DNA from: Bolinopsis microptera
Lineage: Eukaryota; Ctenophora; Tentaculata; Lobata; Bolinopsidae
NCBI RefSeq assembly: GCF_026151205.1
Contig: NC_087076.1
Span: forward strand, 23,430,828-23,494,827
Reading direction: 5' to 3'
DNA length: 64,000 nucleotides
Program-made: the position numbers and the translations under genes
Shown here: positions 1-64,000 of the stretch, one piece after another
Numbering within the stretch: the first letter of the stretch is position 1
Layout of the letters: each line of letters begins with the position of its first letter
The notes under the pieces: generated by a model
What the model was told of the DNA's origin: nothing
What the model saw: the letters and a program-made list of their open reading frames with translations, nothing else
The model's database searches: none

Positions 1-4
1 TCAG

Positions 5-248
5 GTAACTGAGATTCCCAACCCTAACGCCAACACCATCGTTAGTGCCGTAGGAAGTCAGACCGGAACCAAAGTTGCATGGGGTGAAGAGGTGGAAATT
101 AATTGTTCTAGTGACGACTATGTCATGGCTTTCGATGTAACCAAAAGAGCAATTGGGTCTTATGCTGAGTGTAAGACAGATCCTAACGATAATACAAAAG
201 TAGAATTGAAGGAGGCAGGAACACATGCTGGCGAAGATTGGTGTGCTG
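5..248 (+). CDS. aGPCR exon: cysteine-containing ectodomain module
   Basis: Open from the AG at bases 3-4 to a GTAAGT donor, ending in phase 1. The peptide contains the cysteines of VEINCSS, AECKTD and DWCAG, suggesting a small disulphide beta-domain. It could be Sushi-like or Ig-like; I cannot assign it firmly. Confidence 0.7.
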
Positions 249-3200
249 GTAAGTGTACGAATTTAAAACAAGTGGGACACAGAGACTAATGATGTCAAGT
301 TCCGGTCCAAACTTTTTCAAAGCATGTCTCATTACGGATAACTGAATTTAGATATTTATGCTTCCAAAGGGAAAATTAAACGAAAGTTAAACTAAATTGA
401 ACAGAATTTTTCTCGCCAAAAAAATACTCCCCGCCATCTTAAAAGCAATGCAATCATAACAATACAAAATAATCTGAAACACGCAACACATGTTTCATTT
501 CCAAAACCTAACTGTGTACAGTCACGACGTGTTTATTTTTCTCTGCTTTTTTCCTGATCATTTCTTCAACTTGAAAATTACGTTCTGCACTGTCTCCGAT
601 TTCTTCGTTCCCGCTCTCCGACTAGCCAAGATCCGGGGACCAAGATACCATTTTTATGGATAGTTTTACCATGGGCCATTATCAAGTCTAAAGTTTTTTT
701 GTAAACGGCCTAGTATCATCTCTACGTCAGTAACAAATTAAATTACTTCAGCTGTCCCAAAGTTGGGTGCACCAACAGCGTCAACCGGATCGTACACCTT
801 TACAGCTTCTGTGGTATTGCCTTCAGACAGAGATACGTAAGTCTATAGGATACCTTTTTTAGATACCATCAGTTTCAACAAAATAAAATCTGTGCTTGAC
901 AACAGACTTAAAGCTACGACTGGGGACCCGAAGTATTTTGTTGTGAGACAGCGCCCAATCGGGTACGAATCACGGAATCAGCTGTTTCAAAACACCGTGT
1001 ATCATTGTATGCAAAACAACACATCCGTATTCATGGGTCATGTTTATTGCTTCATTTTGTAATCTTCAAAAGGTTTGGAAAAAATTTCTTCGCTTCCCTC
1101 AACCGAATTTTAACTTTATAACCAATTCAGATTTGATGATTGGAAGATATACGAAGTGCAAGTCGCGGACAGTACTGGTGATATAATTTGCACCATTACT
1201 ACTATCAACGCAGACTCCGATACTTACGATTGCCCGTACACTCTATCTACTTCTGATGCTGATTGGAAAGCCAAATTAAAAGATGGTTTCTCACTGCATG
1301 TCTATCATATCATATATCCAAGCAAAGATGTAGTTTATATGACTAAAAAAGACGTTACTGGATTTTATGTTGGACCTCCACCCTTGGACGCAGGTATTTG
1401 CTATATAATATGTACTCACCTATTTTTCTATTTCGATAAAACTCACGATGTGTTGTATGACTAGTTGACAGCCGCTATTATTAACAGTGTTGCCGTCTAA
1501 TGCTATTATTTACTGTACATGTATTTGATTCGTAACTTCCTAATTTTTGTCATTTCTTCAGGTGACGTCACGATTAGTGTTGTCGGCGCTAAAACTGTAA
1601 CTATGATTTTCAAAGACACTTTGCCTGCTGATATTGGAGAAATCACTGCAATCGGCTCATACGAACCAGTGTATGCAATGAAGATAAGTGAGAAGGATGG
1701 TGAAGAGAAACAAGCTTACGATGCTAAGAGTAAGTTAATTTGTGTAACTGTGAATCATAATCTCCATGTTTGAGAAATAAACGTTACTAAACAGCTATAC
1801 ATCTGAGCTGTTGTTGATATTTGTCATCATTAAAATTATGATTTAAGGAACTTATCTCCAGAGTTAACTAAAATAACCTAAAAAATAACCTAATATTCGT
1901 TTCTAGAACTGGCTTCCAGTTTATATAGAAGAATTGCGCGATTGTAACGTGGACTGTTCCCAACAGTTTGCACCATACAATTACAAAGATAACTCCATCG
2001 TACCCAACTTAATAAAACATTGTTTTAGATATAGCCGATCTTGTAAGCCAGACCGAATACGATTGGAGCAGTGTCCTAGAGCCTCTCAAGAGCTATGTTG
2101 TTGTGATATCTTCCAGCACTGACAAAGGACCCGGCGGAGATATGACCAAAGAATTCAACACTGGTAATTTTATGTTTTTCAAAGTTTTAAATAAGAGTAC
2201 AATATTTTGAGGTTAATAAAAAATGTGTACTTATTCGCACTGTATAGTGTATGTTATATTTTTTAATTCTACATTTTAAAGATACTTATTTAAAAGTGTT
2301 AAACAGAGTAATAGTCTCATAAGCTTGCGTACATGTCATTATGTATGCAAAATATTTATCCGATATGTCGAAACACGTTTGGAGTTAATGTAAATTTTTG
2401 GTTAAACTGAGGAATTGTTTTTAGGTCACGCTTCTGCGACCATCACGGACGTTGAAGTTTCCTCAACCGCCCGCGATGTGACAATCAAGTTAGCCGATAC
2501 CAGTCCAGGAGGCAACACCAAAGTCAAGGTAAGTCTTGATTCGTATTCATTATGAAGACCCCCTCTGCTCCCTTAACCAATAACCAACTTTGTTGAACTG
2601 TCACCACAATCTTGTCTGCATCAAACTCAAGCCTGGCTATTCAGTATTCACGTATAAAAAGATCAGGACAATCATAACAATTTCAGTATACTCTGAGTAG
2701 CAAGGCCGAAGTTATCGAAGAGAAGGATTTTGGTGCTGCTAAGGAAGTTACCATATCATACGATGATCTTACTCCACTCACAGAGTACACTTTCACTGTC
2801 ACGGTCCTGACAAATGATGATACACCCTCCGAGACAGCCACACACTCTTTCACTCAAGGTAAGGATAAATGGTGTTAGTAGCAAAATTCTTGTTGTATCT
2901 TGTATTATGCCACTACTAGGAATAAAGTTTTGCCATTGGCACCAAAATCACCATAAAATAAGTCTTTTGATACGAAATTAAACGAACAATTTCTCTCAGG
3001 ACCAACACTCCCAACACCAATAGATTCCTCAAAAATAGTGTTGACTGACAATACTGCTACAGTGGAATTCATGCCAGAAGAAGGTTTCACTTACCGCTTA
3101 AAGGTATCCAAAAAGGTTGCCGAAGTATGGACAGTTGTGATGGAGTATGTTTACCCTGAGCCGGTTGTACCAGCTAATACCAGCAGCGAAAGTGAGGATG

Positions 3201-6200
3201 ATACCAGCAGCGAAAGTGGGGCTGATAACCTACCTTCACGAAGAAAGCGTAATGTTACACCAGTTAGTCATAAATTTACAGGTCTAGAATCAAATGTTGC
3301 CTACAAAATTTCAATGACCTCCGAGGGAAATGTTGGTGAAACGGAAACAGTACTGACAAGTGATCCTGTTGAAGTTGAAGTTACAACTTGTAAGTTTTTT
3401 TGATTGTTGATCATCACTTTAATATTTCCATATTATAGAGATTTTACTCACACTACAGTACTTAGCCACCTTCTCTGCCACCGCATAACTTTTTGATTTT
3501 TAGTTCTCCTTGGCAACGTTTTAATTCTTCCCTACCTTGTTAAATAACTGCTTACACCCTTCTGTTTGAAACCGAAACTCCAACTCATTATGTCCATTTT
3601 ATTATTATTTCCTTCCATTTTATTATTTTGTAACCTTTAAACCTCCCTCTCCAGATGCCTGTAGTAAATCTACTTTGACGGACGCGGGAGTAACCGTGAG
3701 TTTGGAAGATAGCGAACAAGTCGTCTCAGACTTTTTGTCTCCAGATAGTAACGTGCCTTTCACGCTCACCTGTCCGGTAAGACTTGATTCACCTCTTCAG
3801 AATACTTGATATCCCGAAATTTATATTAAATTTTATCCTTCCACAGCCTTTCTCTTCGATACTTCAGTACAGACAATTTGATAGACAATATATCACAAAC
3901 TCCGGTGTTCGTGTACATATTTAGTCTTAGGTTGTTTGACAATAAAAAGTTCCCACGCTCCAGGGTGACCTTGTTGTTAACATAATTGACAGTGTAACTG
4001 AACTGCTAGGAAACGCTACCACAACCTCTGTCTTGTGCCTTGCCGCAGGATGGGGCGATTACATTGAATGTGTGGAGGTTCCAGGTATGTTTCATCCCTC
4101 ATCTCATACCTTTAACACATTTCTTTCAACTTCAACCACCATCATTGGGCTTGATTCATTTTTGGCCTTAGTGGGTCTCTTAATTTTCCGATATGGACCT
4201 GTGTTTATAGGGTCTGCAACCTTCATCCATTGGATGTTGTTGTTTAACAGTGAGTGACAACTACGTCTTACAAATTTCCTCTGATGGTTTTTCATTATGT
4301 ACCTTTAACCCAATTCAACTAGATCAATTGGTTTCTTGGTAGTTAATTCATATTGTGGAGTTTTACATTTTTGGGATTGGATCGGTCTTGATAAGGTCTG
4401 CACCTTGCAACCATTGGATGTTGTTGATTAAAAGTTCGAATCCGATATCGATAGTAACAACCAGATCATATACAAATTTCTTTTGAAGGTTAAATAAATT
4501 AATCATTGAGAATTATGCTATTGTGGGCACGGCCCTGAGACATTGCGTTTTAAATAAAAATACATTTTCTTTCAGATAACTGTGATCTAGCTAACAGTTA
4601 CACATGTGGTAAGCAAAAAAAACTTTTCCTTTTGTATCGAACTTGTTTTCTGATTTTGTAACTGCGCACCGCAAACATTTTCTCTTTTGCTACGAACTTA
4701 GGGACCTGTGTTGAACGCAATGCTGAAAATTCTAGCCTTGATTGACATTGCCAACCGGCCTTTCAGATCTTTGCTCTTTAAAACGAAGCAAACATGACAA
4801 TGTGCGTGGTGCGAAGCAACAATGTCCTCCAAAGTTGTGTCCCAAAACATTGTGAAAGATTACGACTACCCAAATGTGTTCTCATCATTGAAATTTCAAG
4901 TGTAAAACTGCATCATCTTTGGAGTTTGTGCAAAACTTTTGAGTGTTCGTTGGATCACTGATAATACAACTGTTGAGCACACACTGCTGACAGTTTGATC
5001 ACCTTCCAATCGTAACATTAATTTCTGGTTCAAAAATTACATTTCATCTAATTTTTAATTGTCTTGTTATTTATTATTTAATCTAGTATTAACAGCAGGC
5101 TGCCCATCACAAGACGAAGTGAACGCAGTGTACGGTGATTATACCTGGCCGAGCACTAACCCAAATACTTACGCAGTACAACCCTGCGTCCACGACGTAA
5201 GTTAATCATGAGATCGAATTTATACTATTTGATTAATTCAATTAAGAGATGTTTTATTTGCTACTTCTCAATCTCATTAAGACAATTTGCAAGATTGAGT
5301 GGATTTGGAAAATTGTGTATTCAAGGGTAAAACAGGCCCAGAGAAGGATTCTAAAAGTAAAGGAGGGTCAGAGTTTGTGCACTTGCAGTGTTGAAGAAAC
5401 CACTCCCTGATAATAGTAGCTTTTTGCTTGTATCACAAGCAACTAGATGTTCCTGTGAGTTGTATACAGAAATTGGTGCTGCTTCTTTACTGGAAGCTTC
5501 AAACATCTTCATTGTATCGTCAGTGGAATTAATGCTATCAGCAAGCTAGTTTGCCAGAGCTGTTTTAGTCGCTCATTGATGTGATTTGTGAGCTAGTTGA
5601 TTTTTCGTTTTAGTTCTTTCCTGTATTTCACAGAATTTTCGCTGGGTTTCAGTAGCTTAGTATTACTTTTTTTTGTACCTGACAAATCCATAATTCATAT
5701 CTAACAGGTACAATTGTTGCTTCCTGAAGTTTACAGTAAAACTGGTTAGTAGCAGCTATATTACATGCCATGCCATCTTTGATCGGACTTTGTGTCGAGT
5801 TGCTGACAAATAATAATGATTTCAGGAAATGTTCTATGCTCAGAAGTTCTGTCCAGGAAGCAGCCCAATCAAAGATTCAACTGTAATGAAGCAAGGCTTT
5901 GGTGACACAGACTTTTCCTCTTGCCCTTCTGCAGTTACATCTAAAATCGACGCAATATCTGAGGTAAGGTAGCAGAGGAACCATATATTAGATGTAAAGA
6001 GAACCATATACATATTATATTTTCTATCAAAAACAAATAAAATGTTGATTTCGAATATATTTTTCTTGAGACCCCTTAATTACAAGAAGCTTTAGTTCCT
6101 GAGGTAGCACCATAACAGAATAGCTATTTGCGAGAAATCAAAAATTGATTGGGACTTGAAACTTGGTATGCATAAATTCGAAACATATTGACACAATGTG

Positions 6201-9200
6201 ATGAAGAGTTTTCAGTTTTCAGCAACTTCTCCTTCATCAAGGCTGAACGCTGCCGCTGAACGCCGCCGCCGAACGCCGAACGCCGCCGCCGATTGTCCAG
6301 CCACGCGCCGCCGCCGCCGTTTTCAAACGGCGCACACGGCGTGATCCTGTTTATACGCCGAATGCGCCGTTTCAGGCCAAAATTCAAGATTGTTAAAAAT
6401 TGCTCTCCACATGGCATTATTCTAGAGGACAATTGAATTTGCGGAATCACGTGACCTTACACCGATTACGCCGCCGCCGCCGGCGGTGTACAGCACTGTC
6501 CTTCATAATATTTTGTATCATTTCTCAAAAAAGTCACATTTTCTATGGTGCACCCTGTACCATAGAAGAGCACTTTTTCTTTCTGCAATGCCGATACAAT
6601 AAATCAAATTGTTGCAAATATATCAAATATTGCAGAATGATGTGACGAAAATAACAGCGGACTCTATATCAGATGACATCAGGACCATAACAGCTAATCA
6701 AGGAACGCAAATGAGTTCCCTTGACGTTAAGAAAACTGTCCAAATTATTGATGATCTCGTAAACTTATCGATAATTACAGACGACACCCTTAATAATGTG
6801 ATTGCCACGATGGACAATGTACAAACTAAAACCGAGCTCGGAGAATTAAGGGAGAACGATACAATTAGTGACCAGTTCAGACAATCTGCTGTGAGTCTCA
6901 CTCGTGCTCTTGTGAAGAAAAGTGAGAGTAAAGCAGATTTGAAATCTCTCAACTCTGTTGGTTAGTTTAAGTCTATCATATGCTTGATAAGGCCAGGGTC
7001 GATGTAACATTTCATTTACCTTCGTTTATTTTCATAACACGGTGATTTTATATGATGTCATTCGACCAGACATTGCGTGAACGGGCACAATTTTGACCGG
7101 TCACTAAAATTAACACTCGAAGGCATCCAAACCTGTAAAATCCAAAATTTCTAGGTTGAGTTCAAGTAGACAAATAATATTGACCAAGAAAAGCAATTAG
7201 TGGCAAAGCTGAACGTGTTAAATTTAGTTCGATGGTAGAAATTTGAAATGATCGAAATTAAAAAGTAGTTATATCCTGGACAATAAGTTCGTAGTGGAAG
7301 TGGAACACCTTCGCGAACATTTTTAACGGACTTTTATTTGGACGAACCGTGATGAGCAGGCTTTATTTCAACGGGAATTAAAATGAACACCTTGGCCCCT
7401 AGCGTCCAATTAATGTCCGTTCAAATGAAGTCCAGTGAGGTACATCTTTTAATCGTTTTTTTGCACGATTTATTGTTATAACGTTGTATAATGTATGCGG
7501 CCTTGTATACAGCCTTGTAGTTGAAGTACGGCTTTATCATACCTTATCATACCTTATCATACCTTATCATACCTTATCATACCTTATCATATCTTATCAT
7601 ACCTTATCATACCTTATCATACCTTATCATACCTTATCATACCTTATCATACCTTATCATATCTTATCATAACTTATCATACCTTATCATACCTTATCAT
7701 ACCTTATCATACCTTATCATACCTTATCATACCTTATCATACCTTATCATACCTTATCATACCTTATCATACCTTATCATACCTTATCATACCTTATCAT
7801 ACCTTATCATACCTTATCATACCTTGTCATACCTTATCATACCTTATCATACCTTATCATACCTTATCATACCTTATCATACCTTATCATACCTTATCAT
7901 ACCTTGTCATACCTTATCATACCTTATCATACCTTATCATACCTTATCATACCGTATCATACCTTATCAATTATCATACCTTATCATACCTTATCATACC
8001 TTATCATACCTTATCATACCTTATCATACCTTATCATACCTTATCATACCTTATCATACCTTATCATACCTTATCATACCTTATCATACCTTATCATACC
8101 TTATCATACCTTATCATAACTTATCATACCTTATCATACCTTATCATACCTTATCATACCTTATCATACCTTATCATACCTTATCATACCTTATCATACC
8201 TTATCATACCTTATCATACCTTATCATAACTTATCATACCTTATCATATCTTATCATACCTTGGCATACCTTGTCATACCTTGTCAAGAAAACAACAATT
8301 TCAAGAAAACAAAAATTTTATTTAGTATCAATTAATGCAGACAAAAATATATTTCATATATATAACTAGCACGAACTTTAGATCAGATACCTTTTCATAC
8401 CTTTTCATACTTGTCATACCTTATCATACCTTACCATGCCTTATCATACCTTATTGCTTATGCTTATATTATCGGTAAAAAGTCTTCCTAGGCCCAGGTT
8501 TCTATTTCAAACGTGTAGGGACTACCGGTGGAGCATGAATTCTCATGCTCATGTGACCTTATGTTTTCACGAACGCTGAACAAGATAAAACTAATTATGG
8601 TTATCATACTTGATGCAATTGAATGGAATCAATTTTGTTATAAGCTGCGCGGCTTCTCGGGTGAGTCGTTACAGGGTAAGTTTATCAGCATTCAAAAAAG
8701 TAAAACTACTGTTTTCTAGGGTTTGCTGTTGCAGAGGTTTTGGAGGATGAGGTAACCAATGTTTTAGTGCTATCTGGTGAAACTAACGTAATAAAAGGTA
8801 GCACGAACAAATACAATGAATCTGAAACCTACTTCAAGGTAAGATAATTTTGACTTTATTTATTAATCAAATATTAAAATTTATTCCATATAGTTTTCCA
8901 GAGGATGCTCAAGTGACAAGCAAAAGTATTGCACTGTAGTTAACCGATTTAGAATTTGCAGTTAAATGGCCTTGTATTGTGATATGTTGGATATGCAGTT
9001 GGATAGGCCTTATGGTTTTTATACTTGTGGTTTTTATGGTTTTTATACTGGATACGCCAGTAGATATAATATAAGTAAAGTACTAGTCACTTAATTGAAT
9101 CAGTAACGGTCCCCGTTGTGCAGGTGCTGTGGGTATGTTGAGTACGGTCAGTGCTAAATTTTGTACAGAACCCCAGGTTTATTGGGTAAATTGAGTACGT

Positions 9201-12200
9201 TCAGTTTTAAATTTTGTAGAGTTCCATAGGTTGTGCGAGTGCTGTGGGTACGTTAAGTACATTCAGTGCTAAATTTTTAAAGAATTGTGTGTTTTAAGAA
9301 TTGTTCAGAGTTTGATTTGTGCGTTATCAAAGAAAATATATCCACTGTCTAGCTCGGAAACTGAGAGTTAAATTATACACGGTTCAAATTTACTTGTGAG
9401 ACATTAAAACGATGAAATAACTTTCATGAAATATTTTGATTCAGTAACAGAATATTGAACATCAATATCGGACTTAAAACTTGATAATTTACTACGTTAT
9501 AATTTAGTTCAAGAATCACCCTCTTCCGTTCCGAAAACTTGGGTACAATTTAGTTCTCTGCTTACATACAAATTTTTATTAGAGGATTGTACAAGTTGTT
9601 TGAATATACTAAACCCCTTTGTTTTAGATTCAAGTAAAATTCCTGCTGCAAACGTTAGAAGGAAAAAATACCAGTAATTTACATCTTCTTCTAAATTGTA
9701 AACAGGTGTGGCAGGAGATTCGATGTCCAAAACGTTGATGATTGGAGAAACAAAAGTAAAGTGTTCAAATTTAGTATGTTGAACATCTCCATTAGATTTT
9801 TGTAGCAACATATCCAGTTCATCTACCTTGAATCCTTCCCATGAAAATATAAAAGTTTCCCTTTTTATAGTTGCGTTAAGGAATGAGAACATCTTGCCAT
9901 GGTTGTGATTCAAATGTAAAAACAGGGTTTTGTTTTCACGGTAAAGGTGTGCTGTTTGGTCATTTCCCTCAAAGAAAAAGTAGTCCTGTGTGTTGTTTGA
10001 ATTTACTGGAAATTCAATGACAAAGGACAGTGCAGAAACAACACTAAATAAAAAATTGAAATTCATTTTTGGGAGAGTGGGAGTGCTAAGATTTCATTGC
10101 TTTTATACCTTTGGTTTTATGGTACGATGCCATATCGATTATACGAATCTCGAGCAAGTTTAATTGAATCCTTGATTATAGTAAACAGGTTGAAAATTTC
10201 AGAGTGTTTCTCTTTAAGAATTCTCTTGGCTGAAGCACCTGAGGCAGACTGTATTTTCTCTACCACTCTTCTTTGGTCATCGGTAACCTGCTCACGCTGA
10301 GGTTGACATATTGGCAACACACCATAAGATAAACTAAGGAACAGATTCTGCAGGGTATGAAGATGATTCTGCACCACGATATCCAACTGATGGTTTTTGA
10401 TGAGTTTTTGAATTTCAAAAATCTCCTCCATAGTTGTACAATTAAATATTGCCTTTGATAAACTACTCAGATCTTCATCATCTTTCTGCATAGCTTTTAT
10501 TTGATCATTTAATGTGCGAAGTTTTCTTTCACAATCTTCTTCATTTTCATCTAATTGTTTTGTATGATCATTTGCCATATTCTGTATGAGCTCATTGTGA
10601 GCTGCCCTCAGAGCTTGTATCTTATCACTGCACTCGCCCTTCATCAACTCATCAAGATCAGACATTTGACGTCGATGAAAGTTTTTGATTTTCTCAATTT
10701 CGTTATAACAGTCTTTTCGATATTCCCTCTTTGTACGCTCAAGGTTGCTTTTATGAGAAACCTGCATTCTATCAATCTTTTTCAAAAACTTAGATTTCTG
10801 TTTTTTGTGGGCTTCGAGACAGTCCAGATATTTTTTCTTATAATCAACACTAGGTTTAATTCTAGCCTGATCTCTATCGTCATATTCATCAATAACTGTT
10901 AAACCTCCATCAGATTGCCCATCATCATCATAGCTATCAACAACACTAAGCTGATCATCGCTTTCATCATCTGCTTTGTATTCATCAACTATTTTTAACC
11001 CGTCATCATTTTGTGGATTAATTTTTGGAGACTTTGGAGGTTCAGAATCTGTTGCCTTCTCCCCAAGATCCTTATACCTATCAACAATTTCTAGTCCGTC
11101 ATCTGACTGTGAATCATAATTCGGATATTTGCGGGGATCAGAATCTCTTGGTTTTTCTCCTGGATCTTTATACTGATCGATGTCTACTAACCCATCATCA
11201 TATTGTGGATCTTTTGCCGGTGATTTTTTCTTATCACTTCCAGGTCTGTTGTAATTCCTAGATCTTTTTGGAGGCAATCTCACTGCATTTGGATCATCGG
11301 GAAGGTAAACCCTCTTTTTTGGATTGCTATTCATATCTTTATGATTGTGACTTACTAGTACTAAACTAGATTTATTGTGCTCTCTATACTTATGTTTGTA
11401 TAAGGAGGCATTTGTCGGAAAAGATTTTTTGCAGTGTTCACATAAAAGAGCCATGTCTAAGATATGTTTTTAGGAGCTCTATTTATACTCATCTAACAAC
11501 GCTAAACTGAAATGGATTTGAAGCAGCTGTATGAAAATCCTAAATTTTCAGCATCTTTTGCTGGACAAGAACGATTTTTTCGTGCATTGCAACAAGATCA
11601 CCAACGCGTGAGCAGGAGAGCAGTAAACACAAAACTAAAGTCTATAGATAGTTATACCTTACACAAGCCAACCAGGAAGCCAACACTGTACAGAAGAGTT
11701 TATACCAAAAGGATAAAATATCTTTATCAAGCGGATCTTGTAGACCTTTCAAGTCTCAAACATGACAATGATGGATTCAAGTGGATAATAGTCATCATAG
11801 ACACTTTTAGCAAGAAAGCATGGGGTTTCAAGATGAAAAACAAGAGTGCAAACTCGATAGTTGGAGTTATGAAACCATTTTTTCGCCTACATACCCCTGA
11901 AAAGATTCAATTCGATCAAGGTTCTGAGTTTTACAATGCTGCATTTCTCAAACTGCTAAAGAAGTATAAAATTAAGCACTACAGTGTCTATAGTGAACAA
12001 AAAGCTGCAATCATTGAGCGATTTTGCAGAACTCTAAAAACTCGAATGTTTAGATATTTCACTGCTCGAGGGTCTCACAGGTGGATTGATATTTTACAGG
12101 ATCTTATCGATGGTTATAATAAAACCAAACATAGCTCCACATTATTCGCTCCAAACAATGTAAGTCTAGCTAATGAGAGGGAAGTTAGACAGAATCTTTT

Positions 12201-15200
12201 TCCCAGAGTTGTAAAGGAGAAAAAGCACACCAAAGCATTATTAAAAGTGGGTGACTCTGTTAGAATAACTAGAAAGAAGGGTATCTTTCAAAAAGGTTAT
12301 GAAATGACATTTTCATATGAAATCTTTGAAGTAAGTGAAGTGAAAACTACATATCCTGTTACATATGGATTGAAGGACTATAAAGGCGAAGAAATTAAGG
12401 GTTCATTTTACACCAGTGAAATTCAATTGGTTGACAAATCTGATGGTATATGGCCAATAGAGAGGATTGTTAGCACTCGTAAAAGAAGCGGACAGACTGA
12501 ATACCTTGTGAAATTTCTAGGATATCCTAGTGAAGCAAACAGTTGGATAGCCCAGCAAGATCTGTTCAACACATAAATCATGCCTGTGAAATTCCTTGCT
12601 TCTCACAACTGCATCATTTTCGGACCCTCTCGGGCAGGAAAAACCCAGTTCATGCTAGAGGTAATAAGACAAAAGCTAGTACATCCGATGCCTAAAAACA
12701 TATATTTCGTGTATAGCATTGAACAAGACTTTATGAAAACATGGAATGAAACTGAAGAACAAGCAATTACTTTTATCCAAGGTCTTGATTTTGATAAAAT
12801 GAACACTTCAGAGCCCAGTCTCCTTGTGGTGGATGACTTGATCTTAAGCGGAGATAACAAGGAGATGGCGAACTGCTTCATCCTCGGTTCTCATCACCGA
12901 TCAATCTCCACTTTCTACATAACACAGAACTTATTTCCAAACTGTCCGATGTTCAGGATGATGAGCTCAAATGCACATTATTTTGTGCTTTTCAATAGTC
13001 AGCGTCATTTCAGACAAGTGAACACGTTGGCAAGGCAGATTTTCTGTGGAAAGGATTTAAAGAGGATAACCAATGCCTATTTAAGGAGTTCAAAGCAACC
13101 CAGAGGATTTATTGTTTTGAGTTTTGCCCCTGAACTTCCCGAAGAATTAACAGTGCTAGCAGACTGGTGGCAATGGTTTCCAAGCGTTTATCTGTGAAAC
13201 AAGCCAATTCATTGAGACAACACCGCTACATTTTAGAAAAACTATCATCTAGTAGCAAAAAAGACAGACTCAAGATTTTACAGAATGCTCCATCTGAATT
13301 ATTTAAAGTTCTCAATATGATATTCAAACTTCTAGCTGATGAAAAGTTACACCTTTCAAGTCACCAAGACAGAAAAATTGGGAAGCATAGAAGACTTATT
13401 CGATCCACGAGTGGTCTTAAGGGTACGCATATAAAAAGGAAATTTTCTGGACAAAGTGGCGGTACACTATCATCTATTCTGTCTACAGTTTTACCGGTAA
13501 TTGCTGGACTAGTTCAATCGATTCTTTAAATGTCAAGATTTATCTTGGCTCCTAGAGACGGTGTGTCAAACAATGGTGAAGATGTGTTTTTGCTCCTTCC
13601 AACAGAAGGACTCAGTGAGTCAAATAAAAGTATTGAACTACCATCGGGTCTTGTTCCACGATTAGACAATGTGCATAATGCAGAGTCAAAGAAGATTTTG
13701 GATAAACTTATGATGAAAATTGCTAAAGCCAACATTGCACGGAACAAGAATGGGCTGGTGACGGTGGGAAGTAGAGTAATGGACGCTAAATTTGACGATT
13801 TTGTTTTAGATTGTTGCAATGGTGAGTTTTCCAAATGTTATGAAGAAATGTATTGTTTACTTCGTAAAAATGGTATTACATTTTAAACACCGAGTATCAA
13901 TTGTCTATAAAAGCAAAAAGATTTATCTGCATCCAACGAATAAGATGGACAACATACGCAAGATTGTTATTATTGGAGGCCAAGATGGGAATCCATCACG
14001 CTTTATTTCGAAAGTTGAGCCTGTCAAACTTGCTGAGGACTGTGAAATGGCATTAACTTCTTTATACCATGGTGAGGTGTACAACATTCACGATGGAAAT
14101 AATAAAGTGTACTTCTATTATGCATCTCGCGAGCTCTCTATGGAGGCATTGAAACAGAAAAAGGGGAAATCTGAGACTCTAATACCTAGTGCAATGTCTA
14201 GTACATTGACGGATTTGCAATTACCTGAACCTTCAATGGTAATTGTTCCTGAAGGAAGCTACAGCTCAGTATTTACATTGTGTTGGGTGATTTCCAACTT
14301 GATAAAAGAAAAGGTACGACTTGTAAAGAAGAGAGATGGAATGATTGCCACTATAGACAAGCAATATGGTATTATCAATATCGAAATCACTAATCTATAC
14401 ATGGTTATCGAGGGGGTACAGAACACTCCTTGGACGCTAATGGGAGTGCATGAAGAATTGAAGAAGATTGAAGATCAATATTCAGAGCGATTTACGATAA
14501 ATGATAGCGACTTTCACTGTAGCGATTTTCCTGGATTTGTTTATGCAAACATTATTGAGAATTCCTACATTAATGGTAAATTGTCCCGAAACCTGGGTAT
14601 GGTACCGATTAAAACTGCACCTCAGTGGTCACTCTATGAACCAACACACCCAAACTTTGTGCCAATCAACATAAAGCAATTTTCGACAATTTTGATTGAG
14701 CTTAGAGATATAAAAGGACAGTTCATCAAGTTCAACCCAAATTTCAAGACTGTCATTTCGCTCAGCATCCGACCTATAAAAAGGTGATAAATCAGAGCTT
14801 GGTACTTCTACACAAGTTGCAACCATGGAAATTTTCAAACCGGAAACTCTAAAAAGTGGAGCATATCGCTCTGTATTCGTGCAAAAGGGTGGTGCTGTTG
14901 AAATGGATCGCTACATTTACGGAATGCAAGGTGAGGGATTGGGAAATTGGTTTGGCGCTCTCATGAAACAAGCATTACCCTTGATAAGCAGTGGTATAAA
15001 AGGAATAGCCAAGGCTACAAAACCAATCGCTATAGCTGCTGGAAAAGAGTTAATCACTGCTGGAGCAAAACGTGGAGCAAAAGAGCTTACTGAACTTTCC
15101 AATCGTATCAATCCAACGGAAATTAAAAACACTGTTGTTCACAGACCCCATAAAAAGAGAAGAAAATCAAAGAAATGGCAAAGTTTGTAAATAGTTCTGA

Positions 15201-18200
15201 ATCTGTTTCATCTTCCTTGCTACTATGGAACGATCGTCCTACACAGGTTTCTATTGAAGAAACTTATGATTTGAAAGTATGGCCAGTTACTAATTTATTC
15301 AATGATGGTCCCATCAATTTTACTCTCCCTCCTCAACCAAAAGGTCTCCTCACAGATTTGCATATCGTTACCAAGTTAAAACTACAGAAAGATGGTGAGG
15401 ACTTTTCAAAACCGAATAAGAATGTTTCCATAATAAATAATCTCGCAAACAGTCTCTGGGGCGAAGTCTCCGTAATCTGTTCTGATCGTACGGAGCTATG
15501 TCAGAGTATGAAGAACGCCTATGCCTATCAAACATTTTTCAACACCGCTCTAAATTCGGAAAAAAATCGGGAAGATTTTCTTTTCTATAATGAAGCGTTT
15601 CTAATGGATGAGGGGGTGTCTAAAAAGTCTGAAGAAGATTTACGATTGTTTTGGAAGTGGGATGAAAGTCATAAGAGCGCATTTGATGACATGGTTATTG
15701 AAGATATGGAGGAGAACGGAGAGGATGTAATCGAGAAGAAGAAAGAAGCCTTTTGGAATGCTTCATCCCTTCCAAAAGCTTTGTTAATAGAAGCGCAAAG
15801 AAGTGTGTTAGCTACCTCGGGATTGTCTGGCGATGAATTGGAGGTGGCTTTGGAAAATTATATATCCAGCACAGTAAATAATTGGATTCCAACTGAAGTG
15901 AACCCTGCTGCAAGCAAACGTAGTGCTCTGGTCAATCGAGGACAGAGTCTTACTCTGAATTCTAAATTCCAATGCCCCCTGCTTAATACTCTGAAGTGTC
16001 TTCCGACAAATATGAAGTTACGGTTAAGTTTAACAAAAAACAAAGATGAGTTTTTGCTTCTTTGTGGTGATGATGTTCATGGCTATAGTATTGTGCTTGA
16101 AGATTGCTACATACTTGCAACATACTACAGAGTACGAGATGAAATACACAGTCTCATTGAAGAGAGACGTCAGAAAGAGCCTATCCCATATTTCATTTCA
16201 AGGCCTGAAATAATAATCAGACCTGTAGCACAGAGCAGTAAAATTATCAGAATGTCTGATGTTTTCTCTGACACTCTTCCTCCATATGCATTTTTTACAC
16301 TACAACGGAGCAGAGATTTCGATGGACGGTCAAACACAAATCCATTTATATTCCATGGATTCAAGAAATTCCAATTTTACCGCAATGGTGTGCCATACTT
16401 TAATGACCCACTGGAGGTTGGTACTATCGATAAGCTTGGGGATCACAACTACGTCTATAAGGACTGTGGAGAATATTTTAGACAGCTTTATCGTACCATT
16501 GGAAAGGATTCTAAGGGAAATTGTCTGATTGATAGCACAAACTTTCATCTGAACTTTATGGTTGGAATGAGTTTTGGTGCTGACAGAAGCAGCTTGACAG
16601 AGAGACATTTAAATCTCCAAGAGAAAGCATCGACCTACCTTGAAATTGATCTGGGAATTGAGGATATACCGGAGGATCTAATTCTCATAGTATATGCAGT
16701 CTTTGACCGTCAACTTCAAATTGATGCCGATCGTATGGTCAGAATAATCGAGTAATAAAAGCAGCTAGAGATTCAACAGTCTATCATTTCTAGCATATAC
16801 TTGTCAGTGTTGTTTCTACTTGTGATATGAAGCCTCTATCAACACTGCAAATAAACAGAATCCTTGAAGAAAACGGTGTGACTAAAAAATATTATATCGG
16901 AACCTACCCCTCATGTATTACTCTAAGAACCAAAAAGAAAACATACGCTTTTATTACAAATACCGATGAACACGATAAAACGGGACAGCACTGGAATGCA
17001 TGGTTTGTTGAAGGAGAAAAGATCTCATTCTTTGACAGCTTTGGACGTGATTGGGAGGATGCTACCCTACCAAAACATTATAGAGACATTGTTGAACCAT
17101 TTGAACAAATAACTTATAGCACGAGCAGAGTACAAGGATGGGATAGCGTTGCATGTGGCTTTTTCTGTATTCATTTTCTTTATGTTAAATCTTTGGGTTT
17201 AGAGTATGAGGATTTTTTAAATGAATATACCAAAGATTTTGAAAAAAATGATAAGATTGTGCATGCATTTTACAAATCTATTCAGTAGAGTTGTGTTTTA
17301 ATTGTTCCAGAGATTCGCATCAAATATCGAATATATAAGCAGGATAAGTGGGAAACAGGTTCATTTCTCAAAATTCATTATGGACTTTGTTGCTCCTCTG
17401 TTTGTGCTGTCAATGTATGGACTCTACTCAAAAAATGGAAGCAGATGCTCGAAGTACAAAAATCAAAGTCATGACCATAAAAGGTTACACACAGGATCAC
17501 AATGCCAACACCAAAAAGAACAAGCTTTGCCGATATTGTTTGCAAAAAAGCAGCAAAAGACATGTTTGCCCTGGAAAATACGTTTATGAATTTATAATGG
17601 AATCCTTTATCAAGCGTGTTTTCTTGAACACTCAGCCATTTTGTTACTTGGATCTGTATCAAAACTGCAAGTCAACTATTGTTCAAGAACAACTCTTTGC
17701 AGACTGTAGCAACATAGACTCAATTTTATATCAAAATTTAGTCTATTACATTTGTGACTATGAGTTTTAAAAACAGCTGAATCTGTTTACACTGCTCACT
17801 TCTTGATTAGCACTTCCGAATCTGCAGCTATGAACTATTTTCATGATGTATACTTGGGATTTCTTGCTGAGCAGATTGCTCGACAATGTGAACAAATGTC
17901 TGCTCTCAAGTGCTCAGCGTGTGAATCAAAAATAAAGAGCCCTCTGTTACACATTTGTCATCAACGTGGACTTTTAGAGAAGCTGCAAATTCACTTTGAG
18001 CACGTAAGAGGACCCATGTTAACGGATATAGAAGTTTATTACGATCAAGTGCAAGAGCTTTTACCCCACAGTGATAACCCTTTGAAAGACAAAAATAATT
18101 ATGTCAATGCTGGCCGTCTGTGGTTGCAAATGTGCTCAGCAGAAATAGTATTCTACGGACGTTACATTAACGAATTCAACCATTCTTTCATAGACAGAGC

Positions 18201-21200
18201 TTTTAAGAAAGTGAAAAAAGATGGGGCTGCAAGAATCTGAACGGAACATTGGATATCGCTTCATGAATTTGCGCCGATACTTCCCCAGTCGCTCAAGACA
18301 TGTTAATCCTAGTAATGAGTTCCCCGTCACATGATAATCACATGTCATCTTCAATAAAGACTCTGTCCTGAAAAGATCTCATCATTTCTGAAAGATGAAC
18401 TTTGAATTCGTTATCACAGCTACCGAGGGTTTCAGTACTCAGAATGGAGGATTTATACTCAGAGAACTCACTCTCATATTTCCAAATGAGCAGGAGCAGC
18501 ATTTTCAATTCAAGAATCCAGATACCATGTACCTGAATCCAGATGAGATGAACATGGCAAAGTTTTCTCAGCGGAATTTGAATGGCTTTTCACCAACCGA
18601 TAACGAAAGTTGTTGCCTCCCTACGGCGGTATATCCTAAAATACTTGAGGAGATACAGCATTGTAGAATATACTGTGCAGGAGAAATTGAACGTTGTTTC
18701 TTTGCTAGAAACCTACCAGATACTGAAGTTATTGATGTTTATTCTCTGTTTGACTTCAAGTACCCAGCACAGCTCGATAATCCGGGTTGTTTTAAATTAC
18801 ACCGTTACAGATATTGTTCACTTGCAAAAGCTAGATATTTGGCTCGAAGACTTGAAGGATATAAATTATGAATTAAGCGCTCATTTTTTTCTTTTAAACT
18901 AACGCATGCGAAATATTACAGTTTATTTTGTGATGTGGACTTGATAAAATACTTTTTAGCTTCATCATGAAACACTGTGTATCACTTGTTTTTTTATCCT
19001 TATAGACTTTTACTCTGATAGTGAGTGAAGCTAGCACATAGCGTATAATTACAGATGGACATAGAAAAGGTCTCCATTATCATAACTGTGCGTTACATAA
19101 CTCATTTTAGTGGGAGTCCCCACATACATTTGACAAGTGTGGAGAGAATACTCTCCTGATTACGTCTTTTCTTGAGAGCCAACCCCAATCTGTGATATAG
19201 CTGACTCATGGCACTGGAGATAGGCTCAGATCTCGCTAAATGAACTCTTACTATCAACTATACCACAGCAATTTTGAAATATTTTTGAGTTTTGTAAACG
19301 CAAGCTATGATGAGGGAGGGAGGGAGGGAGGAATTGGGTGAGTGGATCTCTAAGACAGCAGTTCATCATAGAATGAAGAGCTATCATTGAGATCCGGAGC
19401 TGCTAAGCCCCCATTGGGAATGATTTTACTTGGAGGAGAAGCCTCATATTTATACTAGATTCTAGTGTACCTCACTATAAACTCGTTATAGGATAATTGA
19501 CTTTTAACTGTGACGTTATTATCATAGGAAACATGTTAAAAGCCCAGCAGTGATTCTGCACGCTTTATGATCTCATATCGCCTTAAATTCTTTAACAATA
19601 ACCCCGCAGCATAATTGACTTTGAACTCTGACGTTATTATCATAGTTTACATGTTAACTGTTTATGAGTCATTCCAGGTGCTGGTTCACGTGATTTCAAC
19701 CGTATGCGCTGGATGGATGAAATTTATGATCTCATATCACCCCAGATTCTTGAACAATAGGTGATGTGATTGTAATTTGGTTATATGCTCCTACGGAACA
19801 GGTAATGAAATAGCACATGGATGATCTAAATTCACCTCAAATTCCTGAGGAACGATCTGCAGGAGTTGTAATTTAGTTATGAGCACTTCAGAATGGTAAA
19901 TGAAATAAAGAATATAGCTTACCAGTGACATAACGTATGTGAAGAGTTTTGTAGCATTTGTACAGGTTACAGAGTGAATATGACGGTAGATTTTAGAATC
20001 AGTGTTATAACACATTTAATATCATGCTCTGAACAATTCTTAAACAATAAATTGGTTTTTATGTTATAAACCTATGGAACTCTACAAAATTTAACTGTGT
20101 ACGTACTCAATTTACCCAATAAACCTAGGGTTCTGTACAAAATTTAGCACTGAATGTACTTAACGTACCCACAGCACTCGCACAACCTATGGAACTCTAC
20201 AAAATTTAAAACTGAACGTACTCAATTTACCCAATAAACCTGGGGTTCTGTACAAAATTTAGCACTGACCGTACTCAACATACCCACAGCACCTGCACAA
20301 CGGGGACCGTTACTGATTCAATTAAGTGACGAGTACTTTACTTATATTATATCTACTTACGCCATGAACTCTAAACATATTTCATTTTACCTTACGTATT
20401 TTTGACGGTAGAATCGAAATCGAATAAAAGTGGTCCGGTAATGATTGATTTGATGTTTATGAGTATTTTTATTGGCCGACCTGACCTTACTGAGAATCTT
20501 AAAAACCACCAATTCTAAATCGGTGCACTATAACAAACAAAGCCATTGAAATAAGTGGACTATTCTTGAGAATTGTAATAATACTGATGGCAAATGTCAT
20601 GCTATTGGAATTGCTAATCTACCGCGGATAGTTTTCAACTCATTCTTCGACAGGCAGAGATGAATTTGGCGAAGGATCAGGTTTTAACAGCGGTATACTA
20701 TGGAACGGACAAAGTATTTCCATCCAGTGCAATTTCTTCTGCAGACGAGGACTCGTTTGAAAAAATTGCAAAGGAAATAGCGAAAAGCCCTGACTTTAAG
20801 AAGAGCAATGACGATGATGATAAAAAGGTACATTTTATTGCAGTTAGCACAATTTTGAATCTCACATAGCCTCGATTAAAAAATAATTCTGCAATTTATC
20901 TCAAATTTTATACCAGTACCAGATTCGTATCCCATGCTATTCTTGACAATGAACTGTAACTGTGAGTATGTGATAATGAGTCATGTCAAGTTTGAGTAAT
21001 GGTTTTAATACTAATAATAAGGTGAAAAATCATTGCATGCTGATCAAAATTTCCTATTTATCTTTTCAGGTTTCGATTGTGGCTACAGTCATTTCTGATA
21101 TCAATGTTGTGCAAAACGATGAGATTTTGTCCCAGATAGACATTAACATAACATTCAACGTCAAGGTTGGAAAATTATCATCATTCCTAGTACTTGACAC

Positions 21201-24200
21201 TTTAGATACAGAGTCATGCAGCTCGCTTCCTAGTTGTGTTGACATTTTAGATAAAGGGTCATCCGTCATGCACCTCGCGTATTTCTTTTAGCTTACCTGA
21301 ATATTTCCTCAATCCAACCAGGATGAAACCGAGCTGAAAGTACATAGTTTTACAAAACGGAAAACTACAGTCACCAGCAAACTGGAATGTAAATTCTACG
21401 ACACAACAACAGCAGGTCCTAACCTAAATAAGTTGAGAATCACATTTGCTCAAATTTTTCTTTAGACTCTCAGAGAGCGAGCAAATTATGACCGTAACGT
21501 TTATTTCACGGCATTGAATTTCAGTTTGGAGTGTTAAAGGTTGCATCACTAATCCAAGCTACAATGGAGAGAGAAGAGGAACAGAAGTAATGTGTTCATG
21601 TTATCATCTGACCAGTTTTGCCGTCCTCATGGTAAATAAGTTATTAGATCAAATAGTTTAACGTGTCATCAAACTTAAAGTGATTCAAATTGGTCATCAT
21701 AGATTTTAACAAATTTTGAAAGCCTATCCGAAAAAATAAAGCTACTTAATTAAATCATGTTTATTATGAACTACAGATATTATTTGATTAATAATGACTA
21801 CCAACCATCTCACAGTCGTTTACGAGCGAGGAAAACTCTTTAGAAGAGCTCGTTTCACATATTCTGCTAGCGATGAGTCTCTTCTTTCTTTTACTGACCC
21901 TTGCTGCAATCATCCCCAACAAGTACTCCCAGTTACTGTGTACAATCAATTAACAATTAAGAAAACGTTAATCACAGTGATGGCAGCGATATTGGAATAC
22001 AAATTTGCCTTGTGTTATAGAAATTTAGTTCTAATACTGATCAATGTTAGTTTATACTCTCTCAGGAAATATATGAGGAAGAAGAAAGTTCAAGCGAATT
22101 TAATGCTTGTCTTGGCTCTTACTATTTCTATAATTTGTTTCTTCCTGATGGATTCTTTTGTAGCAGCAGAGGGGAATGCCAAACCTAACATTTCTTGTTC
22201 CATAGTAAGTTGATTCAGAGATGCAGGATACTGGAGAGGTTTGTAATCGATTTTGCCCACATATAAGTATGCCCACATAAAACTAGTATTATAATAGCAT
22301 CCCATTATAAGTTATCTTCACCTAATTTCAGTTCTTTTGTAAGGTAAAATTCTAACTAATGTTAAGATTCTTAACCTTAGGTGGCGTTTCTTTTGAATTA
22401 CTTCTGGTTGTGTCAGCTTAGTTGGATGATTGTAGAAGCTGTGATATTGTACAACGCTTTAGTCAAGGTATTTGGAACGTACACCAGGAATGCTTTGTTG
22501 AAGTACAGTGTGTTTGGATGGGGTATCCCGATCATATTTCCCCTCATCGGGGTGGCTTGGAGTAGTGGAACTGGAGTGCCATTTGCTGATCCGAAAACGT
22601 TTGTTCAGTTTACAAACTTTTATTGACTACTTTTTTACTTCAGTTTATTGTTTCATTGAAAGATTGAATAACAAGAATTTTGACGCGGGTATACCACGCA
22701 CGATCAAATTTCCCTACGATGTAATTGTTCTACTTGTATTGCATCCCAGAGTGGTGTTTGGCGCACGTGATAATCGTTCATATTATATTAAGCGTGCAGA
22801 ACTTGAAATACTCTGCGCGCATCTTAGGTGTCGCCGTCGATCTGTAAGTGTATGTGGTTTGCAGTTGTAGATCACTTCATATTTTTCGTGGTTTTGTTTC
22901 ATGTTAACAATGCGCACATCATGCGCTTCCTTCCTTTCCTAAATTACCTTACAAACTCCTCCTCTCTTACACCCTTTTGACTCACTTCATTTAATTTCAC
23001 TCATTCCCTTCATATCTTATTACCACAGTATCTGCCGGGGTCCGGACTCTAGGGCGTAAGACTCTAGGGCGTAAGACTCTAGGGCGGCGCCCTACAAAAC
23101 AGGACTCTACGGCGTGAAAATATCTAAAGCGTGAAAAAAACAGGACTCTAGGGCGTGAAATATAATTTTTATATTTTCGATCAAAATGAATCTAATTTCA
23201 TTTTTAATAAGGATGTCCGTTGTCACAGGTTCACAGGGAGTATTTATCTCGACCTAAGAGTAAGATACAGCCAATGAAATGTAACACTGACTGAGCATAA
23301 CGAAAGCGGATTAAACTTATTTCAAAACAATACTGTACTATTATAGTATGCATATTTGATATTATATACATAATATATAGAGTCCCGGTCCCATACATAA
23401 TGATAAACTTTAAATGTAAACAATACTGATAGCTAGTGTCTTAGAGGTGGGAAGCGTGGGAAGCTGTCAGTCACCAACATTTTATTGTCAAATTATAAAA
23501 GCTCACCAACACACCCTGTACAGTAAAGAAAGATGTTTATAATCAAAACAATAACAATAAAAACATGATCTAGTGATCTATGATCTATCCCATCATTAAT
23601 TCATTATCATTCGTTTCCTACTACACTATGTCCGATCTTTCGTTTACTTTAATCAGAGGAAGAACGGCCAAGAGTAAGAACGCACTGCACCTAGGATTCC
23701 GGTACTCTCCAGATGGAAAATTAAGAAAAGATGGGTCACAGTTTTGGAGATGTGTAAAGAAAGCCGGATCCTGTAAGGGGTGAATCTGAACCAAGGGTTT
23801 GAGCCTCACGGAGACACCTGCAATTCCACACAACCACGAAGCTGACTTCATAGACGCAGAAAATTAGAAAAATTTTCACGCCCTAGAGTCCTGTTTTTTT
23901 TCACGCCCAAGATTTTTCACGCCCTAGAGTCCTGTTTTGTAGGGCGCCGCCCTAGAGTCTTACGCCCTAGAGTCTTACGCCCTAGAGTCCCGGACCCGTA
24001 TCTGCCAAAACCAACATGGCCCATGTAGGAAGTGGCCTTGACGTTGTTTCCCACTTGGCCCTGCATCCCATGCTGACGGTCGGCCTCCACTCTCAAAAAA
24101 CTTACCTTCACTTTCAGTGAAGGCCGATGTTAGAGCTTGGTGGGAACAAATCCTGACATCCTTTTACACCGTTGGGACGACTCTCGCAAATGCGAGAGGA

Positions 24201-27200
24201 ATGACCCCGGGGAGGGCCCCATTGGTTTTAGTACTAGTAGGTTGCATATTTATAATTTTTTTTTTATTTAAAAAAAAAACAAAAAAAAACAATGCGCACA
24301 TCATGTCACGTCACATTATTGTATCGTATACCAACTACCTATCTTTGGTAAGATATTTGAAAAAGTAATTTACTGCCGACTATATAGCTTCTTTACTTCT
24401 CATATGGTCATATACGATAAACAGTTTGGATTCAGATCCAACCACTCAACGGCACATGCCATCAATTACTCCATTGACCACATTCTTAAAAACCTAGAAA
24501 GTAAGAATCATGTAATCGGCATATTTATTGACTTAAGCAAAGCGTTTGACACAATCGACCACAGAAAATTACTTGTCAAACTTGAACACTATGGCATAAG
24601 AGGGCCCTGTCTTGACCTAATTGAAAGCTATTTGTGTAACCGACAGCAGTATGTTGATTTCCAAAATACACACTCTGATCACTGCAAAATTGAATATGGG
24701 GTACCACAGGGATCAGTTCTAGGCCCTCTCCTCTTCTTACTCTAAATTAATGACATTACTAACTCTAGCAAACTTGGACACTTCATACTGTTTGCAGATG
24801 ACACGAACATATTTGTTGCTGGAAAATCTGAACAAGAAGCCTATTTGAATGCTAATAAAGTACTTGAATCTGTAAATAACTATATGGAATCTAACTTGCT
24901 GCACATTAACCAAAGCAAATCGGTCTACATGTTATTCAGACCTGGCCGGTACTCGTCCTGTGCACGTGCTCGTGAATATGGCTCTGAGAACTCACTCACG
25001 TTATCAGGCACCACGTTTACACGAGTAGATAAGGTGAGATTCCTTGGTGTTATCACAGACCATGAACTATCCTGGGAACCCCAACTAGATAATATAAAAT
25101 GTAAACTAACTACAAGAATAGCTATAATTAAACGTATTATGAAGTTTATTCCAGAAACAGAGTACCATAAACTGTATGACTCCTTATTCAAGTCTCATAT
25201 GAGCTACTGTATCAGTAGCTGGGGTGGTGTCACACCTCATAGACTATCTAAACTGTTCTCCATCCAAAAAAGATGCGTACGCCTTCTATTTGGAAGCAAA
25301 CCAAGCTTTGACCGGGCAGAGTACTATGAAACATGTGCACGTGCAAGACCATACAGTGAACACATCGCAAAAAGGAGCTTTGCTTTGGAAAACACAAAGC
25401 CAATATTCAATACCGAGAAAATCATATCAATCCACAACCTGTATAACACCCAACATATATCCACTGAACTGTTTAAAATTTTGAAACTGCATCAACCCAT
25501 CTCTCTGACAAGTTTATTCCAAACAAGTTCCAGAACATATAGCCAAACTATGCGGGTCCCCCGACACAAACTTGACATTTCTAAACACAATTTTGTCTTC
25601 AAAGGTACGACTATATGGAACAGTTTGGTTGATAAAATATTCGACAAATGCACTCCTAATGAAAACAATGTCATGGTCCCTGGCTCTAGTAAATTTTCCG
25701 ACCTTTCCTCCCCCATCTCAATTATCAAGAGCCGTATTAAAAAGCTGTTACTGGAAACCCAGCAATTGACAACACCTGGGCGTGAAATTGAGTGGCTCCC
25801 CCTAAATAGCTGGGGCATTGAACCAGCTTAGTTGATCAGCATCCCATCCCTTGCATACAATTAATTACAAAAGCGCTAATTATACCTGTTTCAAAAGCAT
25901 CCTGTCTGGAAGTTTCCTGACTGCCGTGTGAATCTTTTATCTATTTTTGGATCTATTTTTATATTGATATGATTTTTATATACCTATATATTCATCGCAT
26001 AATTTCCATGTCCGCCTGAACAAACCTGGCACCATCAAATCTTACCTCTAGAAACCCCAGAACTCATCAAGCCTAGTCTGAATTCAAAACTAGTTGACCA
26101 GCTGGGTACAGTTTCCTGGACAACTGGAACCTTTTGGGCCATGCACAAGCCAATAGCATGTATGGTCCTACAGTTAGTAGAGGCTCTTACGGGCAAAAAG
26201 ACGTGTTTTCTGCTACGAGTTTAGAGACCTAACCGCTAATTGGACACAATAGTATGATGTCTAAGGATCGATAATATGTTAAGAAGTATAAATTTGGCCT
26301 TATTAGTCACGTGCTATACCAATGCGCGTTTTAAACTTCGACAGTCTATTACTCTAAGGCAAATAAAGTAATTATATTCATATTTTGTCAGCAATAAGAT
26401 CACATTGTTTTCTATTTGGTGTGAAAATATGAGCTAGAACGGACATAATCTCGCTGAGTTATAGCTGTTTGAAATTTTTGATGAACGCGCGGATGCCAAT
26501 TGATAACAACTAAATGCTTTTGCGCGTAGTGCGCGTCGAAAATTTGGCAAAAACGCTTGCGGAGTGACAATATTGAAACTTCGATAAAGTATATGAAGTG
26601 GGTACTTCTCGGAAAGGAAAAATTTAGGCAAACACGATGTGACTAATTTTGGGTTGATTTAATACAACTGCAAAAAATTATTCAAACTTCAAGCAAAAAA
26701 GTCAAAATTTTTACCACTTTTTTGGATTTTTACCCCCAAAAAAATAGAGGGATTTTTCAAATTTTTAAACCATCTTGTGCAGCTGTGTTTTAGCTATCTC
26801 CATGCAAGTTTTGCCGACATGCCAACAAAATTAACTTGTTCAAAATATCAAAAAACATGGTTTTTTGGCCTATTTTTTGCCCAAAAATCGGTTTTTTGCG
26901 ATTTTACCCCCAAAAAGTCAGTCCAATCATCTTAAAACCACTTTTAATCGATTCTACGGTCAAAAATACGTCTATTAAGGTGTATCTGGGGTCCCTAGCG
27001 TATCAAGCAGACAATGCCCGTAAGAGCCTCTACTAAGTGGGGTCTCCTTGTCCTTGGATCTGTGTTTTGATCCGTCTTTTCTTAAAATTTTCCATTTGTG
27101 TCACCTATTAAATGTTAATCGACACCACTTGTCATAGTTAGATTTAGCCATGGCACGACTACTCAAACGTAACAGTTAAATAGGTGTGACATACTATTAT

Positions 27201-29795
27201 ACTCTTGTAATTAAAAAATATTTAATGATTAGTGATCATAAAATATTTTTTACATAACTTCCGACATTTTTTTTAGTGACACTGATACGTTTCCGAAATA
27301 TGTTATTCACTCACTTATAAACTTAATTTAAAGTAAAGAATATAATATTTTACATATTGAACGTAACTATATTATTTCCAGATGCTTCATCAAGTACCCT
27401 TACGGACTAGTTAGTTTCTATGGACCTGTCGTGTTAGGAGTAGCTTCCAACTGGATTATGTTCATCTTCATTGCACGTGTTATTTTGATAGCAACCAAGA
27501 CTAAGGCTCAACAAACTGGCGATTCAAACACCAAACTGAGAATCGTAAGTTTTAAAATTTAGTAAATTAACTTTGATCTATTTATAAATTTGTTGTTGAC
27601 TGTTGTCTGTTGCAACCGTAGTTATAGTAGGGGGTGCACGATAAAAATAAACTTGCTCGGATTTTAAAATTTTTTGTACCACTATTTTCTAGAGACTGTG
27701 AGAATTTTCACAATACCAAATTTGTCATACCTTTTTGGAAAGATCAGTGAGTTTCGCCTAGGTGCCATATTTGATGGTGCGCGGCTTTTGAAGCAAAAGT
27801 AGCTGTAAAGTCGCGTAATTTGACCAAATTCGTTGATTTTTGTCGTATTATTCGGATATATTTTCAGTTCCTTAAATGAGATCATTCTGAAAATTGGCGA
27901 CGACCTTCCTATAGGACTTTCACAACTGTCTGAAAAATTTGGTGGATATCGGAGTTGATATAGTGATCAAAATGGGGCAAAATACCCTGCTTTTAGCTGT
28001 AACATAATGTCTGATGGTTCGATATGCTTTACATTTTTCGGGCACTTTCCTTGTAAGTCTATGAGTAAGCTTACCAATTTTGGTTGCAATTGGAGGTCGG
28101 GAAGCTGAAAGATACTCAATATCTATTTGTTTGAAGAAAATTGTGCTGGCCGAAATTAGCGCAAAAAAACCATCCTACAGTCGGCACGCGCAGCTCACTG
28201 TCGATGGCGCACTACCTAGTTATAGGAATGACTGAAAAAATCGACACTGAAAATAAAAAGAATATTTTCGAGATCGAGAAAATAAATATAAACATCTCAG
28301 TCTAGCACAAAAAACTATAATCTTTCCGTATGACTGTCTGTTCTTGAGGCCAAATTATTAAATAATTTGGTCGGGTTTTGATAGGTTTTAAGTCATTTTG
28401 AAAAAACGATTTACTGAATCTTTTGTTGCCCAGATTATTATTTTAATGAGCTGGCACATGCGGAATGCAAATATATGAAGTAAAAATATCATTCTATACG
28501 ATATTCATAGTGTATTAAATTTTGAATGTTTATTTGAAAGTTTTTCGATTTATAGATCATTTGATAAAGATAGGCAGTGCGCCATTGACAATAAGACGCG
28601 CGCGCTGACCATTGAATGTTTTTTAGCTCTTATTTCGGCCATGGCCATGCCAGCACATTATTTTGGAAACAATCGAAAAGTTATAATACTTCCCATATAA
28701 CAATTTTGTTGAAACTTGGCCAGCTTACGTAAACACTTATGTTCTACTGAACCTAATTTAGTTTGAGCGATTTCGATGCTCAGAATTTGAGTTATCAAAG
28801 AATTTATACCTATTTTGTCATTTTTAGACCTCTTAATCAAGGCCAATCTCTTCCAACTAAATTAAGTTCGGTAGTTAAGTATGATTGAAAGGTTCTGACA
28901 AATTTTCAGCATGATTCATGTTCAGGAACCGAAGATATGACAGAATAATATGACAAAAATCACCGAATTTCGTCAAATTACGCGACTTTTACACCTAATT
29001 TTGCTCCAAAAGCCGCGCACCATCAAATATGGCACCTAGGCGAAACTCACTGATCATTCAGAAAAGGTATGATAAATTTGGTACTGTGAAATTTCTCACA
29101 GTCTCTAGAAAACGATGGTACAAAAATTTTGAAAATCCGAGCAAGTTTATTTTTATCGTGCACCGCCTAATAAAGATTATCAATCATTTATTTTCAGAGG
29201 CAGCTTCGGTCAGCTCTCGCTGTGTCAATAATGCTCGGCTTGAGTTGGATCATTGGATTTTTCCTTTTGATGAATGATTCGAACTATGGTAAAATCAGCC
29301 TTGTCTTAAGGTGGCTTTTTATTTTTTTCAACGCTCCTCAAGTAAGAGAACAACTACTATAATTCCAAAAAAAAATATTACAAAATCAAGTGAAGTTATA
29401 AAAATAAAATTGGTTTAGCAGTAATTAACAGCACAGTATAGTGTTTATTTGAAGTTTGAACCGTTAGTTTAAACAATTTTTAATCAACGTTTTTAAATGT
29501 TTCGACACTTTGAGTGCTGCACTGAAAGTGAGTGTATGGTACTTTTGGCCTTTATCAAGTAAACAAGATTTTTTTGCCATTATTCATTCACATTACAGCT
29601 TTCACATTGCATCTCAGCATATTTATTTTAATCAAATCTTTACTCCAGGGTTTATTCATATTCCTGATTAACGTTTTGCTGGATTCAGAAACCGAAAAAT
29701 TCTGGAAACTAAAATTCAAACAATACAAAAGGAACGCTCCTGTGCTGTCAAATTCTGGTTTAAGCACCGGCGACAAAGGTGGAGACACTTTATGA
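5..29795 (+). CDS. Adhesion GPCR (class B2 7TM receptor), 5'-partial, 25 exons, interrupted by a Polinton
   Basis: Cell-surface receptor expected to couple extracellular adhesion or ligand sensing to G proteins. Exons read, with all phases joining: 5-248, 752-836, 1131-1393, 1562-1729, 2029-2163, 2425-2528, 2687-2858, 3000-3389, 3655-3776, 3964-4084, 4576-4608, 5087-5196, 5826-5963, 6636-6960, 8720-8838, 20654-20827, 21070-21165, 21322-21415, 21525-21631, 21816-21922, 22066-22204, 22381-22598, 27382-27544, 29198-29341, 29649-29795 (TGA). Order: beta-sandwich and cysteine-rich ectodomain, HRM-like pair, GAIN, GPS, seven helices, about 35-residue tail. The GPS (CSCYHLTSFAVLM) and helix motif FGWGIP are diagnostic of the family. 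Signal peptide and first exons lie upstream of the window. Introns hold a Polinton, a satellite, a LINE and TIR elements. Exon borders are inferred from splice consensus and phase; no transcript was available. Confidence 0.9.
752..836 (+). CDS. aGPCR exon: short ectodomain exon
   Basis: Preceded by a pyrimidine tract ending in CAG and followed by GTAAGT. Reads in phase from the previous exon (29 residues, ...STGSYTFTASVVLPSDRD...). The alternating hydrophobic pattern fits beta-strands. Confidence 0.65.
1131..1393 (+). CDS. aGPCR exon: ectodomain with paired cysteines
   Basis: Acceptor ATTCAG, donor GTATTT. Continues the frame with FDDWKIYEVQVADSTGD and ends in ...GFYVGPPPLDAG. Two cysteines lie about 14 residues apart. 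Looks like a beta-sandwich module; family not assigned. Confidence 0.75.
1562..1729 (+). CDS. aGPCR exon: fibronectin-III-like first half
   Basis: Acceptor TTCTTCAG, donor GTAAGT, phase 1 on both sides. Begins GDVTISVVGAKTVTMIF, a strand-rich pattern like the start of a fibronectin type III fold. The following exon completes the module. Confidence 0.75.
2029..2163 (+). CDS. aGPCR exon: fibronectin-III-like second half
   Basis: Acceptor TGTTTTAG, donor GTAATT, phase 1 on both sides. Carries the pattern L-x-P-L-x-S-Y-V-V-V-I, typical of the E-F strand region of fibronectin III, where a Leu-Pro precedes a Tyr strand. Confidence 0.75.
2425..2528 (+). CDS. aGPCR exon: second fibronectin-III-like module, first half
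   Basis: Acceptor TTTTTAG, donor GTAAGT. Reads GHASATITDVEVSSTARDV..., in phase with its neighbours. It ends at a codon boundary and the module continues in the next exon. Confidence 0.75.
2687..2858 (+). CDS. aGPCR exon: second fibronectin-III-like module, second half
   Basis: Acceptor ATTTCAG, donor GTAAGG. Contains LTPLTEYTFTVTVLT, the clearest fibronectin III signature in this ectodomain (Leu-x-Pro-x-Thr-x-Tyr-x-Phe strand). Confidence 0.8.
3000..3389 (+). CDS. aGPCR exon: third FNIII-like module with acidic Ser repeat and dibasic site
   Basis: Acceptor CTCTCAG, donor GTAAGT, phase 1 on both sides, 130 residues. It carries a whole fibronectin-like module in one exon (LESNVAYKISMTSEG near the end). 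The middle holds a duplicated SSES(E/G) acidic tract followed by SRRKRN at 3236-3253. Arg-Arg-Lys-Arg matches the furin recognition consensus, so the loop may be processed in the secretory pathway. This is inference from the motif alone. Confidence 0.8.
3655..4084 (+). CDS. aGPCR exons 3655-3776 and 3964-4084: cysteine-rich module
   Basis: Two phase-compatible exons (acceptors CTCCAG and GCTCCAG; donors GTAAGA and GTATGT). Cysteines occur at YACSKS, TLTCP, VLCLAAGWGDYIEC. The spacing resembles a diverged complement-control or receptor cysteine module, but I do not assign a family. Confidence 0.75.
4576..4608 (+). CDS. aGPCR micro-exon (33 nt)
   Basis: Encodes DNCDLANSYTC between a TTTCAG acceptor and a GTAAGC donor. 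Entry and exit phases both match the neighbours, which supports it despite its size. It adds two cysteines just before the HRM-like exon. Confidence 0.6.
5087..5963 (+). CDS. aGPCR exons 5087-5196 and 5826-5963: hormone-receptor-motif-like domain
   Basis: Exon 5087-5196 reads AVYGDYTWPSTNPNTYA followed by QPC; exon 5826-5963 continues EMFYAQKFCPGSS. A Tyr/Trp-Pro-x-Thr segment and paired cysteines directly before GAIN is how the HRM domain appears in adhesion GPCRs. Splice sites: ATCTAG, GTAAGT, TTTCAG, GTAAGG. An alternative acceptor eight bases inside the first exon (AACAG) is possible but would break the frame. Confidence 0.75.
6636..6960 (+). CDS. aGPCR exon: GAIN subdomain A (helical)
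   Basis: 108 codons between TTGCAG and GTTAGT. Predicted amphipathic helices (VKKTVQIIDDLVNLSI, LRENDTISDQFRQSAVSL) match the helical subdomain A that opens the GAIN domain. Begins in phase 0, ends in phase 1. The next intron contains the 10-bp satellite. Confidence 0.85.
7016..7443. mobile_element. Degraded TIR element, CCTTATCGG family
   Basis: The right part carries the family's inner and terminal words (CCTAGCGTCCAATTAATGTC, then GAGGTA), and the left part the mirrored GACATT..GAACGGGCAC words. Closest relative in the window is 31399-31703. Both ends are decayed. Confidence 0.5.
7533..8285. repeat. 10-bp satellite (ACCTTATCAT)n, about 75 copies
   Basis: Nearly perfect tandem array in the receptor intron with scattered G/C/A substitutions and one register slip near 7967. 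A diverged tail continues at 8391-8455. Because 10 is not a multiple of 3, each frame cycles through the same 10-residue word, giving long false ORFs. The unit begins with TACCTTATC, the tip of the TA-target TIR family found elsewhere in the window. Confidence 0.95.
8720..8838 (+). CDS. aGPCR exon: GAIN domain, just upstream of the Polinton
   Basis: Acceptor TTTTCTAG, donor GTAAGA. Reads ...VLEDEVTNVLVLSGETNVI... and stops at a codon boundary. The following intron is 11.8 kb, of which 11.3 kb is the Polinton. Confidence 0.85.
9053..9058. repeat. Polinton target-site duplication, left (TACGCC)
   Basis: TACGCC directly precedes the AG that opens the left TIR and is repeated at 20358-20363. Six bases is the hallmark duplication length of Polintons. 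Confidence 0.95.
9059..9276 (+). repeat. Polinton left terminal inverted repeat
   Basis: Matches the reverse complement of 20140-20357 over 218 bp with one difference (A at 9085 against C in the mirrored copy). A 115-bp subunit starting GTTGTGC is tandemly repeated from 9115 and again from 9230. Weaker similarity to the right end continues to about 9312. Confidence 0.95.
9509..10066 (-). CDS. Polinton-encoded putative single-pass membrane glycoprotein (185 aa)
   Basis: Not a recognised Polinton core protein. Residues 1-23 form a likely signal peptide (MNFNFLFSVVSALSFVIEF). Residues 24-130 are a predicted luminal domain with three N-glycosylation sequons (N24, N45, N64) and no visible cysteine. 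Residues 131-145 (YWYFFLLTFAAGILL) look like a transmembrane helix, followed by a 40-residue cytoplasmic tail. The segment around FIFSWEGFKVDEL has the strand-Trp pattern seen in WIF domains, but this is weak. ATG chosen 34 bp downstream of a TATAAAAG box. Possible roles are a virion surface or host-modifying protein; neither is shown. Confidence 0.65.
   Translation of the reverse strand: MNFNFLFSVVSALSFVIEFPVNSNNTQDYFFFEGNDQTAHLYRENKTLFLHLNHNHGKMFSFLNATIKRETFIFSWEGFKVDELDMLLQKSNGDVQHTKFEHFTFVSPIINVLDIESPATPVYNLEEDVNYWYFFLLTFAAGILLESKTKGFSIFKQLVQSSNKNLYVSRELNCTQVFGTEEGDS
10100..10107 (-). promoter_or_regulatory. TATA box for the 185-aa membrane protein gene
   Basis: TATAAAAG on the minus strand, 34 bp upstream of the ATG at 10066. 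It lies between the stop of the upstream gene (10117) and this start, so the two leftward genes appear to have separate promoters. Confidence 0.6.
10117..11454 (-). CDS. Polinton C2H2 zinc-finger, acidic-repeat, coiled-coil protein (445 aa)
   Basis: N-terminal C2H2 finger uses C5, C8, H21 and H26. Residues 86-193 hold five copies of an acidic motif of the form DDGLxIVDxYKD (starts near 86, 118, 150, 166, 182), separated by Pro/Lys linkers. Residues about 208-335 are strongly charged heptads, a long coiled coil. The last 110 residues (from SLSKAIFNC) look helical and folded, including LFLSLSYGVLPIC. Transcribed divergently from the integrase. Function unknown; DNA binding by the finger and multimerisation by the coil are inferences. 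Confidence 0.85.
   Translation of the reverse strand: MALLCEHCKKSFPTNASLYKHKYREHNKSSLVLVSHNHKDMNSNPKKRVYLPDDPNAVRLPPKRSRNYNRPGSDKKKSPAKDPQYDDGLVDIDQYKDPGEKPRDSDPRKYPNYDSQSDDGLEIVDRYKDLGEKATDSEPPKSPKINPQNDDGLKIVDEYKADDESDDQLSVVDSYDDDGQSDGGLTVIDEYDDRDQARIKPSVDYKKKYLDCLEAHKKQKSKFLKKIDRMQVSHKSNLERTKREYRKDCYNEIEKIKNFHRRQMSDLDELMKGECSDKIQALRAAHNELIQNMANDHTKQLDENEEDCERKLRTLNDQIKAMQKDDEDLSSLSKAIFNCTTMEEIFEIQKLIKNHQLDIVVQNHLHTLQNLFLSLSYGVLPICQPQREQVTDDQRRVVEKIQSASGASAKRILKEKHSEIFNLFTIIKDSIKLARDSYNRYGIVP
11479..11488. promoter_or_regulatory. Shared bidirectional TATA between the Polinton gene arms
   Basis: TATAAATAG on the minus strand and TATTTATA on the plus strand occupy the same bases. Each lies 25 bp from a start codon, at 11454 (-) and 11512 (+). 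The whole intergenic gap is 57 bp, so one core element may drive both arms. Confidence 0.55.
11512..12576 (+). CDS. Polinton integrase (DDE, with C-terminal chromodomain)
   Basis: Retroviral-type integrase of 354 residues that would insert the element and create the 6-bp duplication. The rve catalytic core has candidate acids D75 or D78 (YQADLVDL), D135 (FDQGSEF) and E169 (IIERFCRTLK). The last 45 residues (WPIERIVSTRKRSGQTEYL through WIAQQDLF) form a chromodomain, known in many Polinton and gypsy integrases as a chromatin-targeting module. No N-terminal zinc-binding HHCC motif is evident. First gene of the rightward arm. Confidence 0.95.
   Translation: MDLKQLYENPKFSASFAGQERFFRALQQDHQRVSRRAVNTKLKSIDSYTLHKPTRKPTLYRRVYTKRIKYLYQADLVDLSSLKHDNDGFKWIIVIIDTFSKKAWGFKMKNKSANSIVGVMKPFFRLHTPEKIQFDQGSEFYNAAFLKLLKKYKIKHYSVYSEQKAAIIERFCRTLKTRMFRYFTARGSHRWIDILQDLIDGYNKTKHSSTLFAPNNVSLANEREVRQNLFPRVVKEKKHTKALLKVGDSVRITRKKGIFQKGYEMTFSYEIFEVSEVKTTYPVTYGLKDYKGEEIKGSFYTSEIQLVDKSDGIWPIERIVSTRKRSGQTEYLVKFLGYPSEANSWIAQQDLFNT
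12580..13197 (+). CDS. Polinton genome-packaging ATPase (FtsK/HerA, A32-like)
   Basis: 205-residue P-loop ATPase that would power packaging of DNA into capsids. Walker A is GPSRAGKT (15-22), Walker B SLLVVDD (D85-D86), and the motif FYITQNLFP follows, as in A32-type packaging ATPases. It starts 3 bp after the integrase stop codon, and its 3' end overlaps the next gene by 25 bp. Confidence 0.93.
   Translation: MPVKFLASHNCIIFGPSRAGKTQFMLEVIRQKLVHPMPKNIYFVYSIEQDFMKTWNETEEQAITFIQGLDFDKMNTSEPSLLVVDDLILSGDNKEMANCFILGSHHRSISTFYITQNLFPNCPMFRMMSSNAHYFVLFNSQRHFRQVNTLARQIFCGKDLKRITNAYLRSSKQPRGFIVLSFAPELPEELTVLADWWQWFPSVYL
13173..13529 (+). CDS. Polinton small basic core-like protein (118 aa)
   Basis: Start chosen at the ATG at 13173, overlapping the ATPase 3' end. 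Architecture: N-terminal helices (LRQHRYILEKLSSSSKKDR), a LADEKLHLSSHQDRK segment, a basic stretch, then SGQSGG and a hydrophobic C-terminus (ILSTVLPVIAGLVQ). I associate this layout (helix bundle, basic patch, Gly-Gly, hydrophobic end) with small conserved Polinton and adintovirus-like structural proteins, possibly DNA-binding; this is from memory and moderate at best. Unlikely to be enzymatic. Confidence 0.7.
   Translation: MVSKRLSVKQANSLRQHRYILEKLSSSSKKDRLKILQNAPSELFKVLNMIFKLLADEKLHLSSHQDRKIGKHRRLIRSTSGLKGTHIKRKFSGQSGGTLSSILSTVLPVIAGLVQSIL
13430..13438 (+). promoter_or_regulatory. TATA-like element upstream of the 118-aa ORF at 13530
   Basis: TATAAAAAG within the 3' part of the preceding gene, 91 bp before the ATG at 13530. 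The spacing is longer than for the other boxes, so the assignment is tentative. Confidence 0.35.
13530..13886 (+). CDS. Polinton hypothetical protein (118 aa)
   Basis: ATG abuts the TAA of the previous gene. Compact sequence with an early strand pattern (VFLLLPTEGL), a central helix (ESKKILDKLMMKIAKANIA) and cysteines in LDCCNG and MYC. No family recognised. Its position between the core-like protein and the penton suggests a structural or assembly role, by context only. Confidence 0.75.
   Translation: MSRFILAPRDGVSNNGEDVFLLLPTEGLSESNKSIELPSGLVPRLDNVHNAESKKILDKLMMKIAKANIARNKNGLVTVGSRVMDAKFDDFVLDCCNGEFSKCYEEMYCLLRKNGITF
13906..13913 (+). promoter_or_regulatory. TATA box for the penton-like gene
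   Basis: TATAAAAG, 31 bp upstream of the ATG at 13945. This favours 13945 over earlier in-frame non-ATG starts near 13819. Confidence 0.6.
13945..14787 (+). CDS. Polinton penton-like minor capsid protein (280 aa)
   Basis: Begins MDNIRKIVIIGGQDGN. Contains strand-rich segments typical of a single-jelly-roll vertex protein (KVYFYYASREL, MVIVPEGSYSSV, GIINIEITNLY) and ends in LIELRDIKGQFIKF and VISLSIRPIKR. Size and position before the hexon match the Polinton penton. The open frame extends back to 13819 without an ATG; the TATA box supports 13945. Assigned from layout and fold pattern rather than a catalytic motif. Confidence 0.75.
   Translation: MDNIRKIVIIGGQDGNPSRFISKVEPVKLAEDCEMALTSLYHGEVYNIHDGNNKVYFYYASRELSMEALKQKKGKSETLIPSAMSSTLTDLQLPEPSMVIVPEGSYSSVFTLCWVISNLIKEKVRLVKKRDGMIATIDKQYGIINIEITNLYMVIEGVQNTPWTLMGVHEELKKIEDQYSERFTINDSDFHCSDFPGFVYANIIENSYINGKLSRNLGMVPIKTAPQWSLYEPTHPNFVPINIKQFSTILIELRDIKGQFIKFNPNFKTVISLSIRPIKR
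14775..14783 (+). promoter_or_regulatory. TATA box for the pVI-like gene
   Basis: TATAAAAAG overlapping the 3' end of the penton gene, 41 bp upstream of the ATG at 14825. Confidence 0.55.
14825..15190 (+). CDS. Polinton pVI-like internal capsid protein (121 aa)
   Basis: Small, Gly/Ala-rich and basic at the end (KKRRKSKK). Residues 34-38 read MQGEG, a match to the adenoviral-protease consensus (M/I/L)xGx|G. Then comes an amphipathic stretch (LGNWFGALMKQALPLISSGI) as in membrane-active pVI-type proteins. Established: adenain cleaves precursors at such sites during maturation. Inferred: that the protease at 16827 acts here. The 3' end overlaps the hexon start by 16 bp. Confidence 0.75.
   Translation: MEIFKPETLKSGAYRSVFVQKGGAVEMDRYIYGMQGEGLGNWFGALMKQALPLISSGIKGIAKATKPIAIAAGKELITAGAKRGAKELTELSNRINPTEIKNTVVHRPHKKRRKSKKWQSL
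15175..16755 (+). CDS. Polinton major capsid protein (hexon, double jelly-roll)
   Basis: 526 residues, the largest gene of the element. The N-terminus reads WPVTNLFNDGPINFTLPP, and ISIINNLA..LWGEVSV-type strands in the first 110 residues match how double-jelly-roll capsid proteins open. The C-terminus (YLEIDLGIEDIPEDLILIV) forms the last strands. Forms trimeric capsomers in related families. A CATAAAAAG lies 17 bp before the ATG, which is close for a TATA. The presence of hexon, penton, ATPase and protease together implies virion-forming capacity. Confidence 0.9.
   Translation: MAKFVNSSESVSSSLLLWNDRPTQVSIEETYDLKVWPVTNLFNDGPINFTLPPQPKGLLTDLHIVTKLKLQKDGEDFSKPNKNVSIINNLANSLWGEVSVICSDRTELCQSMKNAYAYQTFFNTALNSEKNREDFLFYNEAFLMDEGVSKKSEEDLRLFWKWDESHKSAFDDMVIEDMEENGEDVIEKKKEAFWNASSLPKALLIEAQRSVLATSGLSGDELEVALENYISSTVNNWIPTEVNPAASKRSALVNRGQSLTLNSKFQCPLLNTLKCLPTNMKLRLSLTKNKDEFLLLCGDDVHGYSIVLEDCYILATYYRVRDEIHSLIEERRQKEPIPYFISRPEIIIRPVAQSSKIIRMSDVFSDTLPPYAFFTLQRSRDFDGRSNTNPFIFHGFKKFQFYRNGVPYFNDPLEVGTIDKLGDHNYVYKDCGEYFRQLYRTIGKDSKGNCLIDSTNFHLNFMVGMSFGADRSSLTERHLNLQEKASTYLEIDLGIEDIPEDLILIVYAVFDRQLQIDADRMVRIIE
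16754..16761 (+). promoter_or_regulatory. AATAAAAG: candidate poly(A) signal and/or TATA-like box
   Basis: Overlaps the hexon stop codon and lies 65 bp before the protease ATG. It could serve as the hexon polyadenylation signal, as a promoter element, or both. Confidence 0.4.
16827..17288 (+). CDS. Polinton cysteine protease (adenain-like, C5 family)
   Basis: 153 residues. Catalytic set visible in order: H55 (GQHWNAWF), D70 (SFFDSFG), Q103 (VQGWDS) and C110 (ACGFFCIHFL), the adenoviral protease arrangement with Asp in the Glu/Asp position. It would mature capsid precursors such as the pVI-like protein. An unrelated Ulp1-type protease shares the fold, but genomic context makes the Polinton protease the clear call. 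Confidence 0.93.
   Translation: MKPLSTLQINRILEENGVTKKYYIGTYPSCITLRTKKKTYAFITNTDEHDKTGQHWNAWFVEGEKISFFDSFGRDWEDATLPKHYRDIVEPFEQITYSTSRVQGWDSVACGFFCIHFLYVKSLGLEYEDFLNEYTKDFEKNDKIVHAFYKSIQ
17332..17339 (+). promoter_or_regulatory. TATA box upstream of the zinc-ribbon-like ORF
   Basis: TATATAAG, 77 bp before the ATG at 17417 and 40 bp before an out-of-frame ATG at 17380. Confidence 0.5.
17417..17770 (+). CDS. Polinton hypothetical protein with CxxC / HxC zinc-ribbon-like motif (117 aa)
   Basis: Start placed at 17417 because it follows the TATA box; the frame is open from 17348 without an ATG. Contains LCRYCLQKSSKRHVCPGKY, a Cys-x2-Cys ... His-x-Cys cluster that could bind zinc, and a Cys/Tyr-rich C-terminus. 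The first ATG after the TATA (17380) opens a competing 69-codon frame, so which frame is used is uncertain. No family recognised. Confidence 0.55.
   Translation: MDSTQKMEADARSTKIKVMTIKGYTQDHNANTKKNKLCRYCLQKSSKRHVCPGKYVYEFIMESFIKRVFLNTQPFCYLDLYQNCKSTIVQEQLFADCSNIDSILYQNLVYYICDYEF
17830..18240 (+). CDS. Polinton hypothetical protein with CSAC motif (136 aa)
   Basis: First ATG in the frame is 17830. Helix-rich sequence with a Cys-x2-Cys (LKCSACESK) followed by LLHICHQRGLLEKL, possibly a small zinc site, and a basic C-terminus. No family recognised. Lies in the downstream cluster after the protease. Confidence 0.7.
   Translation: MNYFHDVYLGFLAEQIARQCEQMSALKCSACESKIKSPLLHICHQRGLLEKLQIHFEHVRGPMLTDIEVYYDQVQELLPHSDNPLKDKNNYVNAGRLWLQMCSAEIVFYGRYINEFNHSFIDRAFKKVKKDGAARI
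18395..18871 (+). CDS. Polinton hypothetical protein, possible RNase H/exonuclease-like fold (158 aa)
   Basis: Begins MNFEFVITATEGFSTQNGGF, then strand-rich LRELTLIFPNEQEQHFQF, and ends CFKLHRYRYCSLAKARYLA. The overall pattern (acidic residue then Gly-Phe early, VID in the middle, Cys-x2-His...Cys near the end) recalls a family of RNase H-like proteins common in invertebrate mobile elements. The first acidic position here is Glu. Weakly supported. If it is a nuclease it would be the only replication-type enzyme in this element besides the integrase. Confidence 0.6.
   Translation: MNFEFVITATEGFSTQNGGFILRELTLIFPNEQEQHFQFKNPDTMYLNPDEMNMAKFSQRNLNGFSPTDNESCCLPTAVYPKILEEIQHCRIYCAGEIERCFFARNLPDTEVIDVYSLFDFKYPAQLDNPGCFKLHRYRYCSLAKARYLARRLEGYKL
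18872..20139. other. Polinton non-coding region with imperfect repeats
   Basis: No convincing ORF. Contains a GGGA tract at 19312-19333. Two similar blocks about 120 bp apart (from 19491 and 19610) share GACGTTATTATCATAG, CATGTTAA and CTCATATC words. Candidate cis region for replication or packaging; nothing proves it. Confidence 0.5.
20140..20357 (-). repeat. Polinton right terminal inverted repeat
   Basis: Reverse complement of 9059-9276 with one mismatch. The inner side carries an extra partial copy of the 115-bp subunit (about 20060-20139) that the left end lacks. Confidence 0.95.
20358..20363. repeat. Polinton target-site duplication, right (TACGCC)
   Basis: TACGCC immediately after the terminal CT; identical to 9053-9058. 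Confidence 0.95.
20364..20653 (+). other. Remainder of the receptor intron right of the Polinton
   Basis: AT-rich, no ORF or repeat recognised. Ends in a CGACAG acceptor. Confidence 0.6.
20654..21631 (+). CDS. aGPCR exons 20654-20827, 21070-21165, 21322-21415, 21525-21631: GAIN subdomain B and GPS
   Basis: Begins AEMNLAKDQVLTAVYYGT in phase 0, matching the exon left of the Polinton. The last two exons form the GPS: LECKFYD..., then W..KGC, then MCSCYHLTSFAVLM. Known biology of the family: autoproteolysis occurs between the Leu and Thr of HL|T, leaving a tethered peptide. All four GPS cysteines, the Trp and the HLT triad are present, so the receptor should be cleavage-competent. Donor of 21070-21165 is GTTGGA and that of 21322-21415 is GTCCTA, both weaker than consensus. 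Confidence 0.9.
21816..22204 (+). CDS. aGPCR exons 21816-21922 and 22066-22204: TM1 and TM2
   Basis: Exon 21816-21922 encodes TM1 (SHILLAMSLFFLLLTLAAII) and ends two bases into a lysine codon at a GTACTC donor. Exon 22066-22204 completes that codon and encodes a basic loop (KYMRKKKVQANL) then TM2 (LVLALTISIICFFLM). A longer ORF in another frame spans the intron and is an artefact of read-through. Confidence 0.85.
22381..22598 (+). CDS. aGPCR exon: TM3 and TM4
   Basis: Reads VAFLLNYFWLCQLSWMIVEA (TM3), then KYSVFGWGIPIIFPLIGVAW (TM4). GWG-P in TM4 is a class B2 signature. Donor GTTTGT leaves two bases completed by the TM5 exon as Thr-Cys, the conserved loop-2 cysteine. Confidence 0.9.
23037..23997. 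mobile_element. MULE-like DNA transposon (961 bp) with 9-bp target duplication
   Basis: Flanked by GTATCTGCC at 23028-23036 and 23998-24006. Ends read GGGGTCCGGACTCTAGGGCG and its complement. Inside each TIR the word ACTCTAGGGCGTA is tandemly repeated and followed by a shared AACAGGACTCTAGGGCGTGA block. A 9-bp duplication is typical of Mutator-like elements. It carries only a FLYWCH fragment, so it is non-autonomous. Confidence 0.85.
23628..23783 (+). pseudogene. FLYWCH zinc-finger fragment in the MULE-like element
   Basis: Reads FTLIRGRTAKSKNALHLGFR, then QFWRCVKKAGSCKG before a stop. Residues Trp-Arg-Cys and the second Cys fit FLYWCH, a domain often carried by Mutator transposases. The expected His-x-His lies downstream in another frame, so the finger is broken. 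Confidence 0.6.
24306..25831 (+). pseudogene. 5'-truncated LINE reverse transcriptase (CR1/jockey-like) with in-frame stop
   Basis: Non-LTR reverse transcriptase that copies its RNA at the nick site. Visible: LPIFGKIFEKVIY, FGFRSNHST, IDLSKAFDTIDH, GVPQGSVLGPLLF, FADDTNIF and the C-terminal thumb (RIMKFIPETEYHKLYDSLF, YCISSWG). A TAA at 24743-24745 interrupts the palm directly before INDI. No endonuclease or ORF1 remains and the 5' end starts inside the RT. Lies in sense orientation in the TM4-TM5 intron. Clade is inferred from motif flavour only. Confidence 0.9.
26177..27033 (+). mobile_element. 857-bp TIR element, copy 1 (TA target)
   Basis: Ends GTAGAGGCTCTTACGGGC and its complement, bounded by TA on each side. 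Nearly identical, in reverse orientation, to 43449-44314. No transposase ORF; non-autonomous. Confidence 0.9.
27382..27544 (+). CDS. aGPCR exon: extracellular loop 2 and TM5
   Basis: Acceptor TTTCCAG, donor GTAAGT. Begins with the loop-2 cysteine (CFIKYPYGLV) and encodes TM5 (VVLGVASNWIMFIFIARVIL). The 4.8-kb intron before it contains a LINE, a MULE-like element and a TIR element. Confidence 0.9.
27631..29166. mobile_element. 1.5-kb element with about 260-bp TIRs, in the TM5-TM6 intron
   Basis: Left end GGTGCACGATAAAAATAAAC (27633) is mirrored at 29164. Similarity runs inward to about 27895 and 28900. No transposase seen and no target duplication recognised. A fragment of the same family, inverted, is at about 45000-45370. 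Confidence 0.8.
29198..29341 (+). CDS. aGPCR exon: TM6 and start of TM7
   Basis: Acceptor TTTTCAG, donor GTAAGA. Reads RQLRSALAVSIMLGLSWIIG (TM6), then LRWLFIFFNAPQ (TM7 start). The phase-0 boundary after Gln joins directly to GLFIFLINVLL. Confidence 0.9.
29649..29795 (+). CDS. aGPCR terminal exon: end of TM7 and cytoplasmic tail
   Basis: Acceptor ACTCCAG. GLFIFLINVLLDSE completes TM7 and leads to helix 8; the family motif is (Q)GLFIF. A short basic then Ser/Gly-rich tail (SGLSTGDKGGDTL) ends at TGA 29793-29795. It ends in hydrophobic Leu but I see no clear PDZ ligand. Confidence 0.9.
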   Translation, partial: GLFIFLINVLLDSETEKFWKLKFKQYKRNAPVLSNSGLSTGDKGGDTL

Positions 29796-29934
29796 TTCCA
29801 TTCTGATTAATATTATTACCATTTTTCATGTTTGTTATTAATGATATTATATGCTTGTTCTCTGCCAGGAGCAGTTAAGAAAATGAAATGTTAATGAATT
29901 ATTAATTTACCAATTCCTGGAGACGGAAAGTGAA

Positions 29935-31062
29935 ATGATTAAACAAATTTCAGATAGGCGAAAGGATAAAAGTGCTCCGCTTGCATTTTCGAACCATTTG
30001 CTGAATACTAAGTCAACAAGTGCGAATGAAAATACGGAGTCTGTGAGCCGTTCTACTGACGTTCAAATGCATTCGCTAAGCTTGAGCCCTCTAGAAGTTG
30101 AAGTTTCTAGTAAAAAGAACGATCCAGTTGAAGACGAGGACAGGATATATTGCAGCCTTGACGAACACAATTTGGACCATCAGAAAGAATCGTCTGAAGC
30201 ACCAGACGATCTTGTTTATGAAATCTTTGACGACATTCTAACTACAGAATCCACTGCAAAACCAAATATTGTCATTATACATGTCAATGAATCTGCTCTT
30301 AACAACCCAGATGAACTTGAAACAAGCGCAATGACTGAACAGATAGCCGCCAATGATAACATAACTGGTTTAGGACCATCAACTATAACGGACAACACAA
30401 CTTCTGTCTCAGACTCCCTGCTCAACAAATCGATAGAACCTGTGCCCCCAGAGGTCCAAGTCTCACTCCAGAACAGTTACTCGTGCTGGCTTCACAAAAG
30501 AGACTTCAAGCCAATATCTCAAGCGGAAGCGGACAACATCGAACTAAAACTTTTGAGGGTATTTTTGCAGAAAGCGAGAAAAGGTGAGCTCATGATAAAT
30601 GTATGGAATGCATCTAAGGACGCTGATCTCAAAGCAGGCAAACTAAAACTCATGCTGGAATCACCAAAAACGTGTGAATTTATCAAAGAGCTTTTGGTAG
30701 ACGACCTTACATGGGTTTTATTGGCACCTGAGGAACTTTCCACTCAGGCTGGACAAGCGTTCTGGGTCATTTGTCCCCCCTTGCTGAAGGACTTCGTGTA
30801 CAATAACACATTTTGTGAGCTAATACAAGATCACACAGGCTTTTTCTTAGAAGAAAGTGACGTCAAAGAATTCCTTCCACCTGAAGAAATCATGGAAGAT
30901 TCCTTCATATACTATTTATTTTTGTCCTTCAAGGCACAAAAATATTTTGAATTCTTTGGATGGGTCATTTCTTTTACAGGCTATACTCTCAAATTGACCC
31001 GCTTCGATCAAGCAACCGCAGGAACAACACCATCAATTGAAATGGATGTCGCGACCCCTTGA
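29935..31062 (+). CDS. Uncharacterised single-exon ORF (375 aa)
   Basis: Uninterrupted 375 codons starting 140 bp after the receptor stop codon, in another frame. Residues 1-170 are Ser/Thr/Glu/Asp-rich and probably disordered. From SCWLHKRDF onward the sequence looks folded, with two similarly arranged segments (ELMINVWNASKDAD..., then TWVLLAPEEL, QAFWVICPPLLKDF and FFGWVISFTGYTL). Layout loosely recalls a DUF4780-type domain, found next to retroelements; weak. No reverse transcriptase or transposase motif. Could be a separate gene, a retrocopy or an ORF of an unknown element. Confidence 0.6.
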   Translation: MIKQISDRRKDKSAPLAFSNHLLNTKSTSANENTESVSRSTDVQMHSLSLSPLEVEVSSKKNDPVEDEDRIYCSLDEHNLDHQKESSEAPDDLVYEIFDDILTTESTAKPNIVIIHVNESALNNPDELETSAMTEQIAANDNITGLGPSTITDNTTSVSDSLLNKSIEPVPPEVQVSLQNSYSCWLHKRDFKPISQAEADNIELKLLRVFLQKARKGELMINVWNASKDADLKAGKLKLMLESPKTCEFIKELLVDDLTWVLLAPEELSTQAGQAFWVICPPLLKDFVYNNTFCELIQDHTGFFLEESDVKEFLPPEEIMEDSFIYYLFLSFKAQKYFEFFGWVISFTGYTLKLTRFDQATAGTTPSIEMDVATP

Positions 31063-31133
31063 TGGACGATGTTCACCCTGGACACTTAATGCGAACCCTT
31101 GATAGAAGAGGTTCGCCCTGGAGACTTTATGCC
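31051..31133. repeat. Two imperfect tandem copies of a 42-bp unit
   Basis: CCCTTGATGGACGATGTTCA... and CCCTTGATAGAAGAGGTTCG..., each ending CCCTGGA-AC-TTA-TGC, at the 3' end of the 375-codon ORF. Divergence suggests an old duplication. Confidence 0.7.
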
Positions 31134-31228
31134 GATAGTACTACTAGTTACTACTAGTTAAAAACTTCCTCGAGCGAAGAAAGCATGATAATGCACGAAG
31201 CGACGAAACGACCACGTCTCACAACTCG

Positions 31229-31420
31229 TCCCCAGAACTAACACTATTCAGATTATATCTCTCTCTCTAGCTTACCGGACGTTATTGGAAAGGTCCCCAG
31301 AACTAACACTATTCAGATTATATCTCTCTCTAGCTTACCGGACGTTATTGGAAAGGTCCCCAGAACTAACACTATTCAGATTATATCTCTCTCTAGCTTA
31401 CCGGACGTTATTGGAAAGGA
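31229..31420. repeat. Three tandem copies of a 64-bp unit
   Basis: Units begin near 31230, 31294 and 31357 and read CCCCAGAACTAACACTATTC ... CTTACCGGACGTTATTGGA. The last copy runs into a TIR element, so the tip of that element was amplified with its flank. Confidence 0.9.
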
Positions 31421-31703
31421 CATCACGTGAACGGACAGAATTTTGAACGGGCATTGAAATTGAAATCTCGGATGCAGCCAAAGCATTAAAAATTTGAAAT
31501 TTGTTCAAGGCAAGAAAAGCAGTTGTTTGATATAATTTAGTCCGATTATATAAATTGAATTTGACCGAAATTAAAAATTATTCATATCCTGGAAAAAAAG
31601 TTTGTAGTGGAATACTTTTGGGGAAAAAATTCAACGGACAGACTTTATTTCAACATTTAAAATGAACTCTAGGGCCTCCAGCGTCCAATTAATTTCCGTA
31701 AGG
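31399..31703. mobile_element. TIR element, CCTTATCGG family, short derivative
   Basis: Left tip CCGGACGTTATTGGA, right end GGGCCTCCAGCGTCCAATTA ... GTAAGGTA. Same layout as 7016-7443. Non-coding. Confidence 0.65.
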
Positions 31704-34700
31704 TACTTAATCGATCCCGAACTACTGTAACTTAATATATTTATATTTTGTCGTTTTAGCTGGAGGACTGTTTTAAATTAACGAAATAAAATGCAAAAAC
31801 ATTAATAGCATTAGTATGGGATCAAAAACAACCATTATGACTATAAAATGCATTAGGGTTTTAATGCTTTCAACAGTCAACACTACTAATAACTTTATAA
31901 TTAATCTATGATCCAACCCGAAATTGCGATAGAACCATGGTGTTAAATGTTAATCAAAGGTTGATCACTGTATACAATATAATTATATAATAATATACAT
32001 TCAGTGCATAATTATGTACATTATCGAAAATTATCGCACTGTTGTTATTAACGACGAGAAAAAAAGTGTTTTTATCTTAATAATTTGTTTACCAATTTGT
32101 AAAGTTAAAAACTTATATTATTTATATTTGCACTCCAAGATATTACGTGCTGCATGTTTTGTATAAAAAGTTGATATATCACGAAATCTCGAAGTTAATA
32201 TCTTTTTGCATTTTAATTATCCCATAGGCATAAATACAATGCAGGACCGCATAGATTACTTTTTAAATGTTTACAAATTTTCAGGTTTGGCACACCTGTC
32301 ACGTCCAGTACTCGAGTTAAAACTGTTTCGATTTTGTTTTTAATCATTTTAATTATACCATTTGATCGTTTTATTGTGCACCAGAAACCGTTGTCTATTT
32401 ATAATAAACTGACCATGAGCGGCGCTCAAGCTACGTTGTAACAATTTTGAGGAAATTCACATGCATCCCATCTGTCAAACTTAATGTAAACTTTTCACAA
32501 AATAATTGGTTCAAAATCTATTAAAATTGATAAGTCAATTGTATGATACTTACTTTTTCAGTTTAATGCACCTCATTCCACAAAAAGATATGAAACTGAA
32601 CATTGTTGTTTAATCCGGGTTACGAAGAGGGAAGAGGAATATATTATATATTATAAACACAGCGGAGATGACGGCAAATAGAGTTATGTGACTGTGAGTT
32701 GAGATAACGTTTAATACATTCAAAGAATGTGAGTTGAGTAGTGTTGTGGGAGTTTCTGTTTAGCACCGCAATTTTAAATAACATAGCTCCAAATAAAACG
32801 TAGAATGAACTAAACGGTACTGCTGATATAATAAAAAATAGAGAAAAGCAGCCGCCGAATTATTAAGAAAAGAAAGAAATGAAAATCGAAGTCCAACACA
32901 TACTACAATGTACGGTAAAAAAAGAAAACTAGTTCCAGACCAGGTCTACCAGACAGATAGGTAGGAAGGAGATAAAGAAGACCCCACAGTCAGCAGCACT
33001 GTTACAGCACCCTCCCTCCGCAGTCTCCCTCCATGTCGAGATGCTGCTTTGTGCGCTACTACGAAGATGAGGACGGATGTGACCACGAGGACAAAACAGG
33101 GAGTAATGAGAAGAACACTAGAGCAGATTCAACCATATTGGAGCAAAGTGTTCGTTGTACTTGTTATGTAGGAGAACGTGTAAGATTTCAGATTTGTAGT
33201 CGAAGTAAATATTGTCCCTGATGAACAACATGCTGCCCATGATGAGGGGCAGATAGAAACACAAAATCAGACTCCACAGAGCCGCGCATATCCCATATGA
33301 CCTCATGTTCATTGATTTTAATTTTTACCAAACCCAGTGGACCGTCGCCATCAGTGTTTCCTTTTACCAAACAAAAAGGAAACATATTAATTTTAATTAC
33401 TGTTTTTAGATTCAAAATGATACTGAGAATGAAATCGCGGTCGCTTGCTGTTTAAATTTAATAAATTTAACCCTTTTCCCGATATTTCTGAAACTTGACT
33501 TTTTTTATCGATTTGGTCAAGTTTTAGATGCCCTGCAAAATTTCTAAATGAAGAAAAAATCGTTTCAAGTGGGTGTAATAGTAAAGTGGTATTACTATTC
33601 GACGGTCGTGCTTGCCAGTTTTGATCACAAACAGAAAATCGAAGGAAAATATTTATAGAACTAGACTTAGAGTACTCTACCTGAACTTTAGTTCGTCACG
33701 TACCAAAGTTCGACAAGTGTGATTTCTGGCGAACTTTATTTGTCGAAGTATCTTAATGTAATTTCGCGGATGTGCTTCGGGCTCTTAAAATGGTGGAAAT
33801 AGTTTCGAGCCTATATTAAGGGGTCGTTCACATATTACGTAATCACTTTTTGGACTCTTTTAACCCCTCCCCTCCCCCCCAAGTGAAATCAATTGGAAAT
33901 CCCCTCACCCTCGGCTGGTTACGTAATAACTACCCCTAACGTCAGGAACTGGGAACTGCCTGAGTGCAGGGAGATCACTACGAATTTGCTGGGTAAATTA
34001 ATCGCATTTCAACAAAGATCTCTAAATTTGTGGCAACGTCTATTATTTCTTTATCCCATTAATTTTATGCACTGTTGACTGTATCAGTATGTTGGTTTGC
34101 TGTTTAATACACAGAACTAACTTTACGACAATAGAAAGTATCGCTCATTCCATTATGTGATCAAAACATCAGCTTTTAAAATATATCCACATCCAATAGA
34201 AAGTACAAACCATTTCCACCAATTATTATCAATCATTATCGAGTGACAATAGCCTTTTTGATGCAAAGCATGAAGGGGCGACCTTAATATATCTTACCTA
34301 AAGATCGTTAATAAAGAGTGAACACACACGCACTCATATGTTTGATTGGATAAATTTAAAATTCCACCGTGAGTCTAAGGAATTTAATTAAAAGTCTTGC
34401 AACATATATATCTTACTCAGGTCGTATAGCTGGTTGAGTGGTGAGTTACCACGGCAACGGCAGTAGAGAGGTGAGTTACCTCGTGGACAGTAGCTGACGA
34501 GATGTAGTCTGGTACATGAACTTCAATGATAAAAAGCAAAAAGATAATCACTTATTTAATACTTATGGTAGCCTGTAAAGCTGTAACTGCATAACTATAT
34601 ATAAGTGTAAGTTCTCAAGTTAAAAACAAGTGTGCAAGTTACCTGCCACAGGTACAAGTATTGAACAAATTGACTAAAACGCTGATGTGTGCCATCATTA

Positions 34701-34712
34701 CCACCACAATTC

Positions 34713-34836
34713 AACCTTATCGGACGTTATTTGACCGGACATTAGAATGATCGCTAGGGCCTCCGTCCTCCAGCGTCCAATTAATGTCCGTTCATATAGA
34801 GAAATAGAGTCCGATATTGATAATACGCCTAAGGTA
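34713..34836. mobile_element. Small (124-bp) TIR element of the CCTTATCGG family
   Basis: Starts CCTTATCGGACGTTATTTGA and ends CGCCTAAGGTA, with the inner GGCCTCC...CAGCGTCCAATTAATG word. It is a minimal internally deleted derivative. Confidence 0.65.
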
Positions 34837-35641
34837 CGTTTATAACCAAAATTCAGTGACGCCTCATGCTACGCTTCATCCTCCTACTGGTGGTCAGATC
34901 TGGGAGTGACACCCTTGATGCACGATATCATAAGTTAAAGTAAATATTATATTAATTTTATATTTTAATCATAAGTAAACATATAACATTGTTTTAATTG
35001 TTAGTCCAAATTTTGGGGCTTTAGTCAATTTGGTAGTAATAGTTTGTTATTGACGACTTAAAATGGTCGGGTTAAATCTTTTCAGACCCAGGATACTGTT
35101 AATGACACAATCTTTATATTTTCAGGGAGTCTTGTTGGTGTTAAGATGACGAGGGAAACGGTGGAACTCTTGCAGTACATCACCAACAAGAAATGCGGCC
35201 GCTTTTCTTTTGTGGATGGCCGCTCAATTTCCCGATCCGTGATGGCTTATTTTATTATATTCAATATAACCTGTGTCCCAAGTCTTTGCTGTTTATAAGC
35301 ATGCAAATATAGCGGAGTGACAGGCCGAGCGCCACCCAGTTAATTCCACATTGAATTTGAAAATCGTGTAACCGTATGTTTATTATTCGACTTTATTGTT
35401 TATGCAACTTGACACGGATCTGTGCAAAATAATAATATTAACAATAATAACAATATGCTATCAATAAGTGCCTAATATATATAATGGGATACGTACATAT
35501 AATGGTGAAATTGACAGTTTATTTGGTCAATTCAGTGCATGCCGCGCGACAACAATTATTTAATTCAGAATATCTCGCAAAATAACTTTGCGCATGCTAT
35601 AAGTTAAGAACGTGGGCGACATATTGGCGCGCGGACACGTA

Positions 35642-35645
35642 CGCT

Positions 35646-35702
<57 letters not shown>
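35642..35702. repeat. (ACGC)n microsatellite
   Basis: About 15 tetranucleotide units of alternating purine/pyrimidine CGCA, flanked by GCTCGCACGC and AATCACGCAC. A local GC-rich island in AT-rich sequence. Confidence 0.95.
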
Positions 35703-35703
<1 letters not shown>

Positions 35704-36151
35704 CACGCACTCACATACGGTCGCAAAGTTACCATATCAATAATAAAAACCTTGATCGCTAACCCTTGTCCTTGACTCTTTTGTGCCTTCGGCACTTTGA
35801 GTCATGGATCGGGAAAGTCAAGGACATGACTTCATAATAAGAAGGATGGATATTTCTTTTAGGCCTGAACAATAAAATGTCCATAGTTGTACGCAGTGAA
35901 TATTTGTAGTATTATTGATGACGAAGTTAAGTTTTATATTATAGATTTATAATATTAGCAATTGGTAGAATACATTTTTCTGGAAGCCAGCATAGGTGTG
36001 ATTCATCCACCGATGCGTAAAACCCACCCTCCGATGTGTAACCAATCCTCCAGTTAGGATCGGAGCAGGGGGCGTTTCTCGGGAGGTCTTTTGTGTAGTA
36101 GAACTACAGGTGATCGATAGCTTTGGTTTTTAGCTGCCGGTGGTAAGTAAG

Positions 36152-36285
36152 GGCATATTAATGTGCAAACTGCAAGTAGGGTTGACAAAGCATAAAGTTG
36201 GTAGAGTTTTGGTGAGGCTTAAAGGGCATATTAATGCGAGCAGGGGTGACGAAGCATAAACTTGGTAGAGTTTTGGTGAGGCTCA
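36152..36285. repeat. Tandem duplication of an approximately 70-bp block
   Basis: GGGCATATTAATG followed by AAGCATAAAGTTGGTAGAG and TTTTGGTGAGGCT occurs twice with minor changes. Confidence 0.8.
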
Positions 36286-38074
36286 AAGGTACAAGTGGAT
36301 TAATTGAGTAAAACCTGGGTATCGGGAACTTTCTCAAAGGGAGGAGAACCATGAACAGAACATTATATAAGAACAGGTGGAAAGGTCAAAAAGGTCAGAT
36401 TGAGTTTGCCCGATTCGATAGAGGGTCATTGATGCTGGACTATAAGAGACCAGGACCAGTCTTGGTTAGGTCCTGGAGAGCACGGATGGGGCCTGTCGTT
36501 ACAGTGCAGTTAGAATCAACGATGGTTGATTTGGATAAACTATATTAGGTTAGGGATTAAGTAAGGGACGGTCAACGAGGGTTGACCGTGATATGTTGTA
36601 TTATGATAAGAGCACTAGATCTGTGGGCGTTTTTAAGCGATCGGGACTTTAATCAGTGATTTCGTCACCCAATCAGTAATCTCATCTGTAACCAGCAACA
36701 ATTTGAGACTCATTAGGCGGTAACGAGCATGTTGGTGGATGACGATCTGATCACTTTGAGCGAATACTGATAGTGACGTTCCTTAAAACTGAAGAAATTC
36801 GCGTTATAGCGCTTCGGTTGCTGTCCTATAAGCAGCCTTCAACCCATCAGGGCATTGATTGAGTGAAGATATCACCGATTAAGTGCTGGATCACGTATCT
36901 GCGAGATCTTAAAAGGGTCATAACTCGGTTAAATTGTGAAAAAAAAAACAACTTGAAATTTTGGGAAAGCACTTCAATTAACAAGCCAAATGTGTCTAGA
37001 AACTTTAAAGTTCATAGCTGAAAGCGTTCTCACTTTATGGTGACAATAGTGAAAAAGAGGGAGTGGCGTTCAAACTTTCAGGAAATCTAAGTTTGACCCA
37101 TATCTATAATCTTTGAAATTTCTGTGCAATTATAAGAAGAATTACGTGAGTTATTAATGGGTTGCGTGTGGGCAGTTACTTCTGGGCCACCCTGTATTAT
37201 ATTTATGTAATTATCTTACTATATATAAAGCGAGACGATATATATATATATATATATTTATCCGTGCCATTTTACTGACACCACGGCATCAACTTTAACG
37301 CAACTTTCCGCAAAAACCGTAAAAGATATACAACTGAAATTTTTTTGACTGAGTCAAATGCTTTTATGCTTTTCAAATCAGCATGAAAAAATAAAAAATT
37401 GGCCAAGGAATAATTATTTTAGTGCCCAAAATTTGGACCCCCAAGTGGTGTCAAAAACGCGAATTAAATAGGTAATAATTATTTTAGTCTCTTGAGTCTT
37501 GACACCACTTTAGAGTGATACGGGTTCCTGCTAGTGAATGTAAATTGTATTTGTACGTGGACTAAATTTTGGTAACCAAATAATGATAACATGAAGCACT
37601 GACGCGAGGGGAACAGTTAACTATTATTATATTTCTAGAAAAGTGGCATTATTTGTAATTGTTACTAGATGAGTGAACATTGTAAAAGATAATATAAATT
37701 GAAAATAAAGTGTAGCTGCAGTGTCAATTCTCTGCACGATATATTTGTGTCTATTAAATACAAAATTACGATAAAGTATCTGAAATTTTAGATACAACAC
37801 TTACCCTCATAGAATCTATTATTAAAAGAAGTATAGAATTCTCCGTTTACCTTCCCTTATTGTTATTTGCTGTTCTTGTCGCGGACGCGTATGACAATCG
37901 TACGATTTGAACGGAAAATTATTGACCAGCACCCATATAAATGTTGAAGGTGGTGCAGAAACAATCTCATGAGGAAGGGGATTGGGGGACCATCAACCAA
38001 TGAAACATTCGTATATAACAGACAGCAATAAAGATAAATTCATTATTACTATTCACTTTCTCCAATACGACAGG

Positions 38075-38356
38075 ATGATTTTTGCTCTGACAACTCAACT
38101 ATCAGTGGTGGGACTGGTCACCAGTAACGGAGAAACCCACAACAAGATCCTCAACTTCCCCACAGCCAGCACAGCAAACTACATCAGCTTCAACCCTGAC
38201 CTTCCTGAGCTGACTGGACTGACTGTATGCGCTTGGATGAAGAAGAGCTACCTGGATAAAAGCAGATACTGGTTCAGCTATGCAGTATCAGGATCCGACA
38301 ATGAGATCCTCGTGGGAGAAGGAAAACAGGGTGACTCCATATACTTAGTCTATCCT
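38075..38356 (+). CDS. Pentraxin/LamG-like secreted protein, first exon, truncated by a Penelope-like element
   Basis: ATG 38075 opens a likely signal peptide (MIFALTTQLSVVGLVTSNG) followed by the N-terminal half of a pentraxin-type lectin fold: ILNFPTASTANYISFNP, LTGLTVCAWMKK, RYWFSYAVSG, NEILVGEG. The open frame begins at 37982, but the signal peptide favours 38075. In animal adhesion GPCRs this domain often sits at the N-terminus, so it may be the 5' end of another receptor. The frame runs into the Penelope-like element near 38357 and the second half of the fold is not found downstream. Functional status doubtful. Confidence 0.7.
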
Positions 38357-39800
38357 GGACACATTACTCAAAATTCCCAACGTCAACTTGCTCTATAATA
38401 GAAACATTAATGTCCTTACTTAAAGTACTGGTAAACAACTTAGTGGTGGTACGGTCAAGATTGTGCAAAATCTCATTATCTATAAAATGGCAGGAAAGTT
38501 CACAAGTCCTTCTTTGAGTTTTAATGTGGAATTTATGGTTCCTAAATCTAACCTTTAGAGAGTCTGAAGTACATCCTATATAACTTAACTTACAACTATT
38601 ATCATTAACTATGTACACAACATTTTTGGTATCACAATCCAATCGTCCTTTGATACTGAATACTTGGTTGGTGTGGAAACTGCCGATTGTAGTTGATGGT
38701 TTCAGGAAGTTTTTGCAGAGATCACATTTCTTAGCACAAGGGAAGCAACCTCCAGAATCAGAATCCTCAGCTGTGTCTAGAGAGGCGTGGCCTGGATCTT
38801 CTACAGCTGGCTCTTCAACAGGAGGGAGTTTGCTATGAATAAGAATTTCATGAAGTGTTTTTGTCCCTCTAAAAGAGGTGAAAATACCATCAGGGTCAAT
38901 CACCTTGCAAAGCTCGAGATCTAGACGAAGGATGTGCTTGTGGGAGTTAAGTATCCGTCCTATGTTGCGGAGACCTGGGTTGAAATCTGTTACAAGGGGA
39001 ATGAGTCTCCCTTTGCTACTGTCAACCTCCTTATGTCTCTGTTGTTGATAGTAAGAGAGCCTGCTCTTGGTCTCCACTTTATCAAAGGCCTGGTTAATTA
39101 AGCTATTGCTATAACCTCTTGCCACAAGATAGCTTGTGTATTGTGCTCGTGCTTGTACTCATCATGCTCAGAAGTAAGTTTAAAGATTCTAAGTGCAGTG
39201 CTATAAGGTATGTTTTTTATGGTATGTGTAGGATGGCAAGAGGTGGGAACTAGGAAAGCATGGTTATCACGTGGCTTACTGTAAGGTTTGGTATGCAGTT
39301 GGCCTGCTTTCATGTATATAAAAGTGTCTAAGAATTCAATGCCCTCTAATTAAACCTTCAACGTGAATTTTATGCCTGGCATTCTAGAAATGAGCCATAA
39401 GTGGAATTCCTCGAGCATTTCCTATCCATGGGTCCAAGGGACATAAACATCATCGCGGTATCTGGCCCATAAGAGAGGAGGGTGGCTCCAAGTCCCTTCC
39501 ATAACATCTCTGTCTATCTTGTCGATGGCTGTATTTGCATAAGCACAAGCGTTCTTTGGTCCCATTGCAGTTCCTTTTTTCTGCTTGTATATGACACCTT
39601 CAAACTCTGTTATGTTCTTGTTTAGAGTTGTCTCTAAGGCATCTATTATACAATCTGTAGAGAGTATTGGGTCCTCTCTCTTGTCTAGATGGAGCCTACA
39701 TTGATCCAATCCTACCTCCTTTGGATAATCGGGAACATAGCCTCTATGTCAAAGGATGCATGAATAACTGTTTTGCCCTCAAGGGCATATATATATGTTA
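38357..39800 (-). pseudogene. Penelope-like retroelement remnant (RT plus GIY-YIG endonuclease)
   Basis: Read on the minus strand: RT block HASFDIEAMFPII, then GTAMGPKNACAYAN and ARYRDDVYVPW (the YRDD box), a frameshifted linker (KPYSKPRDNHAFLVPTSCHP), then CAKKCDLCKNF and the GIY-YIG nuclease VVYIVNDNSC..LSYIGCTS..LKVRFRNH. RT with C-terminal GIY-YIG defines canonical Penelope elements. At least two frameshifts and a missing 5' part make it dead. Its 3' end abuts the pentraxin exon. Confidence 0.9.
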
Positions 39801-39912
39801 TTGTTAAAAATAAATTGTGTGCTGCTTACAAGTTCATAATTTAGGATACTGTTTGGTTTCGCCATGTTTCGAAGTAAGTCATGTGATTTACACTTGTGTC
39901 CACCCTTTAAGA

Positions 39913-40097
39913 GGGGGGGGGGGGGGGGGTTCACCCTGATTTTTTGGTGAAACTTGGTTTCGAGATAGCAGTTGTCCAACAAATTGGGACCGGTGACCGA
40001 ACTTTTGAGGGGGTCCCGGACCCCAACCGCCAAACGGTGCCCGCGGGGCAGCCACGCCCATATTTGGTCCAAACCCACCCCCCCCCCCCCCCCCCCC
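39913..40097. repeat. G18 and C20 homopolymers facing each other across 147 bp
   Basis: G-run at 39913-39930 preceded by CTTTAAGA, and C-run at 40078-40097 followed by TTAAGACAG. The two could pair as a stem with a GC-rich loop. Run lengths should be treated as approximate. Confidence 0.85.
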
Positions 40098-40123
40098 TTA
40101 AGACAGATGGTTTGTGCGTGCAT

Positions 40124-41744
40124 TTTTTGGGAAACGTGCGTTTGTGCTTATTTTCCTGCGTTTAAGTGTGTTGATAGGTGAGTGTGACCTTGGAAGTACA
40201 TAAAATTATGGAAAATTGAAACAAAACATATAACACTTTCTATAAACCGCCTTATTGGCCAATGATATAAAAACGTCCGTGCTTACATTTATTTCTCCAG
40301 ACGATAAGCGCAAAGCGGTTTGTTAAGGTTCTGCAATCTGCAACTATATAGTACATATCTAACACTTCTTTCACTGGAAACGACTAACTATATTCCTCTT
40401 GAAATCACTTCGACTGATAGTTGGTCTTTTGAGGGCTAAATAAGGTTCAAGAATCAAGAATTTTAGAACATCTCGTTGAGTCGTTGATTGGTTTTTCCAC
40501 GTTGTTCACCAGAGTTAGGATGGTACAAAAGATGATTAATCAATGCCTGAGATTTAAATTAAATTAATCGAATCAGAAAAAAGCAAGTACTCTGCCGAAT
40601 TATCGACTAATCTAATAGTTAGAGCCTGTAAAAACATTTAAGCATTTAACTTTAAGATAAGCATGCTCTATCAAGTAAAATTCATATATAATCATCATAT
40701 TTTATTAACTCAAACGTAAAAATTGTAACAAAGGCAAAATTTAATCAGTCAAAATTCGTAGCATTTAAGTAATTATGGATGGGGTACAACTCCACTCGGA
40801 AAATTATAGTATAGTATGAAACAAACTGAACACTTTAGTAAAGTTGATAAGCAGTGACTGGAACTACTTATCAGACAAAAATTAAAAGCACTAATCGGTC
40901 TTATAACGCTAAGAAATCTTGTTAAAGTAGTGACGATAAAACTCAAAAGCATAATATTATCTCTTCTACATACCAGCTTTATTTGTAAACACGACCAAAT
41001 GTATCAAATGATCCAGGTTGTAATATAAGTATAAAATACAAAAAACTTTAGTTTTGAATTTTGAACAAAATCTTGACTCTTCTCTGTCTAATAAAATAAG
41101 ACAGAGTAACAATTTAGTTACAGGAGGATGGTAGTCACAGGTCCTACTCCTAGTAGTACTGACGATATACGTCATTATTATAAAATATAAGATAAATTTA
41201 TAGATATTGAACACAAAACATCAACAATTCGTACACACAGGTACACGTGTAATTAACACAAACTAAAGGTTATTGAAATTGTTGTAAATTGCCAGGTAAA
41301 AGGTTGGGTGTTCGGATGTTAAATGTTTGTTCAAATGATAGGTAGGATTGTCGATTGAGCGAAATCATCGAATTTTGAGTAAAGAATCCTGACTTACTAG
41401 TTACTACGATCACAACAAGAGTCATTGGTTTCGAGTCGTGTTACAATTAGAAAAACGACATTCTAGAATATTTTAAATTAGGATCTATTAGATTTTAAAT
41501 AAATTAAGACACCATGCACTTCGGTCAATTCAAACTGAAGTTGTAGCTCATAACTAAAAAAATAATTAGAGAGCATTTACAGGTTTAATTTCGTATCATT
41601 CCGTAACAAACTTAAGTTACTTTTAAACTGCGCATGCATTTAAACATTGTGTATCATTCTATTGCAATCTATTTCAATAATAATAAACGTCTAAAAATAA
41701 ATCTATTCTGTTTATTGATCGTAATTCATTCAGTTGCAGCCACC
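40124..41744. other. Intergenic region upstream of the second receptor-like gene
   Basis: AT-rich with no supported ORF, RNA gene or repeat. Presumably contains the promoter of the gene starting at 41745; no convincing TATA box identified. Confidence 0.5.
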
Positions 41745-41793
41745 ATGACCCAAGTCGTGTTCCACGTCCTTTTATTCCTCCCTGCATTTGCCT
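41745..41793 (+). CDS. Signal-peptide exon
   Basis: Context GCCACCATG is a strong Kozak match. Encodes MTQVVFHVLLFLPAFA and ends in phase 1 at GTAAGT, as expected for a secreted or membrane protein. Confidence 0.85.
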
Positions 41794-44700
41794 GTAAGTA
41801 CTAAAGTTTAAATCAATACCCCTAATTATTTCTAACAATGTTGTAGATGTTTTTTATAGCTAGTTCAAACTCTGTGTGTAAATGTTACCTTATCGGACCT
41901 TATTTGGACGGACATTACTTGAACGCTGGAGGCCCTAGCGTTCATCTTAATGTCCGTTCAAATAAAGTCCGTTCAATTAATGTCCGTCCAAGTTAAAGTC
42001 CGTTGAAATTTTTTCAAACATTTTTCCATTTCGAACTTTTTGTCCAGAATATGACAACTTTGAGAACTTTATTATGCCGTAAGTTAAGGACGGAAAGGTT
42101 CTCCTTGGTCTGCCGGAGGCACAGAAAACTCTACTAGTATATGATGTTTTCAAGGGTCACTTGGCGGAAAAAAGTCAACGAAATTATGGCACTCAACAAC
42201 ATAGTTCATGAACTAGTCCCCGCCAACATGACAAACTTGTTCCAGTGATCTCTAGATATTACGGTAAATCGTGTTGCCAAGGACATTGTCCGACGTTTTT
42301 ATAGCTCATATTACTCAGGGGCGGTAATGAAACAGTGCTAGGAAAGCTCCACGTGATGTTAAGGTTAACCTTAAGTTGTCTAAGATAAAACCACTTCACG
42401 CCGAATGGCTTGTAAAAGTTAACACTGAAATGCAGGACCGGGGTAGTTTAATTGATCAAAAAGGTTTCCATAAAGCTAGAAATCACTGATGCTTTAAGCA
42501 TGGACTATTTCATGCACGAAAACTTATTTGATGAAGATGATAATATGTGATATTAAAAACTGATCATTTACACATATTTTAACATTTTTACTGCTTAATG
42601 ACTGCTTTTCTTACTTACTGTATAAAAAATGGATTTAGAAATCATTTGCTGAAATTAAAAAAACGTCAAAATTTTTTTTTTAAATTCGGATTTTTGATGG
42701 TTTTGAATGCCTTCGAGCGTTCATATTAATGTCCGTTCATAATTATGTCCGTTCATGTAATGTCCGTCCAAATAAGGTCCGATAAGGTATAACAAAGTTA
42801 TAATTCTAACGATCTCAGGTTTTTATAGTTCTGACATCGTGCTAACCGTGACCCCATCAATGGCTGATGGACCCGTCGTCTGGAAACAGACTGTGACCAT
42901 TTCTTGCAACTGGACACCCGGAAGGCGTATGTTTGGATCCATTTTGGTGGGAGAAACATCAGAAACATTACTAGACATTTGGAGCGATAAACAGTACAGC
43001 GAAAATGGTATGCTCGAAGGTAAAGTACAGTGTTTAATTCGTCTTACCTGCCACATTTGGACTTTTACTGATAGTTGAAATTCGATATCTAGCGTCATCT
43101 AGCGTCATTTAACGTCATTTAGCGTCATCTTGATCTAGCGTGAAATGTTTCCTGATGATGATAGATGACGTTAGATGACACTAAATGACGCTAGATAGCG
43201 CTAATAAGCGACAATGCCGCTAATCGCTAATCGCGCGACACCTGACGACATCTAGCGCTAAATCGATAGTGCTATATAGCGATAAATTTCGGATGATGAT
43301 TAATCACTCTACACTCGACTGTCACGTGACTTTTTCAACCCGTTCTCTAGCTGGCCCTGAAAAACTATTCGAAACCATAACCCTCTAGTCTGATCCCAAC
43401 CCTAACCCTAACCCAATCCATAACAAAAGCATATGCTGAAACCCTATAGTAGAGGCTCTTACGGGCATTGTCTGCTCGATACGCTAGGGACCCCAGATAC
43501 ACCTTACTAGACGTATTTTTGACCGTAGAATCGATTGAAAGTGGTTTTAAGATGATTGGACTGACTTTTTGGGGGTAAAATTGCAAAAAAACCGATTTTT
43601 GGGCCAAAAATAGGCCAAAAAACCATGTTTTTTGATATTTTGAACAAGTTAATTTTGTTGGCATGTCGGCAAAACTTGCATGGAGATAGCTAAAACACAG
43701 CCGCACAAGATGATATAAAAATGTGAAAAATCCCTCTATTTTTTTGGGGGTAAAAATCCAAAAAAGTGGTAAAAATTTGACTTTTTTTGCTTGAAGTTTG
43801 AATAATTTTTTGCAGTTGTATTAAATCAACCCAAAAATAGTCACATCGTGTTTGCCTAAATTTTTCCTTTCCGAGAAGTACCCACTTCATATACTTTATC
43901 GAAGTTTGAATATTGTCACTCCGCAAGCGTTTTTGCCAAATTTTCGACGCGCACTACGCGCAAAAGCATTTAGTTGTTATCAATTGGCACCCGCGCGTTC
44001 ATCATAAATTTCAAACAGCTATAACTCAGCGAGATTATGTCCGTTCTAGCTCATATTTTCACACTAAATAGAAAATAATGTGATCTTATTGCTGACAAAA
44101 TATGAATATAATTACTCTATTTGCCTTAGAGTAATAGACTGTCAAAGTTTAAAACGCGCATTGGTATAGCACGTGACTAATAAGGCCAAATTTATACTTC
44201 TTAACATATTATCGATCCTTAGACATTATACTATTGGTCTATTGTGTCCAATTAGCGGTTAGGTCTCTAAAATCGTAGCAGAAAACACGTCTTTTTGCCC
44301 GTAAGAGCCTCTACTACTAACCCTAACGAGAAATTAGACTAACTTCCTTATACGGTCATATCACGTGATCGAGACAGTTGTTCGCCAATATCTCGTCAGG
44401 GGAGCATTTTAACCCTATGTCATGGGGTGTGATTCGGAATCAGCGTCCGAAAATACATCGATTGAAGTTTCAACTGTCGGGGGCCCTTTTAGAACAATCT
44501 CGAAAATCGACTGTAGAGTGATTTAGCACGCTCGATAAATTTCGGTTTGCGACAGTGCACGCTATTTAGCGCTATCTGTCGCTATCTAGCGGAGAATGTC
44601 GGTTTGCGACAGTTCACGCTATCTAGCGCTAGATAGAGTGAATGTCGGTTTCCGACAGTTTACGCTATTTTTTAGCGCTATCTGTCGCTATCTAGCGGAG

Positions 44701-47700
44701 AATGTCGGTTTGCGACAGTTCACGCTATCTAGCGCTAGATAGCGTGAATGTCGGTTTCCGACAGTTTACATTTAGCGCTAAATCAAAATGTCGGTTTGCG
44801 ACAGTAATACTAATAGCTAAATGTCTCGGCGCTGGCTTTTACTTATTCGCTCGCCTTAAAATTATTACGTGACTTTGGTTTTCATGGTATTGGTTTTGCA
44901 GCCAAACAAAACGGTTTTACAAAACCACTAATATTAACCCTAATCCTATTCCTAAAAGTAACCATAAAATGATTAACTAGGTTAAACTAGTAGTGCGCCG
45001 TCGACAGTGAGCCGCGCATGCCGACTGTAGGATGGTTTTTTAGCGCTAATTTCGGTCAGCACAAATTTCTTCAAACAAATGCACATCGAGTAACAGCTTC
45101 CCTCAATCCAATTTCAACAAAAATTGATAAGCTTACTGATAGACTTACAAAAAAGCTGCCCGAAAAATTTGAGGCATATCAATCCAATCATCAAACATTA
45201 CAGCTATGTTACAGCGTTTGCAAAATTTTCATTATTTTATCAACTCATCTCAGCCGGACATCCACCAAATTTTTCGGACACTTTTGACAGATTGGAAGGT
45301 CTTTACAAATTTTCAGCATGATTCCATATCAGAAATTTGAGATATGATAGAACAATACGACAACAAGAATTGCGCCCGTATCCCGTTGTTTCGTTTTGGC
45401 GGACGCTAGATTTCCATTCACTGTAACTATTATAACTATATAAGTGTAAGCTCTAATCAGCTCACTTCATGTGAAAAAATAATTTTAAATCATGAGTACG
45501 ATGTTGTAACATTGAAACGTTGAGTAATTCCTTTCCTGATAAGAGAATTTTCCTTGTCGCATCAAACGGGATCAATACAAATTTACACAAGAATACATTG
45601 TAACCATGCGACTCATAAACAATATTACAATCCGGATTTTACAAAGCGTCTATACAGCTATACATACATAAATAAATAAATATATATACTTCAAGACAAT
45701 CTGTTGTAAAACAGGGATCTCAGAAAACCCACTTCCCGATACTCCTAAAACTTGAATTTTGATTTTTACAGTCAACATCTAGACGCCTTGCAAAATTTTC
45801 TTCTCTGCAGATCTCTTATTCTTAAAAACCTCCACATAACTATTTCTTATTCCTGTTATCTTTAACAATAACTATTCAACTGACTATTCAAAACACTAAC
45901 GCTCTAACCTGATCCCAACCCTAACAAAAGCATATGCTGAAACCCTAACCCTAAGGAGAAATTAGACCAATTTCCTTATACGGTCATAATCATATCACGT
46001 GATCGGGGAGCTTTTTAACCCTATGTCATGTGGGGTGATTCGGAATCAGCGTCCGAAAATACATCGATCCTAGTTGGTTTCAATTTCAACTGTCGGGGGC
46101 CCTTCTAGAAAAATCTCGAAGATCGACTGTAGAGTGATTTAGCACACTCGAACTTGGAACTTAAAATATGCCCGCTGAACTACTTTCGGTGAATCTTAAT
46201 GCATGAAAAACAGTAAAGGGGGTACCCGTATAATAGTATAGTGGCCATGGGTAAATAGTATAGCGAGTATAATTGCAACGGTCATGCTCTCCAGCCCTGT
46301 GATAAATAGTTGTTGGTTTCCCAAAGAGAGTGCTCGACTGCAGTTAAACAGGCGCATTATAATTGAAGCATGAAACGATCCCTTCCATGATATGTATGAA
46401 ACAATACCACTACTTACTTTTATAAGTTTATAAACTTATAAAAGGGGTGCACAGGAAGACAAAGTGCTACTAACTGCTACTAACTGCTACTAACTGGCAG
46501 TTAGTAGCAGTTAGTAGCAGTTAGTAGCAGTTTCTTTGCACTTTGCTCCTCCTGTCATGTGGGTGGCGGCCTGGCGCGTATTTTGCGCAAATGTCTTAAA
46601 AACCTCCACATAACTATTTCTTATTCCTGTCATCTTTGACGTTGAATTAGAATGTTTTGAACTTAAAATATGCTTGCTGAACGACGATGAGTCTTTATAA
46701 TCGCTGGCTTGCTGCACTGTGATTAATAAATACTATGAAATAATTTTAAGCCATTAAAAAATGAGTTTCCTAAATTTTCAGATCCGGAAGCAAGAGTTTA
46801 CTTCGTTCGTGATGACGAGCCCTAGGCATGCTACCCACATCATAAAAGTTGTTACTAGCGTTGATGCAAGGGGGATTCGGATGTTATGTTACTCGTAATG
46901 GAAAATTCATATTGAATTAATTCTTGACATCCTTGGTAACTAGAATAAGCTTTTTCTGTTTTTATTTGGCCCTGCTCCTTTATCTGAAACATTAATTTGT
47001 ACAATGTACAAACCTGTATTTTCTAGCATTGAACAATGCTTTCAGAGCTTATATCTGTAAAAATTATCCATTGCATCTTGAAGGCACAAATAACTTTAGT
47101 CTTGATTATAATCAATAGCCATGCAAACTGCTTTAAGTTTAACCAACAAAACTCTGCAGAACCCCCCATGGCTGGAGTAATCAACTTTCGTTGCTGTCCC
47201 TGAATTTACACCGTTGATCTTACTTGGGATGCTGTCGAAGGAGCCTATAGGCTACAATGTAGGATGGCAAGCAGTTGGTGCTGCCACTGGACCACGGTTA
47301 GTCTTATTTTTTTTTAGTGAAGAAAATTTCTGGGTAGAGGTGATTGGATATAAAGTAAAGCTTGTAAAAGTTGAAACAGTCTTTTTAGTCAGTTTATTTC
47401 CAACATTCAAAAAATTGTATATGTACAAGATATTTTAAATCTTTATATTGAATTGAACTTTTCTCGGGACGGAATCGTAGTGCAGCAATCTGATCTAGGA
47501 TATTACAGGTCGATGAGACAACCAACTCTCACCAATTTACAGATCTACCTGTTGCACCAACTTTGTGGCCAAGGTGATGCTTCCAACGCGGGCCGGAATT
47601 AGAGAGAATGAGCCTGCAGAGACTTTCCTTTACCACAAAGGATAACCGTAAGCGTAAGTTGTTTATTTTACAAAATAAAAATTGTTTATTTTTGTGGAAA

Positions 47701-50700
47701 TAGACATACTCTAAAGCCAATAAATTTTGGATCACAATAAATATGGTTCACAAACAAATTTGGTTACAATTAATTTGGACCAAAACGAGAATTGGGAGGA
47801 GGACTGAAAGGACCGCTGCCAGTGTCTCTCTTTCCTAAACAAAAATATTTGATATTAATTTGAATGACCGTCCGCGCGTAAATGCAAAATGATGCCGAGA
47901 ATGAAATTGGTCGGTCGCTTTTCCCATTCTGTGAGAATTCCACCAGCTGTGATCACGCAGGAAACAAGGTCTATCATGATAATTATTACCCGAAGGGAGA
48001 TTGCAGTATATTACCTTATCGGACCTTATTTGGGACGGTCAACTAGACCGACATAAGTGTGTGAAACGGACATTAATATGACCGCTAGAAGGCTATCAAA
48101 TACATCAAAATCTGAAGTTTTTCATCTTTTTTTACGTTTTTTACAATTTTTGCAAATGATTTTTAAACTCCCTTTTTACACAGAAAAGCAAGAAAAGCAG
48201 TTTTTAATCAGTAAAACATGTTAAAATATGTGTACATTGATTATTGTCTTATTTCACATATTCATCTTCATCAGGGTTTTTCGGGCATCAATTTCCCATG
48301 CTTAAAGGTAAAGCATCAGTAATACCGCTTTTTGGAAAACATTTTTTTATAAAAAACTACCGGTCCTGCATTTCAGTGTAAACTTTTACCACCCATTTCA
48401 GCGTGAATTAGTTTTATATAGACAATTATGGTTAACCTTAACAATAAATCACGTGGAGCTTTCCCAGATTATATGTTTCATTAGTGGTAATCTGCGCGGT
48501 CGATCGCTTATTTCGCGACGTAATACACTTAAAGTTGAAGACACGTTCAATCAAATGGTTCTTTTCGACACTTATTTCATCATTTCGTGCAATTATCTTG
48601 AAGTAACGTATTTTAGAATGGAAAATACTTTTAGCTTTACTGATGGAAGTTTCCGATGTTCTGAGTCAACGTCACCATTTAAGTGACAAAAGGACGCTAC
48701 ATGTCACAGAATGACTTGATTTTCGTGACAAAAAAAAAAATAAAAAAGTAGGCCATTAGGTACCTTCATGGCCTTAGCAAAGTTTATTTCGTGTTGGAAG
48801 GTAAATTATAAGCTCTCTGTGGAATTTGGCTCAACGTGGCATTGACGATAATTTACGATAATTACGATTTAATTGTCAAAATGCGACAAAATGGCGTTAC
48901 AGGTCAAAATTTGTAACGAACGAAACTGGGCCAAACAAGGTCGACTGACTGAAACATTTCTCACGTGCAATAGGTCTACTGCGCGTGCCACAGTCTTCTT
49001 GGCACCATTTTACTGAAACTCCGGTTGTTTTGCGCTGTTGCTAGCTGGAGTTATATTTCAAAAATGTGTGCGAGTAGGCGCGTGTTTCTGACTTGACTTA
49101 TATTATTGCGTTTACAAATACACGGATATTTGTTAAAACGTATGTCATACTTTATGCTTATCGTTTGGAAAAGTTCTTTGTACTTAGATTCCAGAAATTA
49201 TCATGATTGCATCATATTATTACAATTTATCATGCGCTTTTGGAAAAACAGTCCGACGCTGAGCCCAAATTTCAGCAAAATAACGCCGTTTTTTCGTAAC
49301 ACTTTTTTTGTTCCGAATGCCGCGTTTTAAAATCACGATATTCCAACAATGCAAGTTTTCCCAGATTATGGCGTGTTGTTCTGATCTCATCATCGTTAGT
49401 AGGTAGAACTATACCATGATACCAAAAATTTGTAAATCCGAGAAAACAAAATTAATTAATGTTATCACTGAGTTCATTACCTCCCCTGAGTATAGGAACT
49501 ATAAACAACGTCGCGACACCATGTTCCTTGCAACACGATTTCGTAATATTTAGAGGTTTGGAAATGTGAGACAGTTATTCATGTTGGCGGAACTAGCTCA
49601 TAAACTATGTTGTTGAGTTCTATAATTTCGTTGAACTTTTTCCGTCCAGTGACCCTTGGAAAACAGCATATATAGAAAAGTTTTCTGTGCCCCGGCAGAC
49701 CAAGGAGAACCTTTTCGTCGTGAACATACGACATATGATGTTCTCGATAAAACAATTATTGTCGTATATTCATTTACCCAATTTTATTTTCCTCGTTAAA
49801 AATCACCTCAAAACGCTCAAAGTCTTGCGGAAAATGTATATTTAGGAATAAAAACAAAATAAAGTGATTGCTTTGTTTTTCCCTCGTAGATTTAATTATG
49901 GGCAAACAATTTAGATCAAGTTAGTGATGCATGCTATGAAATTGACTGCAATTAAAGTTGTCATATTCTGGACAAAAGTTTCGAATGGCAATGTTTGAAA
50001 AAAATTCAAGGACTTTAACTTGGACGGTCATTATTGAACCTGACTTTTGTTTGAGCGGACTTAAGGTGAACGCTAGGACCTCCAGAATGAAGGCATACTA
50101 TGGTCTGTGGAATACACCGCACACACTTTGACACTTATCCAATATTCAAATAAAAGCGAAACCATCCCTAAAAAGGATACTTCGAATCTTAAGCATGCTT
50201 GCCAGCGGCTGAAAACTTGCCTCTTTAAAAGTATTAATACTTGCCTAAACTCGACTATACTTGCGAAGATTGTGTTGCGGGCGAGTCTCTGGATCAGTCA
50301 ACTGGCTGTCAAACCCTGTCCGGCTGTGTATGAGTTTAGCAGCTAACGCAGCTTCTACCTGCACGGCATATGACCAGGCTGGCCATGGGTAGCCGCTGGA
50401 TCCAGGGAACATCACAAAGTGCCTGCACATGGCGTAAGTTGTTGTTTCCTAAAAATGGAGAGACGAAGGGTGGTAATCTGAAATTTATGTTAATCTTTGA
50501 ATGCAATAATGTGTGCGAATAAACATTATAGATGAAATACTGACGTCATAACAAGCAAAGTTTAGTTTTTGTACAAATATTTGGTATTACTATTAGTTTA
50601 TGAGGTCCCATCACAGGAAGAAGGCTCGAAAAGAATTCCTGTGAATGAAATGCAACTATTGTATGTGAACACCACCCGCAACACTTTGACCACCTTATCA

Positions 50701-53700
50701 ATATTCAAATATAAAAAGCGAAACATCCTTTCCAAGGGCTACTACGAAATCTTAAGCTGCTTGCCAGAGGCTGTGAAAACTTGCAACTATAAATACTTGA
50801 CCTAAACTCGACTTCTACTTGCAGAGATTGTGTTGCGGGCGGAGTTTCTGGATTGTCAACTGGCTGTCAACCCTGTCCGGCAGATGAATGAGTTTAGCAG
50901 CAACGCAGCTTCTACCTGCACGGGCATGTCAGCTGCAGAGGGGTAGCCGCTGGATCAGGAACATCACAATGTGCCTGCACATGGAGTAAGTTTGTTGTAT
51001 TCCAAAAATTGGAGAGACGAAGGGGTTCATCCTGAAATTTATGTTAATCTTAGAAATGCAATAATGTGTGCGAATAAAAATTAATAGACAAGAAATACTG
51101 ACGTCAACAAGCAAAGTTTAGTATTTGTACATAATTGGTATTACTATCGTTTATGATAGGTCCCATCAAGATGCTCGAAGGGAATTCTGTGAATGAAATG
51201 CAAACTATTGTATGTGAACACCCACCGCACCACCACTTTGAACTTATCCAATTATTCAAATATAAAAGCGAACCTCCCTAAAAGGGTATTCGAATCTTAA
51301 GCTGCTTGCCAGCGGCTGGAAACTTGCAACTATAAATACTTGGACTAAACTCGACTATACTGCAGAAGATTGTGTTGCGGCGAGTTCTGGTCAGTAATGG
51401 CTGTCACCCTGTCCGGCAGATGAATGGAGTTTTGCAGCAAAGCGCTTCTACCTGCACGGCATGTCCAGCTGGCAAAGGGGGGTTGCGCTGGATCAGGAAC
51501 ATCACAAAGTGCCTGCACATGAAGTACAGTTGTTGTTCCTAAAATTGGAGGGACGACGGGGTTCATCCTGAAATTTATGTTAATCTTAAGAAATGCAATA
51601 ATTGAGTGCGAATAAACATAGAATGAAATACTGGACGTCAACAAGCAAAGTTTGTATTTGTACAATATTTGGTATTTTACAATAGTTTATGAGGTCCCTC
51701 ACAGATGCTCGAAAGGAATTCCTCGGTGAATGAAAATGCAACTTTTGTATGTGAACACCCCCGCACACACTTTGACACTTATCCAATATTCAAATATTAA
51801 AAAGCGAACATCCCTAAAATGGGTACTTCGAATCTTAAGCTGCTCTTGCCAGCGGCTGAAACTTGCTACTATAAATACTGACTAAACCGACATACTGCAG
51901 AAGATTTGTGTTGGCGGGCGAGTTTCTGGATCAGTCAAATGGCTGTCAACCCTGTCGGCAGATGAATGAGTTTAGAGCAACCGCAGCTTCTACCTGCACG
52001 GCTGTCCAGCTGGCAACGGGGTTGCGCCGGGATCAGGATAACATCACAAGTGCCTGCACATGGAGTAACGTTGTTGTTGCTGTGTATACACTAGAACAAG
52101 AAGCGACACTTATTCCTGACATAAACCCCTAATAGATTAATAATCAAATTAGTACAGGAATATATCAAGATACAACACCCTTCCACCTTAATCAGAAAGC
52201 TAGATTAATTTTTAAAGTGAAAAAACTCGCGTGCGGGGCTGCTCAAAGTGAACACATTTTGAACCAGCGGTAATCGACAAAGATTTGTAAACATAAAAGT
52301 TGCGTACATTAGGTGTTATGCGGGTACGTAAACCACACATTTAAACTGCGGCTGACTAAATGTTCCACGCGTCCATATAAAACTTGGGACGTGAAATAAA
52401 AACTTAAAAAACTCGTGAAGTTGAAACGGCTGTCTGAGATTGAAACATGCATTTAACACGCGGAGTTTACTCCTTTCCCTTCCTTCTCAAAATCAACGAC
52501 TCTCTCAAAATTATAAACCCCCCTCTAGCCACATACCTTTTGAATATCAGAAAATATAACCGTCCGTCCTACAAAAGTTCAATTGTTTTAATTTTAATAA
52601 ATAGTTGAAATTTTTTTCACGGCGTCATCCTTACAACAGCTAAATTTGGCCGACACAGACGTCAATCATCCCCCTAACTTAGAATAATTTCCACTGATCT
52701 GAAGGGGTTTTTCGAGATCCGACGGATCGGTCGTGTTAGGTGCACTAGCATACTACTTACAGGACTGTGTTCAGCCACTGGGTGGCTCAAAAACATGTCA
52801 TCATGCACAATCTTTGGTAAGCTATGACAAGGTACTGGCGGACTAGGTAAGACTAGATTCAATTGCTAGGGTGTGCTACGCACTGCTGGTTGTATGGCTT
52901 GTCTAACCTTCAGTTGGTCACATGTTTTGTCCACTCCGCCATTTTCTCCCCCAGAATTCTCTAAACCTTGCTCTTGCGAGCTTGAACTGTACCTATATGG
53001 CCAGCTTGGTTGTCTGACGTCCTTGTAATACACTGGTTCACCTACCTTGAACTCTCTAATATACCCTGTTCTACAACCTCCTGTTCCGGTTTTGGGTATA
53101 AGGGTTTACACGGATAAGTAAAGATAGTTGGTGCGTGTACGTACGTCAAACATCAGAGCACTGGGACATACATTGTCTTTTGACACGGAGTGTGGAGTTA
53201 TTTCTGTACGTGGAGTAACCAAGCTGCAGATTCTTGTTATAATCTGAATCGGTAGCCTTGCATCGTCTCAGAGCCTTCTTGAACCGCTGCACATCCGTTC
53301 AGCAAGTCCGTTACATTACGGGAGTAGCAGGTTGGATACTGGCAACGTGATCAATCCCGATACTCTCTAAGAAATCTCCATTCATTCGCACCAGATGCGG
53401 TCCTCTGTCTGATACAACTAATCTCGGCAGTCCGTACACAGCAAAGAGTTTTCTTAACTCTCTAATCGTGGCTTCCGTTTTAGTATTATGTCCCATATCG
53501 ATAATCTCTGGAAACTTGCTGTACGAATCGACAACTACCAACCATTGCCTGTCAAATAGCTGTGCAAAGTCGATGTGAATCCTCTCCCAAGCTCTCGTAG
53601 CTGGTATCCACGGATGTGGAGTCGTTTTCTGCGGGTTTTCTGATTCATCTGGCAAGTATCACAATGTTTCGATAGTTTCTCGATATTTTCGTTTTCCCCC

Positions 53701-56700
53701 GGCCACCAAACGTAGGATCTAGATAGAGCCTTCATGCTTACTATCCCTTGGTGACAAGCGTGTAGCATGTTGAGTACATTATCCCTCAGTTTAGTAGGAA
53801 CAACTACTCTAGCTTCCCACAACAAACATCTCTCTACCGACAGCTCCTCTTTCCTCTGATAGTAAGATTGTAGGTCGGGAATTCCGTCGTGACTCCAACC
53901 TTCCTGAACGTATCTCACCAACCTGCTAAGGATTTTATCTGTTTTGGTGCACGTAGGATCTGGTCTGTGGATTTCATGGTGGCTTGTCGTCGAAAACTTG
54001 TTAAGAATATATCGCTAACTGGTAACCTGCTAAATCAACCGATATCTGGGTCAGTTAAAACCTGTAAAACATCCTGCGTACGCGTAAGTACAACCTGGTA
54101 CAAACCTCCGCATTCAGTGATTGGATGTAGTTCTAACTTAGCGTATACATGATAACTAGCGAAGTAGAACCTTCCCATCTCTGTATCCTGTTACTTCCCT
54201 TCGGGAATCTGCTTATTCTCTCCCTGCAGGAACTTCAGGGGCTTGTGAACCGCACTAACTCGAACTATCGGGCGAATATGTAGCGGGAAACTTCTTACCG
54301 CCCATACTAAACTAAGAGCTCCTTCTCTTATCTTCCCGTAGAGTTTTTCTCTGCTGATTTAGTGACCTCGACGCGTTTCTATCGGCCGTTCTCTTCCGTC
54401 TGGGTAGGTGTTGCTGATCAAGCTCCTACCAAGATTTCTCGCATCAGAATCCACTTTTATTGGTAAGCCCTGGGATTATCTGTACCAATACTTTGTCGGA
54501 TGATAAACACTTGCTTCAGCGTGTCAAACGCCCTTTTCTGCTCCGGTTCCGAAAACTCACTTGACACCAGACCTCGTATAGTCTGTATCAGTGGTTTCAG
54601 CTCTCTCGGACTTATTCGGTATTAACTTAGCGTAATAATTAATAGCGCCTATAAACGATACTAACTCGATAAGTTCTCGGATAAGGTGCTTCCCTTGAGG
54701 TCTTACATGTCTTTACTGGAGATATCCCGATACCTAACCTTTATGACCTATGTAAAATTACCGAATCTTTATAAAACTCGCATTATCTAATCTGCAACGA
54801 TATTGCATGCTCTTAACTGTTAATCACCTTGGTAACGTTATCTCTATGCTCGTGGTCGTTGCGAACCGTGATGCAGATATCGTCAACCCTGCATACTGTG
54901 TTAGTATCCCGAACAGTGCCTTATCATCTTATATGAAATTGCCATCGCTGTTGACCACTCCAAACGGAAAGTCTCGTCGGCTGAATATTCCTAGAGGGGT
55001 ATTAGAGTTAACAGATTTCCTTAGCTTCCTCGCTGAGCTCAACCTGGATTGTTAGCCTGTCTAATATCCTGCCTAGTAAACTTTTCCCGCCTCTCATGGG
55101 GTAAACGCATTCTTCCTCGTCGGTAGCGGTATGCTTTGCGTCCAGTGATGATTTACAGTAGCTTTGTAATCCCACAAAATCCGTTTGCTCCGTCTGGCTT
55201 GTCTACGACACGTCGGGCTTGCATACCTGCTGTGTTTCAACGTTCTCAGCAAACCTTTCCCGTTACTTGACGTCTGAGATCGTTATTAACTTTTTCTTCG
55301 CCAAGGAATAGGCTAAGTCTTGATTCCTGTAAACTGGCATACTGCCTCTTTCACCTGTATGTTTAGCTCGGAAAATCCATGATCAGCCCAACACCGTCTT
55401 CGAAGATGAATTCCCTCTGACCCTGCTAAGAAATCGTCATGTCACGGTTTCCCGTTCTGGAATAGGATCCTTCCTGAACTAATCTGGCTAGCACATTTAG
55501 AGCTATCGTACACCATGTTAATACCTGTAACCTGTACCTTCTACATCGAACTATATAAGCCAATCCTTCTCCGAATAAACCTGCGTATCCAGTCTATTCC
55601 TAGTAAGAGGGAAATGGCTGGTCGACTACATGGACCGTTAAATTAGATACTTACAAACCACTACAACTTACTTCGACTGAACCCTGCCTTATGTTATCAA
55701 CTAGTCGGCCGTTAGCGAACCTTATGATACGATCTGACAGTCTCAAACCCTACATTTCTGCACCCTTTCAGTGCAGATTCTACTAATTATGGTCATATGA
55801 GACCCCAGTCTTCAAGCTCCATCTCTACTGGGATGGGAGTTAACAAACAGATTAATCATGGGTTCACTCTCCACAGTACTAGTTAAAAACCGTGTCAATT
55901 ATAGTTCATCGAAGTTAAATAATCATCAATCTCAACATTATGGCTATACGAATTTAAAGAATCATCAATCTCAACATTATGCCATCCTCGTCGCCATTTG
56001 CTGTGTATACACTAGAACAAGAGAGACACTTACTTTCCAGACATAAACCCTAATAGATAAATCAATTAGTAAGGAATAATATAACATGATAACAACAGTG
56101 TTCCTACAAAATTGGGAGGGACCGCAGGGGGTCATCCTGAAATTTATGTTTAATCTTAGAAATGCAAATAATGTGTGCGAATAAAAAACATAGACTGAAA
56201 TACTGACGTTCAAAAGCAATGTTTAGTATTTGTACAATAATTGGTATTACTAAATGTTTATGAGGTCCCATCACAGAAGTCGAACGGAATTCCTGTGATG
56301 AATGCAACTATTGTATGTGAATTGTGAACACCACCCGCACACCTTTGACACTTATCCAATATTCAATATAAAAAGCGAACCATCCCTAAAAGGGTACTTC
56401 GATTCTTAAGCTGCTTGCCAGCGGCTGAAACTTGCAACTATAAATACTTGCCTAACTCGACTATACTAGCAGACGATTGTGGTTGCGGGGCGAGTTCTGG
56501 GATCAGTCAACTGGGCTGTCAACCTGTCCGGCAGATGAATGGAGTTTAGCACGCTATCGCAGCTTCTACTGCACAGCATGTCCAGCTGGCAAAGGGGTAG
56601 CCGCTGGATCAGGAAACATCACAAAGTGCCTGCACATGGAGTAGTTGTTGTTTCCTAAAAATTGGGATGACCGAAGGGGTTCATCCTGAAAATTATTGTT

Positions 56701-59700
56701 AATCTTAGAAAAAATGCAATAATGTGTGCGAATAAACATAGACTGAAAATACTGACGATCAAACCAAGCAAAGTTTAGTATTTGTACACTAATTGGTATT
56801 ACTATACGTTTATGAGGTCCTCACAGATGGCTCGAAAGGATTTCTGGAAGAAATGCAAATATTGTATGTGAAACACCACCGCCACACACTTTGACACTTA
56901 TCCAATATTCAAATAAAAGCGAACCACCATCCCTAAAAGGGTACTTTCGAATCTTAAGCCTGCTTGCCGCGGGCTGCAACTTGCAACTATAAATACTTTT
57001 GACTACTTATCGGACCTTATTTGGGACGGGAATTACATGAACGGACATAATTATGAATGGCTAGTAATATGAACGCTTCGAATGCAATCAAACCATCAAA
57101 ATCCGAATTTTTCATTTTTTTGACGTTTTTTAAATTTCAGCAGAATGTTTTTTAAATCCATTTTTTCTACAGTAAGTAAGAAACGCAGTCATTGAGCAGT
57201 AAAAAAATGTTTTTTGCTTGGGGACTGGTCCGTTAGTACCGCCAATGTTTACTCACAAGTAATTTATAATGAATTAGTTAAATATTATCCCGAGGGGCAC
57301 GCCAAATTAAAATTGTGATGTTATCGTTAAAAACTATTCAATTAAAAATTATATTGGTCGAGGTCGACTGGCACTGATTCTGCAAAACATATTTGATAAT
57401 TGTAACTTTATGATGCTGCCCTCACGCTTAGGCGTGTGTTTCAGTGTAGATATGCGCTATGTGGCAGTGATATAAGGAAAGAAGTTCACTGTCTGGCAGG
57501 TGTTTGAAATGTTGTCCTGATCAGTTGTTAATTTGAGCTGTATGAGTTGGTTATTGAGTGATTATTGACTGTGTTCTTTGTGATTTTACGTAATCAGTAG
57601 GTTGTGGAGTAAAAATGGTGGCCATTCGTCGTTGCAGCAGCACTTTGCAAGGTCTAGTAGTACTTTTTTGACGAATTTGTATATATGTTGATAGAAAATA
57701 TTTCTGGACGGGCATGTAATGCGAGTGTTTTGCTCTGAAAATAGCGAGCATTGGGCCTTTAAAAAAGATGCTAGATCTCAGGTCAGTCTGTGAGTAATGA
57801 TAACCAGTATAAGTTTTGTTCGTGTGTCGTTCCTTGTTTGGGTGTGTTAGGAGGGAAAAGTTCTGAAATCGATTTAGGTAACAAATAGACATTTTCGAAC
57901 TTTGAACTTTGTGCAGTAAAATAAGTGCGTTTTTAACGATAACCCCTTGAACGGTTAAGACCTCGTGTTCTTTAAATGCTAGTTTTGTGTGCTCTGGCAG
58001 TTTTCCGTCCTTGTAGTAGTAGTTCACATTTCCGGCCATAACTGCCCTCATACCTTGTTTTTGTTTAGCAAAAAGAGATTCTATACGAGATTTTGAAGCA
58101 AATCCCCAGACAAGTGAGCAGAAGTTTAAATGGGACTGAAGAAAACTTTGGAAAATCTGTAAACGGGCCTTCATTGGCAATTTATGTTTTATCCTGTACA
58201 TCACCCCAATAAATCTTGACATCTTGCTCCTCAGTGCTGTTAAAATATATGTACATGATCAGTGTCTAATATCACATATCATCTTCATCAAATGGGTTTT
58301 CGTGCATGAAATAATCCATGCTTAAAGCATCAGTGATTTCTAGCTTTATGGAAACCTTTTTTTTATCAAACTACCCCGGTCCTGCATTTCAGTGTTAACT
58401 TTTACAAACCATTCGGCGTGAAGTGGTTTTATCTTAGACAACTTAAGGTTAACCTTAACATGGAGCTTTCCTAGCACTGTTCCATTACCTCCCCTGAGTA
58501 ATATGAACTATAACAACGTCGGACAATGTCCTTGGAAACACGATTTACCGTAATATCTAGAGGCTGGAACAAGTTTGTCATGTTGGCGGGGACTAGTTCA
58601 TGAACTATATTGTTGAGTGCCATAATTTCGTTGACTTTTTTCCGCCAAGTGACCCTTGAAAACATCATAAACTAGTAGAATTTTCTGTGCCTCCGGCAGA
58701 CCAAGGAGAACCTTTCCATCGTTAACTTACGGCACAATCAAGTTCTCAAAGTTGTCATATTCTGGACAAAAGTTCGAAATAGAAAAATGTTTGAAAAAAT
58801 TTCAACGGACTTTAACTTGGACGGACATTAATTGAACGGACTTTATTTAAACGGACATTAAGATGAACGCTAGGGCCTCCAGCGTTCAAGTAATGTCCGT
58901 CCAAATAAGGTCCGATAAGGTATGTAGTCTGTGGATGTCGATGTATAGTGGCGATTCATATAATCACCACTATATTAGTATATATATCGTGGCCGCGAAA
59001 GCCATGGTATGGCCGGCCGAGTGCATTTGTCATTTGTGCGCGGTGGGCCCACAGTGTGGGGAAAGATTGTACAATGATACCAAAAATCTGTAAAATCGAG
59101 AAACTAAATATTTTTCGATTACCACTTAATGATTAAATATATTTCGGTATTTCAGTACTTGTCTGTAAAAAGACAACTATTGATAACGGTGTGGTTTCTC
59201 CGGATACACTGACAATAGAATCTGGATCTACTTACTCGGTAACTTGTGACGAAGGGTTCTTAATCTCTGGATCCCCAACCATAAATTGTGACGGCGATCA
59301 ACTCTCGGAACTTCCAACATGTGAAATAGGTTAATTTGTTAATCTATTCAACCCTATCTGTTTATTTCTCAGTGATATTAATGCTTTAATGCATTACTAT
59401 TATTCACAGTTCTAAAACCTTAACACTCTTTGGACGAGAGCACTAGAGCAGGTATTAAATATCATTGATCATGTATTCACGCGCATTCTCTTGTAACTAC
59501 CATAAATAACGGATTAAACGGATTAAACGGATTAAACGGATTAAACGGATTAAATGTCAATTGGTCAAGAGGAGCCCTAACACTCCTGGCTTAACAATAC
59601 AAGAATGAAATTATAAATAAAAATAAGATAGTGATACAAAAACCGTAAAGAAACATATACTATAATTTAAGCTAAGTCTCTCGGGAAACGAAGTGCATCT

Positions 59701-62700
59701 ATATTCTATATCAACTAAATATTTAGCAATCTCTTTTAAAAGCTTTGGTTGAGTGAATATGAGATCCATTCCCTCGAAGAGGTTGGTTTTAGCTTCAGGG
59801 CTAAGGCGGTCCCTGTTGTCTTGGTAGAGGGGGCAGGTTCTAAGCACATGAACCTCATCTTCTATTATGGGATCAAAGAAGGGTAACTCTGCCATGTACT
59901 CAGTGTATTCTTGTCCTTAGTGGAACATGTACTACAGATACGATTTAGGATGTTGTTTCTTCTGACATGTCCATGGTGTCCCGTTCCAATATTTAGGCGG
60001 TGAGAGCTAGTCCTTATTAGTTATTTGGGCTAGTTTTTTTTGACTGGTTGTATGGAAGATAGAGAGAGAGGTATTTTTCGCAACCAAAACTTGATTTAAT
60101 CGAATTGTAGAATCCAAGTTTTCTGTTGAGCTGTCTCTCTTCATCCCATTGTGTTCTAAAGCAAGAACGGAGAACATCTCGTATTTGAATGGGTTGCCTT
60201 TCGTTCATAGACGTAATGCCGGAGTACCATGATATGCCCAATTTCTTTTGTTCTGTGAATGCATATCGAACAAAGGATTCCGATCCGGAAGTTTCCATGC
60301 TTTCTAGTCTTCGAACATAGTTAAATATTTGGGGACTGGCCTCAATAGCAAGAGGGTATCACCCAACACTCCTGCATTGGAGGTTCTTTTACCGACGCTT
60401 ATAGTCCACTTAAGGAAGGAGAGGTGAACTTTCTCGATCTGATCTTTGGCAATTTCTTTGAGTTGAGGGAACTTGTTCCGGGAAGAGAATGCCGTCATGA
60501 ATTAACCATATCTGACAACCGTAAGATGCGATAGGAAGCACTAAGGCGTCGAAAAGCTTAAATATCACAGTTTTCTTAATTGACTGTAGGTCAATCATAC
60601 TTTTGAGTGAGAAGTAGCTTATGATAGCTTTCTGCTTCAATTTCACTTGTGCTAGCTTCAAACTATACTTCCAGTAATCCAGTAAGAGTAAATGTTATGC
60701 CAAGGTAGGTATATTCTCGGACAGAGGAGATGGATATTTGGCCGTAAGTGATTAGTGAAGTTTTTGCTTTCTTTTAGTATCCTCCCAGCACGGTTGAAAA
60801 CCATGATAGCTGTTTTAGATATGTTAACTGACAAGCCCCACTCGCAAGGCAGTAGGATTCGAGAGTGTTAAGCATTTTCTGGAGACTCACCGCATTTAGG
60901 GCAAGCAGTATTAGATCATCAGCCCAGAGTAAGTGAGTTACTCATTTCGAATTGATGATAGGCACTTCAACTTCTTCCAGCTCGTTAAGGTCTTCAGAAA
61001 GCTGATGGATGTCCGTCTTCTTCATCATGGTGGCCAATGTCAACTTCATTAGTATCAGTGTCAGTGGTATGCCCGTTCCTTGGGACATTCTCCTCCAATA
61101 AAGTGGTATTTCGGATAGATACAAAGGACAGTTCCGATATATTCGATAAACCACTTAAATTGCTGATTTCTTATATGTTTGGATCATCTTCAGTCGGTCT
61201 TTCGAAGGTATTACCATTTTTGTCTTGATGTAAGTTTCGGCCGAACAGGGAAACATTCTTTGCAGACTTCCACATCGAGCCTAGTGAGTAAGGACATATC
61301 AAACGCTGGATAAACTGATTCGTTGAGATTTATCTGCGTGGAGTTGGCCACGGCAGTCTGAGACTTCCATTGATGGGCTTGAGCGGAGGCTTCATGGTTA
61401 CTGTAGGTGTCATCGGGTTGATGATTATCATGTTCAGTCATTTCGGATTCTTTCAGTGCAGTAGCTTCACACTGGTGAAGCAGCCGTGGTACTTTACTGT
61501 TATTCTTATCATCGTCATCTTCATCGTCATCTCTACCGGAGCTCAGAGAGCCATTCCGTGATCCGTTGAAAAGAGCTCCTCTACTCTTGATCTGAACTCT
61601 TCTTGACTTTGTTTCGGATGAATTTGAAGAGGTTTGTGATGAATCATTCCCTGTGTTGCTTTCCTGTCCATCAGATGTGTCATTAGAGCAGTTGACTACC
61701 GGACAACTGAACCCAATTTGGACTTTTTCTAGACAGGGTAGCTTGGGAAAATAATCTTAAACCTAATCAGTCTTCCTAATTAACTTTGAAACGACAACTG
61801 AACCCAATCGTCAGTTAGAAATAACTAACAGATAAACAGGTTTCCAAATACCGTTTAGCTGCTGCCTGGTTTCTAGTTATAATATTCAACAAAAATTTAT
61901 TGGCTAGTGCCTGAAGTGGTCTTACCAACGAATTCGTTTTGCGACTATCATTCAATGTACATCCTAAATCATGTATTTCTCTTTTTAATACATATCGTGT
62001 ATCTGCTGTCTGCTCATATGTATAAGCAGCTCGTATTCCCGGAAGTACCATAAAAAGTGATGGAATGTGATCTTCTATTTTTCTCATCTGATACCCAGGA
62101 CGGTGGCCAACCATAAATATAAATTACCATTTTAAATACAGGTATAATTTTAAGTAATTATAGCTGAACTTCGGGAATTTAAAAAAAGTAGCAGACACTA
62201 ATTGCCTGTTTGCAATGATATAAACAGATAAAAAGTTTAAGTCATCAATATCAGAGTTGCCACTGAGTTTATTCTATGCAACTCCCCTCCAAACAGCTTA
62301 ATTGAGAGTTTAATGAGAGTCAGAATCTGATTATCTTAACCTTATAAACGATCATTCACTAAGTAGCAACGTGAATGTTAGAATTACCATAGTTAAAGAT
62401 ATGAAATACGAATGAAAAATCTAGCATCTTTATGTTGACCCACAGCATTGTGATTACAATTATTTAGACTAGTGGACCGCTGCCAGTGTCTCTCTTTTCC
62501 AAACAAAAGGAAATGATATGAATTTGAATAACCGTCCGTAAATGCAAAATGATACCGAGAATGAAATCGGTCGCTCGCTTGGAAATTTTTAAAAATCGAT
62601 TTGGTCAACATCTAGCCGCCCTGCAAAATTTCTTAAAAACCTCCACATAACTATTAGTATTTCTTATTCCTGTCATATTTGACATTGAATTAGAATGTTT

Positions 62701-63819
62701 TGAACTTAAAATATGCCTGCTGAACGACTTCTGATGAGGATTAATGACAGAAAAAACAGTAAAGGTGGTATAATAGTATAGTGAGTATAATGGCGGCGGT
62801 CGTGCTTGCCGGCACTGTGATACAATGAGGCCTATTCTATGGCCACTTCAATTTATCCTAGGTCCAATCCATTATCCTTGTTTTGGTCCATATCCTTTTT
62901 CTAATTCTATCCTGAATTTTTGAAAACAACATCATTGCTTTAATAAAGATCTATCGTGAGACACAATGTTGAGGGAAGAATTGTAAAATATCTAAAAATG
63001 TTATTTATTTTATTCCCACAGAGACGTGTAAGGCAGAACTGGCGGAAGTTAAAAACCAATTAGAGATTGCTAAATGTCCGGAACAACCAACATGGAGTGT
63101 ACCAAGTACGTATAACTATATAATATACTCTGTTGTGTTTTGAATTTTGATATGCTAGATTGTGCTGTGTTATGTATACCTAATCGGTCATAATTATCAC
63201 GGACAAGTTTTTCACGGACCAAATTTTTCACGGACATAACTATTCAAGCTCATGACCACCCAAACATTTCTAGAAAATTGTGAAAACTGTTGGTGATTTT
63301 TTAATAAGTGTTTTACTACTTTTCTGAACTCTAGACTGTGAGTGTGACTGAGGAGTGATTATATTTGTCCTAGTATACTAATAAGCTAATATAGTAATCG
63401 GCTACACACATATCTACGCATATGTATGGACACACACACTAAAATAAATGGAAATAATTACCGGACTTGATTATTCACGGACCTTAATGCCACAGACATT
63501 ATTTTCACGGACATAATTATTCACGCTAATTGGTCTTCGGCGTGAAAGCTATGTCCGTGGACCGTGGAATTATGACCGATAAGGTACACTAAATAAAAGA
63601 CATAGTTTGTGCTGTATTCTGATACGCTATAGTTGGTGTTGTGTTCTGATACGGTATAGTTTGTGCTGCGTTATGAGGTTAAATGAACCTGATGCCGGAT
63701 AACAGTTTGTAACATATATCACAATATTTCAGAACAACTTCTTGGTAAGAAGATTACTAAAAAGACTCTCAAGAAATTGATGAAGAAGCCAGACACTCAA
63801 AACGTCGGATACGCTCTGA
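41745..63819 (+). CDS. Second receptor-like gene, 3'-partial: signal peptide, Ig, GCC2/GCC3 repeats, Sushi
   Basis: Exons supported: 41745-41793, 42819-43019, five GCC2/GCC3-type exons between 50266 and 56640, 59156-59329, 63022-63105 and 63733-63819. Nearly all borders are phase 1, the pattern of domain shuffling. Ig, cysteine-rich and Sushi modules behind a signal peptide resemble the ectodomain of another adhesion GPCR or a secreted adhesion protein; no GPS or 7TM lies within the window. Introns are loaded with transposons. Linking the Ig exon to the exons beyond 50 kb is inference from strand, phase and lack of another start. Confidence 0.6.
41888..42787. mobile_element. 900-bp TIR transposon, CCTTATCGG family, with pogo-like transposase remnant
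   Basis: Bounded by TA (41886-41887, 42788-42789). Ends CCTTATCGGACCTTATTTGG and its complement, with inner subrepeats AATGTCCGTTCA. Inserted in the first intron of the second receptor-like gene. Carries decayed transposase (next entry). Confidence 0.9.
42113..42345 (+). pseudogene. DDE transposase fragment (pogo/Tigger-type)
   Basis: Plus-strand frames read LLVYDVFKGH, NNIVHELVPANMTNLFQ, then DITVNRVAKDIVRRFYSSYY. This matches the second half of a DDE_1 core (Asp in DxFxGH; Pro-x-Asn-x-Thr...Leu-Asp). Stops and a frameshift interrupt it. The same fragment occurs on the minus strand at 49490-49690 and 58471-58668. Confidence 0.75.
42819..43019 (+). CDS. Ig-like exon
   Basis: Acceptor ATCTCAG. 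Reads SDIVLTVTPSMADGPVVWKQ, then TVTISCNWTPG: the B-strand Cys of an Ig-fold. Two donors are possible, GTATGC after 43007 or GTAAAG after 43019; both leave phase 1. Confidence 0.75.
43083..43300. repeat. TAGCG-word cluster forming an inverted repeat
   Basis: TCTAGCGTCATCTAGCGTCA... is followed by its approximate complement (GATGACGTTAGATGAC, ATGACGCTAGATAGCGC). Related to the array at 44491-44820. Confidence 0.75.
43449..44314 (-). mobile_element. 866-bp TIR element, copy 2 (TA target)
   Basis: Reverse-orientation counterpart of 26177-27033 with TA on both sides. Flanking sequence is duplicated at 45903-46152 without the element, giving an internal empty site. Confidence 0.9.
44491..44820. 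repeat. Tandem array of self-complementary AGCGCT / TGTCG units
   Basis: GAATGTCGGTTTGCGACAGT and GCTATCTAGCGCTAGATAGC alternate about three times. Each word is itself near-palindromic, so the array is a series of potential hairpins. Confidence 0.85.
44996..45370 (-). mobile_element. Fragment of the 1.5-kb long-TIR element family
   Basis: Reverse complement resembles 28010-28200 of the complete copy (CCGACTGTAGGATGGTTTTT, TTCGGTCAGCACAA and following). Both ends are lost. Confidence 0.75.
46417..46444. repeat. 28-bp perfect palindrome
   Basis: CTTTTATAAGTTTA followed directly by its exact complement, with no spacer. Four bases later a second, larger inverted repeat begins. Confidence 0.95.
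46450..46558. repeat. Large inverted repeat with GCTACTAACT units
   Basis: Left arm CAGGAAGACAAAGTGC followed by three ACTAACTGCT units; right arm has three GCAGTTAGTA units and then GCACTTTGCTCCTCCTG. Loop is essentially zero; outer arms pair imperfectly. Confidence 0.95.
48014..50090. mobile_element. CCTTATCGG-family transposon, right end truncated, with internal insertion
   Basis: Left tip after TA reads CCTTATCGGACCTTATTTGG. The right part (50010-50090) has the family's inner words but stops at CTAGGACCTCCAGAATG. The interior has a minus-strand DDE fragment (49490-49690) and about 0.95 kb of unrelated sequence (48485-49440). Confidence 0.75.
50266..50433 (+). CDS. GCC2/GCC3-type cysteine-rich exon, copy 1 (frame-disrupted)
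   Basis: One exon of a tandem array. Intended reading: DC-A-GEFLDQSTGCQPC, then NAAST-C-TACPAG and SACTW before a GTAAGT donor, matching the ephrin-receptor-like GCC2/GCC3 fold. Small indels break the frame in this copy, here including extra bases in the TGACCAGG part. Confidence 0.65.
50825..50985 (+). CDS. GCC2/GCC3-type exon, copy 2 (frame-disrupted)
   Basis: Follows a CTTGCAG acceptor and ends ACATGGA|GTAAG. About 559 bp after copy 1. One-base losses in CAGTCAAC and GAATGG-type runs shift the frame. Confidence 0.65.
51366..51523 (+). CDS. GCC2/GCC3-type exon, copy 3 (frame-disrupted)
   Basis: Acceptor CTGCAG. Keeps GAATGGAGTTTTGCAGC, which shows that the full-length version of the run reads in frame, but loses bases elsewhere (GGCGAGTTCTGG). 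Confidence 0.65.
51901..52064 (+). CDS. GCC2/GCC3-type exon, copy 4 (frame-disrupted)
   Basis: Acceptor CTGCAG, donor GTAACG. GEFLDQSNGCQPC is legible before the frame is lost. The Ty3/gypsy element begins 17 bp after this exon. Confidence 0.65.
52081..56097 (-). mobile_element. Ty3/gypsy LTR retrotransposon (about 4.0 kb) with short LTRs
   Basis: Element runs on the minus strand. LTRs of about 97 bp at 56001-56097 (5' LTR) and 52081-52177 (3' LTR) begin TGTTG and end ACACA in element orientation. Directly after the 5' LTR lies TGGCGACGAGGATGG, the usual gypsy primer-binding-site context. Integrase is the last coding domain. Many indels break the reading frames, as in the flanking array. Confidence 0.85.
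53311..53921 (-). pseudogene. Gypsy integrase (H2C2 zinc finger and rve core)
   Basis: Frame 53535-53921 carries the H2C2 finger (LHACHQGIVSMKALSRSYVW ... CDTC), and 53311-53655 carries the core: RIHIDFAQLF, LVVVDSYSKFPEI, VVSDRGPHL. The first two catalytic acids are visible. A frameshift near 53640 splits them. Order finger-core in the minus direction places it at the 3' end of pol. Confidence 0.9.
56473..56640 (+). CDS. GCC2/GCC3-type exon, copy 5 (frame-disrupted)
   Basis: Acceptor CTAGCAG, donor GTAGTT. It lies to the right of the gypsy insertion. A sixth unit begins after it but is cut by a transposon at 57005 before reaching its exon. Confidence 0.65.
57551..58222 (-). pseudogene. LINE reverse transcriptase C-terminal fragment (223 codons)
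   Basis: Minus strand: RFIGVMYRIKHKLPMKARLQ, IFQSFLQSHLNFCSLVWGFA, SRIESLFAKQKQGMRAVMAG. This is the thumb/C-terminal region shared by CR1/jockey-type LINEs. A 5'-truncated insert within the DNA transposon at 57005-58920. Confidence 0.85.
58471..58668 (-). pseudogene. DDE transposase fragment (pogo/Tigger-type), minus strand
   Basis: ALNNIVHELVPANMTNLFQP followed by LDITVNRVSKDIVRRCYSS. The Gln-Pro-Leu-Asp box is intact here, unlike at 42113. Only the 3' part of the catalytic core survives. Confidence 0.8.
59156..59329 (+). CDS. Sushi/CCP exon
   Basis: Acceptor TTTCAG, donor GTTAAT, phase 1 on both sides. Contains the full four-cysteine Sushi pattern: VCKKTTIDNGVVSP, SGSTYSVTCDEGFLISGS, INCDG, LPTCEI. 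The conserved Trp before the last Cys is replaced. Confidence 0.9.
59508..59556. repeat. (ACGGATTAA)5 minisatellite
   Basis: Five 9-bp units, just downstream of the Sushi exon. Confidence 0.9.
59611..61154 (-). pseudogene. LINE reverse transcriptase remnant (RTE-like ADD box)
   Basis: Minus strand pieces in three frames: HLLWADDLILLALNAVSLQ, LNTLESYCLAS, then MIDLQSIKKTVIFKLFDALV with YGCQIWL, and a C-terminal LRTCPLYQDNRDRL. A stop codon lies just before VTHLLWADD. Several frameshifts; no endonuclease recognised. Clade inferred from the WADDL flavour. Confidence 0.8.
61155..63021. other. Intron region without supported exons
   Basis: Holds further degraded minus-strand ORFs (61211-61441, 61815-62114) of unknown origin and a copy of the dispersed repeat at 62473-62810. 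Nothing assignable. Confidence 0.5.
62473..62810. repeat. Dispersed repeat family, copy
   Basis: GGACCGCTGCCAGTGTCTCT followed by TACCGAGAATGAAATCGGTC, AAAACCTCCACATAACTATT and AACTTAAAATATGCCTGCTG. Partial copies occur at 33339-33615, 45780-46310, 46592-46690 and 47810-47935. Identity unknown (SINE or MITE). Confidence 0.7.
63022..63105 (+). CDS. Exon of the second receptor-like gene
   Basis: Acceptor CCCACAG, donor GTACGT. Reads ETCKAELAEVKNQLEIAKCP, in phase 1 with the Sushi exon. A short charged, possibly helical linker with two cysteines. Confidence 0.65.
63179..63584. mobile_element. 406-bp TIR element (TA target), CACGGAC subrepeats
   Basis: Flanked by TA (63177-63178, 63585-63586). 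Ends CCTAATCGGTCATAATTATC and GGAATTATGACCGATAAGG, with inner repeats TTCACGGACATAA. The tip resembles the CCTTATCGG family, but the interior differs. Non-autonomous. Confidence 0.85.
63733..63819 (+). CDS. Basic exon of the second receptor-like gene
   Basis: Acceptor ATTTCAG, donor GTACGA. Reads QLLGKKITKKTLKKLMKKPD, strongly basic, in phase with the previous exon. Continues outside the window. Confidence 0.55.
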
Positions 63820-64000
63820 GTACGACTTATTTTTTCAGTATTTTACTTTTAAACTCTGCCATTAGGGAGTTGTGAAACTGACCTTTTAAAAACTGACCGG
63901 CAATCAGTCCAGTTGACGCTCAATAGGGATTCTTATACGTATTACTACTACAATGGAACCCCCTAGTACCTAAGTAGCCGGGGTGACCTTTATCTCACTG

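Follow-up and report, generated by a model that had tools for sequence, protein, structure and literature searches.

A Polinton without PolB in Bolinopsis microptera and its possible copying in trans by a PolB-only family

Polintons are defined as self-synthesising transposons, and the element found in the window (the whole stretch of 64,000 nucleotides of Bolinopsis microptera DNA analysed here) raises the question "how is a Polinton copied when it has no DNA polymerase B (PolB) of its own?" We begin by considering the element itself, which together with nine sister copies makes up family A (ten copies examined); other families in the genome are referred to as B, C, D and E.

The window element and its genes

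The element occupies 9059..20357 (11,299 bp). A sequence-only reading of this DNA had claimed AG...CT termini and a perfect 6-bp target-site duplication, and both are read directly, with TACGCC on the two flanks. The same reading gave terminal inverted repeats of 218 bp with one mismatch; we find the single mismatch, at position 27, and arms of 219 bp each. The features are as follows.

9053..9058: left copy of the target-site duplication, TACGCC (sequence reading, re-checked)
9059..9277: left terminal inverted repeat, starting AGTAGATATAATATAAGTAA (sequence comparison)
9509..10066, minus strand: g1, 185 aa, no assigned function; in all ten A copies and also in families B and D
10117..11454, minus strand: g2, 445 aa, the largest ORF without an assigned function (sub-threshold Pfam, predicted structure)
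11512..12576, plus strand: integrase (rve) with a C-terminal chromodomain, 354 aa (Pfam PF00665, E 1.3e-12, and PF00385, E 4.2e-8, above cut-off)
12580..13197, plus strand: predicted genome-packaging ATPase (P-loop), 205 aa (sub-threshold ATPase_2 / Adeno_IVa2; position)
13173..13529, plus strand: g5, small basic protein, 118 aa; in A, B and D; no Pfam or PHROG match
13530..13886, plus strand: g6, 118 aa, no assigned function; in A, B and D, partial in A copies C9 and C10a
13819..14787, plus strand: penton-type minor capsid candidate, 322-aa ORF between ATPase and hexon; in A, B and D
14825..15190, plus strand: pVI-like candidate, 121 aa; in A, B and D; named in the sequence-only reading from position and size
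15175..16755, plus strand: hexon, double jelly-roll major capsid protein, 526 aa (predicted structure)
16827..17288, plus strand: adenovirus-type maturation protease, 153 aa (PF00770, Peptidase_C5, E 4.8e-7, 30.1 bits against a cut-off of 21.3)
17417..17770, plus strand: g11, 117 aa, no assigned function (ORF, comparison of A copies)
17830..18240, plus strand: g12, 136 aa, no assigned function; adjoins PolB in family B (ORF, A/B comparison)
18395..18871, plus strand: g13, 158 aa, no assigned function; adjoins PolB in family B (ORF, A/B comparison)
18903..20068: stretch without a recognised gene; no trace of PolB
20069..20183: imperfect 115-bp duplication of part of the right terminal inverted repeat, 90% identical to 20184-20298
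20139..20357: right terminal inverted repeat, ending CT (sequence comparison)
20358..20363: right copy of the target-site duplication, TACGCC (sequence reading, re-checked)

The virion gene set that had been read here is supported to different degrees. Integrase and protease are recognised by Pfam, and the hexon by its predicted double jelly-roll fold (pLDDT 82.8), with which Foldseek retrieves the capsids of PBCV-1, iridovirus, Sputnik and mavirus (best E 4.3e-15, TM-scores mostly 0.4-0.55). The ATPase ORF, 78% identical to its counterpart in family B, has only sub-threshold Pfam matches, among them a P-loop match to a family named RNA_helicase (E 0.016), and no above-cut-off support for an FtsK-like packaging ATPase. 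The penton candidate, like the pVI-like one, is placed by position and size, with no database match naming it; homologous sequence sets in around residue 25-42, so translation probably begins inside the ORF. No Pfam or PHROG match is found for g1, no PDB match for g13, and no match to a known RNA family when Rfam is run on the element. Hexon scans of IMG/VR (two scans) and GTDB give no relative. In environmental protein sets both the hexon and g2 have many relatives.

No replicase is found in family A, whose genes are under selection

The next question is "does the element hide a polymerase?" With two PolB proteins as queries, tblastn (E 0.01) finds no match in the window or in 18 family-A pieces, and the three PolB motifs, sought in six frames, are in none of the 19 A pieces and in all eight PolB loci. 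The absence of PolB noticed from the sequence is thus borne out, and a PolB hidden in introns or in the gap of about 1.2 kb is rejected on the same searches; as had been argued, the gap (18903..20068) is too small for a PolB of 3.7 kb. No replicase scores above threshold in Pfam on 20 ORFs or PHROGs on 10, and Pfam finds among the 20 ORFs none of the replicases of Polinton-like viruses (S3H, PolA or AEP fusion, Tlr1-like helicase). The profile check that had been proposed therefore gives no polymerase, helicase or primase match above threshold for any window ORF lacking an assigned function. We also considered g2 as an unrecognised replicase. Its model has an N-terminal C2H2-type zinc finger (sub-threshold in Pfam), a disordered acidic middle and a long coiled coil; this is not a polymerase fold, and the candidate is rejected, with the limited weight that a pLDDT of 68.3 allows.

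The sister copies answer whether the window copy has simply lost its polymerase. None of the nine has PolB, so that a private deletion in the window copy is rejected, and the sequence-only reading, to which an internal deletion of a larger element was not obvious, is right to that extent. With PolB in cis in 0/10 copies, family A is not self-synthesising. Perfect 6-bp duplications, all at different sites, flank nine of the ten copies (eight sisters and the window element), the copy C7 having no clean one. Wherever gene order can be recognised it is the same across copies (certain genes are incomplete, disrupted or truncated at the edge of a piece), and the six uninterrupted copies measure 11.3-12.6 kb.

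Genes of family A are under purifying selection. Between the window and the six more diverged copies dN/dS is 0.06-0.38 with four outliers (integrase of C3b, 0.47; g5 of C3a, 0.53; g13 of C7, 0.43; g13 of C9, 0.51). Genes broken or split at borders entered this comparison as partial ORFs, and for the integrases of C10a and C3b the stop codons were left out. The three near-identical copies differ from the window by very few changes, so their values (0 to 0.77) are little informative. Between A subfamilies dS is about 0.04-0.39, and near-identical young copies exist in both family A and family C.

PolB elsewhere in the genome

Where is PolB in this genome? The genomic context is drawn from one genome, in a search that scores best candidates only, and its rows were merged by hand: 64 hexon rows into 37 places, 84 integrase rows into 36 (weak ones, about E 1e-6 and above and mostly retroelement-like, being dropped), and the PolB rows into 16 places of family C and 18 others. 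An integrase lies within 15 kb of 34 of the 37 listed hexon places. Among PolB places, a hexon or integrase lies within 15 kb of four of the 18 others, and no listed one lies within 50 kb of any of the 16 of family C, the nearest listed being 410 kb away. The PolB map is the best 39 of 219 candidates, hence PolB places are missing from it, for example the family B PolB of locus L051.

At that locus family B has an intron-split PolB in one element with integrase and hexon, and the place map shows PolB next to integrase and hexon in family E as well. The idea that no PolB in this genome is linked to a hexon is therefore rejected; the search with PF03175 alone missed both families. By sequence identity to A (hexon 65-66%, integrase 64-66%), B is the closest PolB-bearing relative that we found, and since this more distant relative carries PolB, its loss or exchange in the ancestry of A is likely. 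Family B has been active recently, with five fully open hexons (65-66% identity) and 99.9% identity between two copies across 3.7 kb; hexons with stops occur at three places bearing family-B ends (C1:4.95M, C9:15.10M, C18). Five elements bounded by such ends measure 20.6-22.3 kb, and the copy at C5:4.397-4.413 Mb retains its ends and the duplication ATTGAT although most of its PolB is gone. The ends of family D are not AG, and the genome holds a further hexon family at about 25% identity.

Family C presents PolB in another setting. Its polymerase is found at at least 16 places with 58-100% identity to the query (52% for one 5' part), is fully open at 12 of the 16 (1245-1261 aa), and shows dN/dS of 0.08-0.22 in unsaturated pairs. 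PF03175 is matched above cut-off and the PolB motifs are present in 8/8 loci; hmmscan of two whole PolB ORFs does not list PF03175. A sequence search returns 3231 homologues, an IMG/VR scan two contigs, 33-36% identical, in one of which an integrase adjoins PolB, a PDB search no match and an NCBIfam search nothing useful. Ends were read for three C elements, of 8.2-9.7 kb. Each is bounded by inverted repeats of its own and carries PolB and an ORF with a zinc finger, and neither an integrase nor a capsid gene turned up in any of them. All three start AGTAGTAT, and two have perfect 6-bp duplications (CAGGAT, CGTGTC), the element C5 having no clean one. The 13 A proteins match nothing in 17 PolB-locus pieces except through the zinc finger of g2.

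Are the ends of A and C related? Anchored on the first 20 bases, the similarity of A to C is matched by only 2-54 of 5000 shuffles in six comparisons (counts uncorrected for the several comparisons), that of A to B by 654 and 644, and that of two C subfamilies to each other by 142, no closer than A to C. In sequence, then, the A termini resemble those of C more than those of B. The match is short and AT-rich (13 of 15 columns identical by eye, with one gap and one mismatch), and no longer sequence common to A and C is found. The lengths of A and C sum to about that of B, which may be coincidence.

Explanations and known systems

Replication in trans by another element, one of the options offered by the sequence-only reading, is the best supported, because PolB-only elements with similar termini and PolB-bearing Polintons are present in the genome; the viral helper and the different replication strategy offered beside it we rate lower. 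Co-residence, termini and complementary gene content make trans copying of A likely. Our tentative preference, which we put slightly short of an even chance, is that the window element is the virion-and-integrase half of a split (bipartite) Polinton copied in trans by the family C polymerase. Protein-primed PolB made by the separately integrated PolB-only elements would recognise the A ends, prime replication there and copy A DNA; the A integrase would insert C, as C encodes none; and, more weakly, the A capsid may package both, which would let them travel jointly. With A lacking a polymerase and C lacking integrase and shell genes, the two halves are likely to depend on each other for copying and moving. 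The wider claim, a multipartite Polinton in which one endogenous DNA virus consists of two mutually dependent, separately integrating transposons, A and C, with a terminal origin sequence in common and together of whole-Polinton size, is possible, though we would stop short of calling it probable.

The PolB-bearing B and E of the same genome mean that C is not the sole possible source of PolB. Family A could be a satellite copied by their PolB, with C an unrelated capsid-less lineage; a B element with PolB, integrase and hexon in one, the closeness and recent activity of B, and the four other PolB places near a hexon or integrase agree with this, and we nevertheless find it doubtful, given an A-to-B terminal match that hundreds of shuffles equal and the stop-bearing hexons at family-B ends. 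Could A dispense with PolB as a Ginger-like DNA transposon that its integrase moves, by cut-and-paste or after replication by the host, while the capsid genes persist for some other reason? Integrase, inverted ends and duplications suffice for insertion, and no replicase of any kind is found. However, purifying selection acts across subfamilies on the capsid, protease and packaging genes, which points to DNA packaging; A has retained the AGTA termini seen in PolB-bearing elements, and retroviral-type integrases require a free linear substrate; we regard this reading as improbable.

There is a slim chance that A depends, as virophages do, on a virus from outside whose protein-primed polymerase copies it. 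The many hexon and g2 relatives in environmental sets imply that related elements are widespread, but IMG/VR gave no hexon relative and the PolB sources within the genome make such a helper unnecessary. The reading in which a PolB-bearing Polinton left A and its sisters behind as dead remnants of internal deletion, passively carried, is very improbable and strongly disfavoured by the selection result. Family B does display a PolB-bearing gene order and, at C5:4.397-4.413 Mb, a copy deprived of most of its PolB; yet dead derivatives would not retain 13 ORFs, the ten A copies (nine of them flanked by duplications, each at another site) show constraint at the dS given above, and g12-g13 sit at the opposite end relative to B.

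Returning to the split Polinton, we compare it with known systems. Family A is like the Polinton/Maverick elements (adintovirus-like) of animals in that its integrase combines rve and chromodomain, its capsid protein is a double jelly-roll, its protease is of adenovirus type and its ends are AG...CT inverted repeats flanked by a 6-bp duplication; its putative ATPase would be a further likeness. It differs in having no PolB in cis and in its 11.3 kb, against 15-20 kb for Polintons in an excerpt of PMC4028283 and the 20.6-22.3 kb of the five elements with family-B ends. Having no PolB, it also lacks the PolB with N-terminal OTU-like domain that, along with a hexon that BLASTP can match to reference adintoviruses, marks adintoviruses, and an integrase-only, Ginger-type cut-and-paste transposon does not match it, the virion genes being present and constrained. 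Polinton-like viruses and Tlr1 share virion genes without a typical pPolB, but according to an excerpt of PMC11071308 they encode a replicase of a different kind (helicase, PolA or primase fusions), and no alternative one is found in A. Compared with another PolB-less system of virion genes, A retains an integrase and has a likely polymerase source in the same genome. Mavirus-type virophages are likewise small, capsid-bearing, integrating relatives dependent on another element; mavirus, unlike A, encodes its own pPolB (the PMC11071308 excerpt), and it has a giant virus as helper. Bidnaviruses and Drosophila Vesanto virus have a Polinton-type PolB and genomes that may be divided into segments whose terminal repeats resemble one another (passages of PMC8363768 and PMC11071296), and differ in a parvovirus-type single jelly-roll capsid, in ssDNA and in not being integrated Polintons. 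The likeness of A and C to bipartite or multipartite viruses lies in terminal similarity and complementary gene content.

If the split Polinton is real, a host genome can harbour the replication and virion modules of a Polinton-type virus as separate units that complement each other. This would be a natural model for the origin of satellites, virophage-like dependents and segmented DNA viruses (e.g., bidnaviruses), and the choice of origin by pPolB would become testable from sequence. Family C itself has the PolB of a Polinton/Maverick and, in three elements and the place map, neither integrase nor capsid in cis. An excerpt of PMC4028283 mentions nine capsid-less Polintons; family C similarly has no capsid, protease or ATPase, and differs from them in also having no integrase and in having a reciprocal PolB-less family in the same genome.

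The polymerase-less element and its sister copies

We begin by considering the element that the sequence-only reading had placed at positions 9059-20357 of the window, which is confirmed as an 11,299-bp unit with 219-bp inverted ends (one mismatch), AG...CT termini and a perfect duplication, TACGCC. Its gene order is g1 and g2 (both on the minus strand), integrase, ATPase, g5, g6, penton candidate, pVI-like candidate, hexon (the major capsid protein), protease, g11, g12 and g13, the g-numbers denoting ORFs without an assigned function. The integrase and the protease score over the Pfam cut-offs, and the Pfam matches of the ATPase are sub-threshold. The predicted structure of the hexon (pLDDT 82.8, built on a 24-sequence alignment) resembles the double jelly-roll capsid proteins of PBCV-1, iridovirus, Sputnik and mavirus. 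The largest of the unassigned ORFs, g2, is predicted to combine a zinc finger with a disordered region and a coiled coil, a result of limited weight because the pLDDT is 68.3. By eye, g1 (window 9509-10066) is hydrophobic at its N-terminus and again in a stretch around residue 130; it reads like a small membrane protein, for which a role in an envelope or as a receptor is a guess.

The terminal repeat has 32 matches in the 264.65-Mb genome, and nine sister copies, retrieved in pieces, bring the examined members of the family (family A) to ten. The absence of PolB, as first read from the sequence, holds for all ten: tblastn with two PolB proteins of the same genome gives zero matches in the window and in 18 pieces from the nine sisters, and PolB is found in none of the nine (0/9). 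The three polymerase motifs, sought in any frame, are found in 0 of 19 family-A pieces and in 8 of 8 positive controls. The profile search suggested by that reading finds no helicase, primase or other replicase over threshold among 20 ORFs.

The sisters share the gene order of the window element wherever genes are recognisable, with amino-acid identities to the window of 76-100% in nearly all ORFs; piece borders truncate some genes, others are partial or broken, and one integrase is represented by a broken 5' part at 56% identity. Perfect 6-bp duplications flank eight of the nine sisters (9/10 counting the window), all different, the copy on contig C7 being the one without. For the six diverged copies, where dN/dS is informative (three near-identical ones are too close to tell), the values against the window are 0.06-0.38 except for four outliers at 0.43-0.53, two of which fall in broken or partial ORFs. 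It follows that family A has multiplied and diverged without PolB while keeping its virion genes.

Six copies measure 11.3-12.6 kb; the other four, in which insertions split genes, measure 13.9-19.4 kb. The secondary insertions in four copies (L017, L018, L021-L026) lie inside or beside genes, for example at the integrase, hexon and g5-g6 regions, and some have long ORFs (311-614 aa). A 0.9-kb stretch between family-A-like ends (C13:4.7536-4.7545 Mb, L027) is probably a non-autonomous derivative.

PolB-only elements

The genome has 20 matches to the PF03175 profile and at least 42 to a PolB protein query (39 of 219 candidates scored). One PolB family (C) accounts for at least 16 of the places, of which at least 12 are fully open (1245-1261 aa). 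The motifs DANNLYG, NNAIYG and SDTDS are present in the C PolB, and its dN/dS of 0.08-0.22 in unsaturated pairs indicates purifying selection. Both ends are read for three elements:

C10:10.242-10.251 Mb, 9.06 kb, duplication CAGGAT
C3:11.681-11.689 Mb, 8.2 kb, duplication CGTGTC
C5:13.158-13.167 Mb, 9.7 kb, without a clean duplication

Each of the three carries PolB and a zinc-finger ORF, whole or partial, and no integrase or capsid gene is found in them. The sub-threshold D5_N match of the zinc-finger ORF (E 0.026) is given no weight.

With hexon, integrase and PolB matches merged to places, an integrase lies within 15 kb at 34 of 37 hexon places. Around the 16 family-C PolB places, a 50-kb radius takes in no listed hexon or integrase, and the closest one listed is at 410 kb. 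For the ten family-A copies, the distance to any listed PolB ranges between 145 kb and 10 Mb.

Family-C PolB genes also occur in head-to-head pairs (C9:0.663/0.670 Mb, L042; C7:6.691/6.701 Mb; C9:6.595/6.605 Mb; C13:13.625/13.630 Mb), the first with arms 100% identical across 1,722 bp that flank a 303-bp centre; these may be palindromic dimers or nested insertions, or may result from the assembly. Shorter stretches of 3.6-5.2 kb between family-C ends (C13:11.7717-11.7753 Mb, C7:1.3390-1.3440 Mb, C89:4.0-9.2 kb) are probable deletion derivatives.

Termini and the source of the polymerase

In canonical Polintons (PMC6431247, PMC11071308), PolB copies a linear genome by protein priming at its ends, and insertion is the task of the integrase. 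Here family A has the integrase and the shell, family C has the polymerase, and the ends of both, as inserted, are of the Polinton type. On the simplest reading, the family-C PolB would copy A as well as C, and the family-A integrase would insert C as well as A; capsids of A might conceivably package C too.

Family A starts with AGTAGATATAATATA, family C with AGTAGTATACAATAT, AGTAGTATACATAATAG or AGTAGTATGTAATAT, and family B, which are Polintons bearing PolB, with AGTAAGAGATATTTACC. Similarity was scored from the end inwards, the shared AGTA being kept in place while the remaining 16 bases were shuffled 5000 times (uncorrected counts): 54, 2, 36, 16, 6 and 11 shuffles reach the A-C values, 654 and 644 the A-B values, and 0 to 142 the values within C; for C-B, counts of 2971 to 5000 show no similarity beyond chance. 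The terminal sequences thus lend modest support to pairing A with C rather than with B.

It is possible, alternatively, that A is a satellite using the polymerase of B or of family E, also PolB-bearing, or that A transposes free of PolB. Such polymerases are at hand: non-C PolB lies within 15 kb of the hexon at 5 of 37 listed hexon places, a B copy (L051; hexon 66% identical) whose PolB, split by introns, occupies the left end being one more, and in family E PolB adjoins the hexon at three places. Family B is also young (five open hexons; two copies 99.9% identical across 3.7 kb). Five spans between B ends measure 20.6-22.3 kb and others 15.8, 27.6 and 29.6 kb; of the five, one (C11, 21.6 kb) had its PolB read; A and C combined come to about 19.5-22.2 kb.

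The B PolB at L051 (C11:6.9395-6.947 Mb) has several intron-like gaps; that of C is single-frame. Another B copy (C5:4.397-4.413 Mb; L046, L047, L050), with intact ends and the duplication ATTGAT, has PolB reduced to its 3' part, possibly a snapshot of PolB loss. In a further hexon family (D, hexon 53%; C8:2.880-2.893 Mb; L048, L049, L056), no PolB is found, the ends are other than AG...CT, and the inverted ends of about 2.3 kb contain a gene resembling g1, together with a zinc-finger ORF akin to that of the PolB-only elements.

Relatives in other genomes and in the literature

In the open-licence PMC literature, as far as the accessible passages go, no description is found of a polymerase-less integrase/capsid Polinton paired with polymerase-only elements. 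The same passages offer as known neighbours capsid-less Polintons (PMC4028283), PLVs carrying other replicases (PMC11071308), meldviruses (PMC11071296), which have virion genes but neither PolB nor integrase, and bidna-like viruses with segmented genomes (PMC8363768).

At E 0.001, 193 homologues are found for the hexon and 127 for g2, and among the 120 listed for each nearly all are unnamed environmental sequences. The longest-contig sizes common to the two lists number ten, and one (Mnemiopsis) is common to the hexon list and the first 47 sized PolB entries, a coarse indicator because short ones may coincide. Besides two bacterial-MAG proteins, the named relatives heading the hexon and PolB lists are from Mnemiopsis leidyi (hexon, 62% with 79% of the query covered; PolB, 70%). 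A ctenophore is the likely host. Both Mnemiopsis relatives have contigs of 18,526,857 bases; their gene numbers are 283 apart, and the two would therefore be non-adjacent if the numbering is serial.
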